From Candidatus Paraluminiphilus aquimaris (GTDB taxonomy: Bacteria; Pseudomonadota; Gammaproteobacteria; Pseudomonadales; Halieaceae), in contig NZ_CP036501.1 of NCBI RefSeq assembly GCF_026230195.1, positions 1 to 64,000 on the forward strand: 64,000 nt of DNA, written 5' to 3'. The translations under genes were made by a program, and so were the position numbers. Under the pieces are notes generated by a model. That model made no database searches and was not told where the DNA came from. It saw nothing but the letters and a program-made list of their open reading frames with translations. Below are positions 1-64,000 of this stretch, in pieces (positions within the stretch are counted from its first letter, which is position 1; each line of letters starts with the position of its first letter).

Positions 1-852
1 TCGGGTTCAGGCTCGGGCTCAGGTTCGGGCTCAGGCTCGGGCTCGGGTTCTGGCTCTGGCTCTGGCTCTGGTTCAGGCTCCGGCTCCGGCTCTGGTTCCG
101 GCTCGGGCTCCGGTTCTGGCTCAGGTTCAGGCTCCGGCTCGGGTTCTGGCTCAGGCTCCGGCTCCGGTTCTGGCTCAGGTTCCGGCTCGGGTTCAGGTTC
201 AGGTTCCGGCTCTGGCTCGGGCTCGGGTTCGGGCTCGGGCTCGGGCTCAGGCTCAGGTTCGGGCTCTGGTTCTGGCTCTGGCTCTGGCTCTGGTTCTGGT
301 TCCGGTTCAGGCTCGGGTTCGGGCTCAGGCTCTGGCTCGGGCTCAGGCTCCGGTTCTGGCTCGGGCTCCGGTTCTGGTTCCGGCTCCGGTTCGGGCTCGG
401 GCTCTGGCTCAGGCTCGGGCTCGGGCTCTGGCTCAGGCTCGGGCTCGGGCTCGGGCTCGGGTTCAGGCTCGGGCTCGGGCTCAGGCTCGGGTTCCGGTTC
501 AGGCTCCGGCTCCGGCTCCGGCTCAGGCTCGGGCTCGGGCTCGGGCTCAGGCTCTGGTTCGGGCTCGGGTTCCGGCTCGGGTTCCGGCTCGGGTTCCGGT
601 TCAGGCTCTGGCTCAGGTTCTGGCTCGGGCTCCGGTTCAGGCTCGGGCTCGGGTTCCGGCTCAGGCTCTGGCTCGGGCTCGGGCTCAGGTTCCGGCTCAG
701 GCTCGGGTTCTGGTTCTGGCTCGGGCTCCGGTTCGGGCTCCGGTTCGGGCTCAGGTTCAGGTTCCGGCTCAGGTTCAGGCTCGGGTTCCGGTTCTGGCTC
801 AGGTTCAGGCTCGGGTTCTGGCTCCGGCTCAGGCTCGGGTTCTGGTTCGGGT
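1..852 (-). repeat. Uninterrupted degenerate hexanucleotide repeat encoding (Pro-Glu)n
   Basis: The plus strand reads TCNGGY 142 times in succession without a phase break; on the minus strand this is CCN GAR, Pro-Glu. All four Pro codons and both Glu codons occur in scrambled order, and the only variable bases are the third positions of those two codons. GGA and GGG never occur on the plus strand, which is expected if Glu on the minus strand is what is conserved and unexplained if Ser-Gly on the plus strand were the product. The tract ends cleanly at GCA (Ala) at 852-854. Confidence 0.95.
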
Positions 853-1316
853 GCCAGGACCAAAGCCTCAAGAGCGTCTATTAACGGCTTAGGTTGTGTA
901 TCTGTAGCTTCACCCAATTCAAGGCCGCGCTCCTGAAGGTCAAACAAAATTCGACCTAACCGAACAAAGGTATGCCCATTATTTGCAATTGCCCCTGCTC
1001 CGGGCGCGTCGAGGCCTTCGAGTAAATCGCTACCGGCCTCAACGGCCTCGAGTAGTGTCGCAACCGTTGCGTCCAAGACCTCGGCTTCGGAGCCTGCGAC
1101 CCCGACACCAAAAAGCTCGTCATTGATTAAAAATTCATTATTTTCAGGTACAGAAAATGAGGTATCACCGACGCTCTCGATTTCCACCGAGGAACCCGAC
1201 GCCGTTATGACAATATCGCCTTGTTGAACTTCGTCGCCTTCCCTCAAGGTACGCGCAACCCCATCCTCCGAGAGGACAGTCGCCTTGCCTGTAAGCGATG
1301 TAACGATCCCAGTCAT
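1..1316 (-). CDS. Type I-secreted adhesin-like protein, N-terminal part (runs off left edge)
   Basis: The reading frame opens at an ATG at 1316 (begins [19 protein letters not shown]) and stays open to the window edge, so the C-terminus is missing; an in-frame TGA lies just upstream of the ATG. Residues 1 to about 110 have the repeated G-V-L-G...[16 protein letters not shown] pattern of the FecR-like/retention-module N-termini of LapA-type giant adhesins, which stay lodged in the outer-membrane pore during type I export. No TAAG-like LapG cleavage site is visible in the part present. From residue 156 on, every residue to the edge is alternating Pro-Glu. The gene is last in an operon with an ABC exporter, an HlyD adaptor and a LuxR-type regulator, which fits a dedicated secretion substrate. 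No RTX repeats are visible because the rest lies outside. The adhesin role is inferred. Confidence 0.75.
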
Positions 1317-1422
1317 ATAGCATGACCCAAGGTTGATTCATTTCCGCAGACATACGATCCCATAGCGACATAGTCGACAATAGAGACCAAAGGGCAGAGT
1401 TTTGGGGTCATCATGGGGAGGT

Positions 1423-2037
1423 TCACGCGACACCACCACGCAGTAACAAGGCCAATTGAACTCGATCACGCACACTAAGCTTCTGGAAAACGGAGGTAAG
1501 GCGGGCTTTAACAGTTCTTTCCGAGATACTTAGGCGGGCTGCAATTTCTCGATTACTCAATCCATCGGCAACGGCATTCGCCACTTGACGCTCCCGCTTG
1601 GTGAGCTCATCCAAGGACACCGCATTACTGGAAGAAATCTGCGCAACCAAACCATCAGCGCTGGCCATCACCCTGCGCATGAGCGATGCCGGCAACCAAA
1701 AGCCGCCGTTTTTTACAGTGTTAGCAACAAGACGTAACTGAGTCGGCGCGGCTGCAACGTGGCAATAGCCCCGCGCGCCTCGAGCTAAAAGTGCAAATGC
1801 ATCCTCGTCCTTGGGGAATGAAACCATACACACGATGGGAACCGACTCATTGGTAGCCACGATGCGATCGATAAACGTCAATGCTTGATCAAAGTCTAGC
1901 GTCGAAAAGTCCAGCCAGTAGGTAACCGAGGGCGTAATGCGGAGACCTGCAATGGAAGACCGCAGCACGAGTGTGCCAAGCGCCTCAGTCCAGCGAGCAG
2001 CAGGCTTCTCTGCAAGAGTTAATATCGTATTTGACAT
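1423..2037 (-). CDS. LuxR/NarL-type transcription regulator with degenerate receiver domain
   Basis: 204 residues. Residues 145-200 (LTKRERQVANAVADGL, then SNREIAARLSISERTVKARL) are a clear GerE/LuxR helix-turn-helix. Residues 1 to about 115 resemble a receiver fold, but the acidic pocket at the first strand is absent and the conserved Lys near GYCHVAAAP (residues 90-98) is replaced. Asp43 (YWLDF) could align with the phospho-acceptor. The domain is therefore probably not phosphorylated in the usual way. The ATG overlaps the stop of the HlyD gene by one base (TAATG), so the two are translationally coupled. It sits between the exporter genes and the adhesin gene, which suggests it controls this operon or the adhesin; that is inference. 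No cognate kinase is in view. Confidence 0.8.
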   Translation of the reverse strand: MSNTILTLAEKPAARWTEALGTLVLRSSIAGLRITPSVTYWLDFSTLDFDQALTFIDRIVATNESVPIVCMVSFPKDEDAFALLARGARGYCHVAAAPTQLRLVANTVKNGGFWLPASLMRRVMASADGLVAQISSSNAVSLDELTKRERQVANAVADGLSNREIAARLSISERTVKARLTSVFQKLSVRDRVQLALLLRGGVA

Positions 2038-3374
2038 TAACGCTCCGATAACGCGCGTTGCTGAGCTCGAAGCACCGGCTTCATGAGGTAGGAAAGAACG
2101 GTTTTTCGACCAGTGAGGATATCGACATCCACTGTCATACCGGGAATGATGGGCTGCTCGGGTCCAAAATCGACGTTCTTAGTTCTTACCGTGACCTCAT
2201 AATAGGGTTGGTCACTACTGTCGATTAGCGTATCTGCGCCAATCTGTTCGATGGTGCCTTCCATACCCCCGTAAACCACAAAATCATAAGCGGTAAATTT
2301 CACATTCGCTTCCTGACCCGGCGCAATAAACGCGATATCACGAGGCTTAATTCGAACCTCGAGAAGCAGCGTATCGTCGGCGGGAACAAGCTCGATAATG
2401 TCTCGTCCCGCGAGAACAACGCCACCAACAGTGTTGTAGTGCAGTTGCTTTATCGTTCCAGATACCGGTGCGATGACTTCCGTTCGGTTCACCCGGTCAG
2501 TGAGGCCCTCACCTGCCTGAGTGAGCGCTGCAATCCGGGTGTAGGTTTCGGCGAGTTTTTCACGCGTGGCATTCAAAAACTCAAGTCGAACCGTCTCGAT
2601 CTTATTCGAGGCCTCTTGAACTGCCTCCTCTAATCGCCGAATACCAGCTCGGACTTGCCTTAACTCGCCACTCGCGCGGTTCAACTCACGTTCGAGCCTG
2701 AGTATTTCAACTTGAGATGCGGCGCCAGAAGCAATCAATGGTCTTGTCACCTCCAGCTCACTTCTTGCCAGGGACACCTCGGTCACAAGCTGATCGCGCT
2801 TAGCAATTAGCTCCAATAGCTCTTGATCCCGCTGCCGCTTTTGACGCCGCGCAATTAATTCCTTTGTCTCTAGCTCTGTGCGACTTGTTTGGAAAAGCTC
2901 CAGCTCCTCAGCGACCACCTCGGGCGCGAGTTCACGCATTGATTCGTCAAAAACAAAATCTCGCTGAGAAACAAGGGCATCCAAGCGCATAGCCCGAATT
3001 TCCAGCCCCTGTAACTCCGCCTGATTTTCGCCTAACGAGGCCTGAGAGCGTGTTCTGTCTAATTGCAGGAGTACCTGCCCGCGTTCGACAAACTCCCCCT
3101 CTGAGACAAAAATTTGCTGCACCACGCCACCATCTTGTGAACCAATAATTTGAACTTGGCTCGACGGAATAACCTTACCGGTACCTCGAGTGACCGTATC
3201 TATGCCCGCAAATGCGCTCCACACTAGCAGGCACGTCAGTGCTATCAGCACACCGTAAAGAAGCCGACGGGCTGTCGTTGGCTCTTGCTCAAGAATCGCC
3301 TCGTCGGAAAGCTCGCTCCAGTTGCGATGAGCAACTAATTTTGCGGCATCTTGATCAGGCATCTGCTCTCCCAA
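2037..3374 (-). CDS. HlyD-family membrane fusion protein of type I secretion (LapC-like)
   Basis: 445 residues. It has a short cytoplasmic N-terminus, one membrane helix at about residues 37-57 (LLYGVLIALTCLLVWSAFAG), then a biotinyl-lipoyl-like half-site (GSQDGGVVQQIFVSEGEFV). A long charged coiled-coil region follows (about 120-280), then the second half-site (VIAPVSGTIKQLHYNTVGG) and a beta-barrel C-terminus ending in the HlyD/PrtE-type IIPGMTVDVDILTGRKTVLSYLMKP. It links the inner-membrane ABC exporter to a TolC-like pore; no TolC gene is present here. Its start overlaps the exporter gene by 20 bases; a second Met four codons in is an alternative start. Family length and motifs are typical. 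Confidence 0.92.
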   Translation of the reverse strand: MGEQMPDQDAAKLVAHRNWSELSDEAILEQEPTTARRLLYGVLIALTCLLVWSAFAGIDTVTRGTGKVIPSSQVQIIGSQDGGVVQQIFVSEGEFVERGQVLLQLDRTRSQASLGENQAELQGLEIRAMRLDALVSQRDFVFDESMRELAPEVVAEELELFQTSRTELETKELIARRQKRQRDQELLELIAKRDQLVTEVSLARSELEVTRPLIASGAASQVEILRLERELNRASGELRQVRAGIRRLEEAVQEASNKIETVRLEFLNATREKLAETYTRIAALTQAGEGLTDRVNRTEVIAPVSGTIKQLHYNTVGGVVLAGRDIIELVPADDTLLLEVRIKPRDIAFIAPGQEANVKFTAYDFVVYGGMEGTIEQIGADTLIDSSDQPYYEVTVRTKNVDFGPEQPIIPGMTVDVDILTGRKTVLSYLMKPVLRAQQRALSER

Positions 3375-5520
3375 TCTTTCCTTCCCGAAGAGCTGAAATC
3401 ACAGCATCGCGTTGCCCGTCAGCGACGACCTTTCCCGAATCGACAACTAATATTCGGTCCGCCAGGGCCAATAATGCGTTTCGGTGAGTCACTACAATTA
3501 GGGTCCGTCCCTCCATGTAGGTCTTCAAGTTCTCAATAATCACGCGCTCCGTACTCTGGTCGGTACCGCCAGTCGGCTCGTCTAAGATCAGAATTGCTGG
3601 CTCAGTTACGAGGGCGCGAGCAACTGAAATACATTTTCGCTGACCGCCAGAAACGGAGTCACCTCGCTCAGAGATAGGCATATCGAAGCCCAATGGATGT
3701 CGATTTACCCAGTCGGCAATACCCGCGCGCTCAGCAGCCTTGATCAGCTGTGCATCTGAAATGCCTGGCCTTGCAAGCGCTATATTGTCTCTCAATGTCC
3801 CAGTGAATAACGTGACGTCCTGAGGCACGTAACCTACCGAACCTCTGTATTCACGCGGGTCCAGTTGTCGAATATCAACGCCATCAATTCGGATCTCTCC
3901 GTCGGTGGCCTCAAACAACCCAAGCGCCAGCTTGGCTATGGTCGATTTACCAGAACCCACGCGTCCCAGTAAGGCTATGTGTTCACCGGCAGAAAATTTA
4001 AAGGATGCCTTTTGCAGAGAGTTCAACCCTGAATTTGGGTACTTAAAGCTGACATTCTTAAATTCGAATGTCCCTTGGAATGAGTCCCTAGAAATAAACG
4101 CCTTCTCGTCTTGGTACTCACTGGGTGTGTCGAATAGGGCGGTCAAGGACTTCATTGCCACTTGCGCATTTTGAAATTGCGCAAGGAGCGATCCCAGTTT
4201 GGCAAAGGGGCCAACTGCTCTTATTGAAAGAAGCATGCAAGCAATCAACCCACCAAGCGTAAGCTTGCCAGCAGCAATCATGTAGACACCTATAACAATG
4301 ACTGAAAGCTGAACAATGCGCTGTACTGTCGAACTACTTTGCGTCAGCCGAAGATTAAGGTTCCGAGCACTCAGGTTTTGGCTGGCCAAAAATCGAGTGG
4401 CCTCCTCCCACTGCCGCTGCATAATTGACTCAGCGCCCATTGCCTTGAGTGTTTCCAATCCCGACAAAGTCTCGATCAACGTTGCGTTACGTTGTGCTCC
4501 GGCCGCATAGCTTGTCTCGGTTAACTTTTCTAAGCGCGGACGAACCACCATGGCAATCGCCAGTAGAAGCACAATGCCGAAAAGAACCGGCAACAACATG
4601 GTGGGAGAAATCCAAGCAATTACCGCGACAAAAATAAGCGCAAAGGGGATATCAATTAGACCCGTCAAGGTTGCAGAGGTCGTAAAGTCTCGCAGAAACT
4701 CAAATGATCTCAGGTTGGCAGCAAACGAGCCGACGGACGCAGGCTTGTGTTCAAGCCGCAGTCCGAGGGTTTTTTCCAAAATACTGGCCGACAATGAAAT
4801 ATCGATTCGCCTCGCTGCGTAATCCAGAAAATACCCTCTCGATATTCGAAGAATAAGGTCCGCAATCAGCGCAACCACAACGCCGATGGTCAGAACCCAT
4901 AGCGTCTCAAATGCGGCATTGGGGACGACTCTGTCATACACGTTCATTGTGAAAATCGGGACCGCCAGCGCTAGCAGGTTTACAAAGAAGGACGCAAATA
5001 AAATGTCTCTGTAGAGCGTCCTATGCTCCGCCATAACAGACCAGAACCAATGGTCTCGATGTACGCCTATTGCACCCAAAGACGACTCAGCCAATCTAAA
5101 TTTGGGTCGCGCAAATAGTACCTTGTTAGTGACCTCCGCTTTCAGTTTCTCCAAGGAGATCGTAACCCCTTCGTCGCCCAACTCTGGTCGAAAAATTAAG
5201 GCGGAACCGTCCTCATCCAGCGATTCAAGTACCGCGCATTTATCCCCTTTTAGCAGTAGCAATGCGGGCAAAGCGGATGCAGGAATGTCATCGATATCTA
5301 CAGACTGTAAACGGGCTCTGAGTCCCGCACGTCTTGCTGCGCGCACCAATAAATCGGGCGTGAAATCAGTCAGCCGAGTCGGTAGGCCAGCGGTAAGGGA
5401 CTGGAGTGTTGCCGGTGCTCTGTGATGATGCGCGATTCGCTGTAAACACGTTACAAGCGCCTCACCTCCGCTTCTCGCAGAGCCCACTACCTCCTCACTT
5501 GCTGCGGCATCGTTCGCCAA
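3355..5520 (-). CDS. Type I secretion ABC transporter (LapB-like permease/ATPase)
   Basis: 721 residues. Residues 20-140 form a C39-like domain without the catalytic DCG motif, as in exporters of RTX proteins and LapA-type adhesins that do not cleave their substrate. Residues 165-445 are the six-helix exporter membrane domain. The ATPase domain follows: Walker A GRVGSGKST (519-527), signature VSGGQRKC (623-630), Walker B ILILDE (643-648), H-loop VTHR (His679). The signature carries a Cys after RK where most relatives have Gln or Arg, an unusual but non-catalytic change. First gene of the operon. The 350-base upstream region carries palindromic GGTC...GACC elements that may be its control sites. 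Confidence 0.93.
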   Translation of the reverse strand: MANDAAASEEVVGSARSGGEALVTCLQRIAHHHRAPATLQSLTAGLPTRLTDFTPDLLVRAARRAGLRARLQSVDIDDIPASALPALLLLKGDKCAVLESLDEDGSALIFRPELGDEGVTISLEKLKAEVTNKVLFARPKFRLAESSLGAIGVHRDHWFWSVMAEHRTLYRDILFASFFVNLLALAVPIFTMNVYDRVVPNAAFETLWVLTIGVVVALIADLILRISRGYFLDYAARRIDISLSASILEKTLGLRLEHKPASVGSFAANLRSFEFLRDFTTSATLTGLIDIPFALIFVAVIAWISPTMLLPVLFGIVLLLAIAMVVRPRLEKLTETSYAAGAQRNATLIETLSGLETLKAMGAESIMQRQWEEATRFLASQNLSARNLNLRLTQSSSTVQRIVQLSVIVIGVYMIAAGKLTLGGLIACMLLSIRAVGPFAKLGSLLAQFQNAQVAMKSLTALFDTPSEYQDEKAFISRDSFQGTFEFKNVSFKYPNSGLNSLQKASFKFSAGEHIALLGRVGSGKSTIAKLALGLFEATDGEIRIDGVDIRQLDPREYRGSVGYVPQDVTLFTGTLRDNIALARPGISDAQLIKAAERAGIADWVNRHPLGFDMPISERGDSVSGGQRKCISVARALVTEPAILILDEPTGGTDQSTERVIIENLKTYMEGRTLIVVTHRNALLALADRILVVDSGKVVADGQRDAVISALREGKIGRADA

Positions 5521-5596
5521 TCTTCCTCCCCTCGCTCAACCGCGGGTTGCTCCGAACAGGGTGGTGTAGAGCAAATCGCGATAGCCAGACACTTTA

Positions 5597-5613
5597 GGTC
5601 CGCTGAAATGACC
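5597..5613. promoter_or_regulatory. Palindromic site GGTCC-N7-TGACC
   Basis: GGTC at 5597-5600 and GACC at 5610-5613 are inverted with the same outer span (17 bp) as the site at 5655-5671. It lies 77 bp upstream of the ABC exporter start. Candidate operator; the binding protein is unknown, with the LuxR-type protein of the operon an obvious but unproven candidate. Confidence 0.4.
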
Positions 5614-5654
5614 GCCTATAGTGACCATTCATGGCGCTAAGTGTCTGTAAGGTA

Positions 5655-5671
5655 GGTCACTTTTCATGACC
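5655..5671. promoter_or_regulatory. Palindromic site GGTCA-N7-TGACC
   Basis: Perfect 5-bp arms GGTCA (5655-5659) and TGACC (5667-5671) around a 7-base spacer. It repeats the architecture of the site 58 bp away at 5597-5613. Candidate dimeric-regulator binding site upstream of the secretion operon. Confidence 0.45.
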
Positions 5672-5871
5672 GAAACTAGGAGAAATGTGAGCTACCTATC
5701 ACTTTTTAGGCGTCAAACTGACTCATTTGCTCGCTTTTAGACGATTTGGTAACGCGATCTACAGCAAACACCATTTGACCGCCGACAGTTTTTTGACACG
5801 AAGGCTTGCTGTCTTAGTAACACGTCTTGGCGATCTGCCTGCCGTGAGGATCACGACTGGCCGCAATCAGC

Positions 5872-6912
5872 TCATGAAATAGCGGAGGTCCGGAAGGTCG
5901 TTCGGTAACAATGCACCCAAAACAACACGGTCGTAAGAAGTACCACAGCACCGCTTTGGTGACCTGCGGCAATCGCGACATCGACATGTGACAGCACCGT
6001 GCTGATGCCAAGTACAATCTGCAGTGTGATGGCTCCGAGCAGAAGTACACCCGCTCTGCGCAATCGAGCGTCTGAATCGGCAAGCCAAGTCCGCAGCCCG
6101 AGCACAACCAGCGTAATCCCCGTGACATAAGCCAACATACGGTGGTTGAAGTGTATCGTTGTGACCTGCTCAAAAGACGAGATCCAGCCCCCTGAATACA
6201 GAGCGGGCGGGATAAAACTATCCCCCATCAGTGGCCACGTTGGAAACGATAGTCCTGCGTTTGTACCCGCTACAAAACCGCCACTTAAAATCATGACGTA
6301 AACCAATGCCACCACCGAAAAGACACCCAGACTCGCATCTTTTGTCGGTTCGCGATCAGGCGAGAACAACCCAATCGTTAACCAGACAATGTAGGCGTAA
6401 ATAGCGATGGCGAGACCTAGGTGTGCCGTCAACCGATACTGTGACACATCAGGTCGATCGACAAGCCCACTCTTTACCATGTACCAACCCATCAAACCCT
6501 GACAGGCCCCAAGAAACAGGAGAAAAAACAAGTGCGGCTTAATTTCAGGCTTAACCTTGCCCATCCACAAAAAGATCATAAATGGCACAAAAAACAGCAA
6601 ACCGATGAACCTGCCGAGCATACGGTGCAAATATTCAAACCAGAAGATTTGCTTAAACTCATCTAGCCCCATGCCTTGATTGACAAGTTGGTACTCGGGG
6701 AACAATTTGTATTGATCGAACAAGTAGAGCCAATCGGCGTGAGACAGCGGTGGAACAACACCCATGATCGGCCGCCAATCAACCATAGACAAACCAGACT
6801 CGGTCAGACGCGTTACACCACCTAATAAGATCATGCCGAAAATCGTTACTGCGCAGATCGCCAACCAGCGGCCTACGATCATGTCGTTACGATGTGAAAT
6901 CACTGCAGTCAT
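5872..6912 (-). CDS. ctaA: Heme A synthase (CtaA/Cox15 family)
   Basis: 346 residues with about eight membrane helices. It converts heme O to heme A for aa3-type cytochrome oxidases. Family marks seen: GGVTRLTESGLSMVDW near residues 31-46, EYLHRMLGRFIGL around residue 93-105, and the second-half IHFNHRMLAYVTGI and AIAAGHQSGAVVLL, which carry the heme-ligand His residues. No other cytochrome oxidase or assembly gene (ctaB, cox11, coxABC) is nearby, which is unusual because these are often clustered. It is divergent from uup, and about 93 bp separate the two starts. Confidence 0.93.
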   Translation of the reverse strand: MTAVISHRNDMIVGRWLAICAVTIFGMILLGGVTRLTESGLSMVDWRPIMGVVPPLSHADWLYLFDQYKLFPEYQLVNQGMGLDEFKQIFWFEYLHRMLGRFIGLLFFVPFMIFLWMGKVKPEIKPHLFFLLFLGACQGLMGWYMVKSGLVDRPDVSQYRLTAHLGLAIAIYAYIVWLTIGLFSPDREPTKDASLGVFSVVALVYVMILSGGFVAGTNAGLSFPTWPLMGDSFIPPALYSGGWISSFEQVTTIHFNHRMLAYVTGITLVVLGLRTWLADSDARLRRAGVLLLGAITLQIVLGISTVLSHVDVAIAAGHQSGAVVLLTTVLFWVHCYRTTFRTSAIS

Positions 6913-7005
6913 TCAATCCCCCAAAACAGCCGCATTAGTTTAACAAACTCAAGACGTGAATCGGGTACTAAAGTAGACTCACCGCGACACCAAGGATCCT
7001 ATTTA

Positions 7006-8910
7006 ATGGCACTTTTACGCTTAAGTGACGCCGAGTTACATTTCGGTACTCACGTTCTCCTCGATAAATTGAACCTCACTATTTCGAAAGGTGAGCGCCT
7101 GGGCCTGCTCGGAAGAAATGGCGTCGGCAAAACAACGCTGTTTAAAGTGCTTACCGGGGAGCAGCAACTGGATGACGGGGAGCGATGGATCGACCCCGCG
7201 ATCAAGCTCTCACGTCTTGAGCAAGAGCTGCCAATTGAAGGTATGACGTCCGTATTTGATTGGGTGGCAGGAGGCCTATTGGAGCTCGGCGATCTACTGG
7301 TCCAATACCGAAGTCTACTGTCCTCGGACAGCGCGACGGCGCTAGACGAGCTCGCGGCGGTGCAACTTGCGCTCGATGCGAGTGACGGCTGGAATGTTCA
7401 AAATCGTGTCGAAACGACGCTGTCACAACTGGGTTTAAATGGCGAAGACAAGTTGGCCGACTTATCCGGGGGATGGCGGCGCCGTGTCGCACTCGCGCGT
7501 GCACTCGTGTCGGAACCCGATCTATTGCTCCTTGATGAACCGACCAACCACCTCGATATACCGACAATTGTGTGGCTAGAACAACAGTTACAGTCCTTTC
7601 GCGGCGCCATTATTCTTATTACCCACGATCGTCGGTTTCTTCAAACGATTGCCAACAGAATTGGCGAGCTCGACCGGGGGCAATTAAGCGTTTGGCCCGG
7701 TAACTACCGCGACTTTTTAAAACACCGCGCGGAACAGCTGGCGGCAGAAGAGACCGCAAATGCCCTGTTTGACAAGAGACTCGCGCAAGAAGAAGTCTGG
7801 ATACGCCAGGGCATCAAAGCGCGACGAACCCGCAACGAAGGCCGTGTACGACGCTTAGAAGCGATGAGAGAAGAACGCGCGGGACGGCGCCAGCAAACGG
7901 GCACCGCCAATATCAGCGTCGGTGCAGGTGCGCTATCAGGCAAACTCGTAGCCGAAGCCAAAGACGCAGGGGTCGCATACAATGGCGAAGCTGTCATTCA
8001 GAACGTCAATACAATCATTCAACGCGGCGATCGGGTCGGCATTGTCGGTCGCAATGGTGCGGGTAAAACGACACTCATAAAAATGTTACTTGGCGAACTC
8101 GCGCCCGACTCGGGCAGCGTTAAAATCGGCTCGAAATTAGAGATAGCTTACTCAGATCAACTCCGCGGTCATCTCGATCCTGAGGGAACATTGATAGACA
8201 ACATTTGTGGTGGTCAAGAATTTATCGAGATTAACGGCAAAAGAAAGCACGCCATTGGCTATCTTGGTGACTTCTTATTTTCGCCTGACCGAGTGAGGGC
8301 GCCAACCAAGGTGCTCTCTGGTGGCGAGCGCAACCGCGCTATTTTGGCAAAGCTGTTTACTCAACCCGCCAACTTATTAGTGCTCGATGAGCCCACTAAT
8401 GACCTCGATATTGAAACGTTAGAACTGCTAGAAGAGGTATTGCTCGAATTCAAAGGCACGGTTCTTTTAGTCAGTCACGACAGAGACTTCATGGATCGCG
8501 TCGTTACCAGTTTGATGGTAATCAACGACAATGGCGAGATTGAGGAGCAGGCGGGTAATTTTTCCGACTGGGAAAGTCGAGGTGGAAAACTCGTCAGTAG
8601 CGTCTCAGATGTACGTACTTCTGACAGGCGAGTTGCGCTCGAGAAGACGTCAAAACCTTCTGCGAAGAATCAGTCAGAGCCTAAGACAGTTTCAAGAAAA
8701 CTCAGTTATAAAGAAAAGCGAGAGCTTGAAGATCTCCCAGATCGAATAGCCCGACTGGAAACAGAACAGGCGCTACTCGAAGCGAGAACCGCGGATCCCT
8801 CATTTTTTTCGGGTGACAGTAATGAAGTAGCAGAGGTTCTGGACCGTCTCAGCGAAGCGTCGAACCTGCTCGATGACGCGTTGGAGCGCCTTATCGAGCT
8901 AGAGGGTTAA
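7006..8910 (+). CDS. uup: ABC-F ATPase Uup
   Basis: 634 residues, two ABC domains and no membrane segment. First domain: Walker A GRNGVGKTT, signature LSGGWRRRVALARAL, Walker B LLLLDEPTNHLD. Second domain: GRNGAGKTT, LSGGERNRAILAKL, LLVLDEPTNDLD. The charged linker between them and a C-terminal coiled coil (about 560-634, ELEDLPDRIARLETEQALLE) distinguish Uup from the EttA type. ABC-F proteins act at the ribosome, and Uup is also linked to transposon excision and genome stability in E. coli. An ATG with an AAGGA-like site just upstream supports the start. Its end converges on the aminotransferase 30 bases away. Confidence 0.93.
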   Translation: MALLRLSDAELHFGTHVLLDKLNLTISKGERLGLLGRNGVGKTTLFKVLTGEQQLDDGERWIDPAIKLSRLEQELPIEGMTSVFDWVAGGLLELGDLLVQYRSLLSSDSATALDELAAVQLALDASDGWNVQNRVETTLSQLGLNGEDKLADLSGGWRRRVALARALVSEPDLLLLDEPTNHLDIPTIVWLEQQLQSFRGAIILITHDRRFLQTIANRIGELDRGQLSVWPGNYRDFLKHRAEQLAAEETANALFDKRLAQEEVWIRQGIKARRTRNEGRVRRLEAMREERAGRRQQTGTANISVGAGALSGKLVAEAKDAGVAYNGEAVIQNVNTIIQRGDRVGIVGRNGAGKTTLIKMLLGELAPDSGSVKIGSKLEIAYSDQLRGHLDPEGTLIDNICGGQEFIEINGKRKHAIGYLGDFLFSPDRVRAPTKVLSGGERNRAILAKLFTQPANLLVLDEPTNDLDIETLELLEEVLLEFKGTVLLVSHDRDFMDRVVTSLMVINDNGEIEEQAGNFSDWESRGGKLVSSVSDVRTSDRRVALEKTSKPSAKNQSEPKTVSRKLSYKEKRELEDLPDRIARLETEQALLEARTADPSFFSGDSNEVAEVLDRLSEASNLLDDALERLIELEG

Positions 8911-8940
8911 CCTTCTCTCTGCCACGCTGCATGTCTCGGC

Positions 8941-10128
8941 CTAGAGAACCGAGGCAACGGCATCGATTACGATATCCATGTTTTGTTGGTTAAGCGCCGC
9001 AACGTTGATCCGTGACGAGTCCAGCATATAAAGGCCCCGCTCTTTACGCAGTCCACGCGCCTGCTCCACCGACAGACCTAAGAAAGAAAACATGCCCTTC
9101 TCTTTCGAAATGAAAGAAAAATCCTGATTGGTTTTCTCTGAGAGCTTTGCAGATAACTGTGTCCGCAAATCGATCATTCGCGCACAAATCTCCTGGAGCT
9201 CGAGTTCCCAAGATGCGCGTAATGTCGGATCGCTCAAAACCCGACCAGCCAGCAGCGCGCCATGAGCTGGCGGCATAGAGTAAACTCGACGCGCAGCACC
9301 CAAACCATGACTGTGGGTCGCCTCTGCTACTTGGGCATTTCTCCCAAAGAACAGTGCTACGCCTGTTCGCTCACGGTATAAACCTAAATTTTTCGAACAT
9401 GACGCGGCAACAATCAGCTCACCCAGTCGGTTCGCCAGTAAGCGAAGTCCAGCAACGTCTGCCTCCAAGTCGGTACCCATCCCTTGATAAGCGAGATCTA
9501 CCAGTACCGTGAAGCCTTGTGTCAGCGCCATGTCGGCAATGTGCCCCCACTGCTCCAAGGTTAAATCGGCCCCTGAGGGGTTATGGCAACATCCGTGCAG
9601 AAGCACCACGTCACCTTTTTTCGCCCCTTTTAAGTCACTTGCCATGCCATCAAAGTCAACACCATGCGATACCGGGTCGTAATACCGATACGTCTTAAAC
9701 TTCAGCCCAACCGATCCCATCAACGGAATGTGTACTGGCCACGTCGGGTTGCTAATCCATACGGTCGCATCAGGTGCAGCGGCAGCGAGTACTTCCGAGG
9801 CAATACGAAGCGCGCCGCAACCGCCTGGGGTTTGAATCGCTGTTATGTTGGCGCCGTCCCCAGCAAGCACTTCCCCAAAGACAAGTGACTTCATTGCACT
9901 CAAATACGCGGCATCTCCCGCCGCCGGCAAATAGGCTTTCGTTATCTCATCGGCAACAAGTTGCTCTTGCGCTTGACGCACAGCCTGAAAAACAGGGCAT
10001 ACACCCGCTTCGTCCATGTAAATACCGACGGTTAAATCAATTTTGTTCGGGTTAGGGTCGGCACGACACTCGGCAGCAAGTCCAAGGATCGGATCGGGCG
10101 ACAAAACGGATAATTGCTCTAACATCAA
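8941..10128 (-). CDS. Class I aspartate/aromatic aminotransferase
   Basis: 395 residues, the normal length for the AspC/TyrB group. It transfers an amino group to 2-oxoglutarate or oxaloacetate using pyridoxal phosphate. Marks seen: LTVGIYMDEAG near the N-terminus, YLPAAGDAAYL, the PLP contact NPSGADLT, VLVDLAYQGMG with the conserved Asp and Tyr, and SCSKNLGLYRERTG carrying the Schiff-base Lys. I cannot decide between aspartate and aromatic preference from sequence alone, so I give no symbol. Single gene; it diverges from cmoA. Confidence 0.9.
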   Translation of the reverse strand: MMLEQLSVLSPDPILGLAAECRADPNPNKIDLTVGIYMDEAGVCPVFQAVRQAQEQLVADEITKAYLPAAGDAAYLSAMKSLVFGEVLAGDGANITAIQTPGGCGALRIASEVLAAAAPDATVWISNPTWPVHIPLMGSVGLKFKTYRYYDPVSHGVDFDGMASDLKGAKKGDVVLLHGCCHNPSGADLTLEQWGHIADMALTQGFTVLVDLAYQGMGTDLEADVAGLRLLANRLGELIVAASCSKNLGLYRERTGVALFFGRNAQVAEATHSHGLGAARRVYSMPPAHGALLAGRVLSDPTLRASWELELQEICARMIDLRTQLSAKLSEKTNQDFSFISKEKGMFSFLGLSVEQARGLRKERGLYMLDSSRINVAALNQQNMDIVIDAVASVL

Positions 10129-10239
10129 AAACTCTTTCGGAAAAAAAATACGGCGCGAGTATACGATATGGGTGTGGCGGCATAAATGCCTGATATCATT
10201 TCACGCTGAAATCCTAACCGTCCGAAATCCAGATCTGCC

Positions 10240-10980
10240 ATGGCCTCCCACAGACGCGACAATCTTTTCGCTGAATTAAGAGCGGATACAACCCTGTTTA
10301 GCTTCAACGACTCGGTTGTAGATGTGTTCCCCGATATGATTCAGCGCTCGGTACCCGGATACTCCACTGTCGTCAGGATGACCGGCGTCCTCTCCGAACA
10401 GTATGCTCAGCCAGGTACGTGTATTTACGACATCGGCTGCTCTTTAGGGGAGTCAATCCGGTCTGCAGAGCGTGCATTGGCCGATAATGCAGCCGCTAAC
10501 AAAACGTGCCGTTTTATTGGCATCGACAGCTCATCCGCCATGATTACACGCGCACGAGAGCAATCCTTGCAGGGCTCAGCGATTGAATGGATTCAATCTG
10601 ACGCGCTGCTCACGCAGTTCGAAACCACCAGCGTCGTCATTCTTAACTTTACCCTTCAGTTCATTCCCATTGATGAGCGGCTGAGACTGTTAAAAGCTAT
10701 TCGGCGCGCAATGGTACCCGGAGGACTGCTCATCCTCTCTGAGAAGCTTACTATGGCTGATCCAGCCATGGACGCCCTAATGATCGACTTACATCACGAC
10801 TTTAAGCGCAGCCAAGGCTACAGTGACCTCGAAATCGCGCAGAAACGTGACGCCATCGACAATGTTCTAATCCCTGAAACAGCGCAGATTCATACCGCGC
10901 GGCTGGCCGATGCGGGCTTTTCTCGATCGAGCATATGGTTTCAATGCTTGAATTTTGCCTCCTTTATTGCGATTGCCTGA
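10240..10980 (+). CDS. cmoA: Carboxy-S-adenosylmethionine synthase CmoA
   Basis: 246 residues. It makes carboxy-SAM from SAM and prephenate, the donor CmoB uses to build cmo5U at wobble U34 of tRNAs. It begins MASHRRDNLF and carries the family block VVDVFPDMIQRSVPGYSTVV, then the Rossmann SAM loop IYDIGCSLGE, and later GGLLILSEKL. Six bases separate its stop from cmoB, the classic two-gene order. The upstream 110 bases hold no gene. Confidence 0.95.
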   Translation: MASHRRDNLFAELRADTTLFSFNDSVVDVFPDMIQRSVPGYSTVVRMTGVLSEQYAQPGTCIYDIGCSLGESIRSAERALADNAAANKTCRFIGIDSSSAMITRAREQSLQGSAIEWIQSDALLTQFETTSVVILNFTLQFIPIDERLRLLKAIRRAMVPGGLLILSEKLTMADPAMDALMIDLHHDFKRSQGYSDLEIAQKRDAIDNVLIPETAQIHTARLADAGFSRSSIWFQCLNFASFIAIA

Positions 10981-10986
10981 TTATCG

Positions 10987-11976
10987 ATGGACGTGCCTAA
11001 TGAGTTGCTCGCAGATATAAAAGCCTTCACGGCGCGCTGGGACGACCCTAAGTTGTGCGCCTGGCTACAGACGCTGCCCGAGCAACTTGCGCAGTCCATG
11101 TCAGAGAAGCGCTTTGGCGACCTGAAACGCTGGCGAGAAGCCCTTTCTTCTCTTCCTGATATTGCGCCAGAGACAGTCAGTCTCAACGCTAATCATGTCG
11201 GCGTATCAGGCAACCTATCCGAGCACACGCGAAAAGAGCTGGAGGGCGCGCTTCGTGGTTTACATCCCTGGCGAAAAGGCCCCTTCTCACTGTTTGGTGT
11301 CGACATCGATACCGAATGGCGTTCAGACTTCAAGTGGGCTCGCCTGACAGATGCCATAACACCGCTGGCAGGTCGCCGAGTACTGGATGTCGGGTGTGGC
11401 AGTGGTTACCACTGCTGGCGCATGCGAGGCGCGGGCGCATCGGAGGTTATTGGTATCGATCCAACGCCTCTCTTTGTACTGCAGTTCAAGGCGATTCAAA
11501 AATACATTAACGAGCCAGCTGTGCACGTTCTCCCGCTAACACTCGAGCAGCTGCCCACTAAACTACAAGCTTTCGACACCGTGTTTTCAATGGGCGTACT
11601 TTATCATCGCCGATCTCCGATCGATCACCTGACCGACCTTCGCGATACCCTCGTTTCCGGCGGAGAGTTAGTTCTTGAGACACTTGTGGTGGAAGGTGAT
11701 GAGCACAGGGTGTTCGTTCCGCCCGGGCGCTATGCACGGATGGGCAACGTCTGGTTTCTACCGAGCCCTAAAGCCCTAATGACTTGGCTTTCAAAGGTGG
11801 GTTTCGCGGACACAAAACTCGTTGATGTCAGCGCAACATCACAGGACGAACAACGTTCTACGGATTGGATGACCTTCCACTCTTTAGCAAACTTCTTAGA
11901 CCCAATGGATCACACTAAAACCATTGAAGGCCACCCAGCACCTCGCCGCGCCATTATTACGGCTCGGCTCCCCTAG
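10987..11976 (+). CDS. cmoB: tRNA U34 carboxymethyltransferase CmoB
   Basis: 329 residues, usual length. It transfers the carboxymethyl group from carboxy-SAM to 5-hydroxyuridine 34. Seen: HPWRKGPFSLFGVDIDTEWR, the SAM loop VLDVGCGSGYHCWRM, IGIDPTPLFVLQF, and MGVLYHRRSPIDHL. It forms an operon with cmoA. The stop lies 2 bases from the end of the convergent DUF1820 gene. Confidence 0.95.
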   Translation: MDVPNELLADIKAFTARWDDPKLCAWLQTLPEQLAQSMSEKRFGDLKRWREALSSLPDIAPETVSLNANHVGVSGNLSEHTRKELEGALRGLHPWRKGPFSLFGVDIDTEWRSDFKWARLTDAITPLAGRRVLDVGCGSGYHCWRMRGAGASEVIGIDPTPLFVLQFKAIQKYINEPAVHVLPLTLEQLPTKLQAFDTVFSMGVLYHRRSPIDHLTDLRDTLVSGGELVLETLVVEGDEHRVFVPPGRYARMGNVWFLPSPKALMTWLSKVGFADTKLVDVSATSQDEQRSTDWMTFHSLANFLDPMDHTKTIEGHPAPRRAIITARLP

Positions 11977-11978
11977 TC

Positions 11979-12320
11979 TCAGTCGTCTGAAGCACCGCCC
12001 GATGTAATCGCTGGGCTCATGGGGAAAGTGGCGACTTTGCCTGACTCACCGCCCTCACTAATCTTTGCCGCACCCTGCTTTTCGACTTCGTCAATCCGGA
12101 TAATAGACTGCATGGGAATATAACTGCGCTTGACCCCCGCGAATTCAGATTTGAGCTTCTCCTCGCCAGGGTCAACAAGGATCGCGGATCGCTCACCAAA
12201 CAACATTTCCTCGATTTCTACAAAGCCCCACATATCACTCTGATAAATGTGCTTCGCAAAGACTTCGAAGATTTCCTTTCCATTGTGGAAAATAATTTTA
12301 TACACAGGCTGATTCGACAT
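11979..12320 (-). CDS. DUF1820 family protein
   Basis: 113 residues, small and soluble. It begins MSNQPVYKIIFHNGKEIFEVFAKHI, which matches the DUF1820 family found next to miaB or similar genes in many gammaproteobacteria. Other conserved stretches are MWGFVEIEEMLFGE and SYIPMQSIIRIDEVEKQG. The C-terminal 30 residues are low-complexity. Function is not known to me. It is divergent from miaB and convergent with cmoB. Confidence 0.85.
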   Translation of the reverse strand: MSNQPVYKIIFHNGKEIFEVFAKHIYQSDMWGFVEIEEMLFGERSAILVDPGEEKLKSEFAGVKRSYIPMQSIIRIDEVEKQGAAKISEGGESGKVATFPMSPAITSGGASDD

Positions 12321-12450
12321 GCTGTTTCAGGTGTTTAGTGTGAGGCGCGCGATGCTACCACTTTTGCCAAAATTCGAAAGGGCTAGCGCCACGCCATTTC
12401 ACAGTTAGACAGGTATAATAGCTGATTACCGACACATCGAGCATAAGTCT

Positions 12451-13791
12451 GTGAGCACAACAACACGATCAAAAGTCTTTATCCAGACCCATGGTTGCCA
12501 AATGAACGAATACGACTCTGCGCGAATGAGCGACTTATTGCGCGAGAGCCACGGCATGGAGCGAACGGATAACGCAGAAGAGGCCGATGTGCTTTTGCTG
12601 AACACCTGCAGCATTCGTGAAAAAGCGCAGGAAAAAGTATTTCATCAACTCGGCCGCTGGAAATCGATAAAAGCCAAGCGCCCCGATGTGGTCATTGGTG
12701 TCGGCGGCTGCGTCGCGAGCCAGGAGGGCGAGGCCATTAGCGAGCGAGCGCCCTATGTCGACTTAATATTTGGCCCTCAGACACTCCATCGACTGCCTGA
12801 GATGCTCGAAACGCGCAATGAGAAAGACAGTGCCGTAGTCGATATTTCGTTCCCGGAGATAGAAAAGTTCGATCGGCTACCTCAGCCGTCAAGCGACAGC
12901 GCAACAGCGTTCGTATCGATTATGGAAGGATGCAGTAAGTACTGCACATTTTGCGTCGTCCCTTACACACGAGGCGAAGAGGTATCGCGTCCAGTGGATG
13001 ATGTCATTGCCGAGATTGCACACCTCGCATCGTCTGGGGTGAAAGAGGTCAATCTCTTGGGTCAAAACGTTAATGCTTATCGCGGCGAGAACCATCTTGG
13101 AGAGATCGTGGACTTTGCCGAGCTACTTGGGCTGGTTAATTTAGTCCCCGGTGTGGAGCGCATTCGGTATACCACGTCCCACCCCGTGGAATTTAGCGAC
13201 GCGTTAATAGAAGCTTACCGCGATATTCCCGCGCTGGTTGACCATCTTCACCTGCCCGTGCAAAGCGGCTCAGATCGCATTTTAATGGCGATGAAGCGAG
13301 GCCATACCGCGATAGAATACAAGTCTAAGATACGCGCACTGCGGAAGATTCGTCCTAACATATCGTTATCTTCAGACTTCATCATTGGGTTCCCAGGGGA
13401 GACGGAGCAAGATTTCCACGCCACGATGAAGCTCATAGAAGAAGTGGGGTTCGATACATCCTTCAGCTTTATATACAGTGCAAGACCCGGTACTCCAGCG
13501 TCTGATCTGCAGGACGAGACACCGGAGGACGTTAAAAAGAAACGATTGCATCTCCTACAAAGCCGTATCAATCAGCAAGCGATGGAAATAAGTCGGCGTA
13601 TGGTCGGAACGACTCAACGGATTCTCGTGACCGGCGTATCGAAGAAAGATCCTGGCCGGCTAGCTGGACGAACTGAAAACAACCGTGTGGTCAACTTTAC
13701 CAGCCTTGACCACGATTTAATCGGCGAGTTCGCGACAGTCGATATTGTCGACGCGCTGCCAAACTCGCTTCACGGCGTGCTTGTGAGTTGA
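12451..13791 (+). CDS. miaB: tRNA-2-methylthio-N6-isopentenyladenosine synthase MiaB
   Basis: 446 residues. A radical-SAM methylthiotransferase that adds the 2-methylthio group to i6A37 of tRNAs. The three cysteines of the N-terminal UPF0004 cluster are seen ([24 protein letters not shown]), then the radical-SAM CSKYCTFC motif, and a C-terminal TRAM domain ending in [15 protein letters not shown]. The start is GTG. It is the first gene of the block that continues with ybeZ, ybeY and ybeX, a conserved gammaproteobacterial order. Confidence 0.96.
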
Positions 13792-13852
13792 CATGCGTCG
13801 CAAGCTCTGTATCTTCACTCAGCCATACGTTATATGAGCGGCCAAACAGTCC

Positions 13853-14890
13853 TTGGACATTGACCCGATACCTCCCGAGCCCGACAGTCGGGAGGACATA
13901 GTATCCTCCTCTTTCACGCTTGAACCTGAGAACGCGAAGCATGTTGCACTGCTTTGCGGGCACCTCAACACCCATTTCAAACTGATCGAAGATCGTCTTC
14001 GCGTTTCGATTAGCAATCGCGGAAACCAGATAAAGATCGGCGGCCCTGCTGCTGCGTGCGAGTCTGGGGAACGCCTCATTAGAAAACTCTACGTCGATGT
14101 CACTAAGGGTATTCGCTTGAGCCCAGAGGCCATTCACCTGCAGTTACAACAGGCTGATCTCGAGTTGCTAAAAGGTCAGGAAGAGACCAATGAGTCTGTT
14201 CTGATAAAAAGCATAAAGACCAAGCGCGGCACGGTTAAGCCGCGCGGTCACAGTCAGATCAGTTACGTTAAAGACATACAGCGCTACGATTTGAATTTCG
14301 GTGTCGGTCCTGCAGGAACAGGTAAAACATACCTAGCTGTAGCTTGTGCCGTGCAGGCGCTTCTTGATGAAGACGTGAAGCGTATTCTGCTTGTTCGCCC
14401 CGCAGTGGAAGCAGGTGAACGTTTGGGCTTTTTACCCGGCGACCTGACGCAAAAGGTCGATCCCTACCTGCGACCGCTCTACGACGCACTCTACGAGATG
14501 CTCGGTTTCGAAACGGTCGGTAAGTACATCGAGCGAAATATTATCGAAGTGGCGCCACTGGCGTTTATGCGCGGCCGCACGCTCAACAACGCCTTTATCA
14601 TTCTCGATGAGGCACAAAATACCACTCGCGAGCAAATGAAGATGTTTCTGACTCGCTTGGGTTTCGGGTCAACAGCGGTCATTACCGGAGACGCAACCCA
14701 AATTGATCTACCCCGCGGCCAACCCTCCGGCTTGGTTCATGCAACGCAGGTTCTAGATGGCGTCGATGGTGTCTCCTTTACCTGGTTCAATAAAAAAGAT
14801 GTGGTCCGCCATCCCTTGGTTCAGCGCGTCGTTAACGCTTACGAAGAGCACGATGCAATCATGGGAAACAACGCTCAGGAGCAGCGCTAA
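13853..14890 (+). CDS. ybeZ: PhoH-family ATPase YbeZ
   Basis: 345 residues. The Walker A loop GPAGTGKTYLA and Walker B AFIILDEAQNTT mark the PhoH domain in the C-terminal two thirds; a KH-like N-terminal region contains ISNRGNQIKIGG. YbeZ is a partner of the YbeY endoribonuclease in RNA and ribosome maturation. The only plausible start is a TTG, because a TGA lies in frame six codons upstream. Its stop overlaps the ybeY start (TAATG), so the pair is coupled. Confidence 0.93.
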   Translation: MDIDPIPPEPDSREDIVSSSFTLEPENAKHVALLCGHLNTHFKLIEDRLRVSISNRGNQIKIGGPAAACESGERLIRKLYVDVTKGIRLSPEAIHLQLQQADLELLKGQEETNESVLIKSIKTKRGTVKPRGHSQISYVKDIQRYDLNFGVGPAGTGKTYLAVACAVQALLDEDVKRILLVRPAVEAGERLGFLPGDLTQKVDPYLRPLYDALYEMLGFETVGKYIERNIIEVAPLAFMRGRTLNNAFIILDEAQNTTREQMKMFLTRLGFGSTAVITGDATQIDLPRGQPSGLVHATQVLDGVDGVSFTWFNKKDVVRHPLVQRVVNAYEEHDAIMGNNAQEQR

Positions 14891-15369
14891 TGAAGCTCTC
14901 TGTACATCTCGACTGCAACCATAACGAGGCGCCAGAGCAACAAGCATTCGAAAAGTGGGTCGCTACCGCACTGTCGGGCGATCACGTTCATTGGCGATCT
15001 ACAGAGGCAGCTGAAGTCAGTATTCAAGTGGTCGATACCGATGAGATGATCCGCTTTAATCACCAGTACCGGGGTAAAAATACAGACACTAACGTTCTGT
15101 CGTTTCCTGTTGATTCGGAAATGCAACAAAGAACAGGCTTACTCGGTGACCTGATTATTTGTGGTGAGGTTGTCGCTCGTGAAGCGCGCGAGCAGTCAAA
15201 GTTGACGCAGCATCATTGGGCGCACATGACGATTCATGGAACCCTCCACTTATTGGGCTACGACCACATCGCGGATGAAGACGCCGACGTGATGGAGGCG
15301 CTTGAAATAGGCTATCTGGCACAGCTATCAATTCCCAACCCCTACACCTCTTCTGAAACCAACATCTGA
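14890..15369 (+). CDS. ybeY: Endoribonuclease YbeY
   Basis: 159 residues. A zinc-dependent RNase for 16S rRNA 3' maturation and ribosome quality control. The metal site HGTLHLLGYDH is complete, and NTNVLSFP and LLGDLIICGEVV are also as in the family. Both ends overlap neighbours by one base (TAATG with ybeZ, TGATG with ybeX). Confidence 0.96.
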   Translation: MKLSVHLDCNHNEAPEQQAFEKWVATALSGDHVHWRSTEAAEVSIQVVDTDEMIRFNHQYRGKNTDTNVLSFPVDSEMQQRTGLLGDLIICGEVVAREAREQSKLTQHHWAHMTIHGTLHLLGYDHIADEDADVMEALEIGYLAQLSIPNPYTSSETNI

Positions 15370-16217
15370 TGAATAGTAACGACACACGTAATAACGAAAC
15401 TGAAGAGCGCTCCTGGCTGGATCGATTGACTCAGATGGTCACGGGGACTCCCTACACGCGCGCTGACCTAGAAGGGTTGCTGCAATTAGCCGTGGACAAC
15501 GAAGTTATCGATGATGATGCGCGAAATATTATGGAAGGCGCTCTCACTGTCGGGGAGATGCAAGCCCGAGACGCGATGATTCCGCGGGCACAAATGATTG
15601 TTATTCGCGAAGGTGCAACCCTCGATGAAGTGTTGCCACAAATTATTCATACGGGCCACTCACGCTACCCCGTAGTGGGTGAAGGAACCGACGATGTGCA
15701 GGGAATCCTCCTCGCCAAAGACTTATTACCGTTCGTACTAAACCCCAACACTGAGTTTGATATTGCGGCGCTGCTTCGCCCGGCCGTAATTGTTCCGGAG
15801 AGCAAGCGACTAAATGTACTGCTCAGAGAGTTTCGTCAGGCACGTAACCACATGGCCATCGTTATCGATGAATACGGTGGCGTCGCTGGGCTTGTCACCA
15901 TTGAAGACGTGCTCGAAGAGATCGTTGGTGAAATTGAGGATGAGACCGACTCAGATGAAGAGGTTCAAATTCGCAAGCTCACTGAGGATAGTTTTTTTGT
16001 CCAAGCCTTAACCCCTGTAGAGGAGTTTAATGAGGCATTTGGTGTCGATTTCAGTGACGAGGAGTTCGACACTATTGGTGGCCTCGTTCTTCAAGCCTTT
16101 GGTCGCCTACCTACGCGCAACGAAACCGTAACCTTTGAAGGCCTTGAGTTTCGCGTCATTAACGCAGATCAGCGCAAACTGAACAGTCTGCGCGTGACCC
16201 TAATGAACGAGCGTTAA
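15369..16217 (+). CDS. ybeX: CBS-domain protein YbeX/CorC
   Basis: 282 residues. Two CBS domains (about 65-190; AMIPRAQMIVIREG, then IVIDEYGGVAGLVTIEDVLEEI) followed by a CorC/HlyC C-terminal domain (QALTPVEEFNEAFG, DTIGGLVLQAFG). No membrane segment, so this is the soluble YbeX/CorC form. Associated with magnesium/cobalt efflux and, more recently, ribosome metabolism. Coupled to ybeY and followed 6 bases later by lnt. Confidence 0.94.
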   Translation: MNSNDTRNNETEERSWLDRLTQMVTGTPYTRADLEGLLQLAVDNEVIDDDARNIMEGALTVGEMQARDAMIPRAQMIVIREGATLDEVLPQIIHTGHSRYPVVGEGTDDVQGILLAKDLLPFVLNPNTEFDIAALLRPAVIVPESKRLNVLLREFRQARNHMAIVIDEYGGVAGLVTIEDVLEEIVGEIEDETDSDEEVQIRKLTEDSFFVQALTPVEEFNEAFGVDFSDEEFDTIGGLVLQAFGRLPTRNETVTFEGLEFRVINADQRKLNSLRVTLMNER

Positions 16218-16223
16218 CTTAGG

Positions 16224-17738
16224 GTGCGCTGGAGTAAAGTACAGCGCGCAACCTACAGCCTCACAGCGGGGCTGATTTTCACGTTGGGTCTTGCGCCCTT
16301 TGACCTCAAAATAGCTTCCCTGCTCAGCCTCGCCATGCTTTACGGGGCCCTGGTTAATCAAACGGCCAAGGAAGGCGCATTAATGGGGTGGCTGTACGGC
16401 GCTGGGTTCTTTGGTGCGGGCGTGTCTTGGGTTTTTGTAAGCATTCATGTTTACGGCGGTGCACCGACCTCACTCGCCTTACTACTGACCTTTATCTTCT
16501 GCGGCGGACTCGCCGTACTACCAGCCGTACAGGCTGCTATTTTCTGCCACTTACAGCCGAAGAACGTCGTTCAACGAGGTCTCTTTTTTGCCGGCTTATG
16601 GGTTACCTTTGAGTGGATCAGAACCTGGCTCTTAACCGGCTTTCCTTGGCTATTTGCTGGCTATGCCAGCATCGATACGCCACTCGCAGGATGGGCTCCT
16701 GTTGTAGGTGTATTGGGTGTTTCCTTACTCATTGCGCTCAGTGCTGCAGGCTTAGCCGAAATCTATTTAACGCAGGCTCGACGCACAGCCTTCATCTGGC
16801 TTTCTTGGTCTTTCTCGCTCTTGCTCGTTGGCGCGCTACTTGAGCAAATAAACTGGACAACCCGTACTGGCAATAAGGCGGAGGCTGTCGTTTACCAGCC
16901 TAACACCTCACTATCCGATAAGTGGGACCCCAACAATACTCAGGCAATTCTCGAGGATTACCTGACACATGCCCAACTTCACACTCCCGACACAGATTTA
17001 CTTATTTGGCCAGAAGGCGCGTTGCCCTTCTACTTGGATCAAGCGCCGAATTACATCGCTCGTCTGAATCAGCTCGGTGAAATCAATGACGCGTCCATTG
17101 TTCTGGGCGTTGCAACCCGTGAGGGATCGCAGCGCTTTAACAGCATCGTGACGCTTGGCAATGCGGCGGATGAATATCGAAAGCAAAAACTCGTCCCATT
17201 TGGTGAGTTTGTGCCCCTCGAATCCCAACTGAGAGGGCTTATCGACTTTTTTGATCTACCAATGTCTAATTTTTCACGTGGCAGCAAAGACCAAGGTAGT
17301 CTGATGACGGGCATCGGTGAACTCGCGCCCTTTATCTGTTACGAAGTGGTCTATCCTGACTTTGTTGCAAAGCGGTCGAGGACCAGTCAAATACTTGTCA
17401 CCATCTCCAACGACGCTTGGTTTGGAACCAGCCATGGACCTCATCAACATTTTCAAATGGTCCGCTTCCGCTCACTTGAGCTGCAGAAACCAACAATACG
17501 CGGTGCCAACAACGGAATCACTGCCGTCGTCTTGCCCTCGGGCGAAGTAGATAAGGCACTCCCACAGTTCGAGAAAGGCAATCTGATTCTGAGCGTTGAG
17601 CCGCACGAGGGCCTTACCCCGTTTGCTCGCTGGGGGAGCGGTCCTGTAATCCTATTAAGTCTTTTGCTTTTACTGCCTAGCATCACGAGTGTCGCAGCAA
17701 GCGTTGCCAGAAAAATTGGCATAAAAGCTCAGCGCTAA
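16224..17738 (+). CDS. lnt: Apolipoprotein N-acyltransferase Lnt
   Basis: 504 residues. It adds the third acyl chain to lipoproteins in the inner membrane. About six N-terminal helices are followed by a nitrilase-like domain with the catalytic triad Glu264 (WPEGALPF), Lys322 (KLVPFGEF) and Cys372 (PFICYEVVYPD), and a final C-terminal helix. The start is GTG six bases after ybeX, so it belongs to the same transcript. The conserved ISNDAWFG and QMVRFRSLE motifs are present. Confidence 0.96.
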   Translation: MRWSKVQRATYSLTAGLIFTLGLAPFDLKIASLLSLAMLYGALVNQTAKEGALMGWLYGAGFFGAGVSWVFVSIHVYGGAPTSLALLLTFIFCGGLAVLPAVQAAIFCHLQPKNVVQRGLFFAGLWVTFEWIRTWLLTGFPWLFAGYASIDTPLAGWAPVVGVLGVSLLIALSAAGLAEIYLTQARRTAFIWLSWSFSLLLVGALLEQINWTTRTGNKAEAVVYQPNTSLSDKWDPNNTQAILEDYLTHAQLHTPDTDLLIWPEGALPFYLDQAPNYIARLNQLGEINDASIVLGVATREGSQRFNSIVTLGNAADEYRKQKLVPFGEFVPLESQLRGLIDFFDLPMSNFSRGSKDQGSLMTGIGELAPFICYEVVYPDFVAKRSRTSQILVTISNDAWFGTSHGPHQHFQMVRFRSLELQKPTIRGANNGITAVVLPSGEVDKALPQFEKGNLILSVEPHEGLTPFARWGSGPVILLSLLLLLPSITSVAASVARKIGIKAQR

Positions 17739-17756
17739 TCGCCTCTATCCTGATAG

Positions 17757-20758
<3,002 letters not shown>

Positions 20759-20775
<17 letters not shown>

Positions 20776-21790
20776 GCAACTCGACCAATTCTTAAAGCAA
20801 GGCTTATCGTCTTGTTACCTCGTCACAGGTGCCGAACCCCTGATCGTCCAAGAGTGCGCAGACGCCATTCGCGTTGCGGCAAGAGGCCAAGGCTGTATCG
20901 ACCGTGAGCGCTTCGATACAACCGATAAAGCTGCTTGGCAAAATCTATTGCAAAGTGCGAGCGCCATGTCGCTATTCTCGGACCGTAAATTAATCGAGGT
21001 TCAAGTTGAGAGCGGCAAGCCGGGTACCGAGGGCAGTAAAGCCATTCAGGAATATCTCACGATGGAGTCTGATGATGTCCTACTCATCGTCGCCGGAAAA
21101 ATTGATAAGCAATCCCAACGCGCTAAATGGTATACCGCGTTAGATCAGCGTGGAGCCATTATTACCGTATGGCCCGTGGGACGGCGTGAAATGCCGTCAT
21201 GGATTCAGGCGCGACTCAAGCTACGCGGTATGTCGGCCGATCGCGACGCAGTCGCCCTATTGTCCGAACGAGTCGAGGGAAATCTACTCGCAGCTGCACA
21301 GGAAATCGAAAAGCTGAGCCTCCTTGCCAGTGACGATCACTTATCGGTTGAACACGTTGCTGAATCGGTGGGCGATAGCGCTCGCTACAATACATTTGGC
21401 ATGGTCGATACGGCGCTCTCTGGCGATGCACGCGGCGCCCTAAGAGCACTGCGAGGACTGCAAGCCGAGGGCAACGCCGCACCTGTCATCTTATGGCCAG
21501 TCTCGAAAGAGTTAAGGCTACTAATCGATGCGGAATCTGCCGTGCGAAAAGGAACCTCACCCGCCAATGCCCTCGACCGTTTAGGCGTCTGGCGCAGTCG
21601 AATAAATCTATTGCAGTCAGCGCTAGCAAGGCACAACAGAGAGTCGCTTGAAGTCTGTTTATCACTCAACTTTGCCGCGGATGGAAGCGCCAAAGGCTAT
21701 ATGCCCGGTAACTGCTGGGACTACCTTGAGTCGCTCATTGTAACCTTAGCTACCGGCGCATCTTCGGTCATGCCCCGACGCCGCCGATAG
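20759..21790 (+). CDS. holA: DNA polymerase III delta subunit HolA
   Basis: 343 residues from the ATG at 20759 (MQIRPEQLDQFLKQGL); an earlier TTG at 20735 would add eight residues. The delta subunit opens the beta clamp within the clamp loader. Seen: YLVTGAEPLIVQECADAIR, FSDRKLIEVQVESGKPG, and the AAA-like QEIEKLSLLAS region. Overlaps lptE by 17 bases. Its last 70 bases run antisense to the end of the convergent MFS gene. The genes that often follow holA (nadD, rsfS) are not here. Confidence 0.94.
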
Positions 21791-22980
21791 AGTCCTATAA
21801 GACTCAAAACTCCGAAAAAAGCGGCAAAGGCAAAAGCGACAACAAAACCCAGCCACTCCGCCACAGCACCGTGAATTGCTGCACCCACAGCAGGGGCTGC
21901 CATCATGGTCATCGACCATAAGCTCATGACGCGGCCATGATACGGCGGATCGATCACGAGTTGCGCTAGAGTCTGACACGCAGTTCCCGCCAGAGTTGTC
22001 GATAAACTGAGCAAACCCACTAAAACAAATAGACTTGATAGATCCGTTATCCAGAAAAGATTAGAGAGCAAACCCGCTGCAAAAAGCATGGCCATGACGC
22101 TCATATTATATAAGTACCGAATATCAGCCCTCAGACGGCTCATGAGAAAGCCACCCAAAACAGCCCCACCTCCCGCGGCCGCGGTCAGCCAAGCCAGCTC
22201 CGCAGCACCGCCGGCGATGAGGCGCCCAGATACCGCGGGTAAGAGTTCGATAAAACTGCGCCCTAGAAACCCATTGATCGATGTCAGCGCGAGAATAATG
22301 ACAAGGGGGGCAGCGCTGAAGACATAGCGGAGTCCGTCGACAAACTCGCTGTTTACACTGCCATGTGCTCGTTTTTGGCGTGTCCCCACGCCGCCTAGGG
22401 ATTTTAGGATAAAACCCGAGGCTGCAAATATGAGGACAGGCGTTGACCACGCCCACGTAGCACCGGCACGGGCAATAATTGTCGCGCAAATAGCCGGACC
22501 TAAAATACGGGCAATGTTAAATGACATGGCGGTCAGCCCGACTGCACTGGGAAGTGCCTCGCGCGGCACTAACAGCGGTACCAGAGCGAGACGCATAGGG
22601 CTGTGCATTGCCGATACGGAGCCCAGTGCCGTAGCAAGAATCAGTAGCACCGATAAGTTGAGCATCCCGAAATAGGTGGCCAGCGCACCACTCATAGCAA
22701 TCGCTCCATGAATGAGCATTGACCATATCAAGCCGTATCTGGGGTTTATGCGATCTGACTGAACACCGAAATAAGGCGATAGCAGGAGCGCCGGCGCAAG
22801 CATGAGGGCGCTTACAATTCCCACCCACAGTGCCGACTGTGTCAGCTCCCAAGCGTTCCATCCCAGGAGGAAACGCAACATCCAACTACCCAAGCCTGAA
22901 CACCAACTGGCTGGGTAATAGCGTCTAAAGCGCGGTGCATTTAACGCAGAATGCTTCACCTGTCGCTTTTCACGACACAC
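21721..22980 (-). CDS. MFS transporter, MFS_3/EntS-like
   Basis: 419 residues with about twelve hydrophobic helices. N-terminal RFRRYYPASWCSGLGSWM and YFGVQSDRINPRYGL resemble the MFS_3 group of drug and siderophore exporters. The substrate cannot be read from sequence. The GTG at 22980 has a GAGAGG-like site before it; a second GTG seven codons later (KHSALN) is an alternative start. The 110-bp gap to divergent imuA holds a LexA box 38 bp from this start, so SOS control of this gene is possible. Its 3' end overlaps holA by 70 bases in opposite orientation. Confidence 0.85.
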   Translation of the reverse strand: MCREKRQVKHSALNAPRFRRYYPASWCSGLGSWMLRFLLGWNAWELTQSALWVGIVSALMLAPALLLSPYFGVQSDRINPRYGLIWSMLIHGAIAMSGALATYFGMLNLSVLLILATALGSVSAMHSPMRLALVPLLVPREALPSAVGLTAMSFNIARILGPAICATIIARAGATWAWSTPVLIFAASGFILKSLGGVGTRQKRAHGSVNSEFVDGLRYVFSAAPLVIILALTSINGFLGRSFIELLPAVSGRLIAGGAAELAWLTAAAGGGAVLGGFLMSRLRADIRYLYNMSVMAMLFAAGLLSNLFWITDLSSLFVLVGLLSLSTTLAGTACQTLAQLVIDPPYHGRVMSLWSMTMMAAPAVGAAIHGAVAEWLGFVVAFAFAAFFGVLSLIGLYRRRRGMTEDAPVAKVTMSDSR

Positions 22981-23017
22981 AAATGGCGCCTCTCTTGCTT
23001 TTCAGCCGCAATGGAAC

Positions 23018-23037
23018 TACTGTTTATTTATACAGTA
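23018..23037. promoter_or_regulatory. LexA (SOS) box upstream of imuA
   Basis: TACTGT TTATTTAT ACAGTA: perfect 6-bp arms and the CTGT-N8-ACAG core (23020-23035) of the gammaproteobacterial LexA operator. It lies 52 bases before the imuA ATG and 37 bases before the divergent MFS start. Two further boxes of the same form precede imuB and dnaE2. Confidence 0.92.
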
Positions 23038-23089
23038 TTTTTACTGGTGCTTTTCCGAAAAGCATCACATCTACTTTGCGGAGCTCATC

Positions 23090-23830
23090 ATGACCTATTC
23101 CATCGAACAGATCATTAATCGTCCTGACACCTGGCAGGGCATCGACAACCACACAAACTCCCGCGTTATCTTAACCACCAAACCTACCAATACAGATTGG
23201 CATAATAGGCAGAGTGTACCAACGGGTTTTGCATCTCTCGATGAAGAATTACAACTAAACGGCTGGCCAAAGCATGGCGCTGTCGAGGTCTTAAGCGATC
23301 ACGACGGCACTGAGTGCATGGGGTTATTTCTGCCAACCATGGAGCGACTTTCCAGTGAAAAACGCTGGCAAGCATTTATTAATTCGCCACACACACCGTA
23401 TGCACCCTTGTTACGCGCGCACAACATTCCCTCAGAACAGATACTGATGGTGCACCCCAAACACCGGGATGAAACGTTGTGGGCAGCAGAGCAAGCTGTT
23501 CGAAGTACAACTTGCAGCACCGTTTTTGTGTGGTTAGGGAGCACTCACTATCGTTATGCTGAAATACGAAAGCTACAACTCGCAGCTGCGAGTACCGATA
23601 CGCTGCTGTTCTTATTTAGGTCAAGTGATGCGCTAACCGATGCCACACCCGTCTCACTTAGACTGCATATCAATGCGTATCGTGAAGTCACCGTCGTTAA
23701 GCAACGTGGCGGCAAGCGCGAAGTTGAAATACAGCTACCTGAAAACCACCTTCTAAAGATCAAGACAGTGCAATCTCATAGCAAAGCCGTAGCGACTAAG
23801 ACCGGCACATTCCTAACCCCTGTCGCTTAG
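23090..23830 (+). CDS. imuA: SOS mutagenesis protein ImuA
   Basis: 246 residues. ImuA is a RecA-like accessory factor that works with ImuB and DnaE2 in error-prone translesion synthesis. The family start PTGFASLDEELQLNGWPKHGAVEVLS is present (split here: PTGFASLDEEL, then NGWPKHGAVEVL). The region that would hold a Walker A loop reads SDHDGTECMG, so nucleotide binding is doubtful, as in other ImuA proteins. GGAG six bases before the ATG is a good ribosome binding site. A LexA box lies upstream. imuB is 4.6 kb away instead of adjacent. Confidence 0.85.
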   Translation: MTYSIEQIINRPDTWQGIDNHTNSRVILTTKPTNTDWHNRQSVPTGFASLDEELQLNGWPKHGAVEVLSDHDGTECMGLFLPTMERLSSEKRWQAFINSPHTPYAPLLRAHNIPSEQILMVHPKHRDETLWAAEQAVRSTTCSTVFVWLGSTHYRYAEIRKLQLAAASTDTLLFLFRSSDALTDATPVSLRLHINAYREVTVVKQRGGKREVEIQLPENHLLKIKTVQSHSKAVATKTGTFLTPVA

Positions 23831-23851
23831 GGTATCCCTTTACTTTCCCCT

Positions 23852-23884
23852 CCCCGGGCTCGGCTCCCCTCCGAGCTTCCGGGG
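23852..23884 (+). terminator. Long GC-rich hairpin after imuA
   Basis: CCCCGG GCTCGG (23852-23863), loop CTCCCCT, then CCGAGC, a TT bulge, and CCGGGG (23871-23884): a 12-bp stem with one 2-nt bulge, 21 bases after the imuA stop. It is followed by CAACCTTCTT and lacks a clean T run, so it may work as a weak or Rho-assisted terminator or as a transcript-end stabiliser. Confidence 0.55.
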
Positions 23885-23987
23885 CAACCTTCTTCTGATA
23901 TCACCGCGATAGGCGGATACTCTTTTACGACATCAAAACAGTCATCGCCTGCGTTATGCTTGATGCATACCTTAACGTAGCAATCTA

Positions 23988-24725
23988 ATGCCGGACTTAC
24001 CTATCAGCCTAGACGTTCTGTATGTCCTGATCACAACCAGCTTTATTGCGTCGTTATTGACCGCATCGTTGGGTATCGGGGGTGGCACACTCGTTTTGGC
24101 CGTACTGGTCGTTACCGTTCCCATTACAGCGGTCGTACCCCTGCATAGTGTCGTTCAGCTTGGATCAAACTCCGGCAGAACGGTCATGACACGACATCAC
24201 ATATCAAGACAACTTTTCTGGCCACTGGTTATTGGCGCTTTTATTGGCACCCTGCTCGCCGCACCACTTTCCGCCTTCTGGTTAACGGATATGCAGTTAA
24301 CGCTGCTCCTCGCCACCTTTACCCTTGTTGTTACCTGGGTCCCGATCCCTGCCGTAAAAACACATAGCACGCGCCGCAACTTGGTTTTTAGTACGACGGT
24401 AAGCTTCGTGGGTGTTTTTGTGAGCGCCACCGGCCCCTTGATCGCTGCATTTCTTAGGCATCAAGCAGCCAATCGAAAAGAACTTGTGGCGACCATGGCG
24501 GCCAGTGTATCTACCATGAACTTTCTTCGGATCGTTCTCTTTAGCACCCTGGGATTCATCTGGAGCGAGTGGCTACTCCCCCTCGCTCTAATGATTGCTG
24601 CGGGCTTTGGTGGAACGCTCATAGGCCTGCAGCTTCTTGGTCGACTCCCCGAGCAGTTATTTCAAACTCTTCTTAAACTTCTTTTGACCGTGCTGGCTCT
24701 ATTGATGATTGTTCGAGTTCTTTAA
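23988..24725 (+). CDS. TSUP (TauE/SafE) family membrane permease
   Basis: 245 residues, seven or eight hydrophobic helices. N-terminal SLLTASLGIGGGTLVLAVL and the repeat-like SFVGVFVSATGPLIAAFL are typical of the TauE/SafE family, which moves sulfite, sulfoacetate or other small organic anions. No sulfur-metabolism gene is nearby, so the substrate is unknown. It sits between imuA and imuB, transcribed in the same direction, but with its own 157-base upstream gap. Confidence 0.85.
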   Translation: MPDLPISLDVLYVLITTSFIASLLTASLGIGGGTLVLAVLVVTVPITAVVPLHSVVQLGSNSGRTVMTRHHISRQLFWPLVIGAFIGTLLAAPLSAFWLTDMQLTLLLATFTLVVTWVPIPAVKTHSTRRNLVFSTTVSFVGVFVSATGPLIAAFLRHQAANRKELVATMAASVSTMNFLRIVLFSTLGFIWSEWLLPLALMIAAGFGGTLIGLQLLGRLPEQLFQTLLKLLLTVLALLMIVRVL

Positions 24726-24764
24726 TCCGACCCAAGAACAGTGCCTGTTTGAACACAGGGAGTG

Positions 24765-26642
24765 CTATATCTCTGTCAGTTGGGAAGCCACCATTGCATC
24801 GATATTATCCGCCAACTTACTCAGTGGCACCGGTCCGCTCCCCAATACGGTGTCATGAAACAATCGTATATCGAATTGATCACCGAGACGCTCTTTGGCA
24901 CCCTCGCGCAGTTCAACAATACGCAGCTTCCCAATCATATAAGCCGTGGCCTGACCCGGCATCGCAATGTAGCGCTCGATCGCTTTTATGCAGTCATACT
25001 CAGCGTTCGGCGTATTCTCGACCAGATAGTCGATGGCCTCTTCACGGCTCCAACGCTTGCTATGTATACCTGTATCCACCACCAGTCGCGCGGCGCGCCA
25101 TAGCTCCATAGCGAGCTGCCCAAACCGTGAATAGGGGTCCTCATAGAACCCCATCTCATAGGCGAGCTGCTCCGTGTACAGACCCCAACCTTCAGAAAAT
25201 GCGGTGAAGCTCAAGTAACGCTGAATATCTGGAACACCTTTGAGCTCAGCCGTAATAGCCCGTTGCAGGTGGTGTCCGGGCAAACCTTCATGAAACGCCA
25301 ATGCCTCTAGATCTGTTTTTGGCATGGCGCTCATGTCGTAAAGATTGGCGTAAAAGATACCCGGCCGAGAACCATCGGGTGGTGGGCTTTGATAAAACGC
25401 TTTCCCCGCATTTCGCTCGCGGAACGGCTCGACACGCTTAACGATCAACTCAGCTTTTGGTAGCACACCGAAATAATCAGGTAGCTTCTTCTCCATTCGA
25501 GAGAGTGCATCACGCGCACTCGTTAAGTAAGCCTCTCTCCCTTCATCGGTATTCGGAAAACGCAGCGACTGATTCTCGCGTACAAAGACGAAAAACGCTG
25601 GCAGACTGCCCTCGAAGTTGACTTGCGCCATGATCTCCCGCATTTGATCGTGGATACGCGCAATATTATTGAGACCAAGCTGATGCACCTCATCCGCTGT
25701 AAGGTCTGTTGTTGTATACCACTGTAGCAGCCGCTGATAGAACGCATCGCCATCAGGTAGACGCCATACCCCATCGTTGGATGAGGCTGATTCACTTTGC
25801 TTCTCGATCACACTGATGAACCGTTGGTAGGCTGGTTTGAAGGCATCAATGAGCGCAGCTCTGCCAGCATTAACAAGTCGAGCAGTTTCATCTTCCGGCA
25901 AATCGAGTGCCGTTACTTTCTTTTGAAAATCTGCCCAAACGGGTGACACCGCTGCGAAATCATCAAACGGCTGACCGCTAATCACATTGTTGGAGGACTC
26001 CAGAATCGCCGGATACATCCAGTCAACCAGATAAAACCCTTTCTCGGCACGCAACTCCAGCTGCTCAATGACCTCCCCTAAGTAACCCTCCACGTTCTCA
26101 ATGCGATCGATGTAGGCCTCAGCATCGCTCAAGTCAGTAACTCGATGAATGTTGATAAGCGAGCTCGGAATTCGGGTATGCGCACCGCTAAATTGGTGCA
26201 GCGCGTAGCGGTGATGGCGAAAATCATCCATCGCCAGCGAGCGCTCCAATGACATACGGTAGAGGTCGAGGGACAGCTGCCCCGCATTGGGTAACGCAGC
26301 CCTGTCAAACCTCGCGAGATCAAGTAACCCCTGCTCCATCCGCAAGCGCTCTTCGTCGTTAAATGCTTCCGACTGAGGATTCCACTCACCGTGACGATCC
26401 TTGATACCCAAATAGCTAGCGGTAAACGGCTGCCGCGAGAGATTTTCGGCAAAGACGTCAGCGAGATAGGCATTTAACTGCTCATGCTCCGAAAATTCCG
26501 CATCGGCTTCGTTGCCCGTGCTGTTCTGATCGATCTGCGAAACAGAAACCTCTTTCGATTGCACAGAGCCCGTCTCGCCGCAGCCCGCCAACGAAATATT
26601 AAAAACGCTAGCAATGATGAAGAGCGGAATAGTTCGATTCAT
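24765..26642 (-). CDS. DUF885 family lipoprotein, putative metallopeptidase-like
   Basis: 625 residues from the ATG at 26642. A frame extension to 26804 exists, but it would run into the divergent carboxyltransferase gene and hide the signal peptide. From 26642 the protein begins MNRTIPLFIIASVF and has a lipobox SLAGC at about residue 19, so it is probably a lipoprotein. The C-terminal half has LAFHEGLPGHHLQRAI, the HExxH-like signature of DUF885, and FSEGWGLYTEQLAYEMG. DUF885 proteins resemble M-type metallopeptidases; activity is not shown. It converges on the TSUP gene with a 39-base gap. Confidence 0.88.
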   Translation of the reverse strand: MNRTIPLFIIASVFNISLAGCGETGSVQSKEVSVSQIDQNSTGNEADAEFSEHEQLNAYLADVFAENLSRQPFTASYLGIKDRHGEWNPQSEAFNDEERLRMEQGLLDLARFDRAALPNAGQLSLDLYRMSLERSLAMDDFRHHRYALHQFSGAHTRIPSSLINIHRVTDLSDAEAYIDRIENVEGYLGEVIEQLELRAEKGFYLVDWMYPAILESSNNVISGQPFDDFAAVSPVWADFQKKVTALDLPEDETARLVNAGRAALIDAFKPAYQRFISVIEKQSESASSNDGVWRLPDGDAFYQRLLQWYTTTDLTADEVHQLGLNNIARIHDQMREIMAQVNFEGSLPAFFVFVRENQSLRFPNTDEGREAYLTSARDALSRMEKKLPDYFGVLPKAELIVKRVEPFRERNAGKAFYQSPPPDGSRPGIFYANLYDMSAMPKTDLEALAFHEGLPGHHLQRAITAELKGVPDIQRYLSFTAFSEGWGLYTEQLAYEMGFYEDPYSRFGQLAMELWRAARLVVDTGIHSKRWSREEAIDYLVENTPNAEYDCIKAIERYIAMPGQATAYMIGKLRIVELREGAKERLGDQFDIRLFHDTVLGSGPVPLSKLADNIDAMVASQLTEI

Positions 26643-26773
26643 TAGGATTATCCCTATGAGAAAAACAAAGCGCGATGATAGCCCAGTTAATACCGCAACT
26701 CGGAGCTTCGTTTGTGCTTGCCTGAACAAAGCACGAACCTTAAGGTCTACCCACAAGACGTGGAGAATAGATT

Positions 26774-28297
26774 GTGTCGCAGGGACCCCTATCAACCGAT
26801 GCACAGATGCATCTTGACCAGATCAAAGCAGAGACACTTGATGCCGCTCGCACGCGTGCAAAAGAAAAGCGTCACAGTAAAGGTTACCGAACAGCAAGAG
26901 AGAATTTGCTGGACCTGGTCGATGACAGTAGCTTCATTGAGTACGGCCAGCTAGCCGTTGCTGCGCAGCGCGATCGTCGCGATCCGTCCACCCTTCGTGT
27001 TGATACCGCCGCTGACGGCGTCATAACAGGCACCGCCACGATTAACGCGACACTTTTGCCTGATGAGCGCGCTGACGTAGCCGTCGCAATTTACGACTAC
27101 AGCGTACTTGCCGGAACACAAGGCTTCTTTCACCACAACAAGCTGGACCGCATTTTTGAAATTGCCGAGCGAGAGCGGCTGCCGTTTGTGATGTATACCG
27201 AGGGGGGCGGTGGACGCCCGGGTGACACTGACGTAAAGGTAAATATTGCTGGCCTCAACAGCACATCCTTCAGCCGTTGGGCCGGCCTTACTGGAAAAGT
27301 ACCGCGCATCACCGTCAACAATGGCTATTGCTTCGCAGGTAATGCGGCTCTCTTTGGCGCAGGTGATGTTCGCATTGCCACAAAGAGCTCATCCATCGGT
27401 ATGGCCGGACCTGCCATGATTGAGGGTGGTGGTCTTGGCGTATTTCATCCTGATGAAATCGGCCCAGTGAATACGCTGTGCAATGTGGGCGCCATCGACC
27501 TACTGGCGGAAGATGAGGCCCATGCAACTGCGCTCGCTAAGTGGACATTAAGTTATGCTCAGGGAGTCACCTCGCCAGGAGCCGTGGCAGATCAAACCAC
27601 GCTGAGAACGTGCCTTCCCGAGAACCGGCGGATGGCCTATGACGTCCGGAAAGTAATGGATGTCTTATTCGATCAGCAATCGGTTCTTGAGTTACGTCCC
27701 GTCTATGGTCGTGCAGTGGTAACAGCACTTGCACGCATCGAAGGACATCCGGTGGTTGTTATTGCCAGCGACTGCCGACACCTCGGTGGTGCCATTGATG
27801 TCGATGCTGCGCGTAAAGCGAGTGACATGATGGAGTTGGCGAAGCGCTGGCAGTTACCGATCGTCTCACTTGTTGACACACCCGGCTTCATGGTTGGTCC
27901 AGAAAGTGAGGCCATGGGCGCAGCAAAGGTCATGCCTGAGCTCTTTAATACGGCAGCCAGTGTCACGACACCGTGGGTGGGTCTATTCCTCCGACGCGGT
28001 TATGGCTTAGGCGCAATGGCCCTCGTTGGCGGCTCCTTCGAATTCCCAACGCTTACGGCGAGCTGGCCACAAGGTGAGTTTGGTGGCATGGGCCTTGAAG
28101 GTGCTGTTCGACTGGGCTTTAAGAAGGAGCTCGAAGCAACACCCGCTGGTGAAGCCCGCGATGCACTGTATGAAAAGCTCGTCGCAGAGATGTATCAAAA
28201 AGGTCGTGCCACTGAAGCGGCGGCCTACCTCGAGATCGATATGGTCATAGACCCTGCGGAAAGTCGTTCCGTGATCTTGCGAGGCCTTGGCTTGTAA
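26774..28297 (+). CDS. Biotin-dependent acyl-CoA carboxyltransferase beta subunit
   Basis: 507 residues, the length of the PccB/AccD-like carboxyltransferase beta family. Seen: YDYSVLAGTQGFFHHNK, VMYTEGGGGRPGDTD, the oxyanion-hole loops GYCFAGNAALFG and GLGAMALVGGSF, and LVDTPGFMVGPESEAMG. It transfers carboxylate from carboxybiotin to an acyl-CoA; propionyl-, methylcrotonyl- or another acyl-CoA is possible. No biotin carboxylase or biotin carrier gene is in the window, so its partner must be elsewhere. The GTG start has GGAG eight bases upstream. Confidence 0.87.
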   Translation: MSQGPLSTDAQMHLDQIKAETLDAARTRAKEKRHSKGYRTARENLLDLVDDSSFIEYGQLAVAAQRDRRDPSTLRVDTAADGVITGTATINATLLPDERADVAVAIYDYSVLAGTQGFFHHNKLDRIFEIAERERLPFVMYTEGGGGRPGDTDVKVNIAGLNSTSFSRWAGLTGKVPRITVNNGYCFAGNAALFGAGDVRIATKSSSIGMAGPAMIEGGGLGVFHPDEIGPVNTLCNVGAIDLLAEDEAHATALAKWTLSYAQGVTSPGAVADQTTLRTCLPENRRMAYDVRKVMDVLFDQQSVLELRPVYGRAVVTALARIEGHPVVVIASDCRHLGGAIDVDAARKASDMMELAKRWQLPIVSLVDTPGFMVGPESEAMGAAKVMPELFNTAASVTTPWVGLFLRRGYGLGAMALVGGSFEFPTLTASWPQGEFGGMGLEGAVRLGFKKELEATPAGEARDALYEKLVAEMYQKGRATEAAAYLEIDMVIDPAESRSVILRGLGL

Positions 28298-28393
28298 GGT
28301 CCTGGTTTACAAGGCCTTGCTTTTGAACGGTGGGTAAAGCCTCAATTCGCTCAAAACACCAATAAGCGTAATACCGCACTTGCTCAGGGGCGC

Positions 28394-28431
28394 TCATCAT
28401 AATACTGTATAAATAAACAGTATTATGATGA
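28394..28431. repeat. Perfect inverted repeat with 15-bp arms around the imuB LexA box
   Basis: Left arm TCATCATAATACTGT (28394-28408) and right arm ACAGTATTATGATGA (28417-28431) are exact reverse complements, separated by ATAAATAA. The inner part is the LexA operator, and the outer nine base pairs are beyond what LexA needs. The right arm ends six bases before the imuB GTG. Confidence 0.95.
28403..28422. promoter_or_regulatory. LexA (SOS) box upstream of imuB
   Basis: TACTGT ATAAATAA ACAGTA with the CTGT-N8-ACAG core at 28405-28420. It ends 14 bases before the imuB start codon, so the promoter must overlap it and the untranslated leader must be very short or absent. Confidence 0.93.
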
Positions 28432-28436
28432 CTTAA

Positions 28437-29879
28437 GTGCTCTGGCTTTGCTTACACTTCCCAAAACTCCCTCTTGAAGCATTGGCCTCAAAGCCAGTGT
28501 GTAACGACGATATTTTACGTGTTGTCATTGAGGGACAGCGCGCCATTACCTGCGACGATGAGGTTGAGGCACTCGGTGTGACACCGGGACTCAAACAATC
28601 CACTGTAAGCGGCTTGCTCAGTGGTCACCCCCTGAAACTTTTATCCAGGGCACCGGAGGAGGAACTCAAAGTACTCAAGCGCCTTCGACAATGGGCTTAT
28701 TCAATCACTCCAACCCTAACACTGTGGCGAGATGACTGCCTTCAGTTAGAAATCGGCCGCTGTTTATTAGTCCATGGCGGTTTAGAGCGCTTAATCGAAA
28801 AAATAACCGTCGAGCTCGACCGACGTGGCTTCACCACGCACATTGGAGTCGGTCCAAGTCAGGAAAGCGCTTGGCTATTCAGTCAAACGAGCCGCAGCCC
28901 CCAAACAGCGCAGCCAGCTGATGGTGCACCCCTCGAGGCGCAACTTGCGCCCATAGCACTTCACCGACTAGATGAGTTCGCAAAAGACGTTGCAGCACTC
29001 AATAAAGCGGGTGTTCGTCGTTTCGGCGAACTCCTAGCTCTCCCACAAGATGGCTTAAGACGACGCTGCAGTCAGGCGTTCTGTAACTGGATAGATCGAC
29101 TTCTGTGCCGGGTCGAAGTTGCCATAGAAGACTTCCATCCAGAACCTGAGTACGGCGATATCGCCTGGCTGGGCTACGGGTCTACAAATAATCAGGAGCT
29201 CATTCAGCCGATGGCGCAGTTACTTCAGGACTTCTCGCAGTTTTTGAGAAATACCCAACTGCAGACACAGCATATACGCTGGGATTTCATCGCAGCACAA
29301 GGTGAAAGCCCTCAGCTACACGTACATAGCAGTGAGTGTCATAACGACCCAAACCGGTGGTTAGAGCAGTCACGTCTAAAACTGGAGCGACTTCAGTTCG
29401 ATGATCTCATCGAGGGTATTTCACTCACAGCCTGCGAGCTCAGCTTGGCGCAACTCACAACGCAGGACCTGTTTCTAGAGTCCAAACACCAGGAGCCTTT
29501 ATCGCAACTCATTGACCGCCTTCGTAGCCGGCTGGGTTTCCAAGCAGTGTCACACGTTTATGAGCGCGCCGAGCACTTACCTGAGTACTGCTCATTTATC
29601 GATGCCAATCAACTCAGCGCACCGGCAACCAAGGAAAAAAACCTGCGTCGACCTTTTTGGTTACTCGGGTCACCGCAACCCATTAGCCAGCGCGGCAACC
29701 AACTTTACTGGCTGGATGCTCTGGAGATTATTAGTGGGCCTGAGCGCCTTGAGGACTGCTGGTGGAGCCAACCCACAAGTCGAGATTATTACATCGCAAA
29801 AACAGGTGCAGGCCAGCCCGTCTGGATATTCCAGGACCGGCACAATCGCTGTTGGTTCCTACAGGGAATCTTCGAATAG
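28437..29879 (+). CDS. imuB: SOS mutagenesis protein ImuB (inactive Y-family polymerase homologue)
   Basis: 480 residues. It begins MLWLCLHFPKLPLEAL, the standard ImuB opening. The Y-family fold is recognisable but the catalytic carboxylates are not present in their usual motifs, as in other ImuB proteins, which act as a scaffold joining DnaE2, ImuA and the beta clamp. QDLFLES in the C-terminal half is a plausible clamp-binding motif. The start is GTG. The three in-frame codons before it are ATG ATG ACT followed by TAA, so a tiny frame ends right at the start codon. It is preceded by its own LexA box and unlinked from imuA and dnaE2. Confidence 0.88.
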   Translation: MLWLCLHFPKLPLEALASKPVCNDDILRVVIEGQRAITCDDEVEALGVTPGLKQSTVSGLLSGHPLKLLSRAPEEELKVLKRLRQWAYSITPTLTLWRDDCLQLEIGRCLLVHGGLERLIEKITVELDRRGFTTHIGVGPSQESAWLFSQTSRSPQTAQPADGAPLEAQLAPIALHRLDEFAKDVAALNKAGVRRFGELLALPQDGLRRRCSQAFCNWIDRLLCRVEVAIEDFHPEPEYGDIAWLGYGSTNNQELIQPMAQLLQDFSQFLRNTQLQTQHIRWDFIAAQGESPQLHVHSSECHNDPNRWLEQSRLKLERLQFDDLIEGISLTACELSLAQLTTQDLFLESKHQEPLSQLIDRLRSRLGFQAVSHVYERAEHLPEYCSFIDANQLSAPATKEKNLRRPFWLLGSPQPISQRGNQLYWLDALEIISGPERLEDCWWSQPTSRDYYIAKTGAGQPVWIFQDRHNRCWFLQGIFE

Positions 29880-29952
29880 TGGAATGTTTCACTAATGTGA
29901 CTCTTTTATTTCACAAATATTTCAGTTAAGTTACAAGACGAATAGGAAATAG

Positions 29953-30002
29953 GTGTGGAAAAGCCACGCAACGCTGTGAAGCGATAGCACGCCGTGAGGC
30001 GT
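29953..30002 (+). ncRNA. Structured mRNA leader of three hairpins, two with GUGA tetraloops
   Basis: Hairpin 1: GGTGTGG pairs with CCACGC-type bases (29953-29969; loop AAAAG, six pairs including one G-U). Hairpin 2: CGCT-GTGA-AGCG (29972-29983). Hairpin 3: ACGCC-GTGA-GGCGT (29989-30002), immediately followed by the AAGGAG ribosome binding site. Hairpins 2 and 3 share the GNRA-class loop GUGA and differ by a compensatory T-A to C-G pair in the stem. I do not recognise a known riboswitch class. A translation-control element is inferred from the position. Confidence 0.5.
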
Positions 30003-30014
30003 AAGGAGACCAGA

Positions 30015-30371
30015 ATGAAAACGATGAAGAACTTAGCAATAAGCCTCTGCGTTTTAGGAGGCATGTATACCTCAGGCGCATCCGCCGAGGTTGTTCAAGA
30101 CTGCGTACTGAGCGGTGAAGTGGTCAGTATTAATCAGCAGTCCTCTGAAAAAATGCGCGTCCGGTTCCACAAGATGGAACACGGCGAGCTTGCAAACTGT
30201 AATTTAAAAGGCCGAGCCAAGCGCGGTCGAGTCGATGCAGATATTACGATGGCAGGTCTTGAGCTACCGAAAGGTACAAAAGTTACCTATGCCTTCCAGC
30301 AGACACGATCAGAAGCCAATTGGCAGCTGCTGAGTGTTCAGCGCCCTGTTTTGCTGACGTCAAAAGACTAG
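30015..30371 (+). CDS. Small exported protein of unknown function
   Basis: 118 residues from the ATG at 30015. AAGGAG at 30003-30008 sits six bases upstream, which decides this start over the GTG at 29994, which lies inside the leader hairpin. The signal peptide MKTMKNLAISLCVLGGMY continues to SGASA, with likely cleavage before EVV. The mature part has two cysteines (DCVLSGEV and ANCNLKG) that may form a disulfide and is rich in beta-type residues. No family recognised. It is followed by a clear terminator at 30389, so it is a single-gene unit with a structured leader, located between imuB and the lipocalin gene. Confidence 0.75.
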   Translation: MKTMKNLAISLCVLGGMYTSGASAEVVQDCVLSGEVVSINQQSSEKMRVRFHKMEHGELANCNLKGRAKRGRVDADITMAGLELPKGTKVTYAFQQTRSEANWQLLSVQRPVLLTSKD

Positions 30372-30388
30372 TCGCAAACAATCATTAC

Positions 30389-30425
30389 AGCGCCACCTGG
30401 ATCTTTTCCACGTGGCGCTTTTTAT
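30389..30425 (+). terminator. Factor-independent terminator after the small exported protein gene
   Basis: AGCGCCAC (30389-30396) pairs with GTGGCGCT (30412-30419), extended inside by TGG/CCA across one mismatch, and is followed by TTTTTATT. It lies 17 bases after the stop codon and ends before the convergent lipocalin gene, which it may also serve. Confidence 0.88.
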
Positions 30426-30441
30426 TGCCTATCTAACGACA

Positions 30442-30954
30442 TTATTGCGTCGCCGGCCAAATCAACTCAGACGTAGCGAAACCAAGCTGCTCGCTTCTCA
30501 TCAAAAACGCCTCTCGCACCGGCGCACTCACCTCGGGCTCGCGTGATAACAACCATAGGTAATCGGTGTTATAGCCCGCGACAAACGCGTAACTGTAATC
30601 TTCAGCCAATTCAAAGACCGCGTAGGTTCCATAAAACGGGCCAAAAAATGAGACCTTTAAGTGAGCGACATCTTCAGCCCCCATCGGCTTAGCAACGCCC
30701 TCGGCCTGGCGCCATTCGCCCTGCTCTGTGTTAAACCCTTTGTTCAGCACCGAAATCGATCCATCCTCGTTCGCGGCATAGGTTGCCGTCACACGCTCGA
30801 GATTACGCTCGAAACTATGGTCCAAGCGCGCAATTTCGTGCCAAGTCCCTAGATAGCGATTGGAATCAAAGTCGGTAACTGGAGTCACCCCCTCGGGCAA
30901 GCCAGTACAAGCACTGAGAAAAAAAAGCGATAGCACGCCAAGTCGCTTGAGCAT
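30442..30954 (-). CDS. blc: Outer-membrane lipocalin (Blc family)
   Basis: 170 residues. Signal peptide MLKRLGVLSLFFLSAC with the lipobox LSAC, then the bacterial lipocalin motifs DFDSNRYLGTWHEIARLDH (first strand; GTWHEIAR is the family signature) and the later AGYNTDYLWLLSREP. Blc binds lipids such as lysophospholipids and is tied to membrane stress. It is divergent from dnaE2; the SOS box between them lies 82 bases from this start. Confidence 0.93.
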   Translation of the reverse strand: MLKRLGVLSLFFLSACTGLPEGVTPVTDFDSNRYLGTWHEIARLDHSFERNLERVTATYAANEDGSISVLNKGFNTEQGEWRQAEGVAKPMGAEDVAHLKVSFFGPFYGTYAVFELAEDYSYAFVAGYNTDYLWLLSREPEVSAPVREAFLMRSEQLGFATSELIWPATQ

Positions 30955-31036
30955 GTGATGACCTCCTTTTGGTAAATCACTGACAGAGTATGAACGACTA
31001 CTCGTATTGATATGAGGTTTATTTCAAAAAGCCGTA

Positions 31037-31056
31037 TACTGTATAAAAAAACAGTA
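31037..31056. promoter_or_regulatory. LexA (SOS) box upstream of dnaE2
   Basis: TACTGT ATAAAAAA ACAGTA with the CTGT-N8-ACAG core at 31039-31054. It ends only eight bases before the dnaE2 ATG, so there is no room for a separate promoter or a normal Shine-Dalgarno site downstream of it. Confidence 0.93.
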
Positions 31057-31064
31057 CTTTTAAG

Positions 31065-34000
31065 ATGTCATACGCTGAACTTCACTGCTTGAGTAATTAC
31101 AGCTTCTTACGAGGAGCTTCGCACCCCCAAGAGCTTGTCGAGCAAGCGGCCCACCTCGGCTACTCAGCACTTGCGATTACGGATGAATGCTCACTGGCTG
31201 GGGTTGTTAAAGCGCATGTGACAGCTAAAGAGCTCGATTTCAAACTTATTATTGGTAGCGAATTTACCATCAGCGAAGGCTTGAAACTGGTTGCCATCGC
31301 GCCCTCGCGCGCAGCCTATGGCGAGCTGTCCAGCCTCATCAGTCGATCCAGACGGCGTAGTGAAAAAGGTCAATACCTCACCCATTTACGCGATATTTAC
31401 TTCCACTTAAAGCGCTGCTTTATCATTTGGCTACCGAGTGATGTCAACCAGGAACGCCATCATGCAGAGGCGCTTGCACGACGCTGCCCTGATCGGTTTT
31501 GGATCGGTATCCGCCAACTCTTAAGCCATGACGACCTACTTAGACTTGAGGAGATACAGTCTCTCGCTGACGAAATAAGTGTCCCGACTCTCGCATGTGG
31601 CAGTGTTGAAATGCATTCTGCCAGTCGGAAAATGCTGCACGACGTCATCACAGCCATACGCCATAACACTGCAATACAAGACTTAGGACCGCTCCGACTA
31701 CCTAATAGTCAGCAACACCTACGACGGCTAGACAAACTCATACCGCTCTACCCTCAGACGCTTATCGGCGAAACCTTGCGCTTGGCTCAGCAGTGCAATT
31801 TCAGTCTTGACGAATTGCGGTATGAATACCCTGAAGAAGTGGTTCCCAAAGGCCATACCGCAAACAGCTATTTGCGCGACTGCGTATCGCACGGCGCCGC
31901 AAAACGTTGGCCAAACGGCGTGCCTACCGCCATCCACGAACGTATAGAGCGCGAACTCGCCTTAATCACTGAGCTTAATTATGAGTACTACTTCCTGACG
32001 GTGTACGACATTGTCAATTTCGCACGCACGCGCGACATCTTATGTCAGGGACGAGGGTCTGCAGCCAACTCGGTTGTCTGTTACTGCCTCCACATCACAG
32101 AAGTCTCACCCGAGCAGGTCTCACTGCTATTTGAGCGTTTTATCTCTCGTGAACGCGATGAACCACCCGATATCGATGTTGATTTTGAACACGAACGACG
32201 TGAAGAAGTTATTCAGTATATCTATCAAAAATACACGCGGCGCCGAGCAGCACTTGCTGCAACCGTCATTACCTACCGCTCGCGAAGTGCTGTCCGTGAC
32301 GTTGGTAAGGCGCTTGGTATGGATGCTGTATTTGTTGAAGACCTGGCGAAGTCGCTCGCTTGGTGGAATAGGGAGCGGGAACTCACGGCCAAATTTAAAG
32401 AGCAGGGCATACAAGCTAGCAGTCAGCAGGCCGATATCTTCTTACGCATGACACAACAAATATTAGGATTCCCGCGTCATTTATCCCAACACGTTGGCGG
32501 ATTTGTTATCAGTCGTGGCCCCATTTCAAACTTGGTCCCCGTTGAAAATGCCAGCATGCCCGACAGGACCGTTATTCAATGGGACAAAGAGGATATTGAA
32601 TCACTAGGGTTGTTGAAGGTGGATATCTTGGCACTGGGAATGCTCTCGGCCATCAAGAAATCATTGGCTCTCGTCCAGCGAAAAAACCCCTCCATCAAAT
32701 GTATTCAAGACATCCCTAACGATGATCAGGCAACGTTCCGGATGCTTCAAACAGGTGACTCATTAGGTGTCTTCCAAATCGAATCACGTGCTCAAATGTC
32801 GATGTTACCAAGGCTGAAGCCCAACTGTTTTTATGATCTCGTCATCGAGATAGCGATTGTGCGGCCAGGTCCGATTCAAGGTGACATGGTGCACCCCTAC
32901 CTTCGCAGACGCGCGGGTCTCGAACCGATTACCTATCCAGATCCAGCCATCAAGTCTGTATTAGAGAGCACCCTAGGTGTGCCTATCTTTCAGGAGCAGG
33001 TGATTCGACTCGCCATGGTTGCTGCAGGCTTTAGTGGCGGAGAGGCGGATGCACTTCGTCGGGCCATCACAAACTGGGGACGCAACAGTAAGCTTCTGAC
33101 TTTTGAGAATAAGCTCAAGGCCGGCATGTTGAAACGGGGCTATAGCCCCGACTTTGCCGATCAGCTGTTTAACCAAATCAAAGGTTTTGGTGGCTATGGA
33201 TTTCCCGAGTCACACTCAGCAAGTTTTGCCCTATTAGCCTATGTCTCAGCGTGGTTGAAACGCCACTACCCCGGTGCGTTTTATGTTGGTCTTCTGAACA
33301 GCCAGCCTATGGGCTTTTACACTCCTTCGCAGCTTGTCCAAGATGCCACGCGGCACGGCGTTAATAGTCTGCCCGTCGACGTCAACGCCAGCGATTGGGA
33401 CCACCGTCTAGTGGATGGCGGTCCTCACCAAAGTGATGTGATACAGCTCGGACTAAGATTGATAAAAGGACTGAGCAAACGCGGTGCAGAGCAGCTGCTT
33501 GATGCGCGTCGAAACGGTCATTTCGCATCCATTCTCGACGTAAAACGTCGCGGAAAACTCGATAAAGACGACCTAGAAGCGCTCTCAGCAGCCGATGCAT
33601 TAAGGACGCTGACAGGCAATCGCCACAAGACGCACTGGGCCATTATGGCAGCAAAAGATTCACGTCCTTTACTACCCGAGACTCATACGCCTGACCCAAA
33701 TGACTCAACCGTCATTAAAGCACCGTCAGTCACTGAAAACGTTATCTTCGATTATCAGAGCACGGGCTTGACTCTGCGTTCGCATCCCTTGGCACTGCTT
33801 CGCCAGCAAAAACCGTTTAGCCAGTGTCGTAAGCAATCGGAACTTATAACCATACAGAGTCAACGTTTTGTAAGAACCGCAGGTCTTGTGACCTGCCGTC
33901 AGCGCCCTGGGACAGCATCGGGTGTTGTCTTTCTGACTCTGGAAGACGAGACCGGCAACATCAATGTTGTGGTATGGCCCAAAGTTCAGGAGCGCTTTAG

Positions 34001-34145
34001 GGCTGCCCTCATGACGGCACGACTGCTTTTAATTAAAGGAACCGTAGAATCACGCGACGGTGTCACACACGTCATTGCCAGTGGACTCTACGACCACAGC
34101 AGTGCGCTAAGCGAGCTCGCGGTTAAATCGCGAGATTTTCACTAA
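31065..34145 (+). CDS. dnaE2: Error-prone DNA polymerase DnaE2
   Basis: 1026 residues. C-family polymerase of the SOS mutasome. The N-terminal PHP domain begins YAELHCLSNYSFLRGASH, exactly where the DnaE2 family starts. The polymerase active site includes PDIDVDFEHERRE, and the C-terminal OB fold has GVVFLTLEDETGNINVVVW. It is shorter than the replicative DnaE and lacks the tau-binding end, which fits DnaE2. It works with ImuA and ImuB on damaged templates. No Shine-Dalgarno is visible before the ATG. Confidence 0.95.
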   Translation: MSYAELHCLSNYSFLRGASHPQELVEQAAHLGYSALAITDECSLAGVVKAHVTAKELDFKLIIGSEFTISEGLKLVAIAPSRAAYGELSSLISRSRRRSEKGQYLTHLRDIYFHLKRCFIIWLPSDVNQERHHAEALARRCPDRFWIGIRQLLSHDDLLRLEEIQSLADEISVPTLACGSVEMHSASRKMLHDVITAIRHNTAIQDLGPLRLPNSQQHLRRLDKLIPLYPQTLIGETLRLAQQCNFSLDELRYEYPEEVVPKGHTANSYLRDCVSHGAAKRWPNGVPTAIHERIERELALITELNYEYYFLTVYDIVNFARTRDILCQGRGSAANSVVCYCLHITEVSPEQVSLLFERFISRERDEPPDIDVDFEHERREEVIQYIYQKYTRRRAALAATVITYRSRSAVRDVGKALGMDAVFVEDLAKSLAWWNRERELTAKFKEQGIQASSQQADIFLRMTQQILGFPRHLSQHVGGFVISRGPISNLVPVENASMPDRTVIQWDKEDIESLGLLKVDILALGMLSAIKKSLALVQRKNPSIKCIQDIPNDDQATFRMLQTGDSLGVFQIESRAQMSMLPRLKPNCFYDLVIEIAIVRPGPIQGDMVHPYLRRRAGLEPITYPDPAIKSVLESTLGVPIFQEQVIRLAMVAAGFSGGEADALRRAITNWGRNSKLLTFENKLKAGMLKRGYSPDFADQLFNQIKGFGGYGFPESHSASFALLAYVSAWLKRHYPGAFYVGLLNSQPMGFYTPSQLVQDATRHGVNSLPVDVNASDWDHRLVDGGPHQSDVIQLGLRLIKGLSKRGAEQLLDARRNGHFASILDVKRRGKLDKDDLEALSAADALRTLTGNRHKTHWAIMAAKDSRPLLPETHTPDPNDSTVIKAPSVTENVIFDYQSTGLTLRSHPLALLRQQKPFSQCRKQSELITIQSQRFVRTAGLVTCRQRPGTASGVVFLTLEDETGNINVVVWPKVQERFRAALMTARLLLIKGTVESRDGVTHVIASGLYDHSSALSELAVKSRDFH

Positions 34146-34184
34146 TACGCGACCCCTTGTAACCACGCCAAAATACAATCGGCA

Positions 34185-34643
34185 TTACGAATCAGGCGTC
34201 GACAGAGGCACTGTGACAGGCTCGCCTTCTATTCCCGCATAGACCGCCAAGATAACCGCATCCTCCTCGCCTATATTGGCGCCGCCGTGCGCTTGGTTAA
34301 TCAGCTCGACGACAGCATCACCTGCTTGCGCTATATGCGTATCACCTGAATCGGTGCGAACTTCAATCGTGCCTTGAAGAACAACCCCGGCCGTCATGAA
34401 AGGGTGCTCGTGCAGTGGAAGTGCCATACCCTTGGGTATGGTTATTCTAGCGACTGTCACCTCGGGTTGCCCCTCACTGTAAGCGGGTAGCAAAACACCT
34501 CGCCAATCCGTGATTGATTTGGCAAGCACTTCGGTCTCAATTTTTCGCTCTTGCGCACTCACCTTCAGGGAAAGTCCGACCAACGTCACACCGAAGATAA
34601 TAATGGGCACCCAGCGACGACGCCCAACGATTTTGCTCATCAT
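34185..34643 (-). CDS. Exported single-cupin protein
   Basis: 152 residues from the ATG at 34643 (MMSKIVGRRRWVPII). An upstream extension to 34691 would add 16 residues ahead of a normal signal peptide, so I prefer this start; the next ATG is immediately adjacent. The hydrophobic segment ends SLKVSAQ, a likely signal-peptidase site. The cupin motifs are PLHEHPFMTAGVVLQGTIEV and, later, AGDAVVELINQAHGGAN, with His and Glu metal ligands. Probably a periplasmic small-molecule or metal-binding protein. Function unknown. Confidence 0.78.
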   Translation of the reverse strand: MMSKIVGRRRWVPIIIFGVTLVGLSLKVSAQERKIETEVLAKSITDWRGVLLPAYSEGQPEVTVARITIPKGMALPLHEHPFMTAGVVLQGTIEVRTDSGDTHIAQAGDAVVELINQAHGGANIGEEDAVILAVYAGIEGEPVTVPLSTPDS

Positions 34644-34762
34644 GGCTCTATCCACCCCTCGTATTGGCGACTTATGACGGCTGCCGCTCACGTTCAGTAA
34701 CTATCGAAGGTAAACCTATTTGATGTGTAACGACTGGATGGATGCTTGAAATGACCTCGATC

Positions 34763-34957
34763 TCAATAATCATCGCTCGAAACACTGGCGTGTAATTCGC
34801 CCATCCCTGTTTGCTGAACCACGAACTCGATAGGTCTACAGCAAACCTGACAATCCTCAATGTACTCCTGCCCAACATCCTCCGGGTTTAAGAGCACACA
34901 AATTGACTCCCAGCAATAAGGACAGTCAACCCATGTTTCCTGAAGAGCACGATCCAA
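34763..34957 (-). CDS. CPXCG-type cysteine-rich small protein
   Basis: 64 residues. Two CxxC pairs, DCPYCWES and EDCQVCCRPIEF, match the Cys-rich CPXG family, thought to bind zinc; function unknown. It lies directly downstream of the flavin monooxygenase gene (five-base gap) on the same strand, so they are probably co-transcribed. The remaining 119 bases to the cupin gene hold nothing I can support. Confidence 0.8.
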   Translation of the reverse strand: MDRALQETWVDCPYCWESICVLLNPEDVGQEYIEDCQVCCRPIEFVVQQTGMGELHASVSSDDY

Positions 34958-34962
34958 AGCGA

Positions 34963-36480
34963 TTAACCAGCCGCCCTCAAGCTCTCACCCCCAACCTCTC
35001 GAGAGGTGAAAATGAGTGCGCCGTCTGCAATCGAACTACCACGGAACATTTTTTTGTCCTTCCGATAATTCTGCGGATTCACCCAAGGCATTTGAGTACC
35101 CTGACGCGGCATCTTAGGCAACATACGTTGCATGTACCCAGCAGAGAAGTCGTGAATCCAATAGCGTTTCTCCATGGTTCGCGCGAGGATTTCCGGAATG
35201 CGAGGCGTGGCCTGATCGTAACCAAATTCGTCCATGTGATTGAGCACTCTGCACACCCACTCGGCCGTAAGATCTGCCCGAAGTGTCCATGATGCATTGA
35301 TGTAACCAAACGTTTGAACCATGTTGGGAATGTTGGAGCACATAACCCCTTTGTAGGTCCACTCATCAGCAAAGTTAATAGACTTCCCGTCTACGATGAA
35401 ATCTGCTCCGCCTAAGTTGAGTAATTCAATGCCCGTAGCTGACACGATAATGTCAGCCTCCACGTGCTCCCCCGAGCCCGTAACAAGACCCGTCTCATCA
35501 ATATGAGAAATCGTATCGGTCACAACATCCGCCTTGCCTGAACGAAGCGCCGTAAAAAGATCGTCGTCCGGCACCAAGCACAAACGCTGATCCCAGGGGT
35601 TATAGGTAGGCGTGAAGTGCTTTTTCACATCCAACACATCGCCGACCGCCTTTTCAACATCATCGAGCAAAGTCTGTGTCACGCGTTCTGGATTAGTGCG
35701 CGTCTGGTTGTAGATAAGTTGCTGCCAAACAGTGTTACGGAACCTGACGAGACCGTAAGCCCAACTCGCAGGTAACATCGCTCTGAGGAAGTTTGCGAAT
35801 TTATCTACTGACGGTCGAGATACCACGTAAGTAGGCGACCGCTGCACCATGGTGACTTTTTCTGCCGTTGTCGCCATGTTAGGCACTAGGGTCATAGCGG
35901 TCGCACCAGAACCAATCACCACAACCTTCTTACCCGTGTAATCGAGCTGTTCGGGCCAGAACTGCGGATGCACCCACGTGCCTTTGAAGTTCTCGCGCCT
36001 GTCAAACTCGGGCTGATGACCTGCGTCGTAGTTGTAGTATCCCGAGCACATCAACAAGAAATGAGATGTGAAATAAACCGTTTCACCACCCGCGTCTACC
36101 GTTAGCAACCACGTTGCAGACTCTGAAGACCAAGACGCAGAAACGAGTTTGTGCCCAAACCGTACCTGATCACGAATGCCATGTTCATCCGCCGTTTCGT
36201 TCACGTAATCCCAAATTGCGGGCCCGTCAGCAATCGCTTTCTCCGCTTTCCATGGCTTAAAATTATAGCCAAGAGTATGCATGTCAGAGTCAGACCGTAT
36301 TCCCGGATAGCGGAATAAATCCCACGTACCGCCAATCGCTTCACGTCGTTCAATGAGCATATAATCGCGGTCAGGACAGCTTTTTTGAAGATGGACTGCA
36401 GCGCCGATACCGGACAGTCCAGCACCCACGATCATGACGTTGGTATGGGTAGCCGTTTCCGGCGACGTATTGTTATTCAT
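34963..36480 (-). CDS. Flavin-containing Baeyer-Villiger-type monooxygenase
   Basis: 505 residues from the ATG at 36480 (MNNNTSPETATH), which has GGAG about nine bases before it; a start seven codons earlier would lack that spacing. The FAD-binding GAGLSGIG near the N-terminus, GGTWDLFRYPGIRSDSDMHT, the BVMO fingerprint FKGTWVHPQFWP, and the NADPH-binding VVIGSGATAM are all present. These enzymes insert oxygen into ketones using NADPH and O2; the substrate is not predictable. Neighbours (argG and a Cys-rich protein) give no pathway hint. Confidence 0.88.
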   Translation of the reverse strand: MNNNTSPETATHTNVMIVGAGLSGIGAAVHLQKSCPDRDYMLIERREAIGGTWDLFRYPGIRSDSDMHTLGYNFKPWKAEKAIADGPAIWDYVNETADEHGIRDQVRFGHKLVSASWSSESATWLLTVDAGGETVYFTSHFLLMCSGYYNYDAGHQPEFDRRENFKGTWVHPQFWPEQLDYTGKKVVVIGSGATAMTLVPNMATTAEKVTMVQRSPTYVVSRPSVDKFANFLRAMLPASWAYGLVRFRNTVWQQLIYNQTRTNPERVTQTLLDDVEKAVGDVLDVKKHFTPTYNPWDQRLCLVPDDDLFTALRSGKADVVTDTISHIDETGLVTGSGEHVEADIIVSATGIELLNLGGADFIVDGKSINFADEWTYKGVMCSNIPNMVQTFGYINASWTLRADLTAEWVCRVLNHMDEFGYDQATPRIPEILARTMEKRYWIHDFSAGYMQRMLPKMPRQGTQMPWVNPQNYRKDKKMFRGSSIADGALIFTSREVGGESLRAAG

Positions 36481-36519
36481 ATGTAAATTCTCCCATCTCA
36501 CGGTCCGATGCGCTTGGGA

Positions 36520-37746
36520 TTAATCGCCCAGTGCGGATCGACCTCTCTCAGCAGCGATACGAAGACGCAACGCATTCAGCTTAATAAAGCCCTCAGCATC
36601 TGCTTGATCGTATTTCCCTGCATCGTCCTCAAAGGTTGCGATAGCGTCGTCAAATAGCGTATCCGCTGACCGTCTGCCTGTTACTGTCACATTACCTTTG
36701 TAGAGTCTTACTCTGACATCACCGTTGACCACCGACTGTGATTCATCGATCGCGGTCTGCAGCATAAGACGCTCGGGTGCCCACCAGTACCCGTTATAGA
36801 TCAATTTCGCGTAGCGTGGCATCAGCTCGTCTTTTAAATGCGCTACCTCCCGGTCGAGTGTAATGGACTCAATAGCACGGTGCGCGCGCAGTAATATGGT
36901 TCCACCGGGCGTCTCATAACAACCGCGGGACTTCATGCCGACGTATCGATTTTCGACAATATCTAAACGACCCACTCCGTGAGCACCACCCACCTGATTC
37001 AAATAAGCGAGTACCGTTGCCGGTGACATCGCCTCACCGTCAATTGCTACAACGTCTCCACGCTCAAAGGTCAATGTGAGCTCATGACCCAACTCGGGTG
37101 CTTCCTCTGGAGACACCGACCAGCGCCACATTGATTCCTCTGGTGGACACCAGGGATCTTCAAGAACCCCACCCTCGTAAGAAATGTGCAGTAAATTGGC
37201 GTCCATCGAGTAAGGCGACTTCTTAGAAGCATTCGAGAAATCGACAGGGATATCGCGCTCAGCGCAATAAGCCATTAACGACTCTCGCGAATTGAGGTCC
37301 CATTCGCGCCAGGGAGCAATCACTTGGATTCCCGGTTTCAACGCATAGGCGCCCAATTCGAAACGAATTTGATCATTACCTTTTCCGGTTGCACCGTGAG
37401 AAATCGCGTCAGCGCCTGTTTCGTTAGCAATTTCCACCAGTCTCTTCGCAATTAAAGGACGCGCAATCGATGTGCCCAATAAATACTCACCCTCATAAAT
37501 CGTATTTGCACGGAACATGGGAAATACGAAGTCGCGAACAAACTCTTCTTTCAGGTCATCGATGTAAATCTCTCTTACGCCAAGCGCCTCTGCCTTTGCC
37601 CGAGCAGGCTCAACCTCCTCCCCTTGGCCAATGTCGGCGGTAAAAGTGACGACCTCGCAGTCATATGTGTCTTGCAGCCATCTGACGATAACTGAGGTAT
37701 CAAGGCCGCCCGAATAGGCCAATACGACCTTATTAACATTACTCAT
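36520..37746 (-). CDS. argG: Argininosuccinate synthase
   Basis: 408 residues. Joins citrulline and aspartate with ATP in arginine synthesis. N-terminal P-loop [17 protein letters not shown], then [32 protein letters not shown] and [16 protein letters not shown], all family marks. Length as expected for the bacterial type. Divergent from pyrC with a 100-base gap. No ARG box recognised by eye. Confidence 0.97.
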
Positions 37747-37846
37747 TGGTTACTCCCGTTCAAGGCAGTGAAGTTTACGCTCGCAAGTCTGCGATGGACA
37801 GCCGATCACTGCTAAACTAGGCTGGCTATCCGCAAAAGGGCGTAAA

Positions 37847-38887
37847 ATGTCTCGAATTACCCTCACCAAACCCGATGACTGGCATATTCATCTCAGAGAT
37901 GGTGCGATGCTTAATCGAACCGTTAACGACGTAGCGGCTTGGGCAAATCGTGCCGTTGTCATGCCCAATCTGACGCCACCGGTCAAAACGCTGGACGACG
38001 CGACGGCTTATCGCGAGCGCATTATGTCCGCCTTCACCGGCAGCAGTAATTTTGAGCCCCTGATGACGTTGTACCTCACTGACTCAACCACACCTGCGAT
38101 AATCGAGGAAGCGGCCAAGTCACCGTTTGTCTGTGGGGTAAAATTGTACCCGGCGGGGGCAACCACCAATTCAGCTGCCGGCGTTACGGGCCTAGAGTCT
38201 TTAAAACCTACGCTGGCGGCGATGGAAGCTTGCGGTCTTCCACTGTTGGTGCACGGTGAAGTAACGGACCATGACATCGACATCTTTGACCGAGAGGCCG
38301 TTTTTATTGAACGAATACTCGCCCCCTTGGTCGATGAATTTCCAAAACTGCGCGTAATTTTGGAACACATTACAACTAAAGATTCGGTGGACTTTGTCGA
38401 GTCAGCGAGAAACGGTGTTGCGGCGACGATTACACCTCAACACTTACTCTTCGACCGCAATGACATGTTAGTGGGTGGAATTCGCCCTCACTTATTTTGC
38501 CTACCCATCCTCAAGCGCAACCTGCACAAAGAGGCGCTTCGCGCCGCAGCGATTTCGGGTAATCCAAAGTTTTTTCTGGGAACTGACTCTGCCCCGCATA
38601 CGCTCGAAACCAAGGAGTCCGCATGTGGCTGCGCTGGCTGTTACACGGCGCATGCTGCTCTCCCATTTTACGCTGAGGTCTTCGACGAAGAAGGCGCGCT
38701 CGATAAACTCGAGGGCTTTGCAAGCCACTTTGGTCCTGACTTCTATGGCAAAGCGCGTAATTCGGAGCAGGTAACGCTGGTAAAAGAGGATAATCCGTCG
38801 CCCTTAAGTCTGAGTTTTGGTGAGAGCACCGTTGCACCGCTTCGGGCGGGTGAGACCCTCAGTTGGCGCTTGGAATCCACTGAATGA
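37847..38887 (+). CDS. pyrC: Dihydroorotase
   Basis: 346 residues. Class II, E. coli-type enzyme of pyrimidine synthesis. Metal ligands in DDWHIHLRDGAML, the carboxylated-Lys region CGVKLYPAGATTNS, LVHGEV, and FFLGTDSAPHTLETKE. It overlaps rnt by four bases (ATGA), the same linkage seen in several gammaproteobacteria. Confidence 0.96.
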   Translation: MSRITLTKPDDWHIHLRDGAMLNRTVNDVAAWANRAVVMPNLTPPVKTLDDATAYRERIMSAFTGSSNFEPLMTLYLTDSTTPAIIEEAAKSPFVCGVKLYPAGATTNSAAGVTGLESLKPTLAAMEACGLPLLVHGEVTDHDIDIFDREAVFIERILAPLVDEFPKLRVILEHITTKDSVDFVESARNGVAATITPQHLLFDRNDMLVGGIRPHLFCLPILKRNLHKEALRAAAISGNPKFFLGTDSAPHTLETKESACGCAGCYTAHAALPFYAEVFDEEGALDKLEGFASHFGPDFYGKARNSEQVTLVKEDNPSPLSLSFGESTVAPLRAGETLSWRLESTE

Positions 38888-39537
38888 GCGAACCCACTGA
38901 AAAGCAGATGAAACATCGATTTAGAGGGTTTCTACCGGTCGTCATCGATATCGAGACAGGTGGATTTAATGCCGCTACCGATGCCGTACTTGAGATAGCT
39001 GCGACCTTTTTCACGCTCACTGAGCACGGCCACTTAGCGGTCAGTCACTCCATCGCTAGGAACGTAGACCCCTTCGAGGGAGCCAATCTGGAGCCATCTG
39101 CTTTGGAATTCACCGGAATCGACCCCGAGAATCCACTTCGAGAGGCAGTCCCCGAAGCAATCGCATTAGGGGATATTTTTTCTGAGGTCAGACGCGAGGT
39201 GAAAGACAAGGGCTGCACGCGCGCCATCCTGGTGGGGCACAATGCGCACTTCGATGCCGGATTTCTGAACGCCGCCGCCGAGCGCTGCGACATAAAACGA
39301 AACCCGTTCCACCCCTTTTCACACTTTGATACCTCGACACTTGCCGGTCTTGCCTACGGTCACACCGTGTTGGCTCAAGCCTGCAAACGTGCGGAGATCG
39401 AATTTAGCAATAGTGAAGCGCACTCAGCCGATTACGATGCACAAAAAACCGCCGAATTGTTCGCTGGCATTGTAAATCGCTGGCAGGATTTAGGGGGATG
39501 GACATGGCCTGCAATCGCCCCCACCGAAGCCGACTAG
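38884..39537 (+). CDS. rnt: Ribonuclease T
   Basis: 217 residues. DEDDh exonuclease that trims 3' ends of tRNA and other stable RNAs. Exo motifs: VVIDIETGGF, LVGHNAHFDAGF, and HSADYDAQKTAELF. Overlaps pyrC (ATGA). Ends one base from the convergent LON-domain gene, so the transcripts must overlap or stop very precisely. Confidence 0.95.
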   Translation: MSEPTEKQMKHRFRGFLPVVIDIETGGFNAATDAVLEIAATFFTLTEHGHLAVSHSIARNVDPFEGANLEPSALEFTGIDPENPLREAVPEAIALGDIFSEVRREVKDKGCTRAILVGHNAHFDAGFLNAAAERCDIKRNPFHPFSHFDTSTLAGLAYGHTVLAQACKRAEIEFSNSEAHSADYDAQKTAELFAGIVNRWQDLGGWTWPAIAPTEAD

Positions 39538-39538
39538 C

Positions 39539-40129
39539 TCAGCCCGACAACTCGCTGAGTATTTCATCGAGCGCTTCTACTAGCTCGTCAATATCATTGA
39601 GCTCAAGCAACTGATACTTCGTTGCGCTATCGACCGGTAGCAGCTGCAAGAGCGCAAAACACACTTGCCATGCGTTACCCGTATCAACGGTCATTCCCAA
39701 CTTCTTGACCTCTGGATGCCGCTGAAGCCCCGCCAATACATCGATCATCGAGCGTCCACCTTCAGGGAGCGGTGTAGCGGGAGGAATGGGATCGATTGCA
39801 ACGGTGGCCATGTTTAAACCCGAGTCCTCACGCCACGTATTTTCTACGTGAAAACGTGCCTCCCCTTCAATGGTAATGCCCAAAAGCCCGTTAGGCAGTT
39901 GATCCCAGTCAACGATGTTCGCCACTGTGCCATAGGCGCCAAAATCCAGGTTGGTTTTTGACGCCTGAGCTACTTCAGATCCTTTCTTTATCCAGACAAC
40001 ACCAAAGCTGGTTCCCTCACGCATACATTTGGAAATCATATCGATGTAGCGCCGCTCAAAGATTTGTAGCGGTAATCGACCGTGAGGAAGCAGCAGCGTA
40101 CCAAGGGGGAAAAGGGGTAGATCAATCAC
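39539..40129 (-). CDS. LON substrate-binding-domain protein (no protease domain)
   Basis: 196 residues consisting only of the Lon N-terminal (PUA-like) domain: LPLFPLGTLLLPHGRLPLQIFERRY and YGTVANIVDWDQLPNGLLGITIEGEARF. The ATPase and peptidase parts of Lon are absent; such stand-alone proteins are common and of unclear function. Overlaps the ykgJ-like gene by eight bases and is last in the mpl-RND-ykgJ operon. Confidence 0.9.
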   Translation of the reverse strand: MIDLPLFPLGTLLLPHGRLPLQIFERRYIDMISKCMREGTSFGVVWIKKGSEVAQASKTNLDFGAYGTVANIVDWDQLPNGLLGITIEGEARFHVENTWREDSGLNMATVAIDPIPPATPLPEGGRSMIDVLAGLQRHPEVKKLGMTVDTGNAWQVCFALLQLLPVDSATKYQLLELNDIDELVEALDEILSELSG

Positions 40130-40394
40130 GCTTATCTCCTTGCGGGTCGCTCATCGCTTCGAGGTCGGTCAACAACAGTAACGCTTCCTCGCGCGAATTC
40201 CCGCAAAACTCAAACTCTGCCTTAAATTGGCTACAACATTCAGGACGACGCGGGTCATCAAAGATCGCGCACAGCCCATCGCTGTCGTGATGAACACACC
40301 GCTCGCCCTTAGCCTTTCCTTTGGGCATGCCAAAAAACGGCGTGTGGATCGCGGGCACAATGCAACATGCACCACAACCTGCTCTGCACTCCAT
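40122..40394 (-). CDS. YkgJ-family cysteine-cluster protein
   Basis: 90 residues from the ATG at 40394, five bases after GGAG; a GTG two codons earlier is possible. The eight-Cys pattern begins MECRAGCGACCIVPAI, with further Cys in GERCVHH, GLCAIFDDPRRPECC and EFCGN. Probably binds a metal or FeS cluster. Sits between the RND exporter and the LON-domain gene with short gaps or overlaps. Confidence 0.87.
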   Translation of the reverse strand: MECRAGCGACCIVPAIHTPFFGMPKGKAKGERCVHHDSDGLCAIFDDPRRPECCSQFKAEFEFCGNSREEALLLLTDLEAMSDPQGDKRD

Positions 40395-40404
40395 TACCAC
40401 TCCA

Positions 40405-42984
40405 TCAACCGCGCTCGGGGCCTAATGGCTCAAACGCGATTATCAGCTTCGGAAGCAATAGAAGTGCCCCCATAACGGCTGCGAGCATCGCCATGACGGT
40501 CAATACGCCAAAGTAAATACTCGGAGTGAAGTTTGAGAGGGTCAGCATCGAAAAGCCGACAACAACGGTGAGGGTTGTGTAGTACATCGCGCGGCCAATA
40601 CTCGAATGACTGCGGTACATGGCCTCACGATAACTTCCATCAAGCTCGAACTCACGCCTAAATCGATGAATGTAATGAATACAGTTATCGACACCCATGC
40701 CAACGACGATGGCCGCAATAGTGATCGTCATAATGTCCAGTGGGATGCCGGCCAAACCCATTACGCCCAACACCAGACCCGCAGCGAGAATGTTTGGCGC
40801 AAGACCGAGTAAAGCCAAAGACACAGATCGAAACAGCGCCAAGAACATTATGCCTATTGCGACGAATACGGCGCCCAGTGTCAGAATTTGCGACGCGTAA
40901 AGGCTTTGAAGCACATTGTTATACAACACGAGTAAACCCGTAAATTTTACCCGTGTCTCATCAAGCCCTGTTTCAGCGAGTATCTGTGCGTAGAGCGACT
41001 CAAGGTACTCTGCACGGCGCAAGGTTTTGCTGGTTTCCATGGCTCTAACCGTAATGCGAGCTTGCTGCTCAATGGGATCGTAGTAAGGTGCAATCAGCAC
41101 CTCAGCCACGTCAGCTGGCAAGCTGCGCTCTACTAAAGCGAGTTCGACGCCCCCTAACTTATCATCGTAAAGTCGATCCATGACGGAGAAACCGGTCGAC
41201 AAAGACAACACTTTTCCGGACTCGGGTCTTGCGTCAACAATGCCATGAATCTGATCAACAAGGTCACGACCTTCCAGCGTAAACCAATAGCCAATTTCGG
41301 CTGAATTCTCGTCAGCAAACGATACGTCCTCACCGAAGGAGTCGTCATCCCATAGCCCGTCTTCGTCATCACCAAAGTCGCCTTCAAACCCAGAGTCATC
41401 ACCGGTAACGACGTCACTCGTTGTGCGCTCATCTGCGAACGACTGGTTACCTGATGCCAGCGCATCAACGGGCTGGATACTCTCTGAGGGGGGGTAGAGA
41501 ATAATATCGAGCGGTATGGTTCCACCTAGACGGGAGTCAAGCAGTTCCATACCTTGATAAATCTCAGTCGTATCCTTGAAATAGTCGATGAACCGATTCT
41601 CAACCTGTAACCGCGACAACCCGAGCACCACGAGCAAGATCAATAATCCGGTAACGGCAAAGACGAGACCACCAAAGCGCTCGACGACCGTGGCGAAACG
41701 GCGCGTCATGCTCAACGAATCGTTTGCCCCCGTAGCGCCTTTGTCAGGCAGAATCGCAATTAGGGCCGGCACGAGCGAGAAACTGACAACGAATGCTACG
41801 ACGATTCCCGCGGTCATCATCCAGCCAAAATCAATGACCGGCTTTATCCCCGCGACAACAAGCGAAGTAAAGGCAACCATGGTGGTGACCGCTGTGTAAA
41901 AGCAAGGGATAAACATAAGGCGCGCTGCCATGACCGCCCGCTCCGCTCTGGGCATATCGGGTTCTTTTACCTCCAACTCCCGGTATCGAACAACGAGGTG
42001 AATCGCAAGTGCTAGCGCCACAACAAGCAGTACAGCAACAAAATTTGAGGATATGACCGTCATGCGCCAATCGGTGAAGCCAAGAATCCCAAGCATTAAG
42101 GTTGCAGAGAGCGTGCAAACAGAAATTGGGATGAGGACCCACCGGTAGTCGCGAAAGATCAGTGCCAACATCGCAACCATCACAAGAATAATGGAGGTCC
42201 CGAAGGTCACTAAATCATCTTGAACAAAGTCCAACATGTCCGCCGCAATCATAGGAACACCGCCAACAAAAATACGGCTTTGATCACGATATTTTTCAGC
42301 GACCTCACGGACATTCGCAACCAGCGCTGCGCGATCTGCGTTAACGGTGCGGGTGGCCTCATCGTAGGCAAGTTCAACTGCGGACAACTCGCGTTGAACC
42401 TCAATATCACCGCCCTCGGCAACCAACTTTCTGAGCGACTTGCGTAAACCACCCAGCCGGTCTACCTCTTTATTTGGCTCAATCGTGACCTGCACAGCCG
42501 TCAAGTCGCCGGCCTCACTAACAACTAAATTTTTGTAAAGCTGACTGGATGTGAACTCACGTAGCGCAAGTGCTCGGTCCACCTGTGGGTCTCTAAGGCT
42601 GGGTATCGAATCCAAGTCAGAGAGATCGGTCAATGAGATTGGCGGGCTCTCTAGAAGTGGCACATCAAGTGCCGAGGTCACAGAGCGAACGCCCGGCACG
42701 CTCTTGAGATCAGAAACCATTGCCGATAAGCCCGATAGAGAAGCCTCACTCAGTAATGGGCTCTCTGGCTCCCACGTCATGATCAAAAATTCATAACTTT
42801 CGTAACGCTCTGTCGCCTCCTCAAAGAAAGCAAGGTCGGGATCACCCTGCAACAACAAGCTGTCAGAAGAGGCATCGAGCCTCACTTTCTCCAGCTGCGA
42901 CAAGGCACCACCCGCAAGAACCAACGCGATGAAGATAATTGCGCTGGCGTAGCGCGTAATGAAAAGGTGGTAAGCAGACGACAT
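40405..42984 (-). CDS. RND/MMPL-family exporter with acidic periplasmic insertion
   Basis: 859 residues, about twelve membrane helices in two halves, each half with a large periplasmic loop. Typical MMPL-type features: GNILAAGLVLGVMGLAGIP-like helices, AIVVGMGVDNCIHYIHRFRRE in the second half, and LVVALALAIHLVVRYRE in the first half. The second loop has a very acidic, low-complexity run (about 41292-41466; FGDDEDGLWDDDSFGEDV) that most relatives lack. Could export lipids or hopanoid-like compounds. The ATG overlaps the mpl stop (TAATG). Confidence 0.88.
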   Translation of the reverse strand: MSSAYHLFITRYASAIIFIALVLAGGALSQLEKVRLDASSDSLLLQGDPDLAFFEEATERYESYEFLIMTWEPESPLLSEASLSGLSAMVSDLKSVPGVRSVTSALDVPLLESPPISLTDLSDLDSIPSLRDPQVDRALALREFTSSQLYKNLVVSEAGDLTAVQVTIEPNKEVDRLGGLRKSLRKLVAEGGDIEVQRELSAVELAYDEATRTVNADRAALVANVREVAEKYRDQSRIFVGGVPMIAADMLDFVQDDLVTFGTSIILVMVAMLALIFRDYRWVLIPISVCTLSATLMLGILGFTDWRMTVISSNFVAVLLVVALALAIHLVVRYRELEVKEPDMPRAERAVMAARLMFIPCFYTAVTTMVAFTSLVVAGIKPVIDFGWMMTAGIVVAFVVSFSLVPALIAILPDKGATGANDSLSMTRRFATVVERFGGLVFAVTGLLILLVVLGLSRLQVENRFIDYFKDTTEIYQGMELLDSRLGGTIPLDIILYPPSESIQPVDALASGNQSFADERTTSDVVTGDDSGFEGDFGDDEDGLWDDDSFGEDVSFADENSAEIGYWFTLEGRDLVDQIHGIVDARPESGKVLSLSTGFSVMDRLYDDKLGGVELALVERSLPADVAEVLIAPYYDPIEQQARITVRAMETSKTLRRAEYLESLYAQILAETGLDETRVKFTGLLVLYNNVLQSLYASQILTLGAVFVAIGIMFLALFRSVSLALLGLAPNILAAGLVLGVMGLAGIPLDIMTITIAAIVVGMGVDNCIHYIHRFRREFELDGSYREAMYRSHSSIGRAMYYTTLTVVVGFSMLTLSNFTPSIYFGVLTVMAMLAAVMGALLLLPKLIIAFEPLGPERG

Positions 42985-44357
42985 TAATACTCCGTGTTTG
43001 ACGCGCTATCGGTCAGCGATTGTAGCAATTGTTGATGCAACCCCGAGAAACTCCCATTGCTCATAATGACAACGTGATCACCCGCTTGGAGTTCAGCAAT
43101 CAACGCATCGTGCAGAGCGCCCACCGTATTAAAAACATGATGTCTTGAATCGTTCTGAGTGTTGTCCCTTAGCGACCACTGAGCACCCTCTGGCTGAAAC
43201 CAAAATACGGTATTGGCAGACTCCGTAGCCGGAATCAGTGCTGAGCGATGGGTACCATCTTTCATCGTATTCGAACGTAACTCTACGACAGCAATGACTC
43301 GCGCTTCTTCAACCAAACTTCGAACGCCCAGTAAAGTTGAAGCAATAGCCGTTGGGTGATGGGCGAAGTCGTCGTAAACACTGACTCCCGCCGGCTCTCC
43401 TAGTAATTCCAGTCGGCGCTTGACGCCCTGAAATTGTGAAAGCGCTTCGCAGGAAACGTGCACTGGAACGCCAACATCAAATGCGGCGGCGATGGCCGAG
43501 AGCGCATTTTCCGCATTGTGTCGCCCGATCAGTGACCAGGCGAATTCGCAACACTCTCCATCAGGTGCTTGGATACTCAGTTGACTGTAGCTCTTAGTCA
43601 GGGCGTCGACTGACCACGTATTCTTATCGCTCGATCCCATGCGCTCTACTGGCGTCCAGACGCCCCGCCTCAGAACACCGTCTATTGCCTCTCCCTCACC
43701 AGCAACGATCTTCCCGCTAGAGGGAACACAGCGAATTAAGTGATGAAACTGCGTTTGTATTGCAGCCAGATCGTCGAAGATATCCGCGTGATCAAATTCG
43801 AGGTTATTAATCACCAACGTTTTTGGCCTGTAGTGCACAAACTTGGAACGTTTGTCGAAAAAGGCAGAATCATATTCATCGGCCTCAACAACAAAGGGAC
43901 CTGATCCCAATCGGGCAGAACCCTCAAAGCCAAACGGAACGCCGCCTACCAAGAACCCGGGATTTTCTCCAGCGCACTGCAGTATCCACGTCAGCATTGA
44001 TGAAGTCGTCGTCTTTCCATGCGTTCCCGATACGGCCATTACCCAGCGATCAGTTAGCAACTCCCCAAGCCACTGCGGACCTGAAATGTAGGGAATTTTC
44101 TGGTTGAGCACATACTCGACACAGGCATTGCCTCGCGATAACGCGTTACCGATGACAACCAGATCAGGTGCCGGTACTAAGTGCTCGGGCGAGTAGCCCT
44201 CGGAAATTTCAATGCCTGCGTCCTCGAGCATGGAGCTCATAGGCGGATAAACATTGGTGTCAGAACCCGAGACGCGATAACCCAGCTCACGTGCCAGCAG
44301 TGCAACGCCACCCATAAAGGTCCCACAAATACCGAGTATGTGAACGCGCTCCGACAT
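42984..44357 (-). CDS. mpl: Murein peptide ligase Mpl
   Basis: 457 residues. Mur-ligase fold that joins recycled tripeptide (L-Ala-gamma-D-Glu-meso-DAP) to UDP-MurNAc. Starts MSERVHILGICGTFMGGVALL; P-loop VSGTHGKTTTSSML; NLEFDHADIFDDL; YDDFAHHPTAI. The IxGICGTFMGG start and FDHADIFDD segregate Mpl from MurC. First gene of the operon continuing with the RND exporter. Confidence 0.95.
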   Translation of the reverse strand: MSERVHILGICGTFMGGVALLARELGYRVSGSDTNVYPPMSSMLEDAGIEISEGYSPEHLVPAPDLVVIGNALSRGNACVEYVLNQKIPYISGPQWLGELLTDRWVMAVSGTHGKTTTSSMLTWILQCAGENPGFLVGGVPFGFEGSARLGSGPFVVEADEYDSAFFDKRSKFVHYRPKTLVINNLEFDHADIFDDLAAIQTQFHHLIRCVPSSGKIVAGEGEAIDGVLRRGVWTPVERMGSSDKNTWSVDALTKSYSQLSIQAPDGECCEFAWSLIGRHNAENALSAIAAAFDVGVPVHVSCEALSQFQGVKRRLELLGEPAGVSVYDDFAHHPTAIASTLLGVRSLVEEARVIAVVELRSNTMKDGTHRSALIPATESANTVFWFQPEGAQWSLRDNTQNDSRHHVFNTVGALHDALIAELQAGDHVVIMSNGSFSGLHQQLLQSLTDSASNTEY

Positions 44358-44430
44358 CTACCGCTCCAAATTGGTTCGGTAAGCGTATCATGCCTACTAT
44401 GGTCTTAAGTCAGCTGCATTAGGAGAAATT

Positions 44431-45702
44431 ATGCCTGCGGATCCGGCGCCTAACGCCTTTTATGCTCAGTCTGGAGGTGTCACCGCCGTTATCAATGCAA
44501 GTGCGGCAGGTGTCATCAATACCGCCGCCTTATTTCCCGAAAAAATCGGTCAGGTTTATGCTGGTCAGAATGGCATCCTCGGGGCATTACGTGAGGAGCT
44601 CATTGATATTTCTCGAGAGTCAGAGGCATCCATTCAAGGGCTGATGACAACACCGTCAGGGGCCTTTGGCTCCTGCCGTTATAAGCTAAAAGGCATCGAT
44701 GAAAATCGCGCCGAATACGAGCGACTCATCGAAGTGTTTAAAGCGCACAATATCCGCTATTTCTTCTATAACGGAGGCGGCGATTCAGCAGACACCTGTC
44801 AAAAAGTCTCTGAGATCGGAGAGCGATTAGGCTTTCCTTTACAGGCCATTCATGTGCCTAAGACTATCGACAACGACCTTCCGTTCACAGACAACTGCCC
44901 AGGCTTTGGATCGGTCGCCAAATACGTGGCGCTATCGACGAGAGAAGCCGCATTTGATATTGCCTCGATGTGCGCCACGTCTACCAAAGTGTTCATTCTT
45001 GAGGTTATGGGGCGTCATGCGGGCTGGATAGCCGGCGCCGCTGGACTTGCATCTCGATCTGAAGCAGAAGCGCCGCATATTATTTTGTTCCCGGAAATTG
45101 CCTTCGAAGAAGAGCGATTTTTGGCCAAAGTAAAGGAAACTGTCGAGAAATTTGGCTTCTGCGTGATCGTTGCCTCTGAGGGAACGCAAACCGCCGATGG
45201 GCAATTGCTGTCTGGCTCAACATCTCGCGATGCCTTCGGTCACGTACAACTTGGTGGGCTTGCACCCAAACTCGCAAATATTATTAAGCAGGCCCACGGA
45301 TACAAATATCACTGGGCCGTCGCCGATTACCTTCAGCGCGCAGCCCGTCATATTGCCAGCCAGACCGACTTAGAACAGGCCTACTCGCTTGGTGAAGCCG
45401 CAGTGAATCTTGCTATGGCGGGAAAAAATGCGCTCATGCCCACGATCGTTCGTGTGAGTGATGAGCCTTACGAATGGAAAGTTGGTACGGCACCGCTCGA
45501 TGAAGTCGCTAACCAGGAAAAAATGATGCCTCGCTCTTTCTTTTCTGACGATGGCTACGGGATAACCGAAGAGGCTCGTCGTTATTTTCAGCCCCTTATC
45601 ATGGGTGAGGCCTACCCAAACTACCAAGACGGACTGCCTCACTATGTGACCCTAGACCGGCACTTAGCACCCAAAAAACTTCCGCCCGATAATCGATGGT
45701 AA
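44431..45702 (+). CDS. pfp: Diphosphate-dependent phosphofructokinase
   Basis: 423 residues. The PKTIDND motif (HVPKTIDNDLPF) and the GGGDSADT loop are those of the PPi-using branch; the ATP-using branch usually has PGTIDND. Other marks: EVMGRHAGWIAGAAGLA and the long VGTAPLDEVANQEK region. Gives a reversible fructose-6-phosphate to fructose-1,6-bisphosphate step. Stand-alone gene, divergent from mpl by 73 bases with an AGGAGAAATT site just before the ATG. Confidence 0.88.
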   Translation: MPADPAPNAFYAQSGGVTAVINASAAGVINTAALFPEKIGQVYAGQNGILGALREELIDISRESEASIQGLMTTPSGAFGSCRYKLKGIDENRAEYERLIEVFKAHNIRYFFYNGGGDSADTCQKVSEIGERLGFPLQAIHVPKTIDNDLPFTDNCPGFGSVAKYVALSTREAAFDIASMCATSTKVFILEVMGRHAGWIAGAAGLASRSEAEAPHIILFPEIAFEEERFLAKVKETVEKFGFCVIVASEGTQTADGQLLSGSTSRDAFGHVQLGGLAPKLANIIKQAHGYKYHWAVADYLQRAARHIASQTDLEQAYSLGEAAVNLAMAGKNALMPTIVRVSDEPYEWKVGTAPLDEVANQEKMMPRSFFSDDGYGITEEARRYFQPLIMGEAYPNYQDGLPHYVTLDRHLAPKKLPPDNRW

Positions 45703-45709
45703 TGGTCGT

Positions 45710-46417
45710 TCAGACGACGTAACGCGCCATGAGCTCGTCAAGCTGATCAACAAGAACAGCGTGAGCATGTGGTCTTGAGCTCGCCTCACGCAACCACAAA
45801 TCGCGCAAGCTATTGGCCGTCTGAGCCGCCCTAAACTCTGATGCGATCGGGGCATAGCTTAGATGCCAAGGCTCCTCTGAAACACCCCCCCTATCTTTGT
45901 CGTAAGGTCGGTAAAAACCCTCACAGTCATCATTGGCTATCAGCTCGTCCAGCCATAGCGACAAATCTGAGAACCTTCCGCCGTTACGGTACTCGCTCGG
46001 CGTCAGCGCTAGTGACTCCCCGGGTGGAATCAAAGACGGGTCAAAAACATCCACATCGGTCCCCCAGTGATGCCGGGAGGTACCGGGCAATGCGGAAAAG
46101 CGAAGGATCCGGTGTAGCCACGCCTCATCGGAGTGCTCCTCGCGCGACAGACGAATATTGTTATCGTCGAGCACCGGCCGCTCACCGCGCCACTTCGCGT
46201 TGAAAATCGCAAGCTGTCGCTCGTAAGACCGAAAACTTGAAGCGATCGACAGTTGAAAGCCGGCATCCTGCGCGCGCGTTTGAAGCGCGAAAAAAGATCG
46301 TGCAGCAACCGCTTGCATCATCGCCCCACACGCTGTTTCAACGACGTGTTCGGTCGTTAAACCTAAGGCAATCAGGACTTCCTGGCTCACACCAAATCTA
46401 GACACATGTTTAACCAC
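45710..46417 (-). CDS. VanY/DdpX-like D-alanyl-D-alanine carboxypeptidase
   Basis: 235 residues. Zinc site SRHHWGTDVDVFDP (SxHxxGxxxD) and EPWHLSYAP, with SSFRSYERQLAIFNAKW upstream, are the M15B (VanY) signature. No obvious signal peptide in the frame starting at the GTG at 46417, so export is unclear. Such enzymes trim the D-Ala of peptidoglycan peptides. Convergent with the phosphofructokinase gene (seven-base gap). Confidence 0.87.
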   Translation of the reverse strand: MVKHVSRFGVSQEVLIALGLTTEHVVETACGAMMQAVAARSFFALQTRAQDAGFQLSIASSFRSYERQLAIFNAKWRGERPVLDDNNIRLSREEHSDEAWLHRILRFSALPGTSRHHWGTDVDVFDPSLIPPGESLALTPSEYRNGGRFSDLSLWLDELIANDDCEGFYRPYDKDRGGVSEEPWHLSYAPIASEFRAAQTANSLRDLWLREASSRPHAHAVLVDQLDELMARYVV

Positions 46418-46564
46418 AATAAGGATCCAACATTCAGTTTAGCGCTCACCGGCGTAAACAAGTAAAAAAGCTGCTAGCAAACAATACACAATTCTGATAG
46501 CTTCCCGTGCCCAATTACGCAGGTCAACTGCCAAACACCTCCACTTGGCGTAACGGACACCAAT

Positions 46565-47278
46565 ATGGCGACGAAGAAATCCTCCGACACCCCGGACGAG
46601 ACTGCAGCAAAAGCGCCTGCAAAGGCGAAGGCGCCCGCAAAGAAAAAGGCAGCAGCAAAAGCTGCGCCCAAGGCAAAAGCTGCGCCCAAGGCAAAAGCTG
46701 CGCCCAAAGCGAAAGCTGCGCCCAAAGCGAAAGCAGAGCCCAAGGCAAAAGCAGAGCCCAAAGCGAAGCCGGCCGCGAAAGCCAAGGCCGCACCTAAAGC
46801 GAAAGCCAAGGCGAGTCCAAAAGCGAAGGCTAATTCCAAAGTGGCAAGAGCTGTGGGTGAAGTCCAAAACTTTGACGACTTTAAGCCATACAAGCCATCG
46901 CGTGGCGAAAGCTACATGAACGATGAACAGCTGGAGCACTTTCGGCAGCTGCTGCTAAGTTGGCGGTCAGACTTGGTAAACGAAGTCACCAAAACTGTCG
47001 GTCACATGAAAGATGAGGCAGCTAACTTCCCTGATCCAGCTGACAGGGCTACTCAGGAAGAAGAGTTTAGTCTTGAGCTCCGGGCGCGAGATCGCGAGCG
47101 TAAGCTCATCAAGAAAATCGACGGCACGCTTGAGCGAATTTCGATTGATGACTACGGTTATTGTGATGCCTGCGGCATTGAGATTGGGGTTAAGCGACTC
47201 GAAGCGAGACCAACTGCCACCTTGTGTATCGACTGTAAAACACTGGCTGAGATCAAGGAGCGCCAGGAGCTCGGCTAA
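46565..47278 (+). CDS. dksA: DksA with long Lys/Ala/Pro-rich N-terminal tail
   Basis: 237 residues, about 85 more than E. coli DksA. Residues 14-92 are an Ala-Lys-Pro repeat (units of APKAKA and EPKAKA) like the tails of histone H1-type bacterial proteins. The DksA core begins about residue 102 ([16 protein letters not shown]) and includes the coiled coil, the DPADRA tip motif (residue ~158) and the zinc finger YCDACG...LCIDCK. The core should bind the RNA polymerase secondary channel with ppGpp. The tail is positively charged and may bind nucleic acid; that is inference. gluQ follows in the usual order. Confidence 0.92.
46651..46825 (+). repeat. In-frame tandem 18-base repeats encoding the DksA tail
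   Basis: Successive copies of GCTGCGCCCAARGCRAAA from about 46661 to 46732, then diverged copies with GCAGAGCCC. Each unit gives six residues (AAPKAK or AEPKAK). The repeated DNA could change copy number by slippage without breaking the frame. Confidence 0.9.
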
Positions 47279-47304
47279 ATTGGGCTTCTGAATGCGTCTT
47301 ATCG

Positions 47305-48138
47305 ATGTATAAAGGCCGGTTCGCTCCTTCACCAACCGGTCCACTCCATTTCGGCTCTCTAGTCGCCGCCCTCGCAAGCTTCCTCGATGCGCGATATAAC
47401 CAGGGCACGTGGCAGGTGAGACTCGATGATATCGATCCACCCCGACACGATCGATCAAGCTTCCAAACGATTCCCGATTGCCTCGAACAGCATGGCTTGT
47501 TCTGGGACAATGATCTACTTCTGCAGAGTCGCCGGAAAGAAACGCACGAGTTCTACATCAGTAAACTGCGACGTGCAGGGCGCATATTCACTTGCACCTG
47601 CACTCGCACAACGCTGGGCCCCTTAGGGCAGTGCCAATCCGATTGCCCCGAAAAGCGACATGGACAAGGAAGTATTCGGCTTCACTTGAGCGATGCCACT
47701 GAACCGGGCTTCACCGATCTTGTTCTCGGGCCCCAAATACCGACCGTGATGCCCAAAAATTTTGTTATGAAGCGCAGGGACGGGTTGATTGCCTACCAGC
47801 TTGCTACGGCTGTTGATGACATCGACGAAGGTTATACCCACATCATACGAGGCAGCGATTTACTGGACTCCACATTTCGACAAATGGCGATTCATGAGGC
47901 GCTTGGCAAATTATCGCCACGTTATGGCCATTTACCGCTCGTGACTGATTCCCTCGGTAACAAGTTAAGCAAGCAAGCTGGTGCACAGGCTGTCGATGAA
48001 ACGCGCCCGGTCGCTAACTTACGATTAGCGCTCGACTTTCTAAACCAAACAAGCCCGCCCAGCGCTGCCAAATCTGTTGGTGACGTACTCAATTTTGCGA
48101 CCGAACACTGGCGTCTGAATCAACTGAACCAAGGATAA
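47305..48138 (+). CDS. gluQ: Glutamyl-Q tRNA(Asp) synthetase
   Basis: 277 residues. Truncated GluRS-like enzyme that puts glutamate on queuosine at position 34 of tRNA-Asp. The HIGH-like motif FAPSPTGPLHFGSLV, the zinc-site cysteines FTCTCTRTTLGPLGQC and the KMSKS-like NKLSKQAG are all present; no anticodon-binding domain. It lies directly after dksA, as in Pseudomonas and Enterobacteria. Confidence 0.95.
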   Translation: MYKGRFAPSPTGPLHFGSLVAALASFLDARYNQGTWQVRLDDIDPPRHDRSSFQTIPDCLEQHGLFWDNDLLLQSRRKETHEFYISKLRRAGRIFTCTCTRTTLGPLGQCQSDCPEKRHGQGSIRLHLSDATEPGFTDLVLGPQIPTVMPKNFVMKRRDGLIAYQLATAVDDIDEGYTHIIRGSDLLDSTFRQMAIHEALGKLSPRYGHLPLVTDSLGNKLSKQAGAQAVDETRPVANLRLALDFLNQTSPPSAAKSVGDVLNFATEHWRLNQLNQG

Positions 48139-48140
48139 AT

Positions 48141-48167
48141 GTAACTTTTCGCCACGAACAATGTTAC
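48141..48167. promoter_or_regulatory. Inverted GTAAC / GTTAC pair before the sigma-54 regulator gene
   Basis: GTAAC at 48141-48145 and GTTAC at 48163-48167 are reverse complements 17 bases apart, just upstream of the CbrB-like gene. The half-site TGTTACC here is the exact reverse complement of GGTAACA at 49632-49638, in front of the proposed sigma-54 promoter. The shared half-site suggests one DNA-binding protein acts at both places, perhaps the regulator itself. Confidence 0.35.
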
Positions 48168-48231
48168 CTCAGTGACAAAATCCCCTAAGTTCGTGTTAGC
48201 CTCATCTCCCCGCAAGGAAATGAGACTCGCG

Positions 48232-49614
48232 ATGCTGACTGTGCTTCTGCTGGACGATGATTCTATTAGCGCCACACATACCGCTGACGACTTAACTGCT
48301 GAAGGCTTAAAAGTTATCAAGGCGTCCCCATTCTCGGCCGTAGGGGCAATCAAGTCGGCGGAGAAAGTTGATGTCGCTATTCTCGACCCCGGTCGAAACG
48401 AAACCGGTGCAAGTCAGCTCATAAAGGATCTCTCACCCGTACCCGTGCTCATTCATGCGAAACACGCTTCGCTACGGACGGCTGTCGATCTCATGAAAGC
48501 CGGAGCAAAGGACTACTGGGCAAAGCCTGCATCCATTCGGGAAATGCTACCGGCCATCCGTCGATGTGCTGAGAGTAAAGCCGCAGTCGACACAACGCCA
48601 CAAGCCGTCGAGGCCTTCGTGGGAAAGTCAAAGGGCATGCGTGCCCTCATGAGTCGGGCGAACAAAGCCGCGCAAGCGAGTTCTACGGTTTTAATCATTG
48701 GGGAGACAGGTACGGGAAAAGAGTTGGTTGCCCGTCACATACATCAATCTAGCAAGCGAACGAATAAACCCCTCATCTCTGTGAACTGTGCAGCCATCCC
48801 GGAAACGCTCATTGAGTCAGAGTTATTCGGTTACGAAAAAGGGGCTTTCACCGGCGCTAACGCCCAGCGTGTTGGCCTCATTGAAGCGGCGGACGGCGGC
48901 ACCCTTTTTCTCGATGAAATTGGTGAATTGCCGGCCTCAGCCCAAGCACGTTTGTTACGTTTTATTCAGGAGGGCGAAATTCGTCGCATAGGCTCCGTTG
49001 AGAGCTCGAGCGTTAATGTTCGCCTCATTTGTGCCACGCATAGAAATCTCATTGAACTTGAGAACACCGACGCATTTCGTCGCGATCTTTTTCACCGAAT
49101 TAACGTATTACGGCTCGAGCTACCGCCGTTGCGAGAGCGTGGAGATGACATTCAAGGGTTAACAAACTGGTTGATACGACGGGTGGCCTCTCGCCTTGAG
49201 TACGCAGAAAAGTCGCTTTCTGACGAAGCACGCAGCGCCCTGAACGCGCATGATTGGCCTGGCAATGTGCGAGAACTAGAGCACACAATTGAGAGGGCGC
49301 TCGTTATGTCAGAGGGCGAGGAAATATCACTTGAGGATCTCAGCTTACCCATTACAAGCAAACGAAACAGCGCAATGAGCGCAGCCGGAATTCAGCCGGT
49401 ACCGGTCATCACACCTGACACGAGTCACACGCCCCATGAACCGGGCGCAGAAGAGTTGTCGCTCGAAGATTACTTCCAGCGCTTTGTCCTTGAAAATCAA
49501 GATGCCATGAATGAAACCGAACTTGCACAGAAGTTAGGCATCAGTAGGAAGTGCTTGTGGGAGCGACGCCAGCGGTTTGACCTGCCACGTAAACGCAAGC
49601 GGGGCGCGGCGTAG
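48232..49614 (+). CDS. cbrB: CbrB-like sigma-54-dependent response regulator
   Basis: 460 residues from the ATG at 48232, chosen because the receiver fold starts at once (MLTVLLLDDDS) and AAGGA lies 13 bases upstream; a GTG at 48172 and an ATG at 48220 are alternatives. A receiver domain has the acidic pair and ILDP Asp, but the conserved Thr is Ala (IHAKHAS), while Lys of KP remains. AAA+ domain: Walker A GETGTGKE, sigma-54 contact GAFTGA, Walker B TLFLDEIGE. C-terminal Fis-type helix-turn-helix (LAQKLGISRKCLWERRQR) like Pseudomonas CbrB. Gene order dksA-gluQ-this-pcnB-folK matches Pseudomonas, where cbrA would lie before it; here it is absent. Confidence 0.82.
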   Translation: MLTVLLLDDDSISATHTADDLTAEGLKVIKASPFSAVGAIKSAEKVDVAILDPGRNETGASQLIKDLSPVPVLIHAKHASLRTAVDLMKAGAKDYWAKPASIREMLPAIRRCAESKAAVDTTPQAVEAFVGKSKGMRALMSRANKAAQASSTVLIIGETGTGKELVARHIHQSSKRTNKPLISVNCAAIPETLIESELFGYEKGAFTGANAQRVGLIEAADGGTLFLDEIGELPASAQARLLRFIQEGEIRRIGSVESSSVNVRLICATHRNLIELENTDAFRRDLFHRINVLRLELPPLRERGDDIQGLTNWLIRRVASRLEYAEKSLSDEARSALNAHDWPGNVRELEHTIERALVMSEGEEISLEDLSLPITSKRNSAMSAAGIQPVPVITPDTSHTPHEPGAEELSLEDYFQRFVLENQDAMNETELAQKLGISRKCLWERRQRFDLPRKRKRGAA

Positions 49615-49632
49615 CAAAGAGTGGTCCCATAG

Positions 49633-49661
49633 GTAACAGTTTTTGGTTGATATCAGTAACA
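49633..49661. promoter_or_regulatory. Direct GTAACA repeats upstream of the sigma-54 promoter
   Basis: GTAACA at 49633-49638 and 49656-49661, 23 bases apart, with a related GTAATA at 49667. They lie 74-102 bases before the proposed -24 element, the usual zone for an activator site. I recall Pseudomonas CbrB sites being built from TGTTAC/GTAACA half-sites, but from memory only. Confidence 0.35.
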
Positions 49662-49734
49662 CTTCTGTAATATTTGCCATCGCCAGACCGCACAAAATTG
49701 TACAAATCATTGTTTTTGCTAATTATTTTTTCGC

Positions 49735-49750
49735 TGGCATAGCAAATGCA
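49735..49750 (+). promoter_or_regulatory. Sigma-54 (RpoN) -24/-12 promoter
   Basis: TGGCATAGCAAATGCA: GG at 49736-49737 and GC at 49748-49749 with the required ten-base gap. It differs from the TGGCAYR-N4-TTGCW consensus at one conserved base. It faces the pcnB side, sits in an AT-rich gap of 295 bases and directly follows a gene for a sigma-54 activator. Predicted start near 49761. Confidence 0.7.
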
Positions 49751-49760
49751 ACAATTGGGA

Positions 49761-49853
49761 CAGAGCCAAAATAAAAATAAGCGGCCGAATAAAAATAATA
49801 TGTGTCACTACGGACCTGGGCGGGGAAGGCAACTTCCCCCAGTTTCTTTATTT
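49761..49853 (+). ncRNA. Candidate CrcZ-like small RNA
   Basis: Proposed transcript of about 93 nt from the sigma-54 promoter to the hairpin terminator. It carries two identical A-rich elements AATAAAAATAA (49770-49780 and 49788-49798), each containing an AANAANAA unit of the kind bound by Hfq/Crc. Position (between cbrB and pcnB) and promoter type are those of Pseudomonas CrcZ, which soaks up Hfq-Crc to relieve carbon catabolite repression. It is much shorter than CrcZ (about 400 nt). No reading frame of note. Whether this organism has Crc is not visible here. Confidence 0.55.
49816..49853 (+). terminator. Factor-independent terminator of the candidate small RNA
   Basis: CTGGG (49816-49820) pairs with CCCAG (49838-49842), and GGAAG (49824-49828) with CTTCC (49833-49837). 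A three-base bulge on the left and a GCAA tetraloop complete the hairpin, followed by TTTCTTTATTT. It ends 57 bases before the pcnB start, so pcnB needs readthrough or its own promoter. Confidence 0.8.
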
Positions 49854-49909
49854 CCCTCTTGAGCACTTCGCTTGGTAAACTGCCACCTTCACTGCTGGGA
49901 TGAAGCACG

Positions 49910-51169
49910 TTGCACCAAATCGACGCTCAAAGTCTTATAGACCCCACTGCGCTATCAAAGTCTGCCGTCGCCGTCGTCGCGCGTCTGTGTGAGAACAATC
50001 ACAGCGCATTCATTGTCGGTGGCGCAGTCCGAGATTTATTGCTGGGTAAGCGGCCCAAAGATTTTGATGTAGCCACCGACGCGACTCCCGAGCAAATCGT
50101 GGCCCTTTTCAGAGGCGCGCGAATTATCGGAAGACGGTTCCAAATCGTGCATGTCCGGATGGGTCGCGAGATAATTGAAGTCACGACCTTTCGGGGGCAT
50201 CACGGGGGGGACACCTCTAAGATTGCTGCTAAAAGCAATAAAGGCCTACTCCTTCGCGACAACGTCTACGGCACGCTCGATCAAGACGCGGCGCGCAGGG
50301 ATCTCACAATAAACGCACTTTACTTGGATCCTTTGCAGCACCTTATTCTTGACGACCTCAATGGGATTGAGGACATCAAGAAACGCACCATCCGAATCAT
50401 CGGTGACCCTGCAGGTCGCTACCGCGAAGATCCAGTTCGTATGTTGAGGGTGGCGCGATTTGCTGCAAAACTCGGATTCAGCGTCGACCCAGCAACGCAA
50501 GAAGCCATCGGTGAATGCCGCCACCTTTTAGCGGATATCCCCTCGGCACGCCTGTTTGACGAAGCTATTAAACTGTTCATGTCGGGTCACGCAGCCGAGA
50601 CGTTTGAGCAATTGCGTCGTCATGATCTACTCGAGACTCTGTTCCCAGAAGCTGTGGATGCTTTAGATCTCGAAGGAGCACAAGAGCTAATTACTCAAGC
50701 CATGAAGAACACTGACGGCAGAATTGCTCGCGACAAGCCCGTCACGCCAGCATTTCTTTTCGCAGCCCTATTGTGGCCTGCCGTTGCTCTGCGAAGTGAT
50801 GAAATTGTCCGCGCGGGCAACGCCGATGGATCACCCGTTAATGCTGCTGGACAAGAAATACTTGCTCGTTCACTTCAGCGCGTATCCATTCCAAAACGCT
50901 TTTCGATTCCAATGCGGGAAATCTGGGAACTCCAGCCACGATTAGATAAGTGTTCACCGAAACGAGCCAAATCTATTTTGGCGCTGCGACGTTTTCGAGC
51001 GGCCTTTGATCTGCTGCTATTGCGTCGTGACCAAGACGAGGAGCTCAGTGGCGCGGTCAAATTCTGGGAGGAACAACAACAGTTGTTTCCAGAAATAGTC
51101 GGCAGCCAACCACCCACTGAGATACCCAAAAAACGGCGACGACCGCGCAGACGAAAACCCGAGCAATGA
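49910..51169 (+). CDS. pcnB: Poly(A) polymerase I
   Basis: 419 residues. Adds poly(A) tails that mark RNA for decay. Nucleotidyltransferase motif FIVGGAVRDLLLGKRPKDFDVATDA with the catalytic Asp pair; IGRRFQIVHVRMGREIIEVTTF and the RRDLTINALYLDP block distinguish it from CCA-adding enzymes. Basic C-terminus KKRRRPRRRKPEQ. Start is a TTG. Its stop overlaps folK by four bases (ATGA). Confidence 0.93.
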   Translation: MHQIDAQSLIDPTALSKSAVAVVARLCENNHSAFIVGGAVRDLLLGKRPKDFDVATDATPEQIVALFRGARIIGRRFQIVHVRMGREIIEVTTFRGHHGGDTSKIAAKSNKGLLLRDNVYGTLDQDAARRDLTINALYLDPLQHLILDDLNGIEDIKKRTIRIIGDPAGRYREDPVRMLRVARFAAKLGFSVDPATQEAIGECRHLLADIPSARLFDEAIKLFMSGHAAETFEQLRRHDLLETLFPEAVDALDLEGAQELITQAMKNTDGRIARDKPVTPAFLFAALLWPAVALRSDEIVRAGNADGSPVNAAGQEILARSLQRVSIPKRFSIPMREIWELQPRLDKCSPKRAKSILALRRFRAAFDLLLLRRDQDEELSGAVKFWEEQQQLFPEIVGSQPPTEIPKKRRRPRRRKPEQ

Positions 51170-51663
51170 CCCTAGCTGTGATTGCCCTAGGCGCAAATAT
51201 CGATGCGCCCATCGAGCGACTCGCCGAAGCCTACGCGCATGTGTCGAAAATGGCTGATTTCAGCGTCCTTGATGTATCGCCCATTTATCAATCTCCGCCT
51301 ATGGGCCCCGAGGATCAACCGCCCTACTTCAATGCTGTTCTCTCAGGTGAGTACACAGGCGAGCCTCTACCCCTACTGAGGGCACTGCAAAAAATCGAGG
51401 CCTCGATGGGCCGCGTTAAGACACGCCATTGGGGGGAGCGTTGTATCGATCTAGACGTTATTCAACTCGGGGATTGTGTTGTTCATTTACCAAGCCTTCA
51501 GATTCCGCATCCGGGCCTTAGAAGTCGCTTATTCGTCGTACAACCCATGATCGATATTCTGGGCGCTGATCATAGGGTGCCGGGCCTCCCCGAACTTGGT
51601 ACCCTGCGCGAAGCATTGAGCGATGACACACTCACATTGTGTCCCAATACAGCCCTTGGCTAA
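51166..51663 (+). CDS. folK: HPPK, 6-hydroxymethyl-dihydropterin pyrophosphokinase
   Basis: 165 residues. Folate synthesis step. GANIDAPIERLAEAY at the start, YFNAVLSGEYTGEPL in the middle, and KTRHWGERCIDLDVI with the catalytic Asp pair are typical. Coupled with pcnB (ATGA), a conserved pair. Confidence 0.94.
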   Translation: MTLAVIALGANIDAPIERLAEAYAHVSKMADFSVLDVSPIYQSPPMGPEDQPPYFNAVLSGEYTGEPLPLLRALQKIEASMGRVKTRHWGERCIDLDVIQLGDCVVHLPSLQIPHPGLRSRLFVVQPMIDILGADHRVPGLPELGTLREALSDDTLTLCPNTALG

Positions 51664-51681
51664 GGTAACGGCGGAGGTAAA

Positions 51682-52362
51682 GTGACAGAAACAACCACAG
51701 CGCCCGTCGATCTACGAGGAAGGCTGCCGCAGCCATACATCGCTGTTGAAGGCCCGATCGGCGTCGGTAAAACCACCTTGGCGAAGAGGTTAGCTGAGTT
51801 ATTCGATTATCAATTGTTACTCGAAGACGCCCACGAAAACCCGTTCCTTGATAAGTTTTATGAAAATCGTCGGCAAAATGCGCTCGCCACTCAACTCTTC
51901 TTTTTGTTTCAGCGGGTCCAAAAAATGGACGATTTGAAGCAACAGGATATGTTTAAGCCGCTTCGGATTGCTGACTTCCTCATCGATAAAGATCCGATCT
52001 TTGCCGAGGTCAACTTAGATCCAGACGAGTTTGAGCTTTACCGCAAGGTATACGGCCAAATGACTGTCGATGCGCCAACCCCCGACCTGGTTATCTATTT
52101 GCAGGCCTCGGTCGACAGACTCCTAGAGCGGATTGACCGCCGAGGAATCGCTTCGGAGCGGACGATCAGTCGTCAGTACCTCGAGGAGCTGAATGAGGTG
52201 TACAGCGAGTTCTTTCTTTACTACGATGCCGCGCCTTTACTCATAGTGAACGCTAATCAGCTCGATTTAGTGAGTCGACAAGAGGACTTTGCCCAGCTAG
52301 TCGATTATGCTCTCGACATTAAGGCAGGGCGACACTACTTCAACCCGACCTCGATCGACTAA
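51682..52362 (+). CDS. Deoxynucleoside kinase (dGK/dAK/dCK type)
   Basis: 226 residues. P-loop VEGPIGVGKTTLAKRLA, then LLLEDAHENPFLDKFYEN and the ERS-like region DRRGIASERTISRQYLEEL. Phosphorylates a deoxynucleoside for salvage; which one cannot be decided here. GTG start after GGAGG-like CGGAGGTAAA. In several gammaproteobacteria this gene is found at this spot, between folK and panB. Confidence 0.88.
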   Translation: MTETTTAPVDLRGRLPQPYIAVEGPIGVGKTTLAKRLAELFDYQLLLEDAHENPFLDKFYENRRQNALATQLFFLFQRVQKMDDLKQQDMFKPLRIADFLIDKDPIFAEVNLDPDEFELYRKVYGQMTVDAPTPDLVIYLQASVDRLLERIDRRGIASERTISRQYLEELNEVYSEFFLYYDAAPLLIVNANQLDLVSRQEDFAQLVDYALDIKAGRHYFNPTSID

Positions 52363-52398
52363 CGCAAGTACGAGAAGCACCAGGGAGCTCCGACATCG

Positions 52399-53193
52399 AT
52401 GTCCGAACGAATTACCACTAGCAAGCTGGAAGCCATGAAAACCGCAGGCGAAAAGTTTGTGATGGTCACCGCCTACGATGCGACCTTTGCCCGCCTGGTT
52501 AGTGAAGCGGGTGCGGAATGCATTCTTGTAGGTGACTCCCTCGGTATGGTCTTACAAGGCCACGACACGACCGTGCCTGTGTCGCTCGAAGCAATGGTCT
52601 ATCACACCGAATGTGTTGCTCGAGCCCGCCCCCATTCTCTGATTGTGTCAGATCTCCCCTTTATGACGTACTCGTCACCCGATGTTGCTCTTACGGCCAG
52701 TATGGAACTGATGCAAAAAGGGGCACAAATGGTAAAGCTTGAAGGGGGTACCTGGCTAAGCGAAACCATTCATCAATTGGTCCAGCGCGGCATCCCCGTC
52801 TGTGCTCACCTCGGCTTAACCCCGCAATCGGTCAACGTCTTTGGCGGCTATCGTGTTATGGGGCGAACACCGAAGGAAGCGAAATCGATACTCGCTGACG
52901 CTGTAGAAATTCAAGATGCAGGCGCAAGTATCGTTTTGCTTGAATGCGTGCCTGAAGACCTTGCGGCGGATATCTCATCTAAGCTCGATATACCGGTGAT
53001 TGGTATTGGCGCCGGTGCGGGCACAGACGCACAAGTGTTGGTTCTACACGACTTGCTTGGGCTCACCGAGAAACCCGCAAAGTTCGTCGAAAACTTCATG
53101 ACGAACGCCGACACCGTGCAAGATGCGATTTCCGCCTTTGTAAACGCGGTGAAGGACGGATCCTACCCGCAGGCACAACACACCTATCGCTAA
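52399..53193 (+). CDS. panB: 3-methyl-2-oxobutanoate hydroxymethyltransferase
   Basis: 264 residues. First step of pantothenate synthesis from 2-oxoisovalerate. Seen: VTAYDATFARLVSEAG, VGDSLGMVLQGHDTTVPV, MVKLEGG, CAHLGLTPQSVNVFGG and PVIGIGAGAGTDAQVLVLHD. One base after its stop, panC begins. Confidence 0.97.
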   Translation: MSERITTSKLEAMKTAGEKFVMVTAYDATFARLVSEAGAECILVGDSLGMVLQGHDTTVPVSLEAMVYHTECVARARPHSLIVSDLPFMTYSSPDVALTASMELMQKGAQMVKLEGGTWLSETIHQLVQRGIPVCAHLGLTPQSVNVFGGYRVMGRTPKEAKSILADAVEIQDAGASIVLLECVPEDLAADISSKLDIPVIGIGAGAGTDAQVLVLHDLLGLTEKPAKFVENFMTNADTVQDAISAFVNAVKDGSYPQAQHTYR

Positions 53194-54042
53194 ATGGAAA
53201 TTATCAGCAGCATCAGCGCTATGCAGGCCTGGCGCTCGTCTCTCCCACAGGGTTTTCGCGTCGGCTTCGCACCGACAATGGGTAATCTCCACGCGGGACA
53301 TCTATCACTTGTTGAGAAGGCGAAATCGCTAAGCGACGTCACTGTCGCCTCGATATTCGTTAACCCCATGCAGTTTGGAGAAAGTGAAGACCTCGATGCC
53401 TATCCGCGCACCTTGGCGCGCGATTTGGAAAGTCTGAGAGAGGCTGGCGCGGCTGCCGTGTTTACACCGTCAGTCGTCGATATTTATCCTGAGGGTGTCG
53501 AGCACCATACAGCGGTGGAAGTTCCGGGATTAACTGACGTACTTTGCGGCGCCTCGCGCGCCGGTCACTTCAAGGGTGTAACAACCGTCGTCAGCAAGCT
53601 TTTTGGGGCAGTACGACCCGATGTCGCGGCATTCGGTGCTAAGGATCTACAACAAGTTCTTGTCATAAAAAAAATGGTTCGCGACCTCCTAATGAATACC
53701 GAGGTGATAACTGTTCCGACAATGCGAGAAGCCGACGGCCTTGCCATGAGCTCTCGAAACGGCTACCTGACAAAGACTGAACGACAACTTGCACCTCGCT
53801 TTCCAAGCGTACTCACTGACTTTGTTACCGCCGTCAAAAGCAGATCAAGCACGATCGAGGATGCTCTGGAGACCGCGCGTAAAGCTCTCATCAAGCACGG
53901 ATTTCATATCGACTATCTCGAGGCACGAAAGACCTTTGATCTCACCCCGGCAACCTCGCTAGATACAGAAGTTGCCATATTTGGCGCGGTCTTTGTGGGT
54001 AAAACGCGGCTTATTGATAACCACGTCATACCCACGCTTTAA
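53194..54042 (+). CDS. panC: Pantothenate synthetase
   Basis: 282 residues. Joins pantoate and beta-alanine with ATP. APTMGNLHAGHLSLV (HIGH-type), FVNPMQFGESEDLDAYPRT, GVTTVVSKLF and AMSSRNGYLT are all present. Directly follows panB (TAAATG). Convergent with the symporter gene at 22 bases. Confidence 0.97.
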   Translation: MEIISSISAMQAWRSSLPQGFRVGFAPTMGNLHAGHLSLVEKAKSLSDVTVASIFVNPMQFGESEDLDAYPRTLARDLESLREAGAAAVFTPSVVDIYPEGVEHHTAVEVPGLTDVLCGASRAGHFKGVTTVVSKLFGAVRPDVAAFGAKDLQQVLVIKKMVRDLLMNTEVITVPTMREADGLAMSSRNGYLTKTERQLAPRFPSVLTDFVTAVKSRSSTIEDALETARKALIKHGFHIDYLEARKTFDLTPATSLDTEVAIFGAVFVGKTRLIDNHVIPTL

Positions 54043-54064
54043 ATCGCCCTAACACCGCAGCTAC

Positions 54065-55786
54065 TCACTGCGCCTCCCCCGGCTCGTGGAGAAAGTCGAG
54101 TAGCTCCTGCACCTCACGGGGCGGGGGTGAGGTGACGCGACTTATAATAAAGGCGGTTGCGAAATTAACGATCGCTCCAACAACACCAAACGCATTTGGC
54201 TCGATACCGAAGAACCAATTGGGTGGCATATCACCTAGGAAGCTCGTTCCCGGAATAAACATAATTCCCTTGTGCTGGAAGACATAAAGCAGCGTCACGG
54301 ATATTCCCGCCAACATTCCAGTCACCGCACCCTCTCGACTAATACCACGCGCGAAGATGCCCATGAGTAACGCCGGGAAAAGCGAAGATGCCGCAAGACC
54401 AAAGGCGAGCGCGACGGTACCGGCCGCGAAACCCGGCGGGTTCAGACCCAAATATCCAGCCCCCAGCACAGCGACTGCCATCGCAATCCGAGAGGCTCTA
54501 AGCTCGGCGCGCTCGGAAATGGACGGCATATAGGTACTCTTGAGCAGATCATGAGAAATGGCGCTCGAAATCGCCAACAAAAGACCTGCAGCTGTTGAGA
54601 GAGCGGCGGCCAAACCACCGGCCGCCACAAGGGCGATTACCCAGTTAGGCAACCGCGCTATTTCTGGGTTAGCTAACACCAAAATATCATTATCTAATTT
54701 TGTTAACTCGTTAGTTTCAGGGTCAGCCGTATACTCGATGCGCCCGTCCCCATTCAGGTCTTCGACTTTGAGTAGGCCTGTTTGCTCCCAATTTTCAAAC
54801 CACGCTGGCTTTTCCTCAATGAGCAATGCCTGCCCGTCTGAAGCCTGCATGGTATCCACAATATTCAGTCTCGCCATGGCAGCGATGGCTGGCGCTGTCG
54901 TGTAGAGAATGGCAATGAATACCAGAGCCCACCCTGCAGACCGTCGGGCCGCTGCAACGCTTGGCACGGTAAAAAACCGAATAATGACGTGAGGCAGTCC
55001 GGCCGTTCCAATCATGAGCGATGCAGTGAACGCCAGCATATTAAGCGTGCTACCACGAAGCGTTGTGGTGTACTCCTGGAAACCAAGATCAACCAAGATA
55101 AGGTCGAGCTTATCGAGGAGATACATATCGCTACCAGACAGTGTGGAGCCCAAGCCTAGTTGCGGTATCGGGTTCCCCGTAAGCTGGAGACTGATAAAGA
55201 TGGCGGGAATCGTATAAGCCGTAATCAGCACGACATATTGGGCGATTTGCGTATAGGTAATGCCCTTCATACCCCCCAAAACGGCGTAGAAAAAAACGAT
55301 CAACATTCCGATACCAAGGCCTGTTTCGTAGTCGGTTTCCAGGAAGCGTGAAAACGCGACCCCCACGCCTTTCATTTGACCTATCACGTAAGTAACGGAG
55401 CACAGAATGAGGCAAATGACGGCGACTACACGCGCCGTATCTGAGTAATAGCGCTCACCTATGAAATCAGGGACGGTGTACTTACCGTATTTCCGAAGGT
55501 ACGGAGCAATCAACAGGGCTAAAAGCACATAGCCCCCGGTCCAGCCCATGAGGAAGACTGACCCACCATAACCGTTGTATGAGAGTGCGATGAGGCCTGC
55601 CATAGAAATGAAAGAGGCCGCAGACATCCAGTCAGCAGCAGTCGCCATGCCGTTAGCGACCGGGTGGACGCCACCATCTGCGACATAAAAATCTTTGGTT
55701 GAAGAGGCTCTCGTAGCGACCGCAATACCGATGTACAACGCAAAGGTGAAGCCAACAACCAGATAAGTCAGTAGCGTTAGACTCAT
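54065..55786 (-). CDS. Sodium:solute symporter, VC_2705/ActP-like
   Basis: 573 residues with about thirteen helices. N-terminal DFYVADGGVHPVANGMATAADWMSAASFI and YTVPDFIGERYYSDTARVVA are SSS-family motifs close to ActP. It also has a charged loop (EDLNGDGRIEYTADPETNELTK, about residues 340-365) that looks like an EF-hand-type calcium site (DLNGDGRIE). Paired with a DUF4212 small subunit upstream (TAATG overlap) and next to acs, so acetate or another short acid is the likely substrate. Confidence 0.9.
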   Translation of the reverse strand: MSLTLLTYLVVGFTFALYIGIAVATRASSTKDFYVADGGVHPVANGMATAADWMSAASFISMAGLIALSYNGYGGSVFLMGWTGGYVLLALLIAPYLRKYGKYTVPDFIGERYYSDTARVVAVICLILCSVTYVIGQMKGVGVAFSRFLETDYETGLGIGMLIVFFYAVLGGMKGITYTQIAQYVVLITAYTIPAIFISLQLTGNPIPQLGLGSTLSGSDMYLLDKLDLILVDLGFQEYTTTLRGSTLNMLAFTASLMIGTAGLPHVIIRFFTVPSVAAARRSAGWALVFIAILYTTAPAIAAMARLNIVDTMQASDGQALLIEEKPAWFENWEQTGLLKVEDLNGDGRIEYTADPETNELTKLDNDILVLANPEIARLPNWVIALVAAGGLAAALSTAAGLLLAISSAISHDLLKSTYMPSISERAELRASRIAMAVAVLGAGYLGLNPPGFAAGTVALAFGLAASSLFPALLMGIFARGISREGAVTGMLAGISVTLLYVFQHKGIMFIPGTSFLGDMPPNWFFGIEPNAFGVVGAIVNFATAFIISRVTSPPPREVQELLDFLHEPGEAQ

Positions 55787-56058
55787 TATTCAGAGCCCTC
55801 TTTGTATTCGCGCTCTAACCGACTCATCGTCGCCGCAAAATAGAAAATTAACGCGATAAAAACAAAGATTGAACCCTGTTGGGCGAACCAAAAACCCATC
55901 TTGTAGCCGCCCAATCGAATTTCATTGAGGGGCTCAACCATCAGAATGCCGAAACCAAAGCTCACAACAAACCAAATCACCAGAAGCTTCAGCATAAGTC
56001 CTCGAACTTGTGCCGAAAATTGCGCTCTGCGCGCGTTTTTATTATCGAACTCAGCCAT
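55786..56058 (-). CDS. DUF4212 family small membrane subunit of the symporter
   Basis: 90 residues from the ATG at 56058 (MAEFDNKNARRAQFSAQ), which has AAGGAG about 11 bases before it; a longer frame to 56118 reads through that site. Two membrane helices (LLVIWFVVSFGFGIL and GSIFVFIALIFYFAA). DUF4212 proteins are found in front of VC_2705-type symporters, as here. Divergent from acs by 123 bases. Confidence 0.88.
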   Translation of the reverse strand: MAEFDNKNARRAQFSAQVRGLMLKLLVIWFVVSFGFGILMVEPLNEIRLGGYKMGFWFAQQGSIFVFIALIFYFAATMSRLEREYKEGSE

Positions 56059-56181
56059 TCGTTGGATATCTCCTTTTTCCAAACGCATTTTGTTCCACTG
56101 CAAGAACACATACGGCATTATTGATTAGGTAGTTGCTTTATTCGGCAGCCGCGCACAGATAAAACCATAAGGATCCATTGC

Positions 56182-58116
56182 ATGTCTAACGAGGCGATTT
56201 ATCCCGTTCCGGCAAACTTTGCGGACGCACACATCACCCCTGAAAAATATCAGGAGATGTACCGGCAGTCGCTAGATGATCCAGATAGCTTCTGGAGCAG
56301 TCAGGCGACCGAGTTCTTATCGTGGGACAAGCCTTGGGACACCGTCTGCGACAGCGACCTGTCCACAGGCCACGCTCGGTGGTTCGATGGCGGCAAGCTG
56401 AACGCCAGTGTTAACTGCATCGACCGCCATTTGCCGGCTCGAGCGGATCAAACCGCCATCCTATGGGAAGGAGACAACCCCGCAGAGCACAAGCGCATCA
56501 CCTACCAGGCGCTCAAAGACGAGGTCTGCCGTCTCGCCAATGTCATGCATGACCGTGGCGTTCGCGCAGGCGACCGTGTCTGTATATATATGCCTATGGT
56601 GCCTGAAGCAGCCTATGCCATGCTTGCCTGCACGCGAATTGGCGCCATTCATTCAGTCGTGTTCGGTGGATTTTCTCCGGAGGCACTCAAAGATCGCATC
56701 AATGACGCGAGTTGCCGCATGGTAATTACGGCCGACGAAGGGTTGCGCGGTGGTAAAACCGTGCCCCTGAAAGCCAATGTCGACGCCGCTTTAACTAACT
56801 GTCCATCCGTGGATACCGTTATCGTCCTTGAGCGAACAGGCAGTGACATTCACTGGGAGGAAGGGCGCGATATTGCTTACGGCGCGAGCACATCGACTGC
56901 CGATACCGAATTCACGCCCGCCTCGATGGACAGTGAGGCACCGCTTTTCATCCTGTACACATCCGGCTCAACGGGCAAACCAAAAGGTGTATTGCACACA
57001 ACGGGCGGCTATCTATTACAAGCAGCCAGCACGTTCAAATATGTTTTTGACTACCGTGAAGGCGAGGTCTTCTGGTGTACAGCAGACGTGGGATGGGTGA
57101 CTGGACACTCGTATATCGTATACGGCCCGCTCGCCAACGGCGCAACAACCGTCATGTTCGAAGGTGTTCCCACCTATCCCGACGGTGGACGTTGTTGGGA
57201 GGTGATCGACAAACACCAAATTAATACATTTTTTACCGCACCGACCGCTATCCGAGCCCTTCATGCTCTCGGCGACGATTTCGTAACGAGGCACTCACGG
57301 CGCAGTCTCAGAATCATTGGCTCGGTAGGGGAACCCATTAACCCTGAGGCTTGGGAGTGGTACCACCGCGTTGTGGGAGACAGCCGCTGCCCCATTGTGG
57401 ACAGCTGGTGGCAGACTGAGACCGGCGCCATGATGATTACGCCCATGCCATCTGCCCACGCGATGAAGCCTGGCTACGCAAGTTTCCCCTACTTCGGTGT
57501 CGAACCTGCCCTGCTCGATGAGCAGGGACAAGAGATTGAAGGGGAGGGTTCAGGGTATCTTGTGATTAAACGATCATGGCCTGGCCAGATTCGAACCGTC
57601 TACGGTGATCACCAGCGCCTCATTGATACTTACTTCTCTACTTATGAGGGCTACTATTTTACCGGCGACGGCGCGCTTCGCGATGCGGACGGCTACCTCC
57701 GCATCACGGGCCGCGTCGATGATGTTCTGAACGTATCGGGTCACAGGATGGGTACGGCTGAGGTTGAAAGTGCGCTGGTTCTTCACAGTGACATCTCGGA
57801 AGCCGCGGTCGTGGGATATCCACACCCAATTAAAGGCCAAGGGATTTATTGCTACGTGACACCGGTCACCGGTGTTGAAGACAGTCCTGAACTTCGGGCC
57901 GAACTAATACAGCTCTGCGTCAAAGAGATAGGCCCGATAGCAAAACCTGATGTCATACAATGGGCGCCGGGACTCCCCAAAACTCGCTCAGGAAAAATTA
58001 TGCGACGGATCTTGAGAAAGATCGCCGAAAACGAGCTCGACAGCTTGGGCGATACCTCTACCTTGGCTGATCCATCTGTCGTGGCGCAACTCATTACAGG
58101 GCGTAGCGACCAATAA
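56182..58116 (+). CDS. acs: Acetyl-CoA synthetase
   Basis: 644 residues. Activates acetate to acetyl-CoA through acetyl-AMP. [37 protein letters not shown], and the C-terminal [11 protein letters not shown] with the Lys that Pat-type enzymes acetylate. AAGGATCC before the ATG. Clustered with the acetate-type symporter. Ends at a shared bidirectional terminator. Confidence 0.96.
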
Positions 58117-58194
58117 CACCATCGCGTCAGTTCGGGTCACAGACCACCAACAGAGCAATAGCAACTCGCCAATTCGCACCGCGAAAGTTCAACC

Positions 58195-58226
58195 AAAAAA
58201 AAGGCCCGCATCAGCGGGCCTTTTTA
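58195..58226. terminator. Bidirectional terminator between acs and pnp
   Basis: AAGGCCCGC (58201-58209), loop ATCA, GCGGGCCTT (58214-58222), flanked by an A run on the left and T run on the right, so it works for acs on the plus strand and pnp on the minus strand. Confidence 0.93.
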
Positions 58227-58248
58227 GGTCACAAGTCAGCTAGCGTAC

Positions 58249-60534
58249 TTACTTAGCTTCCTCTTCCTCATCACCATCATCATCAGATGCGTCATCTGAT
58301 GCGTCATCAGCGCTATTCGCTTCATCGGCATCTACGTCCTCTGCAGGCGCTTCCTCAGCGACGTCAGCTTCAACAACCTCAGCTACCTCTGGCTCAGCAG
58401 CCGGCTCGGCAGCCTCTGCTGCTTCCGCTACCGGTGCTTCCTCGGGCGCTTCATCTTCGAGCAGCTCTTTGATAGAGAGCTTGATACGACCACGTTGATC
58501 AACGTCAAGACACTTAACCGTCACTTCTTGACCTTCAGTGAGGTAATCGCTCACATTTTCAACACGCTCATTTGCGATTTGAGAAATGTGCAACAAGCCG
58601 TCTTTACCCGGAAGGATCGTAATGAACGCACCAAAATCAACGATGCGCGCAACCTTACCTGTGTAAACAGCGCCCACCTCAGCTTCAGCCGTGATGGCCA
58701 TGATCATTTCAACCGCCGCATCACGCGCCGCCTGATTCTGACCAAAGACTTTTACAGTGCCGTCATCATTGATGTCGACCGTCGCGCCAGACTCTTCTGT
58801 GATCTGACGAATGGTTGCACCGCCCTTACCAATAATGTCGCGGATCTTGTCGGAATCGACCTTTAACGCAATCATGCTTGGCGCATTTTCAGACGTAATT
58901 TCCCGCGCTGAATCAAGGACCGAATTCATTTGGCCAAGGATGTGTAAGCGCGCATGCAGAGCCTGCTCAAGCGCCACTTCCATGATCTGCTCGTTGATAC
59001 CTTCGATCTTGATATCCATTTGCAGTGCTGTAACGCCTTCAGCGGTACCCGCTACTTTAAAGTCCATATCACCAAGGTGATCCTCGTCACCAAGAATATC
59101 GGTGAGTACGGCAAACTGATTTCCTTCTTTCACCAGACCCATGGCGATACCCGCAACCGGCGCCTTTAAAGGTACGCCCGCGGCCATCATTGCCAGAGAA
59201 CCTACGCAGACGGACGCCATAGAACTCGAACCGTTTGACTCGGTAATCTCTGATACAACCCGAATGGTGTAAGGGAACTGCTCCTCGTTGGGAAGCACTG
59301 CTGCCAATCCGCGACGTGCCAAGCGGCCGTGACCGATTTCGCGACGTCCGGTGAATCCCATGCGTCCCGCTTCACCTACAGAATAAGGAGGGAAGTTGTA
59401 ATGCAGCATGAATGGATCACGCCGCTCACCCTCGAGCGCATCGATAATCTGTGCATCACGCGTAGATCCGAGCGTTACAGCACCAATGGCTTGGGTCTCG
59501 CCACGCGTGAACAATGACGAACCGTGCACGTTATCAAGTACGTCAACTTCACAAGCGATTTGACGAACCGTGCGGCCATCACGACCATCGATACGAGGCT
59601 CTCCAGCGAGAATACGCTGACGAACAATGCGCTTCTCGAGCGCTTTAAACTCGTCCTTGATATCGTCTGCAGAGGGACCTTCGTCCGATGCAAGTTGCTC
59701 GATAACGGCATCTCGCACCTGTCCGACACGCTCGTAGCGCGCTGCTTTCTCGGTAATGCGGTACGCCTCACCCAAGTCTCCACCAGCGGCCTCTTCAACT
59801 TGTGCACGAAGCGCTTCGTTAACCTCAGCGGCTGACCAATCCCAACGCGGCTTACCTGCCTCTGCAACGAGCTCGTCGATCGCCTTAATAACCGTTTGCA
59901 GTTCTTGGTGAGCAAACAGTACGGCGCCCAACATTTGGTCTTCCGACAGCTCTTTTGCTTCCGATTCAACCATCAGTACCGCATCGCGTGTACCGGCTAC
60001 CACCATATCCAGCTTGCTATCTTTCAATGCCGTATAGCTAGGGTTGAGTAAGTAGCCGTCGGCCTCGGTGAAACCAACACGCGCACCGCCAATCGGACCA
60101 TTGAAAGGGCAACCCGATATCGCTAGGGCGGCTGAAGTACCAATCATCGCGGGGATATCGGGATCCGTCTCCAAATCGGCAGACATGACTGTACAGACAA
60201 CCTGTACCTCGTTCATGAATCCATCGGCGAACAAGGGGCGAATAGGACGATCGATCAATCGTGATGTCAGCGTCTCTTTTTCGCTGGGTCGAGCCTCACG
60301 CTTAAAGAAACCACCGGGAATTTTACCTACCGAATAGGCTTTCTCGATGTAATGGACCGAAAGAGGGAAAAACGCCTGTCCAGGCTTTTCCTTTTGTTCT
60401 GCTACGACGGTGCAAAGCACAGACGTTGTGCCCATGGTCACCATAACGGCACCAGAGGCCTGGCGCGCGATACGGCCAGTTTCCAGCGTGACTTCTTGGC
60501 CACCATACTGGAACGTTTTTGTAACTACATTCAC
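58249..60534 (-). CDS. pnp: Polynucleotide phosphorylase with acidic C-terminal tail
   Basis: 761 residues. 3'-5' phosphorolytic exoribonuclease. Two RNase PH domains ([35 protein letters not shown]), a KH domain ([15 protein letters not shown]) and an S1 domain ([18 protein letters not shown]). About 65 residues after the S1 domain are almost only Glu, Asp, Ala and Val, so the tail is highly acidic and disordered. Last gene of the infB-rbfA-truB-rpsO-pnp run. Confidence 0.97.
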
Positions 60535-60556
60535 TTAACTATCTCCAAAATAAATC

Positions 60557-60575
60557 GGCCGGCATATAGCCGGCC
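60557..60575 (-). promoter_or_regulatory. Hairpin between rpsO and pnp
   Basis: GGCCGGC (60557-60563), ATATA, GCCGGCC (60569-60575): perfect 7-bp stem in the 51-base gap. In E. coli the same gap holds a terminator and an RNase III target that control pnp. On the minus strand it is followed by GATTTATTTT, so partial termination is possible. Confidence 0.7.
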
Positions 60576-60585
60576 CTAAGTCGTT

Positions 60586-60855
60586 TTATCGGCGCAAGCC
60601 AAGACGCTTAATCAACGATGCGTACCGACTGGTATCCTTGCGCTTCAGGTAATCCAACAGTTTACGGCGCTGGTTAACCATGCGAATGAGACCACGACGT
60701 GAATGGTGATCCTGCGCATGCTCTTTAAAGTGCTGCTGTAATTGCTCAATATTTGCGGTCAACAAGGCAACCTGTACTTCCGGTGAACCTGTGTCACCCT
60801 CTGCCTGCTTATAGTCTTCTACGATTTGAGCTTTTCGTGCTGCATCTAGTGCCAT
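60586..60855 (-). CDS. rpsO: 30S ribosomal protein S15
   Basis: 89 residues, exact family length. [55 protein letters not shown]. Upstream of pnp, as is usual. Confidence 0.98.
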
Positions 60856-60914
60856 GATATTTCTCCAACCTGCGTTACGCTTCGCCCACCCGTGCAGGTT
60901 TACAGGGGGGTTGA

Positions 60915-61844
60915 TTAATGACTGTCAACAAACAGTCGCTTCGGAGCGACACGTCCATCGTCGAGCATCTCTCCGATGCCCAAAAACGGACCTCCCGCTT
61001 CAGCGACGCGCACCATACCATTTAGCGGCGCGTTTCGCACTACTACAGCCTGACCTTGTTTTAGGTAGAAAGCCGCAGAATTCTCAACTTCCACGCGTGG
61101 CAAATGATCCACAGCCAACTCTGGATCCATGAGAAATGTATCCAGAGCAGTGGGACCCTCGGCTTCAGCTACTTGAGTCAGTGTGTCGAGACTCACTGCC
61201 TGAGCCAGCGCAAAGGGTCCCGTTGCAATCCGTCTCAAGGCGCTCATATGCCCCGGCAATCCGAGTGACGCTGCCAAATCCTCCGATAAGGTCCGAATGT
61301 ACGTGCCCTTACTGCATCGAACGCTAATAGACGCCTCTGCTCGGGTACCGGCTTGGAAGTTAAAAAGATCGATCTCTCGAATCGACACTGCGCGGCTTTT
61401 CCGCTCAACCTCTTTCCCCTGCCGGGCCAACTTATAAAGCGGCTGACCATCGACCTTTAATGCCGAGTACATTGGCGGCACTTGCTCTATATCACCGACA
61501 AAACCACTTAGCGCAGTGCTCAAAGCCGCTTCACTCAGAGCAGTTGCGTCAGCTTCAGCTACGATGTCTCCCTCGCTATCACCTGTTGTCGTACTGCAGC
61601 CAAACAGCACGCGCGCTTCATAGGCTTTGTCGGAGTCTAGGAGATACTGTGAGAGCTTCGTGGCCTCGCCAAGGCAAATAGGTAAGACGCCGCTCGCAAG
61701 TGGGTCTAAATTCCCGGTGTGACCCGCTTTTGCCGCACCGAACAAATGACGAACGCGCTGCAAAACCTGATTCGACGAGGGACCAATCGGTTTGTCCAGC
61801 ACAAGAATTCCAGTGACCGGTCGACCTTTTCGACGCCGAGCCAT
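60915..61844 (-). CDS. truB: tRNA pseudouridine(55) synthase TruB
   Basis: 309 residues from the ATG at 61844 ([19 protein letters not shown]), one base after the rbfA stop; a longer frame reads back into rbfA. The catalytic Asp is in [16 protein letters not shown]-terminal PUA-like part ends [19 protein letters not shown]. Makes the universal T-loop pseudouridine. Confidence 0.96.
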
Positions 61845-61845
61845 C

Positions 61846-62241
61846 TCAGCTGTCGTCCGCCTCTGCTTCATTGCCGCGAAGCGCGTCTGACGCCCGGGCT
61901 CGCCCAAGTAGATCTTCCATGTGTCGGCCGCGGCCAACACTTTCGTCGAACTTGAAAGTGAGTTTAGGCACGGTACGAAGACTCGAACCTTTAGCGACCT
62001 CAGTTCGTAAAAAACCAGCCGCTTTGTCTAAGACGCGGGTAACATCGGTAGCCGCCTCAGCGCTTTCAACACCTAGCTTGGTGTAATACACCTTGGCGTA
62101 GCGTAGATCGCGACTAACGTCGACCGCAGTAATGTTCACAAACTCTGCACGCGGATCACGAACGCTATGCAACAGGAGCTTTGCAAGCTCCTGTTGAAGG
62201 TAATCGGCGACGCGCTCTGTGCGACTGAATTCTTGTGGCAA
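61846..62241 (-). CDS. rbfA: 30S ribosome-binding factor RbfA
   Basis: 131 residues. KH-type fold; RTERVADYLQQELAKLLLH at the N-terminus and DVSRDLRYAKVYYTKL are the family marks. Needed for late 30S assembly and cold growth. Between infB (16-base gap) and truB. Confidence 0.96.
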   Translation of the reverse strand: MPQEFSRTERVADYLQQELAKLLLHSVRDPRAEFVNITAVDVSRDLRYAKVYYTKLGVESAEAATDVTRVLDKAAGFLRTEVAKGSSLRTVPKLTFKFDESVGRGRHMEDLLGRARASDALRGNEAEADDS

Positions 62242-62257
62242 ACCGTTACCTACTTAC

Positions 62258-64000
62258 CTACAAAGAGCGAGCAACTTCATTAACGTCAAATACTTCGATG
62301 AGATCACCCACCTTGACGTCCGTGTAGTTCTTCACACCGATACCGCATTCCGTACCATTACGCACCTCGTTCGCATCGTCTTTGAAGCGGCGCAACGACT
62401 CTAGCTCACCCTCGTAAATCACAATGCTGTCACGCAATACGCGAATAGGCTTGGAACGGAAAACCGTTCCCTCGGTCACCATACAACCGGCGATTAACCC
62501 AAACTTTGGCGATCGGAATACGTCACGCACTTCGGCAATACCCACGATTTCTTCGCGAAGCTCAGGCGAAAGCATGCCTGAGAGCGCAGCCTTAACGTCA
62601 TCGATAATGTCGTAAATAACGTTGTAGTAACGAACTTCGACACCCTCATTCTCCGCCATACTCCGAGCCTTCGTATCGGCGCGTGTATTAAAGCCAAAAA
62701 TCACCGCGTTACTGGTCATCGCGAGCGAAACATCTGTCTCGGTAATACCGCCGACGCCGCCGGCAACCACATTGACCTTGACCTCGTCGTTGCCCAGGTC
62801 AGAAAGCGACGATTGGAGTGCCTCCAACGAGCCGCGAACATCAGCCTTAATAACGACATTCAGGGTTTGAACCTCTCCAGCCGTCATCGTTTCAAACATG
62901 GAGTCCAATTTGGCCGCCTGCTGCCGCGCTATTTTGCTAGAACGCTGCTTTTCTTGTCGGAAATCGGCAATTTCACGAGCGCGCTTTTCGCTCTCAACGG
63001 CTACAAAGGGATCACCCGCATCGGGCGTGCCATCGAGGCCCAAAATCTCCACAGGAATACTCGGGCCAGCCACTTTTATTGGCTGCCCGTTCTCATCGAG
63101 CATGGCTCTGACGCGACCGTACTGAAGTCCTGCTAAGACAATATCGCCCTGGTTGAGCGTGCCCTGCTGAACTAATAACGAGGCCACGGGACCACGACCG
63201 CGATCCAGACGTGACTCAATTACAAGTCCGTTTGCGGGAACATCTGCCGGGGCTTTCAGCTCAAGCAACTCTGACTGCAGCAGCAAAGCTTCAAGCAGCG
63301 TATCAATACCCTCGCCTGTGTGCGCAGAGACAGGAATGAACTGCGTATCGCCACCCCAATCTTCAGGAATCACTTCCTTGGCGGACAACTCATTTTTGAC
63401 GCGATCTGGATCGGCGCCCTCTTTATCCATTTTGTTGATCGCAACGACCAATGGCACACCGGCAGCCCGAGCGTGCTGAACTGCTTCTTCGGTCTGCGGC
63501 ATGACTCCGTCATCTGCCGCAACGACCAAAACCACAATATCGGTCGACTTTGCACCGCGAGCACGCATGGCGGTAAACGCCGCGTGACCCGGTGTATCGA
63601 GGAAGGTGATCATCCCCATATCAGTCTTCACGTGGTAAGCACCAATGTGCTGGGTAATACCGCCCGCCTCGCCCACGGCAACACGTGAGCTTCTGATGTA
63701 ATCCAAAAGTGACGTCTTACCGTGGTCGACGTGACCCATCACGGTAACCACGGGCGCACGCAACTCTGGCGTACCCTCATGATTCGCCATGGTCTCTTCA
63801 AGCCGCTCTTCCAGCTCATCGTCTGACTTTAGCTTGATCCTATGGCCTAACTCCTCAACCACAAGGCTCGCTGTATCCTGATCGACCATTTGGTTGATGG
63901 TTGCCATGACACCAAGCTTCATGAGCTCCTTGATAACAACACCGGCTTTCACCGCCATCTGTTGCGAGAGATCGCCCACGCTGATGTTTTCTGGGAGCTC
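62258..64000 (-). CDS. infB: Translation initiation factor IF-2, C-terminal part (runs off right edge)
   Basis: 581 codons present; the frame is open at the edge, so the N-terminal domain is missing. It contains the IF2_N domain end ([18 protein letters not shown]), G1 [17 protein letters not shown]3 DTPGHAAF and G4 NKMD, then domains II-IV ending [15 protein letters not shown]. It starts the minus-strand cluster in this window; nusA and the rest presumably lie to the right. Confidence 0.97.

Follow-up and report, generated by a model that had tools for sequence, protein, structure and literature searches.

The gap between cbrB and pcnB in the window, by which we mean the whole analyzed stretch of 64,000 nucleotides (G000:C1:1-64000, from a Luminiphilus-type member of the Halieaceae whose 2.72 Mb genome is one contig), most probably encodes a free-standing CrcZ-like decoy RNA, predicted to be driven by CbrB and sigma-54 and to titrate Hfq/Crc without control by CbrA. 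We put the probability of this reading at roughly 0.8. In Pseudomonas, CrcZ lifts carbon repression by soaking up Hfq. An earlier note on this DNA had proposed a compact RNA of this type outside Pseudomonas, and we found the proposal to be well supported by conservation, by the operator and promoter, and by a genome that encodes Hfq, RpoN, and a Crc-like protein. As far as conservation goes the RNA is real, and the stronger point is that, judging from the genomes compared, it appears to have persisted after its sensor kinase was lost.

The genes run in the order dksA, gluQ, cbrB, the gap, pcnB, and folK. gluQ (GluQRS; 47305-48138, + strand; TIGR03838, 280.2 versus 276.7 bits) lies immediately 5′ of cbrB, and many relatives have cbrA between the two. 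The reading frame of the CbrB-like sigma-54 activator spans 48172-49614 (+ strand) from a GTG at 48172, although translation may actually begin at ATG 48220 or 48232. Its product scored 233.7 bits against Pfam Sigma54_activat, with the AAA+ domain intact, and 31.9 bits against Response_reg, barely above the cut-off of 30.2, with the receiver domain altered. We use the name cbrB because of synteny and because relatives keep cbrA adjacent to the gene. On the other side, pcnB (49910-51169, + strand) lies 3′ of the terminator and scored 451.5 bits with TIGR01942, over the curated cut-off of 305.65. The placement of the RNA between cbrB and pcnB, as first proposed, holds.

Upon analysis of the gap we found two CbrB-type half-sites of sequence GTAACA on the + strand, R1 at 49633-49638 and R2 at 49656-49661, spaced 23 bp start to start. 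This pair, which the earlier note had not mentioned, gave one match against a mean of 0.00 in 100 shuffles, and 5 of the 6 columns of R1 and all 6 of R2 are invariant in 49 loci of the genus. The half-sites fit the CbrB subsites TGTTAC/GTAACA of P. putida, as given in PMC6296734. The forward subsite F1 of Pseudomonas was looked for in the window gap and not found; R1 and R2 are present and conserved. Farther downstream, CAAATCATTGTTT at 49703-49715 (+ strand) is an IHF-like site with one mismatch to YAANNNNTTGATW, which we take to be the IHF consensus and used to call the site. Its TTGTTT portion is partly conserved in the 49 genus loci, and IHF-like sites with 0-1 mismatch occurred at 69 of 111 loci as compared with ∼17 in base shuffles. 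The GG-N10-GC promoter described in the earlier note was confirmed as TGGCATAGCAAATGCA at 49735-49750 (+ strand), a predicted sigma-54 promoter whose match is present in 49/49 genus loci with its TGGCA and TGC (8 columns) invariant. The pattern TGGCAY-N6-TGCW occurs 3 times in the window where 0.70 would be expected, a count that 5 of 100 shuffles attain as well; the promoter pattern by itself is a weak signal.

The predicted RNA is ∼93 nt long and occupies 49761-49853 (+ strand), the start being placed 12 nt past the C of the -12 GC and the end likewise being a prediction. Our covariance model matched it at 49759-49851 with an E of 3.3e-17, a value to be read with the window itself in the training set. 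Two identical A-rich elements, AATAAAAATAA at 49770-49780 and again at 49788-49798 (both + strand), are just as previously noted; both are conserved and unpaired in the predicted fold, and the first, like the second, is a predicted site for the distal face of Hfq. The pattern AAYAANAAYAA occurs 3 times in the window versus 0.30 expected, a count reached in 0 of 100 shuffles. The ACGGACCTGG element follows at 49810-49819 (+ strand), just 5′ of an intrinsic terminator at 49822-49853 (+ strand). The terminator consists of the hairpin GGGGAAGGCAACTTCCCC (49822-49839), with 7 pairs unchanged in 24/24 sequences, and of CAGTTTCTTTATTT up to 49853. The hairpin and end point of the original description thus stand, and its unbroken T run does not, since the tail is T-rich.

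The predicted fold was no more stable than shuffles (z -0.77), none of the 10 pairs of the consensus fold covaried, and an Rfam search gave no family at gathering within the gap. We rejected a structured RNA or riboswitch on the latter two results. Because the fold resembles shuffles and 0/10 pairs covary, the RNA is supported by sequence conservation rather than by structure. A fold no more stable than shuffles and without covariation is what would be expected of a decoy, and structure adds no support.

Conservation was assessed by aligning the gaps of the 49 genus loci, a set that leaves out the RNA-positive genomes G010, G030, and G393, in which cbrB is cut by the contig end. (The locus set as a whole is without L083, whose match was not at its listed position, and L109, L111, and L113 were removed as duplicates.) R1, R2, TGGCA-N7-TGC, the A-rich units, a GGCC, ACGGACCTGG, and the hairpin were conserved. 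Promoter, half-site, and A-rich elements are present in 49/49 loci while the spacers drift. We scored each region as the share of loci carrying the window's letter where that letter is the commonest, and as 0 elsewhere. On this scale conserved regions reached 0.88-1.0 and intervening stretches 0.25-0.35; the promoter scored just 0.64 because its middle is free. Within the RNA, 48 of 93 columns are invariant, and the 56 bp between the terminator and pcnB are unconserved (0.25). Conservation over the 49 loci led us to reject a chance match. It also agrees with what the earlier note had anticipated for orthologous gaps, namely that promoter, both A-rich units, and hairpin would be kept, and loss of the promoter or A-rich elements was not seen in these 49 loci.

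A covariance search, likewise suggested at the outset, used a model built from 24 genus RNAs at a threshold of E ≤ 0.01, with the training genomes among those searched. It returned a single match per genome in 127/140 family genomes, including 52/57 in the genus. Of the five genus genomes missed, four are incomplete assemblies in which pcnB gave no match at E ≤ 1e-40; G012, the fifth, has a contig that starts within the gap. The remaining family genomes lacked a match in 8 of 83 cases; among these, the gap of G257 has the promoter and A-rich runs, and G333 has an A-rich stretch. Across the order, the same narrow model matched in 34/293 genomes.

When compared with CrcZ (Rfam RF01675), the window RNA shares the cbrB-pcnB gap, the CbrB half-sites, the GG-N10-GC promoter, the putative A-rich Hfq motifs, and a terminator. 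It differs in length (∼93 nt versus a model of 398 positions) and in having two A-rich runs where CrcZ has several. The Rfam model aligned to 49754-49856 over positions 272-380 with 10 bits (E 1.3), and since this is far under the gathering cut-off of 95 we rejected membership in RF01675. G016, the sole other genus member in the sample scanned with this model, gave 23.8 bits (E 3.1e-4; positions 276-379), and across the order 59/293 genomes matched at E ≤ 0.001, with 14 above the cut-off. In design the window RNA thus resembles CrcZ, and its position makes homology to CrcZ probable. CrcY and CrcX are CbrB/sigma-54-driven A-rich decoys at other Pseudomonas loci. Unlike these extra copies, the window type gives one match per genome. 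CrcY is also treated in PMC6296734. In Acinetobacter baumannii, sRNA99, found with Hfq and carrying three potential AAN motifs, was likened to CrcZ by its authors (PMC12802169); "pcnB" is absent from the main text of that source. Among the matches listed in our literature search, which left most subscription papers outside, CrcZ in Halieaceae or Luminiphilus was unreported.

Where the window departs from the Pseudomonas locus is in the regulator. A CbrB-type activator sits in the same gene neighborhood as in the CbrA-CbrB system, whereas cbrA, the gene of the partner kinase, was not found in the window genome and the receiver domain is altered. The earlier note, which does not mention the lack of cbrA, needs correcting here: a two-component regulator of the Pseudomonas type does not apply. 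With the CbrA of a family member as query (E ≤ 1e-40), cbrA was found in 0 of 57 genus genomes, the window genome included, and in 77 of 83 other family genomes. Within these 77, G341 matches transporter-like paralogues alone and four genomes of genus g28 match by the kinase half alone. At two g28 loci (L151 and L152) we observed frames of ∼400 aa covering query residues 632-982, that is, only the kinase half of CbrA, next to a canonical CbrB receiver. In genus loci extending that far, gluQ and cbrB are directly adjacent. Relocation of cbrA within the genome was rejected, as neither the genus nor G361 yielded a match at E ≤ 1e-40; in families f13, f15, and f27 the check covered the locus only.

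We defined a canonical receiver as one with the acidic pair, Asp, Thr/Ser, and Lys, and tabulated it in the 121 genomes with a known upstream gene; the other 7 of 128 (2 canonical, 5 not) were left out. The signature ED/D/T/K was present in all 53 loci with cbrA (two truncated, and often with just the cbrA end inside the fetched stretch), and a canonical receiver was seen in none of the 68 where the locus lacks cbrA (Fisher p 1e-35, kinship ignored). The acceptor in these 68 is Asp in 21 (the 17-genome clade of the window among them), Glu in 25, Gly in 18, and Asn in 1, and in 3 the open frame lacks the receiver domain. A quick tree of CbrB minus the receiver (92 rows, long branches present, the genus thinned to 19 of 48 rows) needed 4 changes, with both traits identical in all rows. 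Its supported branches force 2 changes, and an independent-pairs sign test gave p 0.5, a test that cannot reach significance here. Alteration of the receiver goes together with loss of cbrA, and the independent events behind this pattern are few (2-4).

The same RNA could be made under a CbrB that is still controlled by phosphorylation, with acetyl phosphate or some kinase besides CbrA as the donor, and of the competing explanations this one survives best, although we regard it as fairly unlikely. The clade of 17 genomes that includes the window has the receiver DD/D/A/K, in which the acidic pair, the Lys, and an Asp at the acceptor position are kept, and the Response_reg score does pass the Pfam cut-off; phosphorylation by another donor is accordingly possible for this clade. 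Against it, all 17 have Ala in place of the switch Thr, and the acceptor in other genus clades is Glu (13 genomes) or Gly (18 genomes and a further one whose upstream gene is unknown). In some receivers Glu can act as a mimic of phosphorylated Asp, and constitutive CbrB activity is therefore plausible for the Glu clade. Since cbrA was not found and the receiver is altered, the input to CbrB must differ or be absent, and for the same reasons synthesis of the decoy RNA would no longer be set by CbrA phosphorylation.

Rather improbable, in our view, is a base-pairing sRNA in which ACGGACCTGG is the seed for mRNAs and the A-rich stretches merely load the RNA on Hfq. The element is among the best conserved parts of the RNA (9/10 columns invariant in 49 loci), and GACCTGG..GGGG, conserved just before the terminator, is present in 89/128 loci of many families and would be needless for a pure decoy. 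Even a relaxed GACCTGG..GGGG is missing, though, from 33/128 loci, the Pseudomonas-type L103 among them. A cis-acting leader or attenuator of pcnB in place of a free RNA is much less probable still. The element does lie directly 5′ of pcnB in the same direction with a hairpin at its end, but this hairpin is terminator-like with a T-rich tail, the 56 bp that follow have drifted, the consensus fold is without a covarying pair, and the CbrB-type operator and the CrcZ precedent favor a free RNA. We rejected a small protein as scarcely credible. In the window clade an ATG does come after A-rich element 2, but L012 and L015-L019 lack a start codon there, and in its vicinity and beyond it the alignment is interrupted by gaps of one and two bases.

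A decoy RNA would require its protein partners, and the window genome encodes Hfq, RpoN, and a Crc-like protein (L117). The best solved match of the latter is 4jg3, "Catabolite repression control protein" (185.6 bits, E 9.5e-54), a structure presumably from P. aeruginosa, with 2myi, "Exodeoxyribonuclease III," close behind (175.9 bits). We rejected identification of L117 as exonuclease III, since the genome has another paralogue that is of the exonuclease type (L115, with 2jc5 as its best match) and L117 lies closer to Crc. The residues QET, CADWN, LDYM, and SDH of the paralogue read QDT, CGGWE, TDTQ, and SSH in the Crc-like protein. This comparison concerns L115 and L117, with a third family match, L116, outside it.

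Possible targets were sampled in 367 genes predicted with a simple gene caller over 464 kb (the window plus 20 stretches of 20 kb). At -30 to -16 from the chosen start, AANAANAA had 27 sites in 19 of the 367 genes, with 27 sites in the 105 nt upstream. The resulting 7.0-fold density was the highest of 28 motifs of equal composition (1.2-5.6 for the other 27), and by genes the lead is small (19 versus 17 for the next motif). Within -36 to -8, 21 genes carried the motif as compared with 7.9 ± 2.3 in 100 shuffles. The enrichment partly reflects general A-richness, and because the gene caller is simple we take it as supporting evidence only. A Pfam scan of 20 of the 24 genes with AANAANAA at -30 to +15 returned catabolic-looking products (two sulfatases, an amidase, an aldehyde dehydrogenase, a class III CoA-transferase, a Rieske oxygenase, a class II aldolase, and a GH3) as well as the non-catabolic ClpX and RNase PH, and two genes were without a Pfam family at E ≤ 1e-8.

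For the decoy reading, we propose that sigma-54 RNA polymerase would start the RNA near 49761, with CbrB on the two GTAACA half-sites driving open-complex formation and DNA bending at the IHF-like site assisting. The RNA would terminate at the hairpin, and its two A-rich stretches would occupy the distal face of Hfq, with Crc. Occupied Hfq/Crc would then free mRNAs, many of them catabolic, that bear the same motif beside their start codons. CbrB would be either constitutively active or answering another input. Transcription, CbrB binding, Hfq/Crc binding, release of target mRNAs, and relief of repression are steps that we infer.

Similar loci occur well beyond the genus. According to PMC8871633 and PMC6296734, CbrAB is unique to Pseudomonadaceae, and no genera but Pseudomonas and Azotobacter have had a cbrA-cbrB-crcZ arrangement described. 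We found a CbrB-type protein (E ≤ 1e-100) in 246/293 sampled genomes of the order, with synteny viewed at a subset of loci. On the level of sequence and synteny, this appears to contradict the first of these statements. The combination of promoter, half-site, and A-rich run occurred at 111/128 loci, 49/49 in the genus and 62/79 outside it, where it likewise lies between cbrB and pcnB. The latter count comes from a combined test without a shuffle control on nonrandom loci, 30 of them the best-scoring CbrB matches and 30 picked, partly for small genomes. The arrangement is thus present in this group, as had been suggested, and it is not peculiar to the group. Among loci without cbrA that passed the combined test, 59/63 have two A-rich runs within 160 nt. 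The test failed at 17/128 loci, L197 and L198 (family f42) included; there cbrA and cbrB are canonical, and the gap of ∼158 bp from cbrB to the pcnB match has no RNA candidate.

Three loci of family f13 (L204, L206, and L209) have CbrB-like frames of ∼370 aa without a receiver domain, with promoter, half-site, and A-rich run still found downstream. Receiver remnants may lie upstream, because two of the three have stops within the match. In family f27 (L216 and L217), the cbrB-pcnB gap has, behind TGGCACAAC(A/T)AATGCC, a candidate RNA that is long and A-rich and includes several AATAAAAATAA-type units; the CbrB receiver is degenerate and there is no cbrA at the locus. At L223 and L224 (G334 and G333; genus g120 of the same family as the window), neither cbrB nor cbrA is present at the locus between gluQ and pcnB, and two A-rich runs and a hairpin with a T-rich tail remain. 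By eye, we noticed no GG-N10-GC promoter at these two loci, and the upstream site of L223 is TTGACA-N17-TATTAA-like.

We give even odds to a broader reading, in which CbrA-CbrB-CrcZ would be an ancestral module for much of the order, one that several lineages would have dismantled sensor-first, leaving CrcZ as a standing titrator of Hfq/Crc. The kinase would have been lost, and the receiver would have changed to a Glu, Asn, or Gly form or gone missing; the g120 locus would also have lost cbrB and the sigma-54 promoter, with a short A-rich RNA candidate persisting. If true, CrcZ was formerly a derepressor controlled by nutrient signals, and relief of carbon repression by an A-rich decoy is an old device across the order that reaches ocean bacteria. 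Such a decoy could shrink to ∼93 nt with two sites, and natural lineages would be running the RNA without the sensor kinase, making them natural experiments in how far the pathway can be pared down.

Elsewhere in the window, we observed that DksA (46565-47278) has an N-terminal extension of ∼85-100 residues rich in Ala/Lys/Pro repeats, and that a ribosomal S15 leader (RF00114) lies at 60799-60913 on the - strand (44.7 versus 39.5 bits).
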